This document shows positions 1 to 20,129 of a stretch of 20,129 bases of DNA, piece after piece. The notes under the pieces are model-generated. The model did not search any database. It worked only from the letters and a program-made list of their open reading frames with translations, and had not been told where the DNA came from. The stretch comes from a virus, in the IMG/VR virus record IMGVR_UViG_3300023439_000008, positions 1-20,129 of that record, one strand, 5' to 3'. How positions within the stretch are numbered: position 1 is the first letter of the stretch; every line of letters starts with the position of its first letter. Made by a program: the position numbers and the translations under genes.

Positions 1-12
1 AAAAGCTTTCAC

Positions 13-39
13 CGCAGAGTACGCAGAGTCTCGCAGAGT
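13..39. repeat. Three short direct repeats (CGCAGAGT)
   Basis: The octamer CGCAGAGT occurs three times, at 13-20, 22-29 and 32-39, spaced 9 and 10 bases apart. The run of short, slightly degenerate units resembles CGCAGAG-type repeats that I recall between genes in many proteobacterial chromosomes. It lies just upstream of the first gene, with nothing else recognisable in the leader apart from the GGGGTGGTGAT stretch that may serve as ribosome binding site at 57-67. The three copies are seen directly; membership of a dispersed family is inference. Confidence 0.6.
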
Positions 40-68
40 AAAACCAGAATCTTGAGTGGGGTGGTGAT

Positions 69-485
69 ATGAAAATAAACAGAAATTGCGAATGCACGGC
101 AGAGGATATGACTGGCTGGGTTGGAATTAAATGCTGCAATCTGTGCGGCTTGCCGGTGCGGGGTGAATCATTGGCGTTTGATTCGCCGTGGCTGGATGCG
201 AATCTGGTTAAGCCGGAAAAATCATGTTTGGCATTTTATCGCAACAGACTGGGCAAACGGCGGTTGGTGAAGGCGTTTTATGCCAAAAAATTTGAAATGG
301 AAGCTGATATTTATTGGGATGACGGATATGAAGGATGCGATTATGACGAAGAAAGCGATACGTATTATGTCGCTGAGGGCTGGTATGAGGAAATTGACAA
401 TTGGGATGACCTGTCTTTTATCTCAATCACAGAGGGAACAGTGACGCACTGGATGCCGTTGCCTGTGATGCCGGAGGCGGAATAA
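69..485 (+). CDS. DUF551-like phage protein with N-terminal Cys cluster
   Basis: This encodes 138 residues. The C-terminal half is rich in W, Y, D and E and ends with the signature VTHWMPLP, typical of DUF551 proteins common in phages and prophages; their function is unknown. The N-terminus carries Cys 7, 9, 22, 23 and 26 in a CxC...CCxxC arrangement that could bind a metal, which is extra to the usual short DUF551 domain. It is the first gene of a tightly packed set of small genes leading to the terminase, and its TAA stop overlaps the next ATG (TAATG). Codon use is more AT-rich than in the following genes. The family call rests on the C-terminal motif; the metal-binding idea is inference. 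Confidence 0.75.
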   Translation: MKINRNCECTAEDMTGWVGIKCCNLCGLPVRGESLAFDSPWLDANLVKPEKSCLAFYRNRLGKRRLVKAFYAKKFEMEADIYWDDGYEGCDYDEESDTYYVAEGWYEEIDNWDDLSFISITEGTVTHWMPLPVMPEAE

Positions 486-679
486 TGCCGATCGCGAATC
501 CTGAGAAAACAGCAAAAATGAAACAGGCCGTAGCCGAAGTACTGGCCGGGCGCATGGATCACAAACAAGCCGCGCGCGCATTCGATCTGCACTGGCGCTC
601 GGTCGCCAATGCCGTCACCCGCGCCCGCCGATCCCGCCGCATCCCCGGCCTGCATCCGGCGCTGAGGTTGTTTGCATGA
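485..679 (+). CDS. Small helix-turn-helix protein
   Basis: This encodes 64 residues with a likely DNA-binding helix-turn-helix at about residues 12-47: an Ala-rich helix, the turn around GRMDHKQAARAFDL, and a recognition helix beginning WRSVANAVTRARR. The tail is Arg-rich. The layout resembles small phage HTH proteins of the Psq/transposase-helix type. The start ATG overlaps the previous stop and the stop overlaps the next start (ATGA), so it is clearly translated in series. A role as regulator or DNA-binding accessory is inferred; no target site is visible. It is much more GC-rich than the gene before it. Confidence 0.7.
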   Translation: MPIANPEKTAKMKQAVAEVLAGRMDHKQAARAFDLHWRSVANAVTRARRSRRIPGLHPALRLFA

Positions 680-933
680 GCGGCAATGATATCGGCATCA
701 TCGGATTTGATCATGAACGGGGTGATGATGTTGACCCGGTGAACCATCCCGAACACTACACCAGCCACCCGTCCGGGATTGAGTGCATTCAGATCACCGA
801 GCACATGGGGTTTAATCTCGGCAACGCCGTGAAATATATCTGGCGCGCGGATTTGAAAGGCAACGCGGTGGAGGATCTGGAAAAAGCAGCATGGTATCTC
901 CAGCGCGAACTGGATCGCAGGGGGCAGGCTTGA
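676..933 (+). CDS. DUF3310 domain protein
   Basis: This encodes 85 residues that are nearly all DUF3310 domain: DPVNHPEHYT at about residues 16-25, the GIECIQITEHMGFNLGNAVK block, YIWRADLKG, and the terminal LEKAAWYLQRELDR helix. DUF3310 is widespread in phages and is found in the T7 gp1.7 nucleotide kinase; in short stand-alone versions such as this one the activity is not established. It sits between two other tiny genes and overlaps both by four bases (ATGA before, TTGA after), so it belongs to the same translational unit. The family call is secure; the biochemical role is not. Confidence 0.88.
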   Translation: MSGNDIGIIGFDHERGDDVDPVNHPEHYTSHPSGIECIQITEHMGFNLGNAVKYIWRADLKGNAVEDLEKAAWYLQRELDRRGQA

Positions 934-1142
934 GCGTCGCCATCCGACCGATCCAGTGGCGCACGGCGAGTCTGCGTCCGGTGGCGATGCCGAGTGTGCG
1001 CTGCCCGCGCGTGCATCAGATCGGCAGCGAGGGCGTGCATACCGAATGGCTCGGTTGCAGCCATTGCCTGGGCTGCGCCCTGATGCACGGCATGAAAATC
1101 GACGGGCAACAACAAACAGGAGAGGTGAGGTGTGCAGGATGA
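930..1142 (+). CDS. Small Cys-rich protein, possible zinc binding
   Basis: I place the start at TTG 930, overlapping the DUF3310 stop (TTGA), with a purine-rich AGGGGG site at 919-924 five bases upstream. This gives 70 residues. The protein carries Cys 25, His 29 and a CxxCxxC cluster (Cys 43, 46, 49), with His 45 and His 53 nearby, suggesting a small zinc-binding fold. I do not recognise the family. Its stop overlaps the small terminase start (ATGA). An upstream ATG at 891 lies inside the previous gene and is unlikely to be used. Being in the terminase-proximal position, it could be a packaging accessory or HNH-like remnant, but no catalytic motif is visible. Confidence 0.6.
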   Translation: MSVAIRPIQWRTASLRPVAMPSVRCPRVHQIGSEGVHTEWLGCSHCLGCALMHGMKIDGQQQTGEVRCAG

Positions 1143-1708
1143 ATGAAATCACCCAGGCGGAATTTGCGCGGCGGAATGGTTGGAGCCGGTCGCATGTCAC
1201 CGGGCTGAAACATGCCGGGCGGCTGGTGATGACCGATGATGGCAAGCGGGTGCTGGTGAAAGAGTCGATTGAGCTTTTGAAAAATGAGTCCGTTCGCCCT
1301 GATGTCAAACAGCGTATTGATGATGAAAGGCATGTCGATGAGGCCGATAATGATGGGGAAGCTGATGATAATCTAGCGGAAGGCAGGACACGCCTTGAGA
1401 TATCGCGACTCAAGGCTGAAGCCGTGTTGCGGAAAGAGCTGGCTGCGGCAGAGCTGCGGGAAATTGAGCTGAAAAGCTTGAAGGGCAGTCTTTTGCGGCG
1501 CGACGAAGTTGAGCACGCTTTTACTGTGGCCCTGTCTTCACTGGATGGCGCTCTGGATAATTTTAGAGCGCGAGCGTGTATGGAGTTTGCGGCCGAAAGC
1601 GATGCTGATGCGATTTATGTTATGATGGCAGAGCATCACGAAAAAATGAAAGAAGATTTTTGCAACAGGCTGGCGGAATATAAGCGAGGAATCGACGATG
1701 ACGCCTGA
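1139..1708 (+). CDS. Terminase small subunit (Nu1-like)
   Basis: Starting at ATG 1139 the product is 189 residues, close to lambda Nu1 (181). The start overlaps the previous stop (ATGA) and follows an AGGAGAGG site near 1118-1125. Residues 4-44 form a winged-helix type DNA-binding head (TQAEFARRNGW, then GRLVMTDDGKRVLVKES). An acidic linker at about 58-84 is followed by a long charged helix (RLEISRLKAEAVLRKELAAAELREIEL), the dimerisation/coiled part found in Nu1-type proteins, then a C-terminal region that would contact the large subunit. The protein recognises the packaging site and recruits the motor. It overlaps the large terminase by 11 bases, as expected for the pair. A longer reading from 956 would run through the previous two genes and is rejected. 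Confidence 0.85.
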   Translation: MNEITQAEFARRNGWSRSHVTGLKHAGRLVMTDDGKRVLVKESIELLKNESVRPDVKQRIDDERHVDEADNDGEADDNLAEGRTRLEISRLKAEAVLRKELAAAELREIELKSLKGSLLRRDEVEHAFTVALSSLDGALDNFRARACMEFAAESDADAIYVMMAEHHEKMKEDFCNRLAEYKRGIDDDA

Positions 1709-3734
1709 TGGTTTCACGAGCGGCGTCGTTGCCGCTTTGGACGCAGCCATTCGTGGCTTCAGCAAGAGGAAACGCATGAGTGTTTCCGAGTGGGCTGATA
1801 GCTACCGTGTTCTGACTGAAAAAGGCTCTCCGGAGCCGGGGCGCTGGCGCACGTCGCGCAACCCGATGCTGCGGGAGATCATGGATTGTCTTTCAGAACA
1901 TTCTTCGGTTCGTGATATCACCATCATGAAAGCCTCTCAGGTCGGTGTTACCGAGGGGCCATTTGTGGCGACTGTTGGTTATTACATGGCGCACACGCCT
2001 TCATCGATTATGGTGTTGATGCCTACGATTGTGTCGCGAAATAAGTGGCGCGTCCAGAAACTCCAGCCGATGCTTGATCATACCGATTGTGTTAAAGAGC
2101 TGATTGACGAGCGCGCTTTTTCAGCCAAAAAAACACAGGATATTATTGATTGTGCTAACAATGCCCTGCTCTATCTCGCTGGTGGCAATTCGCGGTCAAG
2201 TTACGATCAGGCGTCTATTCGGGTATTGCTGATGGATGATCTTGACAGGTTTCCGCCATTCATTAAAGACGAAGGCGACCCGGTCAGTCTCGGGAAAACT
2301 CGGCTGAAAGCGTTTGATCGAACCTATAAGTTTTTACGCGCCAGTACCCCGACAGTTGAGGGTTACAGCCTCATTCAAAGAGAATATGAGGCAGGTGATC
2401 AGCGGGAATATCATGTGCAATGCCCTCATTGCGCCGAATATATTGTGCTGAAAATGGAACAGCTGTTTGCCGATGAAAATCTAACGGAGGCGTGGTATGT
2501 CTGCGAGCATTGCGGGTCTGAGATTCAGGAGGCCCAGAAAACTGAAATGTTGCGTGAAAGGGGGTATGGAGGGACTGCTCACTGGCGGCCAAAATACCCG
2601 CAGCGGAAAAAGCATCGCAGTTATCACATCAGTAGCCTGAATGCGCCGCTCGGCCTCGGACCGTCATGGGTTAGTCTTGTAAAACAGGCGCGTGAAGCGG
2701 AAGAAGAGGATGATGAAGGCAAAAAGCAGGTGCATTGCAATTCCAATCTGGGGTTGCCGTACAGTAGCGAGGTGACCAAGTTAGAAACACATGAGTTGAT
2801 GAGGCGCGCCAGCGAGGATGTTTATCAGATGGGTGATATCCCGCCGGGCTACCTGGTGGTGACTATGGGTGTGGATACGCAGGATGGATGGCTAGAGTAT
2901 GTAAAGATGGGATGGGGGTATGATCATGAAATGGGCGAAAGGCGATATTGCATCATTGATCACGGTCAGATCGTCGGTGATACAACCGGGTCTGGTGTGT
3001 GGGATGAGTTGGAGGCAGAGGTCAATAGACCGATACTCAACAGCTATGGAAAAAGCATAATGATCAAAGCTGTAGCGGTAGATAGTCGCGGGCACAGGGC
3101 TGAGCAGGTGCGCAATTTCGTCATGCGCGACACATTGAAGGTGAAGGTATATGCCATTCAGGGCGCGACGGGAACAATGTATAAGGCCATTGCATCTACG
3201 GGTAGCTACAGGACAAAGAATGCGCGGGGTAAAATTGTAAGGCGCGGGTATTGCACATGGAACGTCGGAACGGTTTATTGTAAAAGCAATATCTATAAGC
3301 GGTTGGCCAGCGATGGAACTAGGCCGGTATCGGAGCGTTTTTTTCGTTTTCCGGATGGCTTGAATGAGTCTTTTTATAATGGACTGCTGTCTGAGACCTA
3401 TGTGGAGAGCAAGAAAAAGTATGTGGTCAAAAAGGGCGCAAAATACAAACGCAACGAACCACTTGATTGCACTGTCTATGCTTGGGCGATTGGTGATCAT
3501 GTTGAGGTGAGGTTAGGCCGCACTGTAAAAGGGAAAGAGTACCCGCGCTACTGGCAGCGCCTGGCCGACATGCTCGAACCGGCGGACGCGCAGCCGCTGG
3601 AAACAGACACGGACGCTGATGGCGGCGGCGATAACAGTGACGATAACGGCTCCGGCCAGTCAGCGGCGCGCAAGCACGGCCTGCGACGCCGCAAACGCAG
3701 ACGCAGGGGCGGTGGCTTTGTGGGTAAATTCTAA
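1698..3734 (+). CDS. Terminase large subunit, GpA family
   Basis: This 678-residue packaging motor has the lambda gpA layout: an N-terminal ATPase that pumps DNA and a C-terminal nuclease that cuts it. The Walker A-like site is KASQVGVTE (78-86), in the variant form seen in gpA. The Walker B region is VLLMDDLDR (176-184). A zinc-finger-like pair, CPHC (242-245) and CEHC (269-272), lies in the insertion typical of this family. The nuclease part has candidate acidic residues D393 (MGVDTQDG) and D462 (AVDSRGHR). The C-terminus is strongly basic (RRRKRRRRGG). Length is near lambda gpA (641). From about 3535 the codons become clearly more GC-rich than in the rest of the gene, suggesting a recombination joint. 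The start overlaps the small subunit. Confidence 0.95.
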   Translation: MTPDGFTSGVVAALDAAIRGFSKRKRMSVSEWADSYRVLTEKGSPEPGRWRTSRNPMLREIMDCLSEHSSVRDITIMKASQVGVTEGPFVATVGYYMAHTPSSIMVLMPTIVSRNKWRVQKLQPMLDHTDCVKELIDERAFSAKKTQDIIDCANNALLYLAGGNSRSSYDQASIRVLLMDDLDRFPPFIKDEGDPVSLGKTRLKAFDRTYKFLRASTPTVEGYSLIQREYEAGDQREYHVQCPHCAEYIVLKMEQLFADENLTEAWYVCEHCGSEIQEAQKTEMLRERGYGGTAHWRPKYPQRKKHRSYHISSLNAPLGLGPSWVSLVKQAREAEEEDDEGKKQVHCNSNLGLPYSSEVTKLETHELMRRASEDVYQMGDIPPGYLVVTMGVDTQDGWLEYVKMGWGYDHEMGERRYCIIDHGQIVGDTTGSGVWDELEAEVNRPILNSYGKSIMIKAVAVDSRGHRAEQVRNFVMRDTLKVKVYAIQGATGTMYKAIASTGSYRTKNARGKIVRRGYCTWNVGTVYCKSNIYKRLASDGTRPVSERFFRFPDGLNESFYNGLLSETYVESKKKYVVKKGAKYKRNEPLDCTVYAWAIGDHVEVRLGRTVKGKEYPRYWQRLADMLEPADAQPLETDTDADGGGDNSDDNGSGQSAARKHGLRRRKRRRRGGGFVGKF

Positions 3735-3737
3735 AGG

Positions 3738-4010
3738 ATGCCTGAAAACGACATCGTCTCCGACATCATCCAGCGCCTGGCTGAATCGCTGGGGGCTGAG
3801 ATCGTGCCGCCGGAAGTTTTGATGCGCATTGAGGTGGAAATCCGCCGCGACTGGGCCGGCGACACGGTGTATGTCAAAGCCAATCGGACGCAGCATCGCA
3901 ATGCCGATCTGTTGCAGAAATACCGCCAGGGCTGGAGCGTGGATCGCCTCGCCGCCCGCTACGGCCTGACCCCGCGACGCATCCGCCAGATTATCAACTG
4001 CCGGAAATAA
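3738..4010 (+). CDS. Mor-like transcription activator/HTH protein
   Basis: This encodes 90 residues. The C-terminal half (NADLLQKYRQGWSVDRLAARYGL, then TPRRIRQII) is a helix-turn-helix of the Mor/C transcription activator type, and the N-terminal half (DIIQRLAESLGAEIVPPEVLMRI) fits the Mor dimerisation part. Mor of phage Mu activates middle transcription as a dimer. The start is three bases after the large terminase stop in the same frame, with no well-spaced ribosome site, so re-initiation after the terminase is likely. Such small Mor-like genes occur in other prophages next to terminase genes; what this one regulates is unknown. A gpW-type connector would often sit here in lambda-like phages, and it instead appears at 4942. 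Confidence 0.72.
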   Translation: MPENDIVSDIIQRLAESLGAEIVPPEVLMRIEVEIRRDWAGDTVYVKANRTQHRNADLLQKYRQGWSVDRLAARYGLTPRRIRQIINCRK

Positions 4011-4053
4011 CCTGTACCATATTGCCACACAAAAAAATAATGCAAAAAAGCGC

Positions 4054-4082
4054 TTGACTTAATTACGCCAAAAGCGTAAGAT
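4054..4082 (+). promoter_or_regulatory. Sigma70-type promoter for the accessory cassette
   Basis: The -35 element is TTGACT (4054-4059), then a 17-base spacer, then -10 TAAGAT (4077-4082). The -35 matches consensus at five of six positions and the -10 at four of six, with ideal spacing. It lies in the largest gap in the head region, directly before the AT-rich gene at 4134. It is the best promoter I can see in the window and would transcribe the three-gene cassette independently of the late operon. Confidence 0.72.
4063..4079. promoter_or_regulatory. Palindromic operator within the cassette promoter
   Basis: TTACGC (4063-4068) and GCGTAA (4074-4079) form a perfect inverted repeat separated by CAAAA. 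The palindrome fills the spacer and overlaps the -10 element, so a bound protein would block RNA polymerase. The obvious candidate ligand is the XRE-family protein encoded at 4539-4862, the last gene of the same unit, giving negative autoregulation. The palindrome is seen directly; the protein-site pairing is inference. Confidence 0.7.
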
Positions 4083-4133
4083 GCACCTATCCCGAGAGGG
4101 AAGTCAAAGCGGCACGGGGTGCGGGAGATTAAA

Positions 4134-4403
4134 ATGAAATTATACACAAACTATGAGGTTCTGCTAAGCGGGGATGATCCAGTTCAAATTTACAAAAACA
4201 ACGGAAAAAAAATTGCAGTTGTTACCTTAAATCAAGTAAAAAAAGCCCTAAACAATAATGGGGCGCAAGTAGTCATTGATGCAGGTTGTAAAAGGTTTGG
4301 TTTCATGCGTGAAGATGTCGTTGCATTTATAAAAAAATACACGAATGAGAATACAGACTTTCACACATTTAATGAAAACATGAATAGATTGAGGGGGATT
4401 TAA
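4134..4403 (+). CDS. Unknown small protein of the accessory cassette
   Basis: I choose ATG 4134, preceded by GGGAG at 4123-4127, over an in-frame GTG at 4119. The 89-residue product is Lys- and Asn-rich and encoded by distinctly AT-rich DNA compared with both flanks. I do not recognise it. The stretch from about residue 33 to 69 (NQVKKALNN to FGFMREDVVAFIKKY) ends in a pattern reminiscent of the wing of excisionase/MerR-type HTH domains (small residues, then aromatic, then R-E/D-x-V-x-A-hydrophobic), but the preceding helix pair is not convincing. It is first after the promoter/operator. In cassettes inserted in late operons such genes often act in lysogeny, for example in superinfection immunity, but nothing here proves that. 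Confidence 0.65.
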   Translation: MKLYTNYEVLLSGDDPVQIYKNNGKKIAVVTLNQVKKALNNNGAQVVIDAGCKRFGFMREDVVAFIKKYTNENTDFHTFNENMNRLRGI

Positions 4404-4404
4404 G

Positions 4405-4542
4405 ATGGTAGAACAATACCGGTTAGAAAATGAGTCTGTGTATGAATATGATTACGACGCAGATGCTTATATTTTCATAGGCAATTTGAACGGAGAAAGC
4501 TTTGATGATTTCATCGAAGCTTATGAACATGGTGAATCATGA
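4405..4542 (+). CDS. Tiny acidic protein of the accessory cassette
   Basis: This encodes 45 residues from ATG 4405, one base after the previous stop, with a strong GAGGGGG purine tract at 4391-4397. The product is highly acidic and Tyr-rich (SVYEYDYDADAYIF, then ESFDDFIEAYEHGES). The stop overlaps the XRE start (ATGA), which together with the ribosome site makes it a convincing coding sequence despite its size. Function is unknown. A small acidic protein beside a DNA-binding regulator could be an anti-repressor, DNA mimic or antitoxin-like partner; that is speculation from charge and position only. Confidence 0.65.
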   Translation: MVEQYRLENESVYEYDYDADAYIFIGNLNGESFDDFIEAYEHGES

Positions 4543-4862
4543 GTGTTATAAAAGCCGCCCGTGCCGCGATGGGAATGAGCCAACCAGCATTCGGTGCGTG
4601 GCTGTCGGATAAAATCGGGCGCGCCGAACCGATCCCGGCAAGTCGGATTTCGGAATGGGAGTCCGGCAAACGCTCCCCGCGCAAAAACGTGAGGGACGCC
4701 TGCCTGCCGGTTGTCGCCGGTGAAATCGCAAGCGATGCTGTATTTCAGGTGGCCGGGGTGTTCCGGGTTGCTGGCGTTGATGTGCTGAGCATCACGCTAT
4801 CGCCCGAAATGAAGGCTGTGAAAGACGGCATTAAAAACAGAATCATGGAAGAAACATCTTAA
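4539..4862 (+). CDS. XRE-family helix-turn-helix regulator
   Basis: This encodes 107 residues. The N-terminal 55 or so form a Cro/CI-type HTH: IKAARAAMGMSQPAFGAWLS gives the first helices, and PASRISEWESGKRSPRK carries the recognition helix and the characteristic E-x-G-x-R-x-P ending. The C-terminal half is a short unrecognised region, shorter than in LexA/CI-type repressors and without a self-cleavage domain. It is the last gene of the cassette and overlaps the 45-residue gene by four bases. The palindrome in the cassette promoter is its likely operator. The HTH is clear; target and autoregulation are inferred. Confidence 0.85.
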   Translation: MSVIKAARAAMGMSQPAFGAWLSDKIGRAEPIPASRISEWESGKRSPRKNVRDACLPVVAGEIASDAVFQVAGVFRVAGVDVLSITLSPEMKAVKDGIKNRIMEETS

Positions 4863-4941
4863 GCTTTTGACTTTCCTCTGCAAAACAAAGTGAAACGTTT
4901 ACCCTAAAAAGTTTCCTCCGGCGGGTTTTGAATGACGCGCC

Positions 4942-5487
4942 ATGGGGATTCCGACCAGCGCGCCGCGCTCATTTTTTGCAGGCGACACCGTCAAATGGCT
5001 GGTGTCCGCGCCTGATTATCTGCCTGCCAACGGCTGGTCGCTGGATGTCAACCTGACCAGTGCCGCCGGCAATCACAGCGTCACATCCACCGACAACGGC
5101 GATGACCGCCACCTGATCACCTTCCCCGTCGCTGTCACCACGGCCATCGCCGCCGGTGATTACACCCTGACCATTGCCGCTACAGACGGCACCGAGCGAT
5201 TTACCATCCAGACCGGCAACATCACCGTGCGCCCGAATCTGCAGAGCGTTGCCGATGGCCGCTCGGATGTAAAAAAGGGGCTGGATAAAATTAACGCGTG
5301 GCTTGGTGGGGACAAGAGCCCGGAAGTTGCAAAATATATGATAGCAGGCCGATCTATGGAGTCATGGCCGCTGGAAGATTTGAGGAAGCATCGGAACTAT
5401 CTAAAGAGGGAATTCGTTGTTGAGCTAAACTCCGGCCCTGGCAAAAAGCCACATCGCCGCCGCCTGCTGACCAGGATGGCCGGCTGA
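4942..5487 (+). CDS. Ig-like/gpW fusion, head-tail connector
   Basis: This 181-residue protein has two parts. Residues 8-98 are a beta-rich Ig-like domain (FFAGDTVKW, then GWSLDVNL, DRHLITFPV, AAGDYTLTI, TGNITVRPN). Residues 105-181 resemble the gpW head-tail joining family: GRSDVKKGLDKINAWLGG, then the hallmark IAGRSMESWPLEDLRKHRNYLKRE. Proteins with this layout are common just before the portal in proteobacterial phages. The start is the first ATG after an in-frame TGA (4933-4935); the ribosome site is weak. The stop overlaps the portal start. By eye the DNA shifts from GC-rich to AT-richer at about 5260, at the boundary between the two domains, then back near 5420. The Ig-like part may be surface exposed or a connector adaptor. 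Confidence 0.75.
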   Translation: MGIPTSAPRSFFAGDTVKWLVSAPDYLPANGWSLDVNLTSAAGNHSVTSTDNGDDRHLITFPVAVTTAIAAGDYTLTIAATDGTERFTIQTGNITVRPNLQSVADGRSDVKKGLDKINAWLGGDKSPEVAKYMIAGRSMESWPLEDLRKHRNYLKREFVVELNSGPGKKPHRRRLLTRMAG

Positions 5488-7121
5488 TGGACGTGCAGGC
5501 AATCAAATTGCGCTCCGATCTGACGATCGGGCAGGAGAATCCGCAACGCGAGCAAGGCTCCCGCATTCTGAATGCGTGGCTGGCCGAGCGCAGACTGAAT
5601 GAACGGGCTGCCACCGCATCCACATCGGGGCGCAAAATAAAAACAGGCAGGCGTAATTATGCCGGCGCTGCCATTTCCCGGCTGAATTCCGGCTGGGGAA
5701 CCGTGCCGACGCCGCCGAACTGGCATATCTGGCAGGGCCTGCAGTCCCTGCGCACCCGCTCCCGCGAACAGTCGCGCAATAATGATTATGCACGCCGCTT
5801 TATCGCCATGGTCAAATCCAACATCATCGGCCCGAACGGCATCATCATGCAGTCGAAAGCCGCCGATCCGGACGGTCAGGCTGATAAACTGGCACAGGAT
5901 GCCATCGAATCGACATGGGGCGAATGGTCGCGCTACTGCGATGCCGCCGGTCGGCTGACGCTGACGGAAATGTGCCGCCTGATTATCGCCACCGTAGCCG
6001 TGGACGGCGAATGCCTGGTGCGGCGCGTCAATGCCGGCCCGTATGCGTTTCAGTTGAAATTGATTGACCCGGAACTGCTCGATATCCGCTACAACGAAAC
6101 CCGCCCCGGCGGCAACCGCGTCCGCATGGGTGTGGAAATGGATAAACACGGCAAGCCGCTGGCTTATTACCTGCTGGATGACGCTCACGCCGATCTCTAC
6201 CAGTCCAGCTATTACACGGGCAAACATATCCGCGTGCCAGCCGATGAGATACTGCACCTGTATCTGCCGGAAATGATCGATCAGTCGCGCGGCGTGCCGT
6301 GGATGGCATCGGCGCTGGTGCGCATGAAAAACCTGCACGGATACGAAGAGGCTGCCGTGATTGCATCGCGCATCGGCGCATCGAAGATGGGGTTTTTCCA
6401 TGCCGCCGATGGCGAAGGCCCCGAGGCGCTGGCCGATGATGAAACCCCGGACGGCGAATTCATTCAGGATGCCGAGCCGGGCGCGTTTGAGGTGTTGCCT
6501 GAAGGCTATGATTTCACCGCCTTCAACCCCGATTATCCGCATCAGCAGTTCGGCGACTTCGTCAAAGCCACTTTGCGCGGCATCGCATCCGGCCTCGGTG
6601 TGGCCTACAACGGTCTGGCCAACGATCTGGAGGGCGTCAATTTCTCATCCATCCGCGCCGGCGTACTCGAAGAGCGCGAACAGTGGAAAACATTACAGCA
6701 ATGGTTCATCGATGCGTTTATGCGCCCGGTATTCGAGTCCTGGCTGGATATGCAACTGGCCATCGGCACGATCAGGGTGCCAACCAAGGCCGGCGTGCTC
6801 AAGCCGCTGCCGCAGGATCGCTTTGAAAAATTCCGCAAGGTTTCATTTCAGCCACGCCGCTGGGCATGGGTCGATCCGCTCAAGGATATGGCCGCCAACG
6901 AAAAATCAATCGAACTCGGGCTGAAATCCCGCTCCGAAATCATCCGCGACATGGGCCGCGATCCGGACGAGGTATGGGCAGAAATTCAGCGTGAAAACGA
7001 AACCATGGCCGCCATGGGTATCGATCTGCCTGCCGCTGCTGCAGCAGCCATGCAGCCTGCCGGCGCAAAATCATTGTTTGAATCCGAGCTGAGAGCTCAA
7101 CAGGAGACAGAACATGCCTGA
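5487..7121 (+). CDS. Portal protein, lambda B type
   Basis: This 544-residue protein (lambda gpB is 533) is the dodecameric ring at the capsid vertex through which DNA enters and to which the tail attaches. Recognisable segments of the lambda portal family are the Arg/Asn-rich segment RSREQSRNNDYARRFI (91-106), SNIIGPNG (111-118), LKLIDPELLD (190-199), DEILHLY (253-259), QSRGVPWMASALVRMK (266-281), and the long stretch DYPHQQFGDFVKATLRGIASG to NFSSIRAGVLEERE (349-398). The C-terminus has a short Ala-rich part that could include a processing site. It overlaps the preceding gene by one base and the protease-capsid gene by eight. Confidence 0.95.
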   Translation: MDVQAIKLRSDLTIGQENPQREQGSRILNAWLAERRLNERAATASTSGRKIKTGRRNYAGAAISRLNSGWGTVPTPPNWHIWQGLQSLRTRSREQSRNNDYARRFIAMVKSNIIGPNGIIMQSKAADPDGQADKLAQDAIESTWGEWSRYCDAAGRLTLTEMCRLIIATVAVDGECLVRRVNAGPYAFQLKLIDPELLDIRYNETRPGGNRVRMGVEMDKHGKPLAYYLLDDAHADLYQSSYYTGKHIRVPADEILHLYLPEMIDQSRGVPWMASALVRMKNLHGYEEAAVIASRIGASKMGFFHAADGEGPEALADDETPDGEFIQDAEPGAFEVLPEGYDFTAFNPDYPHQQFGDFVKATLRGIASGLGVAYNGLANDLEGVNFSSIRAGVLEEREQWKTLQQWFIDAFMRPVFESWLDMQLAIGTIRVPTKAGVLKPLPQDRFEKFRKVSFQPRRWAWVDPLKDMAANEKSIELGLKSRSEIIRDMGRDPDEVWAEIQRENETMAAMGIDLPAAAAAAMQPAGAKSLFESELRAQQETEHA

Positions 7122-9087
7122 TATCAACAAGAAAATCCTCAAACGCATGCAGGCCGAGCCGTTGCAGCGCGAATTCAGCATCGACAAACGCAGCATCGAT
7201 GAGTCGGCCCGCACGGTCGAACTGTCATTTTCATCCGAATTACCGGTCGAGCGCTGGTTCGGCGATGAGATACTCGATCATGGCACCGGTGCCATGCGCA
7301 TGAACCGACTCAATGATGGCGCTGCCCTGCTGATGGATCACAACGTCCGCGACCAGGTCGGGGTGATCGAATCAGCCCGTGTCGATGGCGACAGAGTCGG
7401 TCGCGCCGTGGTGCGTTTCTCCCGCGCCAAACGCGCCCAGGAGATTTTTCAGGACATCGTGGACGGCATCCGCTCGAAAGTGTCCGTCGGCTACCGCATC
7501 CATGAAGCCGTGCTGGAAAAAACCGGCGATGAGGGCGACACCTACCGGATTACCGACTGGGAACCGTTTGAGGTGTCGATGGTCAGCGTGCCCGCCGATG
7601 CCACGGTGGGCGTTGGCCGCTCAGCCGAACAGGCGGTGATTGATGCCGCCGATAAAGATGCACGATCCGAATCCGCAGCAGCGGGTAACAAGGCAGGCGC
7701 AATGCCTGAACAAAACTCAAAACGAGAGGAGGTTGTTATGCCAGGAGCAAACAACGAGGCAGCGCCCGCTGATCAGAATATTGATCTGGAAGCTGCACGC
7801 AAACAAGCCGGCGCTGACGCGCTGAAAGCAGACCGCAAGCGCGTGTCTGACATCGAATCCATCGGCGAGCGCGCCGAAAAGCAGCTCGGGCGCGATACCG
7901 TCGCCAAACTGGTGCGCGATGCCCGCCAGTCCGATACCACGGTGGACGCATTCCGCCAGACGATTTACGACGCCGTCATTGCCAAAGGCGCGGAACAGCG
8001 CAGCCCGTCTCTGGGCATGGGTGATAAGGAGGCCGGTTCGTTTTCGTTCCTGCGCCTGATGTCCGCCATGGCCGATCCGTCCAATACGGCGCTGCGTGAA
8101 GCGGCGGCATTTGAACTGGAAGTATGTGCGGAAACAGCCAAGCGCACGGGCCGCAAGGCCAAGGGAGCCATGATCCCGACCGATGTGCTGATGCGTGCTG
8201 TCGACACCACGGGGGCGGCATCCACCATCGCCACCGATACGCTGGCATCCAGCTTTATCGATCTTTTGCGCAATAAAATGCGCGTGCGCCAGCTGGGTGC
8301 CACCGTGTTGGGCGGTTTGTCCGGCAATATCAGCATTCCGCGTCAGAGCGGTGGTGCAACCGCTGCATGGGTGGCTGAAGGCGTAGCGCCGGCCCAGAGC
8401 ACGCAAACCTTTGATTCGGTCACGCTGGCTCCGAACGGTGTCGCAGCTGAAACACAGGTCACCACCCAGACCCTGATCCAGTCATCTATCGATATGGAAG
8501 CGATGATCCGCAACGATATCGCAACGGTAATGGCGCTGGCCATCGACCTGGGCTGCATCAATGGCTCCGGTGCGGGCGGGCAGCCGACCGGCATCCTCAA
8601 CACTGCTGGTATCGGCTCGGTTGCACTCGGTGCCAATGGCGCGGCGCTGACCAATGTCGATCCGCTGATTGATCTGGAGGCGGCGCTGTCCAATGTCAAT
8701 GCCGATGAGGGCAGCCTGGCTTATCTGACCAACAGCCATGTCATAGCGGCGCTGAAGAAGCTGAAAACCACCACCGGAGAATACCTGTGGACCAACGAGG
8801 CAGCCGGTGATTATCCGTCCGCCACACTGGGCAGCATCAACGGTTATTCGGTCGCACGCTCTAATCAGGTGCCGAGTAATCTGAGCAAGGGCACCAGCGT
8901 TGGCGTGCTGTCCGCCATGATCTTCGGCAACTGGTCTGATCTGATCATCGGCGAATGGGGCGCGCTGGACTTGCAGGTTGATCCGTATACCGGCGGCATC
9001 GGTAATGTGAAGGTGAAAGCCCTGCAGTTCGTGGACTGTGCGGTTCGCCATCCTGAGTCGTTCGCGGCCATCACCGACATCGTCTGA
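7114..9087 (+). CDS. Prohead protease-major capsid fusion protein
   Basis: This 657-residue protein joins two usually separate head proteins. Residues 18-170 are an HK97-type (S78) prohead protease: the likely catalytic His is H76 in LLMDHN and the Ser is S124 in KVSVGY, followed by WEPFEVSMVSVP. Residues 350-657 are an HK97-fold major capsid protein (PTDVLMRAVDTTG, then GNISIPRQSGG, AAWVAEG, QPTGILN, and a C-terminal VKVKALQFVDCAVRHPESFA). Residues 171-349 are a charged linker with helical stretches, probably a scaffold-like delta domain removed by the protease. The start ATG follows AGGAGA at 7102-7107. An in-frame internal start with a very strong ribosome site at 7738 would make capsid precursor alone, giving many capsid copies per protease. 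Confidence 0.92.
   Translation: MPDINKKILKRMQAEPLQREFSIDKRSIDESARTVELSFSSELPVERWFGDEILDHGTGAMRMNRLNDGAALLMDHNVRDQVGVIESARVDGDRVGRAVVRFSRAKRAQEIFQDIVDGIRSKVSVGYRIHEAVLEKTGDEGDTYRITDWEPFEVSMVSVPADATVGVGRSAEQAVIDAADKDARSESAAAGNKAGAMPEQNSKREEVVMPGANNEAAPADQNIDLEAARKQAGADALKADRKRVSDIESIGERAEKQLGRDTVAKLVRDARQSDTTVDAFRQTIYDAVIAKGAEQRSPSLGMGDKEAGSFSFLRLMSAMADPSNTALREAAAFELEVCAETAKRTGRKAKGAMIPTDVLMRAVDTTGAASTIATDTLASSFIDLLRNKMRVRQLGATVLGGLSGNISIPRQSGGATAAWVAEGVAPAQSTQTFDSVTLAPNGVAAETQVTTQTLIQSSIDMEAMIRNDIATVMALAIDLGCINGSGAGGQPTGILNTAGIGSVALGANGAALTNVDPLIDLEAALSNVNADEGSLAYLTNSHVIAALKKLKTTTGEYLWTNEAAGDYPSATLGSINGYSVARSNQVPSNLSKGTSVGVLSAMIFGNWSDLIIGEWGALDLQVDPYTGGIGNVKVKALQFVDCAVRHPESFAAITDIV
7724..7740 (+). 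promoter_or_regulatory. Internal ribosome binding site and start for capsid protein
   Basis: GAGAGGAGG (7724-7732) is followed after five bases by ATG 7738-7740, in the same frame as the fusion. It is the strongest Shine-Dalgarno-like sequence in the window, and it lies within the coding sequence exactly between the protease and capsid parts, where coding constraint alone would not explain it. Confidence 0.8.
7738..9087 (+). CDS. Major capsid precursor by internal initiation
   Basis: Initiation at ATG 7738 (Met 209 of the fusion) gives a 449-residue product beginning MPGANNEAAP. It holds an N-terminal charged helical segment of about 140 residues, comparable to the scaffolding delta domain of HK97 gp5, followed by the HK97 capsid fold. 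This length is normal for a stand-alone capsid precursor. The nested arrangement parallels lambda C/Nu3, where an internal in-frame start within the protease gene makes the scaffold; here it would make the capsid itself. The start site and frame are seen; production of the short form is inferred. Confidence 0.72.
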   Translation: MPGANNEAAPADQNIDLEAARKQAGADALKADRKRVSDIESIGERAEKQLGRDTVAKLVRDARQSDTTVDAFRQTIYDAVIAKGAEQRSPSLGMGDKEAGSFSFLRLMSAMADPSNTALREAAAFELEVCAETAKRTGRKAKGAMIPTDVLMRAVDTTGAASTIATDTLASSFIDLLRNKMRVRQLGATVLGGLSGNISIPRQSGGATAAWVAEGVAPAQSTQTFDSVTLAPNGVAAETQVTTQTLIQSSIDMEAMIRNDIATVMALAIDLGCINGSGAGGQPTGILNTAGIGSVALGANGAALTNVDPLIDLEAALSNVNADEGSLAYLTNSHVIAALKKLKTTTGEYLWTNEAAGDYPSATLGSINGYSVARSNQVPSNLSKGTSVGVLSAMIFGNWSDLIIGEWGALDLQVDPYTGGIGNVKVKALQFVDCAVRHPESFAAITDIV

Positions 9088-9094
9088 TGAGCGG

Positions 9095-9122
9095 CAGGGA
9101 GCGGCTTTCGGGTCGCTCCCTG
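9095..9122 (+). terminator. Hairpin with TTCG tetraloop after the capsid gene
   Basis: CAGGGAGCG (9095-9103) pairs perfectly with CGCTCCCTG (9114-9122). Inside it, G-T, C-G and T-G pairs extend the stem to a TTCG loop at 9107-9110, an unusually stable tetraloop. There is no T-run after it, so it is more likely a partial attenuator or an mRNA-stabilising 3' structure for the abundant capsid message than a complete intrinsic terminator. Confidence 0.65.
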
Positions 9123-9155
9123 AACTGATCATGCGATAACCACATGGAGGCTGTT

Positions 9156-9320
9156 ATGCAAATTGAACTGAAACGCGCCTGTCTGATCGGCGGTAAACAT
9201 CACGACATCGGCGATTCCGCCGAAGTAAACGAGCGCGATGCCCGCTATCTGATCGGCACCGGCGCGGCGACCGAAGCTGCAAAAAAGCCCGCACGCAAGC
9301 GCAAGGCGGCGGCTGAATAA
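9156..9320 (+). CDS. Small DUF7210-like head protein
   Basis: This encodes 54 residues from ATG 9156 with ATGGAGG at 9144-9150. It begins MQIELKRACLIGGKHHDIGD, continues with AEVNERDARYLIGTGAA, and ends in a Lys/Arg/Ala tail (KKPARKRKAAAE). This pattern, with a short beta-rich core and an LIGTGAA segment before a charged tail, matches small DUF7210-type proteins commonly found between the capsid and connector genes. It may occupy the lambda FI or D position, but it is too short to be either. Its stop overlaps the next start (TAATG). Function is unknown. Confidence 0.7.
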   Translation: MQIELKRACLIGGKHHDIGDSAEVNERDARYLIGTGAATEAAKKPARKRKAAAE

Positions 9321-9589
9321 TGGCCCTGGTCGAAAATCGCGCCGCGTTTTTTGCGGATTTCGGGGTGCCCGCAACGATTGCGGGCAATCCCGTCAGCGTG
9401 ATTTTCGATAATGAATATCTGGCGTCGCTGGGGGTGGAATCATCCAATCCGGTGGCGCTGGCCGATGATGCCGATGTGGTCGGCCTGGCGCACGGCGATG
9501 CCGTGGTGATCGGCGCGGTGAATTACACCGTGGCGGAAATCCAGCCGGACGGCACCGGATTCACGATCATCGAGCTGGAGAAAGTTTGA
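9320..9589 (+). CDS. Head-tail joining protein, lambda FII-like
   Basis: This 89-residue protein has the pattern of gpFII-type stoppers: a short N-terminal helix (RAAFFADFG), a first strand pair (ATIAGNPVSVIFDNEY), an acidic loop, ALADDADVVGLAHGDAVVIGAVNYTVAEIQPDGTG with the G-D-x-V-x-I-G/N-Y-x-V signature, and a final strand IIELEKV. It would cap the filled head and provide the tail-docking surface. It lies between the capsid block and the U-like gene as in lambda, and is coupled to both neighbours by stop/start overlap. Confidence 0.78.
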   Translation: MALVENRAAFFADFGVPATIAGNPVSVIFDNEYLASLGVESSNPVALADDADVVGLAHGDAVVIGAVNYTVAEIQPDGTGFTIIELEKV

Positions 9590-10005
9590 TGCATAAACGC
9601 ACCGCCATCCGCAACGCCGTGGTTGCAGCCCTCACCGGCTTAACCACCACCGGCGCGAATGTGTCGGTCGATCCGGTTTATGATCTGGATGCCGCCAACC
9701 TGCCTATGCTGGTGATCACCACCGGCGATGAATCGGTGGACATCGGTGCGCAGATCGGCGTGCGCACCTATCAGCGTGCATTGACGTTGAGCATTGAGGC
9801 TATCGCGAAAGCCAGAGTCGGGTTGGCTGATACGCTCGATCAGATCGCTCTGGAAGTGGAGGCGGCCATCAATACCGATCCCACACTGGCCGCTACGGCG
9901 CTGGATGCCGTACTCACATCAGTCCGGCAAAGCATGGAGAAAGGCAGCCAGCCGATTGGCCGCCTGTCGCTGGATTACGACATCACCTACGTGACGGAGG
10001 CATAA
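9589..10005 (+). CDS. Tail terminator-like protein (lambda U type)
   Basis: I start at ATG 9589, which overlaps the previous stop and follows GGAG at 9577-9580; an in-frame TTG directly upstream is not needed. The 138-residue product starts with an Arg-rich helix (HKRTAIRNAVVAALTGL), then VDPVYDLDAANLPMLVITTGDESV, the RALTLSIEAIAKA strand, and a helix LADTLDQIALEVEAAI. This order (helix, LP-x-L-x-V strand, long strand with E, helix with D-x-L-D) is that of gpU-like tail terminators, which cap the tail tube and join it to the connector. Its place before the tail tube gene agrees. Confidence 0.75.
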   Translation: MHKRTAIRNAVVAALTGLTTTGANVSVDPVYDLDAANLPMLVITTGDESVDIGAQIGVRTYQRALTLSIEAIAKARVGLADTLDQIALEVEAAINTDPTLAATALDAVLTSVRQSMEKGSQPIGRLSLDYDITYVTEA

Positions 10006-10009
10006 CACC

Positions 10010-10105
10010 ATGGCAACAAAACATGCATCGAAAAAAAACGAAAAAACAGACACCCGCGTCCCGGCATACGCCCCGCGCAAATCCGTCCAGGAGAATAAAT
10101 CATGA
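10010..10105 (+). CDS. 31-residue basic leader-like protein
   Basis: ATG 10010 is preceded by ACGGAGG at 9994-10000, and the stop overlaps the tail tube start (ATGA). The product is 31 residues and rich in Lys, Arg, Thr and Pro (MATKHASKKNEK, then APRKSVQENKS). It fills the gap between the terminator-like and tube genes exactly, and the tube gene's own ribosome site (CAGGAGAA) lies inside it. It may be a real small protein or a translational leader that couples tube synthesis. I recognise no family. Confidence 0.55.
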   Translation: MATKHASKKNEKTDTRVPAYAPRKSVQENKS

Positions 10106-11028
10106 CCGTATCCGCACTGAACAAGGCCCTGCTGGGCAAAATCGAAACTACGCCGGGCACGGATGCCGTGCCAACGGCGGCGGCCAATGCCATCCGCATC
10201 ATCACAGCCACCCCGAATCTGGATGTATCGCCGCTGGAATATGACGTGATCAAACAAACATGGGGCAAACTGGTTGGCCCGTCTGATGAGCGCGCCATGA
10301 CACTGGAGGTGGAATTTTTCATGCGCTCAGGCGGCGGCCTGGGCATCACCCCGGATTTCGCCCCGATTGCACATGCCGCATCGCATACCGTCACCACCAA
10401 TGCCGGTGTTTCAGTGTTGATCGATCCGATCACCGCGCTCGGTGCCGCCCGCCACACCGCCTCGTTTTATTATTATGAGGATGGTCTGCTTTATAAATTC
10501 ATCGGCGCGGTCTGCACTGCATTTTCAGCGGATTTTCCGCTTGACGGGCTGATTCGCGGCAAGGCCACCATTGCCGCGCCGTTCCTGGCCCCGACCGCAG
10601 CGGCGCTGCCTGCCGGCTTGAATTATCAATCCAGCGATCCGATCCAACCGCGCCCTGCCGATGTCATCACTGATGCAGGCACGCCGATCCGTGTCGGAAC
10701 ATTCTCGTTTGATTCCGGCATTGCCGGTGCCGTGCGCCGCCTGATTGGCGGCGCTGAGGCCAATATCACGGGCCGTGATCGCTCGAAAATCACCATCAGC
10801 AAGGATTCGCTCGGCACCATCGGCGATATCACCCGACTGACCAACGTCACCGCCGGTGCATTTTCCGCCGTCATGGGCAACGCAGGCAATCGTCTCACCC
10901 TGTCCAGCGCCAAAGCATATTACGGAACGTTCAAATCTGAGGATCAGGACAAGTTGATGATGCGCACGATTGATTTACTGCTGGCTGAAACCAATGGCGA
11001 CGACGCCTACCAGATTAAATTGGATTAA
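10102..11028 (+). CDS. Tail tube protein (major tail protein)
   Basis: This 308-residue, Thr/Ala/Gly-rich protein begins TVSALNKALLGKIETTPGTDAVPTAAANAI, the typical opening of siphovirus tail tube proteins of this family, in which a short helix is followed by E-x-T-P-G-T-D. It continues with long beta segments (MTLEVEFFMR, HTASFYYYEDGLLYKFIGAV, FSADFPLDGLIRGKATI). The strands would form the hexameric ring stacked into the tube, the role of lambda gpV. It follows a U-like gene and precedes the chaperone and tape measure as expected. CAGGAGAA at about 10089 is the ribosome site. The second half (DPIQPRPADVI onwards) may be an extra surface domain. Confidence 0.87.
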   Translation: MTVSALNKALLGKIETTPGTDAVPTAAANAIRIITATPNLDVSPLEYDVIKQTWGKLVGPSDERAMTLEVEFFMRSGGGLGITPDFAPIAHAASHTVTTNAGVSVLIDPITALGAARHTASFYYYEDGLLYKFIGAVCTAFSADFPLDGLIRGKATIAAPFLAPTAAALPAGLNYQSSDPIQPRPADVITDAGTPIRVGTFSFDSGIAGAVRRLIGGAEANITGRDRSKITISKDSLGTIGDITRLTNVTAGAFSAVMGNAGNRLTLSSAKAYYGTFKSEDQDKLMMRTIDLLLAETNGDDAYQIKLD

Positions 11029-11047
11029 AGGTCGATCGAAAAGGCAT

Positions 11048-11109
11048 CAGCCGCAGATGAACACGGATAAACACAGATAAAGACAAGCAAGTCTGCATCT
11101 TTGTGGCTG
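11048..11109. repeat. Imperfect inverted repeat with internal tandem decamers
   Basis: CAGCCGCAGATG (11048-11059) and CATCTTTGTGGCTG (11096-11109) are inverted copies, differing by one base and a two-base insertion. Inside lie three tandem decamers at 11051-11060, 11061-11070 and 11071-11080 (consensus ACACRGATAA), then AGAC-AAGCAA-GTCT as a tiny central hairpin (11081-11094). The whole is a 62-base fold-back unit. It resembles dispersed extragenic repeats (ACACGGATRAACACGGATAA type) that I recall from proteobacterial chromosomes. It sits between the tail tube and chaperone genes, upstream of the latter's ribosome site at about 11121-11128. Confidence 0.7.
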
Positions 11110-11131
11110 AGAAAATACTGCAGGAGAATCC

Positions 11132-11509
11132 ATGGCACTAAAATTACTCACCCGCAAAGACACCCCGATCAAAGATGAAACCATGGGGCTGGAGGTGCGT
11201 TTCGGGCGTCTGATGCCTGAGCATATCGCCATCATCCAGGGCTTGTTGCAGACGGCTGAGACACGCAATGTCGCAGCCGTCAAGGTCGGCATGTTCGCCC
11301 TGCGTGAAATCATCTCGGAATTGTCGGTAAAGGGCGAATCCTACGATGCACTGTCGCTGGGTTTTAATCTGGATCCGCGCGATGATGATAATGCACAGTT
11401 CCTGATGGGTCTGACCGCCATCGTCATCAATGAATTGCTGGTCACCGACGAGGCAAAAAAAAAGCAGTCAGAGCCGCCCGCGCTTATTGGGGAGGCAAGC
11501 GATGCCTGA
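11132..11509 (+). CDS. Tail assembly chaperone G-like (unshifted product)
   Basis: The zero-frame product is 125 residues, ATG 11132 with CAGGAGAA upstream. It is mostly helical (PEHIAIIQGLLQTAETRNVAAVKVGMFALREIIS, then NAQFLMGLTAIVINELLV), like the G chaperones that coat the tape measure protein during tail assembly. It lies between tube and tape measure genes as G does in lambda. Near its end is the A-AAA-AAG slippery site at 11458-11464; ribosomes that do not slip read on through KQSEPPALIGEASDA and stop at 11509. Confidence 0.82.
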   Translation: MALKLLTRKDTPIKDETMGLEVRFGRLMPEHIAIIQGLLQTAETRNVAAVKVGMFALREIISELSVKGESYDALSLGFNLDPRDDDNAQFLMGLTAIVINELLVTDEAKKKQSEPPALIGEASDA

Positions 11510-11766
11510 ACTGCCCGAATTCCGAACGCGGCGGGCCGCATCCGTCGCGCTGTCGATCCAGCGACCATGTCGAATGGATTGCCGGGGTGGAATCCAATGA
11601 TTGCCCGGTTATCGACATGCTCGAACTCTGGCCGGCATTCCGCGCCTATCAATTATTGCAACGCCATCACAGTTGGCCGCAAGCCGGCGGCTGGGCGGAT
11701 CAATCGCCGCTGCTCATTGATATGGTCGAGATCATAGACGCATGGGAACCATCTCCAAGCCAGTAA
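11132..11766 (+). CDS. Tail assembly chaperone GT-like (-1 frameshift product)
   Basis: Slippage by -1 at A-AAA-AAG (11458-11464) joins the first 111 residues of the G-like protein to 100 residues in the -1 frame (11464-11763, stop TAA 11764-11766), a 211-residue product. The extension has no in-frame start of its own near its beginning, stays open to the start of the tape measure gene (25-base overlap), and contains Cys 125, 128, 141 and 158 (a CxxC plus two), several Trp, and helices such as IDMLELWPAFRAYQLLQ. In lambda the T part binds the tube protein and brings it to the tape measure. The reading frame and slippery site are seen; the frameshift rate is unknown. Confidence 0.8.
11458..11496 (+). 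promoter_or_regulatory. -1 ribosomal frameshift signal: slippery site plus hairpin
   Basis: The heptamer A-AAA-AAG (11458-11464), within a nine-A run, is in the right phase for tandem -1 slippage and is the same heptamer as the E. coli dnaX site. Eight bases downstream a hairpin can form between 11473-11479 (GCCGCCC) and 11490-11496 (GGGAGGC) with one mismatch and a ten-base loop, a typical place for a stimulatory structure. Confidence 0.8.
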
Positions 11767-14012
11767 AAATCGTCATTTTGGGCGACGCCAAAAATGCCCA
11801 GCAGGCATTTGACCAGGCGCGTGCCGCAGCTGCAACCACAGCCAAGGCCATGGCGGCATCGTTCGCCGCCGCCGGCGGGGCATTCGCCCTGATTGAGGGC
11901 TCGGTCATCAAGACCAGCGCCGAGTTCGAGAAATTCCGCACCCAGCTGGACACCATTGAAGGCTCCAGCAGCAAGGCCGCCGCGTCGATGGACTGGATTA
12001 CCCAGTTCACCAAAAAAACACCGTTTGAACTGAATCAGGTCACAGATGCCTTTGTACAACTCAAGGCGTTCGGCATCGATCCGATTGCTAACGATTCACT
12101 CAAAATTCTCGGCAACACATCCGCCGCCATGGGGCGCACTCTGGATCAGGGCGTGCAGGCACTGGCCGATGCGGTCACAGGTGAATTCGAGCGCCTAAAA
12201 GAATTCGGCATCAAGGCGCGCACAGTCGGCGACCAGGTGCAGTTTTCCTACCAGCAGAATGGTCAGGAGATGGTCGCCACCGCCGATAAAACCAGCCAGC
12301 AGATGATTCAGGCCACCCTGCTCGGTATTTTTAATGATAAATATCAGGGAGGCATGGATAAGCTATCTGCAACATGGGACGGCATGACATCGAACATGGC
12401 CGACTCATGGACGATATTCCAGAAACAGATCGGCGATGCCGGCGCCTTCGGGGCTGCTAAAAATTCATTGGCGATCGTACTGGATGAACTACAGAAAAAC
12501 GATGCAGAAGTCAAAGCCCTGGCCACCAATATTTCCGATGGCCTGGTAACGGCGATGGAGGCCGGCGTCACCGGCATTGCGCTCACGGCCAAAGGGTTCG
12601 CCGCCATGGGTGTGGCCGCTGATGGCGCGCGGGCGGCTGTTGATCTGGTCGCGCTCGGCGTGGTGGACACATTTGATGTGGCGCTATCCGGCCTGCAATC
12701 CTTTTATGATGCACTGGCGCATTTGCCGGGCAGTGTGGGACAACCCTATGCCCAGGCATCGAAGGATATCGCCACATTCCGCGCTGAGCTCGGGCATCTG
12801 GAAACAGGCATCAAACAGACTGGAGGCGAATCCACCGCAGCCCTGGTGGATGGCCTGGCAGGACTATCCGGCCAGTTTGATGCCATCGACAAAAAAGGGG
12901 TGAAATTTGTCAGCGCCATGGAAAAAGCGCGCGGGGCAGCCATCCCCTCCGGGGGTGCGGCTTCAGCCGCGCCGGGCGCGCCCTCATCCGCGCCGCCGTC
13001 ATCTAAATCATCCGGCCCCAGTCCGGAGGTGGTCAAGGCCATGGCCGATGCAAAAAAAATCATCGATATCCATTCCGCCAAATTCCGCCAAATCCAGATA
13101 CTCGGGCAGGCTGCGTTTGCCGATGAGCAGGATCGCCTGCTGGCCAAACAGGATGCCGATATCGCTGCCCTGGATGCCGAGCAACAGCGCATGCGTGATG
13201 CCGCCGCCGCTCAGGGTGCGAGCATGTCGGAAATCAGTAATCTGAATGATTATTATGATCAGCTAAAAATCGACCGGGCGCAGCAGACGGCAGATGCATT
13301 GGCAGCCATCGACGACCAGGCCACGCAGGACAAGCTGGCGCGCATCGCAGAGGGTGAACAGGCTGCCTATGATCTCAAAGCGCAGTTTCAGCAGCTGGTC
13401 ACGGATAATCAGCAGGTCAATCTGGACGCCATGGCGTCGAATCTGGCGAAATACGCCAAGGTGTCGCAGCAGTGGGATAAATTCACGTTTGACCAAAAAT
13501 TGCAATTTGCCTCAGCCGGACTCAGCGCGCTCTCTGGCCTGATGGCCAGCCACAGCCGCAAACAGTTCGAGGCCGGTAAAATCGCCGCCCAGGGCGAGAA
13601 TGCAATCAACACCTATCTCGGCGCGACCAAGGCATATCAATCGCTTGCAGGCATCCCGGTTGTCGGGCCGTTCCTCGGTGCTGCCGCCGCAGCCGCTGTG
13701 GTGGCAGCGGGTATTTCAAATGCCCAGAAAATCAACAGTGCAAAAATGGGAGGCAGTACAGGCGGCGTGGCGGTGCCAGCCGTTTCCGCAGGTGGTGGTG
13801 GGGCAACACCTACGGCTCCAGTAAATCCGGCAACCGGCATCCCGCAGCAGAATCACCAGCAAACATCGAATATCGTCGTAAATCTGCACCCGCAATTTCT
13901 TGATGCTTCGCAGGTTACGCCGGAAAATATGCAGGCAATGGCGGACTCGCTCGCACCTGCATTACATGATGCGTTCGGGCGCGGTCAGCATCTCGCGGTT
14001 CAGGGAGCGTAA
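11742..14012 (+). CDS. Tape measure protein
   Basis: This 756-residue protein sets tail length and probably enters the cell envelope with the DNA. The N-terminal third has the usual features: Ala-rich helices, ASAEFEKFRTQLDTIEG-like TMP_N pattern (about 65-83), FTKKTPFELNQVTDAFVQLKAFG, and SAAMGRTLDQGVQALADAVTGEFERLKEFGI. A hydrophobic mid-region follows (about 270-330). A Pro/Ser/Ala linker lies near 395-428. A long charged helical part is at about 430-610, then a hydrophobic PVVGPFLGAAAAAAVVAAGIS segment (639-659) and a low-complexity Gly/Ala tail. By analogy with lambda H (853 residues), the tail would be somewhat shorter than lambda's. The start overlaps the GT-like frame by 25 bases. Confidence 0.92.
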   Translation: MGTISKPVKIVILGDAKNAQQAFDQARAAAATTAKAMAASFAAAGGAFALIEGSVIKTSAEFEKFRTQLDTIEGSSSKAAASMDWITQFTKKTPFELNQVTDAFVQLKAFGIDPIANDSLKILGNTSAAMGRTLDQGVQALADAVTGEFERLKEFGIKARTVGDQVQFSYQQNGQEMVATADKTSQQMIQATLLGIFNDKYQGGMDKLSATWDGMTSNMADSWTIFQKQIGDAGAFGAAKNSLAIVLDELQKNDAEVKALATNISDGLVTAMEAGVTGIALTAKGFAAMGVAADGARAAVDLVALGVVDTFDVALSGLQSFYDALAHLPGSVGQPYAQASKDIATFRAELGHLETGIKQTGGESTAALVDGLAGLSGQFDAIDKKGVKFVSAMEKARGAAIPSGGAASAAPGAPSSAPPSSKSSGPSPEVVKAMADAKKIIDIHSAKFRQIQILGQAAFADEQDRLLAKQDADIAALDAEQQRMRDAAAAQGASMSEISNLNDYYDQLKIDRAQQTADALAAIDDQATQDKLARIAEGEQAAYDLKAQFQQLVTDNQQVNLDAMASNLAKYAKVSQQWDKFTFDQKLQFASAGLSALSGLMASHSRKQFEAGKIAAQGENAINTYLGATKAYQSLAGIPVVGPFLGAAAAAAVVAAGISNAQKINSAKMGGSTGGVAVPAVSAGGGGATPTAPVNPATGIPQQNHQQTSNIVVNLHPQFLDASQVTPENMQAMADSLAPALHDAFGRGQHLAVQGA

Positions 14013-14015
14013 TTC

Positions 14016-14861
14016 GTGGCAGATACTCCAATCATCGGATACAATAACCTGTTGACCGGCTCGAATTATACGCTGGTTTCAGGCACAGATGATTCGGCAG
14101 CGCCGTTGTCTGATGCTTGGTCATGGGATATGTCGCGTCCTGCGTTGCCGCGTGCTGATGCGTCCGGTGTATTGTCATTTACAGTTCCGGTGTCGTCCGG
14201 TGTTGGATATGGGTATGACGCCAGCGGGAATTATGTCGCGTATGGTGATCTAATTGGATATGGCGGGGTTGCTGTTGCGGATATAATCATATTGGGGGCG
14301 GCGAGGAATAACCCGTCCGGCGAGAGATTTCAAGGCGGAAGCATTCAGGTTATAGCCGATAATGTTGTGGTATTCTCACGCACAATTTACGAGCCGCGAA
14401 ACGCATCTGTGATTTACAACATGACGCCGCACGCCGCACCGTCTGCATATACGATTACATTATCCGGCCTGACTCCTGACGCGACTGTTCGCATCCCGGA
14501 GTTATTCATCGGCCCGGCATTAAATATGCCGCGTCTGGATTATGGCATTGATTTCTATCCGGAGACATTCCATTCGACGTCATTTCCGGCGGTGTCTGGC
14601 AGGGTGATCCGGTCGCGGAAATTCGTTCGGGCAGAAGATAATTTGTCTTGGTCGAATATCGAACCGGAAATGGCTAATCAGATTAAAGTATTCGTTGAGA
14701 CGGCACTGGAAACAGTGCGCCCGTTCTGGTTTTGTGCGTTCCCCGAATCGAAACCGACTGATTGTTACATGGGCATGCATATAGGCGACAGGGTACGCAT
14801 GCCGATTGGTGCCGTGATGCGGATAGACAACTTCAAACTCAAGTTTCAGGAATCGCTCTGA
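14016..14861 (+). CDS. Tail tip protein, possibly distal tail (Dit-like)
   Basis: This 281-residue protein starts at GTG 14016, with GGGAG at about 14002-14006. It is beta-rich throughout. The N-terminal half (NNLLTGSNYTLVSGTDD, then AWSWDMSRPALPR, VVVFSRTIYEPRNA) looks like a jelly-roll or ligand-binding beta-sandwich. The C-terminal part (MPRLDYGIDF, then RVIRSRKFVRAEDNLSWSNIEP, VRPFWFCAFPE, MRIDNFKLKFQESL) resembles distal-tail and minor tail proteins that join tube to hub. It replaces the lambda M-L-K-I set. At this gene the base composition drops sharply in GC from the tape measure gene, so the tip module probably has a different origin. The function call is by position and fold impression. 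Confidence 0.5.
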   Translation: MADTPIIGYNNLLTGSNYTLVSGTDDSAAPLSDAWSWDMSRPALPRADASGVLSFTVPVSSGVGYGYDASGNYVAYGDLIGYGGVAVADIIILGAARNNPSGERFQGGSIQVIADNVVVFSRTIYEPRNASVIYNMTPHAAPSAYTITLSGLTPDATVRIPELFIGPALNMPRLDYGIDFYPETFHSTSFPAVSGRVIRSRKFVRAEDNLSWSNIEPEMANQIKVFVETALETVRPFWFCAFPESKPTDCYMGMHIGDRVRMPIGAVMRIDNFKLKFQESL

Positions 14862-17371
14862 TGCTGGACGTGAGCGCGGAATTCTTGGCAGAGGCGGTGC
14901 GCGATGGTCACGAACCGCTGATATATATGGACATCTGGCCGGAAAAGGGGCCACAGCGCAGATTGACCAGCTCATCTGATTGGGCGGGTGCAAACGATCC
15001 GGCAGTTGCAATGGATAGTAATGTCTCCAGTACGCGCAAGCCCGGATCTCTCGTTTTGGCACAAGGTGTGTCATCGCCATTGACCGGATCAGCTTTTTAT
15101 CTTGTATCGCATGTCATGGCATATCAAATTGATGTGCAGTCACATTGGCACACATCCGGGAACTGGCTAACAGGGACATATCTAGTTCATGATTATTTCT
15201 CTAAGGCGGTCGTAGTGTCCGACCCAGCCATCCTTCTGCCGTTCACATCTACCGGCACGTTTCTGGCAGATGGAATCCGCATCGTTGCACAGAATACGGG
15301 CAATTCGGCCACATCGGTCACTATCCGAATATTGGACAACACGGGCAATCAGGTCGGGCAGCGCGGACAAACTGCAATAGCGGCGGGCAGCGGTCAGGTT
15401 ATGATTGATGTAACAGGACTGGCCGCATCATTGCGAAAAGGGGCGCGGTATCAGCTAGAGATCGGATATGTGGTGCCAGCGTCACCCGGCGTGCAGCTTG
15501 TCGCGTTGACATCATACACGGTCAATCTGACGGTATCATCGTATGATATAACCGGTTATGTACATACCATCGCGCTGTCTGACGGCAGCGGTTTCGTGAT
15601 TGGCGGGCAAAATGGCTATCAGGCAACAGGCAGCGCAGTCCGGACGCTCGATGTTGCATCCGTTCCGGCGGGCACTGGCACAATAACATTCAGCGATATT
15701 GTTCCGGCAGGTGCAGACCCAACGACGATGACGGTGACGCTGTATTACACAGATTCGGCTGCGATTGCGATAGAGCCAACGCTGACAAACTGGACGCTTC
15801 ATGGAGTGGTCGCCTCTGGTGATTCAATTCCGGCACATCGGTACTGGCGCGCGAAAATAGACATGACATCGAATTCGACAACAGATGAAACGCCGGAGAT
15901 GCACGAAATTTATATATCATACGTTGGCAATGCCATGACATTTGGCAATCGTATGGAAACCGCGCTGGTCAATGGTGCAACTGATATATATCAGGTGAGC
16001 GTATATCCGGGGTTGGACTATATTACGACCGCCTCTGCTCAACTGGTGCCGAAACCGTCATCATCGATGGTTGGTCGCATGTCGATCATCATGTTGCCTG
16101 ATCGTGCGGTCAATGGGCTTATGCATAAAAAGTTGCGCGGCAGGCCGGTCAGAATACGGGCAGGATATGCTGCATTATCTGAAACGGTAGAGATATATAG
16201 CGGCATAGTCAGGGATATGACATTCAATCGGGGAAAATACACGCTCACAGCGCATGACAGCATTGAACTCGCAGACGTATCGGTTCCGCGCACAAAAGCG
16301 GGCGCAGCGTGGTCGAGCGTTGCTGATTATGCGATTGGCGATACGGTAATTTACGGCACTAACTCATGGACGGCTCTGGTCGCGTCCGGCCCTGCAAACG
16401 GTGGCGCAATTACGCCGGGGACTGACCCTGCAGTGTGGCAGGACGCAGGCACGGTATGGCTGGACATCGGCTACACGGCTGCGACAAATGGCGGCGTGGA
16501 TTGGCATCTTGCGGATATTGCACGTGATTTGATTGCAAACCGAATCAACATCCAATCACAGCATATTGATTTCGCATCGCTGGATGCAATGAAAACGCGC
16601 TGGCCGAATCGGACAGGTACACGGACATTGACCCGCCCGGTAAAGGCATTCGAGATGCTGTCTGAAATAGCCTGGTTGCTGGAAGCGCAATGGGCAGTCA
16701 GGGGCGGGCAGTTGACGCTCATACCGGAATCCATCGCGACAGACTTGCCGGTTGAGTTTGTCAGCCCGGATGACGTTGCGACAGGGCATGGGTACCGGCG
16801 CGGCTGGGCTGATCTGAAAAATGAGAGTCTTATTATCACTGGATATTCCGGATCAGGGACATCGGACGCGCAATTTTCAGGCGGCGAAGCGGTTGCAGAT
16901 GTAACGAGCATATCAGATTACGACATGGTCGCTCTCGACACATTCCGCGACAAGTGGAACGTACCAACGCTCAATCCGACATCTACTCCGGTGCAGTGGA
17001 TTGCTGGCATCACTATCGGCGTCGGAGCATGGATTACAAACGGAGGGGTCACGTATCTATGCACAGTGACGCATGCATCATCTGCAGTCACTGAACCGGG
17101 CGTTGGCGCGACATGGAGCAGCTATTACTCAAGCGACGAGTTGCAGACAATCAGCACGCACTTTGTATACCGCTGGAAAAATGGGCGGCGGGTTGTGACG
17201 GGGTGTAAATCTCAAATGCGGCTTTTGAGAATGGAGCCGGGGGACGTGACGATGTTTGATAGTCCGGAATTGCCGGAAGGCGACCCCGGCCCGTATAAGA
17301 TGAGAGTATTAAAAAAAGACTTGAACTGGCAACGTCAACATCTGACTATGTCGTTCATTGAGGTGAATTGA
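14861..17371 (+). CDS. Tail hub/tip protein with two CBM-like modules
   Basis: The real start is ATG 14861, overlapping the previous stop, giving 836 residues; an upstream in-frame ATG lies inside the preceding gene. Residues 1-390 are beta-rich. Then comes a hub-like region: KLRGRPVRIRAGY and YSGIVRDMTFNRGKYTLTAHDSIELADVSVP, followed by DWHLADIARDLIANRINI, RTLTRPVKAFEMLSEIAWLLEAQWAVRGGQLTLIPES and the C-terminal KKDLNWQRQHLTMSFIEV. This resembles gp27/Tal-type hub domains. Two segments, 484-527 (YAIGDTVIYGTNSWTAL, then P-x-x-W) and 711-755 (IGVGAWITNGGVTYLCT, then P-x-x-x-x-x-W), have the pattern of CBM5/12 chitin-binding-like modules and look inserted in the hub. They could bind a surface polysaccharide. 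Family placement is by pattern only. Confidence 0.6.
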   Translation: MLDVSAEFLAEAVRDGHEPLIYMDIWPEKGPQRRLTSSSDWAGANDPAVAMDSNVSSTRKPGSLVLAQGVSSPLTGSAFYLVSHVMAYQIDVQSHWHTSGNWLTGTYLVHDYFSKAVVVSDPAILLPFTSTGTFLADGIRIVAQNTGNSATSVTIRILDNTGNQVGQRGQTAIAAGSGQVMIDVTGLAASLRKGARYQLEIGYVVPASPGVQLVALTSYTVNLTVSSYDITGYVHTIALSDGSGFVIGGQNGYQATGSAVRTLDVASVPAGTGTITFSDIVPAGADPTTMTVTLYYTDSAAIAIEPTLTNWTLHGVVASGDSIPAHRYWRAKIDMTSNSTTDETPEMHEIYISYVGNAMTFGNRMETALVNGATDIYQVSVYPGLDYITTASAQLVPKPSSSMVGRMSIIMLPDRAVNGLMHKKLRGRPVRIRAGYAALSETVEIYSGIVRDMTFNRGKYTLTAHDSIELADVSVPRTKAGAAWSSVADYAIGDTVIYGTNSWTALVASGPANGGAITPGTDPAVWQDAGTVWLDIGYTAATNGGVDWHLADIARDLIANRINIQSQHIDFASLDAMKTRWPNRTGTRTLTRPVKAFEMLSEIAWLLEAQWAVRGGQLTLIPESIATDLPVEFVSPDDVATGHGYRRGWADLKNESLIITGYSGSGTSDAQFSGGEAVADVTSISDYDMVALDTFRDKWNVPTLNPTSTPVQWIAGITIGVGAWITNGGVTYLCTVTHASSAVTEPGVGATWSSYYSSDELQTISTHFVYRWKNGRRVVTGCKSQMRLLRMEPGDVTMFDSPELPEGDPGPYKMRVLKKDLNWQRQHLTMSFIEVN

Positions 17372-17372
17372 T

Positions 17373-18386
17373 ATGTCAACAACAACTACACATCTGGGAA
17401 TGGTAAAAAACGCAGACGGCGAATTCGGCTGGCAGCAAGATCAGCGGGATAATTTGGATATTCTCGATACAGTCGTTGGTCAGTTAAATAACCAAAATTC
17501 ATTATCAGGTGTAGCTACAAGCGGGAGCGCGACAACATTAACAGATACAGGATTATCATTAGGAATAGACGCCTATGCGGCTGGAGTTATTACAATTTTC
17601 AGGAACGGATTGCCATTGCGTTCAGAGCGTGTTATTAGTAATACTGCCCAGACAATCACGTTCGTTTCTGGCGCATCTATTGCTAACGGAGATACGTATT
17701 CGTTGTATGTAGGCAATTCCGGGGTTCAGCCTGATGCGAATGGTGAAATAGTAGAACTACCATCTGGCGCAGCCGCACAGACAGCCGCAGGGCTTGGCGC
17801 AGGCTATAAGCGAGCGAATGGCACATGGGCAACTAGGGCGGCATCTTTATGGGCGAACTTTCCGCTCCAGACGTGGGCGGATAACCTTGTATCAGGCGTG
17901 GTGTACGATGTTAACCTGTCGGTAGTGCAGAATGGTCTACCGACAGGTTGGTGGCACATTGAAGTGCTAAGGCATCGTGGCGATCAGTCTAACAACCAAT
18001 TTCGTGTCATTCGCGCAACGTCCTTTGGGGTGGGTAATTCAATAAATCGGGTATATCAGTCCACTAATGCCAATGGCGCATGGACACCATTTATATTGTC
18101 TGGTGGTGATGTAATGCTAGGTGTAGGGCAGACATGGCAGGATGTGACAGCATCCAGAGTACCAAATACCACCTACACAAACACAACTGGTAGGCCTATC
18201 GAAATTATGGTATATGGATATGGGACAGCAACATACAGCCGTTTCAATATCTTTATTAACGGAGCCTCTTTCAACGCTGTAACGTGTAACGCCTATGGCG
18301 CATTTACTATGATAATACCAAATAACGTATCGTATAGTTATACGATTACTTCAGCTTCAATTACAATGTGGTGGGAGTTAAGATAA
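17373..18386 (+). CDS. Tail fibre with pyocin-knob and receptor-binding tip
   Basis: This 337-residue protein begins with an attachment region (THLGMVKNADGEFGWQQDQRDNLDILDTVV). Residues 50-120 form a beta-rich section with the repeated GDTYSLYVGNSG pattern. Residues 160-243 match the pyocin-knob domain (ANFPLQTWADNLVSGVVYDV, then GLPTGWWHIEVLRHR, FRVIRATSFG, NRVYQSTNANGAWTPF). Residues 250-337 are the terminal tip with GVGQTWQDVTASR, TTYTNTTGRPI and a final WWELR, a receptor-binding end common on phage fibres and pyocins. It would recognise the host surface, probably as a trimer. The start follows the hub stop by one base, with GAGGTGA upstream. Its stop overlaps the next start. Confidence 0.88.
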   Translation: MSTTTTHLGMVKNADGEFGWQQDQRDNLDILDTVVGQLNNQNSLSGVATSGSATTLTDTGLSLGIDAYAAGVITIFRNGLPLRSERVISNTAQTITFVSGASIANGDTYSLYVGNSGVQPDANGEIVELPSGAAAQTAAGLGAGYKRANGTWATRAASLWANFPLQTWADNLVSGVVYDVNLSVVQNGLPTGWWHIEVLRHRGDQSNNQFRVIRATSFGVGNSINRVYQSTNANGAWTPFILSGGDVMLGVGQTWQDVTASRVPNTTYTNTTGRPIEIMVYGYGTATYSRFNIFINGASFNAVTCNAYGAFTMIIPNNVSYSYTITSASITMWWELR

Positions 18387-18694
18387 TGAGATATTTCAGA
18401 GACAGCAAGGGTGAAGTGTTCGCCTATGATAAGGAAGACCAGTCAGAGTTAGCTGATGATGCATTAAAAAAAGGGATGGTTGAGATTACGGGGAAGTGGC
18501 CTGTAAAGCCACCCGCTTCAGAGTTGAAAGCGCTTGAGCGTGAACAAAAGCTTGCTGAGGCGATGCCTAAGACTGATGCTGTAATACTCGCGGTGCTGGA
18601 GCAGTTCAAATCCATGGCTAAATCGGGCACAAATATTACGAAAGATTTGTCTGATGTTATTAAGCAGTGCGACAAGGCGCAAGCAATAAAATGA
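18386..18694 (+). CDS. Tail fibre assembly-like protein
   Basis: Starting at ATG 18386, which overlaps the fibre stop, the product is 102 residues. It opens MRYFRDSKGEVFAYDKEDQ, the pattern of small proteins that follow fibre genes and of the N-terminus of tail fibre assembly chaperones, and continues with a charged helical region (ASELKALEREQKLAEAMPKTDAVILAVLEQFK). An in-frame GTG at 18368 lies inside the fibre gene and is less likely. Position and N-terminus suggest it helps fold or trimerise the fibre, or is a structural cap; either remains inference. Confidence 0.65.
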   Translation: MRYFRDSKGEVFAYDKEDQSELADDALKKGMVEITGKWPVKPPASELKALEREQKLAEAMPKTDAVILAVLEQFKSMAKSGTNITKDLSDVIKQCDKAQAIK

Positions 18695-19164
18695 AAGCAA
18701 TAAAAGCATTAACAATGTATCTACTGGGCTTTGTTGTCGTGCCGGTACTCTGCCTTGTGACAAAGCAAGGCGCGAATAGGTGGCGCTGGCTGGATGCCAT
18801 CTACGGCAATAAGGTGGACAGCATCAACGGCGACAGTGCATACAGAGCAAAGGTAGCTACTGCACGCCGTTTCCGTTGGTGCCAGTTGCGTAATCCCATT
18901 AACAACTATCTAAGAGCACTCGGGCCAAATGGAACAATACAGTACATCGACATATATAGCCCCTATGCCATGTCCATTACTGTGGGCGGGGAGCATTACA
19001 GGTTTTCACAGACTACTATCATCCCCGGCAAGCTGCACTGGTGGTGGGGCTATAAGCTGTTGGATGACCCGCGCACATACTCTAAGCTGGACATAGGGCA
19101 CCACTTTGAAAATCAGATGATACTGTGGCCATTGAAGAATAAGAGGATTAGAAATGGGCATTAA
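18691..19164 (+). CDS. Small membrane-anchored phage protein (DUF7338-like)
   Basis: ATG 18691 overlaps the previous stop (ATGA) and gives 157 residues. The first 25 contain one hydrophobic helix (ALTMYLLGFVVVPVLCLV) that could be a signal anchor. The remainder is soluble and aromatic-rich, with the motif RFRWCQLRNPINNYLR at about 60-75 that I associate with DUF7338 phage proteins, plus GKLHWWWGYKLLDDPRTYSK. Its function is unknown. It begins a run of four small genes with membrane or peptidase-like features after the tail module and overlaps the next gene by 11 bases. Upstream ribosome site is weak, so coupling to the previous gene is likely. Confidence 0.6.
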   Translation: MKAIKALTMYLLGFVVVPVLCLVTKQGANRWRWLDAIYGNKVDSINGDSAYRAKVATARRFRWCQLRNPINNYLRALGPNGTIQYIDIYSPYAMSITVGGEHYRFSQTTIIPGKLHWWWGYKLLDDPRTYSKLDIGHHFENQMILWPLKNKRIRNGH

Positions 19165-19519
19165 GGTTATTAAACGGGATGGGTTTCCTATCCTTCCAAG
19201 CATGGCGGCCATAACTATAGGAACGTGGGTGTTCATGCGCCCTAGCGCCACGCCTGATGTGCTGCCCCATGAGAAGGTTCACGTTAAACAGTTCAGGAAG
19301 CAGCCGTTTACATTCTGGCTGCGCTACCTGTTCAGCCGCAATGCTAGGCTGCACTATGAAGCGGAGGCGTATGCCGAGTCTATTAACAATGGGCTGGCAC
19401 TCACTACGGCAATCCAGTATCTAGTCAGCGCGTACTATCTTGACATAGATGTAGCAACAGCCAAGGCGGCACTGTTGCACTATATCCGAAAAGGAGAGGC
19501 TGATGGAGCAGCTGGATAA
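19154..19519 (+). CDS. Small HExxH-motif protein, possible metallopeptidase
   Basis: This 121-residue protein starts at ATG 19154 with AGAGGA at 19142-19147. It contains HEKVHVKQ (H39, E40, H43), an exact HExxH zinc-peptidase motif, and downstream YEAEAYAES (E69, E71, E75) that could supply the third ligand, as in gluzincin-like folds and the HExxHxxQ pattern of DUF4157-like proteins. A hydrophobic N-terminal stretch (FPILPSMAAITIGTWVFM) might be a membrane segment or core strand. It is very short for a protease. It lies between a membrane-anchored protein and a holin-like one, so it may act in the envelope during lysis or entry. Motif seen; activity inferred. Confidence 0.6.
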   Translation: MGIKVIKRDGFPILPSMAAITIGTWVFMRPSATPDVLPHEKVHVKQFRKQPFTFWLRYLFSRNARLHYEAEAYAESINNGLALTTAIQYLVSAYYLDIDVATAKAALLHYIRKGEADGAAG

Positions 19520-19802
19520 AGAGGAGCGTAAGAGGCTTATGCGCGTGCTGGATAAGTACGATGCGCTGGAGTCGATGGTGCAGGGTCACCATAAGCGACT
19601 AAAGGATATTGACGAGTGGCTGCACTTCCCACCAGACATCGGCCCGGCAGACCACATAACAGACCATGTGGCAAACAAGCTGTCCAGAATTCGCAAGGGA
19701 GACCTGACCGCATTTATTGTGCGCTCTACGATATGGACGGCAATTCTAGCAGCGGGCACACTTATTATGATAGGAGTAAAGCAGTGGATTTTCAGACAAT
19801 AA
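19503..19802 (+). CDS. Small membrane protein, holin-like or lysis-associated
   Basis: This encodes 99 residues from ATG 19503 with AGGAGAGG just upstream, overlapping the HExxH gene by 17 bases. The N-terminal 65 are charged and helical (EERKRLMRVLDKYDALESMVQGHHKRLKDIDEWL). A single transmembrane helix is at about 70-94 (FIVRSTIWTAILAAGTLIMIGV), followed by a short positive tail. A soluble charged head with a C-terminal membrane helix resembles several phage membrane proteins annotated as holin-like or haemolysin XhlA-like. Function is not certain; position after the tail genes supports a lysis role. Confidence 0.62.
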   Translation: MEQLDKEERKRLMRVLDKYDALESMVQGHHKRLKDIDEWLHFPPDIGPADHITDHVANKLSRIRKGDLTAFIVRSTIWTAILAAGTLIMIGVKQWIFRQ

Positions 19803-20129
19803 TACCAGACATCGGCATGGCGCTGTCAGATAGCAGCATGGTAGCGGTGTCAGGGCTGTGCTTACTGCAAGCCTTGAAGTTCATCTCACGCGCTAAAGAT
19901 AATGCTGCGGCACATGACAAGGACGCAGTAGTGCAGCAGCACTTCCTTGAACATTTCCTCGCCTGCATTGTAAGTATTGTAGGAGCAGGCATTACACTTG
20001 CTGCCTCTGTCGCCCACCTAGTAGAGCAAAACATCCTACTGTCCAGTGATGCTTCACTGCGTACGATTGAGTATTTTCAGGACATCGGCTGCGGCATGAT
20101 AATCGTGTCAGTAGTATTCTTCATGATGC
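19784..20129 (+). CDS. Membrane protein, 3' end beyond window (holin candidate)
   Basis: GTG 19784 is preceded by AGGAG at 19772-19776 with seven-base spacing, and the frame stays open to the window edge, giving at least 115 residues. Hydrophobic segments lie at about 19-33, 58-80 (FLACIVSIVGAGITLAASVAHLV) and 101 to the end (IGCGMIIVSVVFFMM), separated by short charged loops. A small protein with two to three membrane helices next to another membrane gene fits a holin or holin partner. It overlaps the previous gene by 19 bases. The missing C-terminus prevents a family call. Confidence 0.6.
   Translation, partial: MDFQTIIPDIGMALSDSSMVAVSGLCLLQALKFISRAKDNAAAHDKDAVVQQHFLEHFLACIVSIVGAGITLAASVAHLVEQNILLSSDASLRTIEYFQDIGCGMIIVSVVFFMM

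Follow-up and report, generated by a model that had tools for sequence, protein, structure and literature searches.

What is a small unit with a promoter and a regulator of its own doing within a phage head operon? The window, by which we mean the whole stretch of DNA analysed, is an IMG/VR virus record of 20,129 bases, and its ORF list, with Pfam and PHROG matches, gives a lambda-type head module followed by tail genes. The head genes run in the order TerS, TerL (GpA), Mor-like, gpW-like connector, portal and protease/capsid-region protein. In relatives the Mor-like gene adjoins the connector, a conserved neighbourhood, and here about 880 b lie between the two. In a portal-alignment scan of bacterial genomes the nearest relatives proved to lie in MAGs of Zetaproteobacteria: L019 (Dive96_bin1.284), with its portal at 86%, and L020 (Mariprofundaceae), at 65%, so the host of the window phage is probably a marine iron oxidiser.

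The original prediction was of a self-regulated moron with its own promoter in the head operon, and it gained support from empty sites in relatives, from the operator geometry and from the joint travel of leader and XRE gene. The features of the locus are:

3738..4010, plus strand: Mor-like activator gene, left flank, outside the cassette (Pfam PF08765, 26.1 bits; PHROG 532, late activator)
4008..4888, no strand: complete inserted unit, its limits taken from relatives in which the Mor gene abuts the pre-connector element
4054..4082, plus strand: sigma-70-type promoter TTGACT-N17-TAAGAT, kept in four other copies
4063..4079, no strand: operator TTACGC-CAAAA-GCGTAA across the -10, a probable XRE site, at the equivalent position in five copies
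4083..4133, plus strand: conserved structured 5' leader (scored at 63.5 bits in the window by covariance model R1)
4134..4403, plus strand: ORF1, 89 aa, orphan effector candidate with no relatives found (start ATG at 4134)
4405..4542, plus strand: ORF2, 45-aa acidic protein, retained with the XRE gene in L159
4539..4862, plus strand: XRE (HTH_3) regulator, 107 aa, Aca-type last gene (HTH_3, 22.7 bits)
4890..4916, plus strand: imperfect inverted-repeat element ahead of the connector and conserved in relatives, right edge of the insertion site, outside the cassette
4942-5487: gpW-like connector, right flank (PHROG head-tail joining)

The insertion site and its cargo

The Mor-gpW gap is 55-64 b, a near-empty site, in four relatives (L005, L007, L020 and L054), and the Mor-connector gap is about 100-160 b in L012, L013, L014 and L055. 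At the shortest sites the Mor gene abuts a AAAGTGAAA...CCTAAAA...TTTCC element, the same element as at 4890-4916 of the window. L009, L015 and L019 carry different cargo in the slot, with an insert of 1.8 kb in L019. The near-empty sites and the other cargo argue that the cassette was inserted, and the Mor-connector slot is a cargo site. The unit proposed between the Mor-like gene and the gpW-like connector was thus recovered, with its limits widened to about 4008-4888. It holds the promoter, operator, leader, 89-aa ORF, 45-aa ORF and XRE gene.

As in a moron, the insertion lies between genes that are adjacent in related phages, the unit has its own promoter (present in five copies), and its composition differs, ORF1 and ORF2 having 34.5% GC. 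No 409-nt segment outside these two ORFs is as low, among 18,902 examined. The XRE gene has 56% GC, like the flanks, so the predicted contrast in composition with both sides holds for the effector candidates and fails for the regulator. This difference suggests that ORF1/ORF2 and the XRE gene are of separate origin.

Other occupants of the slot are varied. L015 (340-880) has TTGACA-N17-TACACT together with two small proteins, one of 59 aa whose C-terminus is hydrophobic and an HTH protein of 61 aa that resembles Aca1 of JBD30 (33% over 55 aa, E 5e-9 in a two-sequence comparison), which makes it a candidate for a second acr-aca-type cassette. L009 (1030-1690) has a PemK-like gene that is apparently frameshifted, as we read the sequence; 3' of it, a promoter-like site and terminator occur where no ORF is obvious, a stretch that is possibly a small RNA. 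A second variable cargo site lies between TerS and TerL (L013 2690-4160, L014 2960-3745), and one of the L014 cargo genes there resembles the gene just 3' of TerL in L008.

The element at the right edge of the slot is an imperfect inverted repeat, GTGAAA...CCTAAAA...TTTCC, shortly 5' of the connector start, which has no clear Shine-Dalgarno. It also lies 5' of the gpW-like gene in L005, L006, L007, L008, L009, L012, L013, L014, L019, L020, L054 and L055, and no repeat of this type was seen in L015. The arms covary in L008 and L014 around a constant core. Its possible roles are as a site bound by the Mor-like activator or as a hairpin that controls the head operon.

A control module shared by different cargo

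Judged from the window alone, neither the promoter nor the operator is strong: there are six perfect 6-N5-6 inverted repeats in 20 kb (4.9 expected) and four promoter-like sites in 1.8 kb (1.4 expected). Their significance comes from the five leader copies, which place the inverted repeat identically relative to the -10. The combination of promoter, operator and leader occurs as five copies in four elements (the window, L019 twice, L159 and L162), each time before different ORFs. The offset of the repeat from the -10 is constant throughout, and the repeat is perfect in three copies and has 5/6 in two. The promoter and operator are thereby shown, on comparative grounds, to be conserved elements. 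In the window both stand where they were originally predicted, the promoter at 4054-4082 (TTGACT at 4054-4059, a 17 nt spacer, TAAGAT at 4077-4082) and the palindrome over the -10 at 4063-4079.

While the operator geometry is constant, the arm sequences are lineage-specific. The window and one L019 copy (L019b) have TTACGC-N5-GCGTAA, the other L019 copy (L019a) TTACTC-N5-GCGTAA, L159 TACTTC-N5-GGAGTA and L162 CTAGCGC-N5-GCGCTAG, with both arms altered together in L162. The arms differ in lineages where the XRE protein has diverged, as would be expected of an operator paired with its repressor. An inverted repeat within the core promoter, a feature by which acr-aca operons are judged (PMC9410906), was found in all five copies.

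The leader contains two short hairpins, UCCC-GAGA-GGGA at 4090-4101 and GCAC-GGG-GUGC at 4112-4122, the second followed at once by the Shine-Dalgarno (4123-4127). A covariance model built from four copies found the fifth blind in G002 (40.6 bits, E 1.8e-7), on a contig that also carries an XRE homolog found independently by protein search. Hairpin 1 has a different sequence in L162 with the pairing retained, and in L159 a G-C pair at the base of hairpin 2 is exchanged for A-U; these comparisons involve five sequences, too few for a formal covariation test. Against shuffled sequences the fold is not significant in the window (z -0.7) and moderate in the other copies (-1.1 to -2.4). As these z-scores are weak, the claim for structure rests on the paired changes and not on energy. 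A search of 398 Pseudomonadota genomes with the leader model matched only G001 and G002, which suggests that the module is confined to its group, and a DNA pattern scan of viral contigs found no match. The leader probably tunes translation or RNA stability.

The start of the XRE gene overlaps the end of ORF2 as ATGA, and the protein has homologs in L019 (66% identity), L132 (54%) and L159 (45%). Its AF2 model (pLDDT 93.8) has an HTH, a long helix and a C-terminal helix. The fold had no significant PDB or viral match, the best PDB entry being a YdiL-like protein at E 0.3. Comparison by hhalign with two of the Aca families gave probabilities of 0.3% with Aca1 and 4% with Aca2, so that the regulator belongs to neither of these two and appears unrelated to them beyond a possible HTH. 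L002 and L003 were considered as counterparts and rejected: their 50% identity is confined to the HTH, and they are ordinary repressors beside integrases in an unrelated context. A distant relative (39%) in L133 (1184-1746) lies directly 3' of a 105-aa ORF that has no family, and its Zetaproteobacterium, G045, carries type I-F repeats and Cas6f. This pair is a candidate for a further effector and regulator.

Leader, operator and XRE gene travel together in the four elements with different cargo. In L159, another phage, scaffold-like and capsid-like genes flank the module, and its order is leader, an unrelated 116-aa ORF, a homolog of the 45-aa ORF, XRE and an inverted repeat with a T run. In G002 the module (L162/L164) lies between lysis genes and an integrase:

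L164 2481-5397 (G002:C95): cassette at the integrase end of a prophage, in which an IbrA/DndC-like gene, a ParB-like gene and two small ORFs stand between leader and XRE

The order here is leader, 113-aa ORF, 137-aa ORF, IbrA/DndC-like, ParB-like, XRE (54%). Constant conservation with head genes would have spoken against the original prediction, and the module, placed between scaffold-like and capsid-like genes in L159 and next to an integrase in G002, shows no such constancy. The comparison rests on four elements (window, L019, L159 and G002), all derived from metagenomes or MAGs, and the collections searched may omit near-identical records.

As in acr-aca operons, the HTH gene comes last, behind small effector ORFs. 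The joint travel of XRE and leader, the changes in the operator and the precedent of the tested Aca families (PMC9410906) together suggest that the XRE protein would be an autorepressor of the cassette promoter.

Effector candidates and the choice between explanations

The two small proteins of the original prediction are present at the expected 89 and 45 residues, and so is the XRE regulator, of 107 residues. Neither ORF1 nor ORF2 has a family above cut-off in Pfam or any in NCBIfam, PHROG or PADLOC, and neither matched the known Acr family models. ORF1 has no homologs in viral contigs, genomes, phages or plasmids, and a chance-level match (E 0.0097) is all that 78 Zetaproteobacteria yielded. 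A Pfam match of ORF1 to DUF6849 was rejected (E 4e-4; 20.8 bits, under the cut-off of 27), and its structure model was unusable (pLDDT 46.5). Compared with three ORFs that follow the leader elsewhere, two in L019 and one in L159, it shows no relationship. ORF2 has a homolog in L159 (63% identity over 43 aa), at the same place before XRE in the head operon. Of the two proteins it had been proposed to seek beside other XRE genes, the 45-aa protein was therefore found and the 89-aa protein stands as an orphan. The copies show that putative effectors are swapped behind a conserved leader.

The slot of the sister phage L019 also bears on what the cassette may be for. Between Mor (end 3100) and the connector (4950) it has one leader copy with a 113-aa ORF, a second with a 152-aa ORF and, at its end, the XRE homolog; a counterpart of ORF2 is absent. 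On the opposite strand of this slot lies a further element:

L019 4292-4415, minus strand: intergenic element of a zetaproteobacterial prophage, a candidate RNA anti-CRISPR of type I-F, with promoter-like site, I-F repeat, repeat-like hairpin and terminator

The promoter-like site, TTGACC-N17-TACGAT, is immediately upstream of a complete type I-F CRISPR repeat, GTTCACTGCCGCACAGGCAGCTTAGAAA (Rfam CRISPR-DR4, 50.1 bits, E 4e-9). The repeat is followed by a degenerate second repeat-like hairpin, its stem altered yet still paired (CTGCT/AGCAG), and then by the terminator; the RNA folds at -37.6 kcal/mol with a z of -4.9, terminator included. The repeat pattern matches once in the L019 genome, and an array is therefore absent. 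Other Zetaproteobacteria carry the same repeat, identical in sequence, and in some of them it forms arrays. Solitary CRISPR repeats serve as RNA anti-CRISPRs and are found in clusters with acr genes (Camara-Wilpert 2023, PMC10651486). The L019 element is such a solitary repeat of the host class's type, with no adjacent cas genes or array, and by analogy it has the anatomy of an RNA anti-CRISPR (PMC10651486). Cas6f is present in 8 of 78 Zetaproteobacteria genomes, and a search of the L019 MAG, a bin of unknown completeness, gave none. A comparison of 138 zetaproteobacterial I-F spacers with these phages gave chance-length matches only and no protospacer.

We lean, if only slightly, towards reading the cassette as a moron of acr-aca-like layout, in which the XRE protein would be a new Aca-type autorepressor and the effectors are probably anti-defence proteins, most likely directed against type I-F CRISPR-Cas. 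On infection the promoter would fire at once, giving the 89-aa and 45-aa proteins, which would disable a defence of the host, with type I-F CRISPR-Cas the likeliest target. As the last product of the operon, the XRE protein would dimerise, bind the inverted repeat over the -10 and shut the promoter, which would also limit read-through into the head genes. We infer the repression, the early timing and any anti-CRISPR activity of ORF1 and ORF2. An anti-defence role for the two ORFs is suggested by the decoy repeat of L019, the Aca1-like gene of L015, the presence of I-F systems in the host class and the acr precedent (PMC4378225, JBD30). The purpose first suggested for the cassette was immunity, defence or host modulation in the prophage state. 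The L019 decoy repeat and the acr-aca layout favour anti-defence genes that fire early and are then repressed, and make the prophage timing less favoured.

Several observations stand against the anti-CRISPR reading. The window contains no CRISPR-repeat-like element, nor does L159, its proteins match no Acr, and the G002 cargo genes are not known anti-CRISPRs. The distance of the XRE protein from Aca1 and Aca2, the failure to find Cas6f in the L019 MAG and the lack of a matching I-F spacer among those sampled count the same way. A possible link from the cassette to anti-CRISPR is the solitary I-F repeat in the L019 slot, outside the window, and not a known Acr protein. We use the term cautiously because the regulator also serves IbrA/DndC-like and ParB-like cargo. 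That cargo at the G002 prophage end, the PemK-like gene in the slot of other phages and the orphan status of the effectors all fit a self-regulated moron with cargo unrelated to CRISPR, controlled as in the preferred reading and serving superinfection exclusion, anti-restriction or lysogenic conversion expressed from the prophage. It is a possible explanation, if a doubtful one, as the sister phage has an I-F decoy repeat beside the same regulator and L015 an Aca1-like gene in the slot. The anti-CRISPR reading is favoured over it, with a regulator that serves other genes too.

It is improbable that the cassette is a type II-like toxin-antitoxin system, in which ORF1 or ORF2 would be the toxin and XRE both antitoxin and repressor. 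The small ORFs that overlap the XRE gene, the operator in the promoter and the frequency of XRE antitoxins would all suit one. A toxin should stay with its antitoxin, and no recognisable toxin does so: Pfam, NCBIfam, PADLOC and PHROGs gave no toxin family, the leader-proximal ORF is exchanged between copies, and ORF2 is missing from L019. A late virion accessory unit of the head operon, decorative or connector-associated, would suit the location between terminase/Mor and connector and the occurrence of accessory decoration genes in head operons (PMC4378225), but is highly improbable for a unit that is absent from L005, L007, L020 and L054, has its own promoter and probable repressor and also occurs at a prophage end near an integrase.

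Comparison with known systems

In Pseudomonas Mu-like phages acr genes sit in a low-GC variable region (PMC4378225). All tested acr-aca operons have the operator within the core promoter, and the Aca protein of each family tested represses a promoter that has an inverted repeat inside it (PMC9410906). Like acr-aca operons, for example acrIF1-aca1 of the Pseudomonas phage JBD30, the cassette has an HTH gene behind small orphan effectors and an inverted repeat inside its core promoter, is low in GC and occupies a variable slot among head genes. It differs in a regulator unrelated to Aca1 and Aca2, in an additional structured leader repeated before each effector, in the other cargo framed by the regulator and in effectors that are putative. 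It would thus work like an acr-aca operon, and we do not file it as one because its effectors are only putative CRISPR inhibitors and its XRE protein shows no recognisable relation to Aca1 or Aca2. In a search of the literature, which was not exhaustive, neither anti-CRISPR loci nor Acas turned up as reported from Zetaproteobacteria.

The L019 element resembles Racr (PMC10651486): its single I-F repeat is intergenic, stands directly 3' of a promoter-like site within a candidate acr locus and has the same sequence as the host class's repeats. It differs in its degenerate second repeat-like hairpin, and it belongs to a sister phage, outside the window. Phage morons likewise have their own promoter, a different composition and a presence in one phage but not its relatives. 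Unlike them, the cassette has no terminator-like site 3' of XRE within the window, and its control element and regulator are found at three genomic positions, carrying different cargo.

If our preferred reading is right, the locus provides a candidate new Aca family and a repeated leader-operator element that tags variable effectors, with two candidate effectors in the window, several in relatives and a ready RNA anti-CRISPR candidate in L019. Effectors could then be found through their control element despite unmatched sequences, the main obstacle to the discovery of anti-defence genes. More tentatively, promoter-operator, leader RNA and XRE may be a mobile control socket: zetaproteobacterial phages would duplicate it and carry it between genomic positions, connecting another anti-defence effector, whether protein or RNA, on each occasion; the leader would then be a search handle for unknown anti-defence genes.

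The XRE protein also resembles Aca2 of Pectobacterium phage ZF40, an XRE-like autorepressor of about 110-120 aa, with no significant sequence similarity to it (hhalign, as above). The XRE protein or its 45-aa partner may act on both operator DNA and leader RNA. Aca2 also binds its mRNA leader, which would parallel the conserved leader of the cassette.
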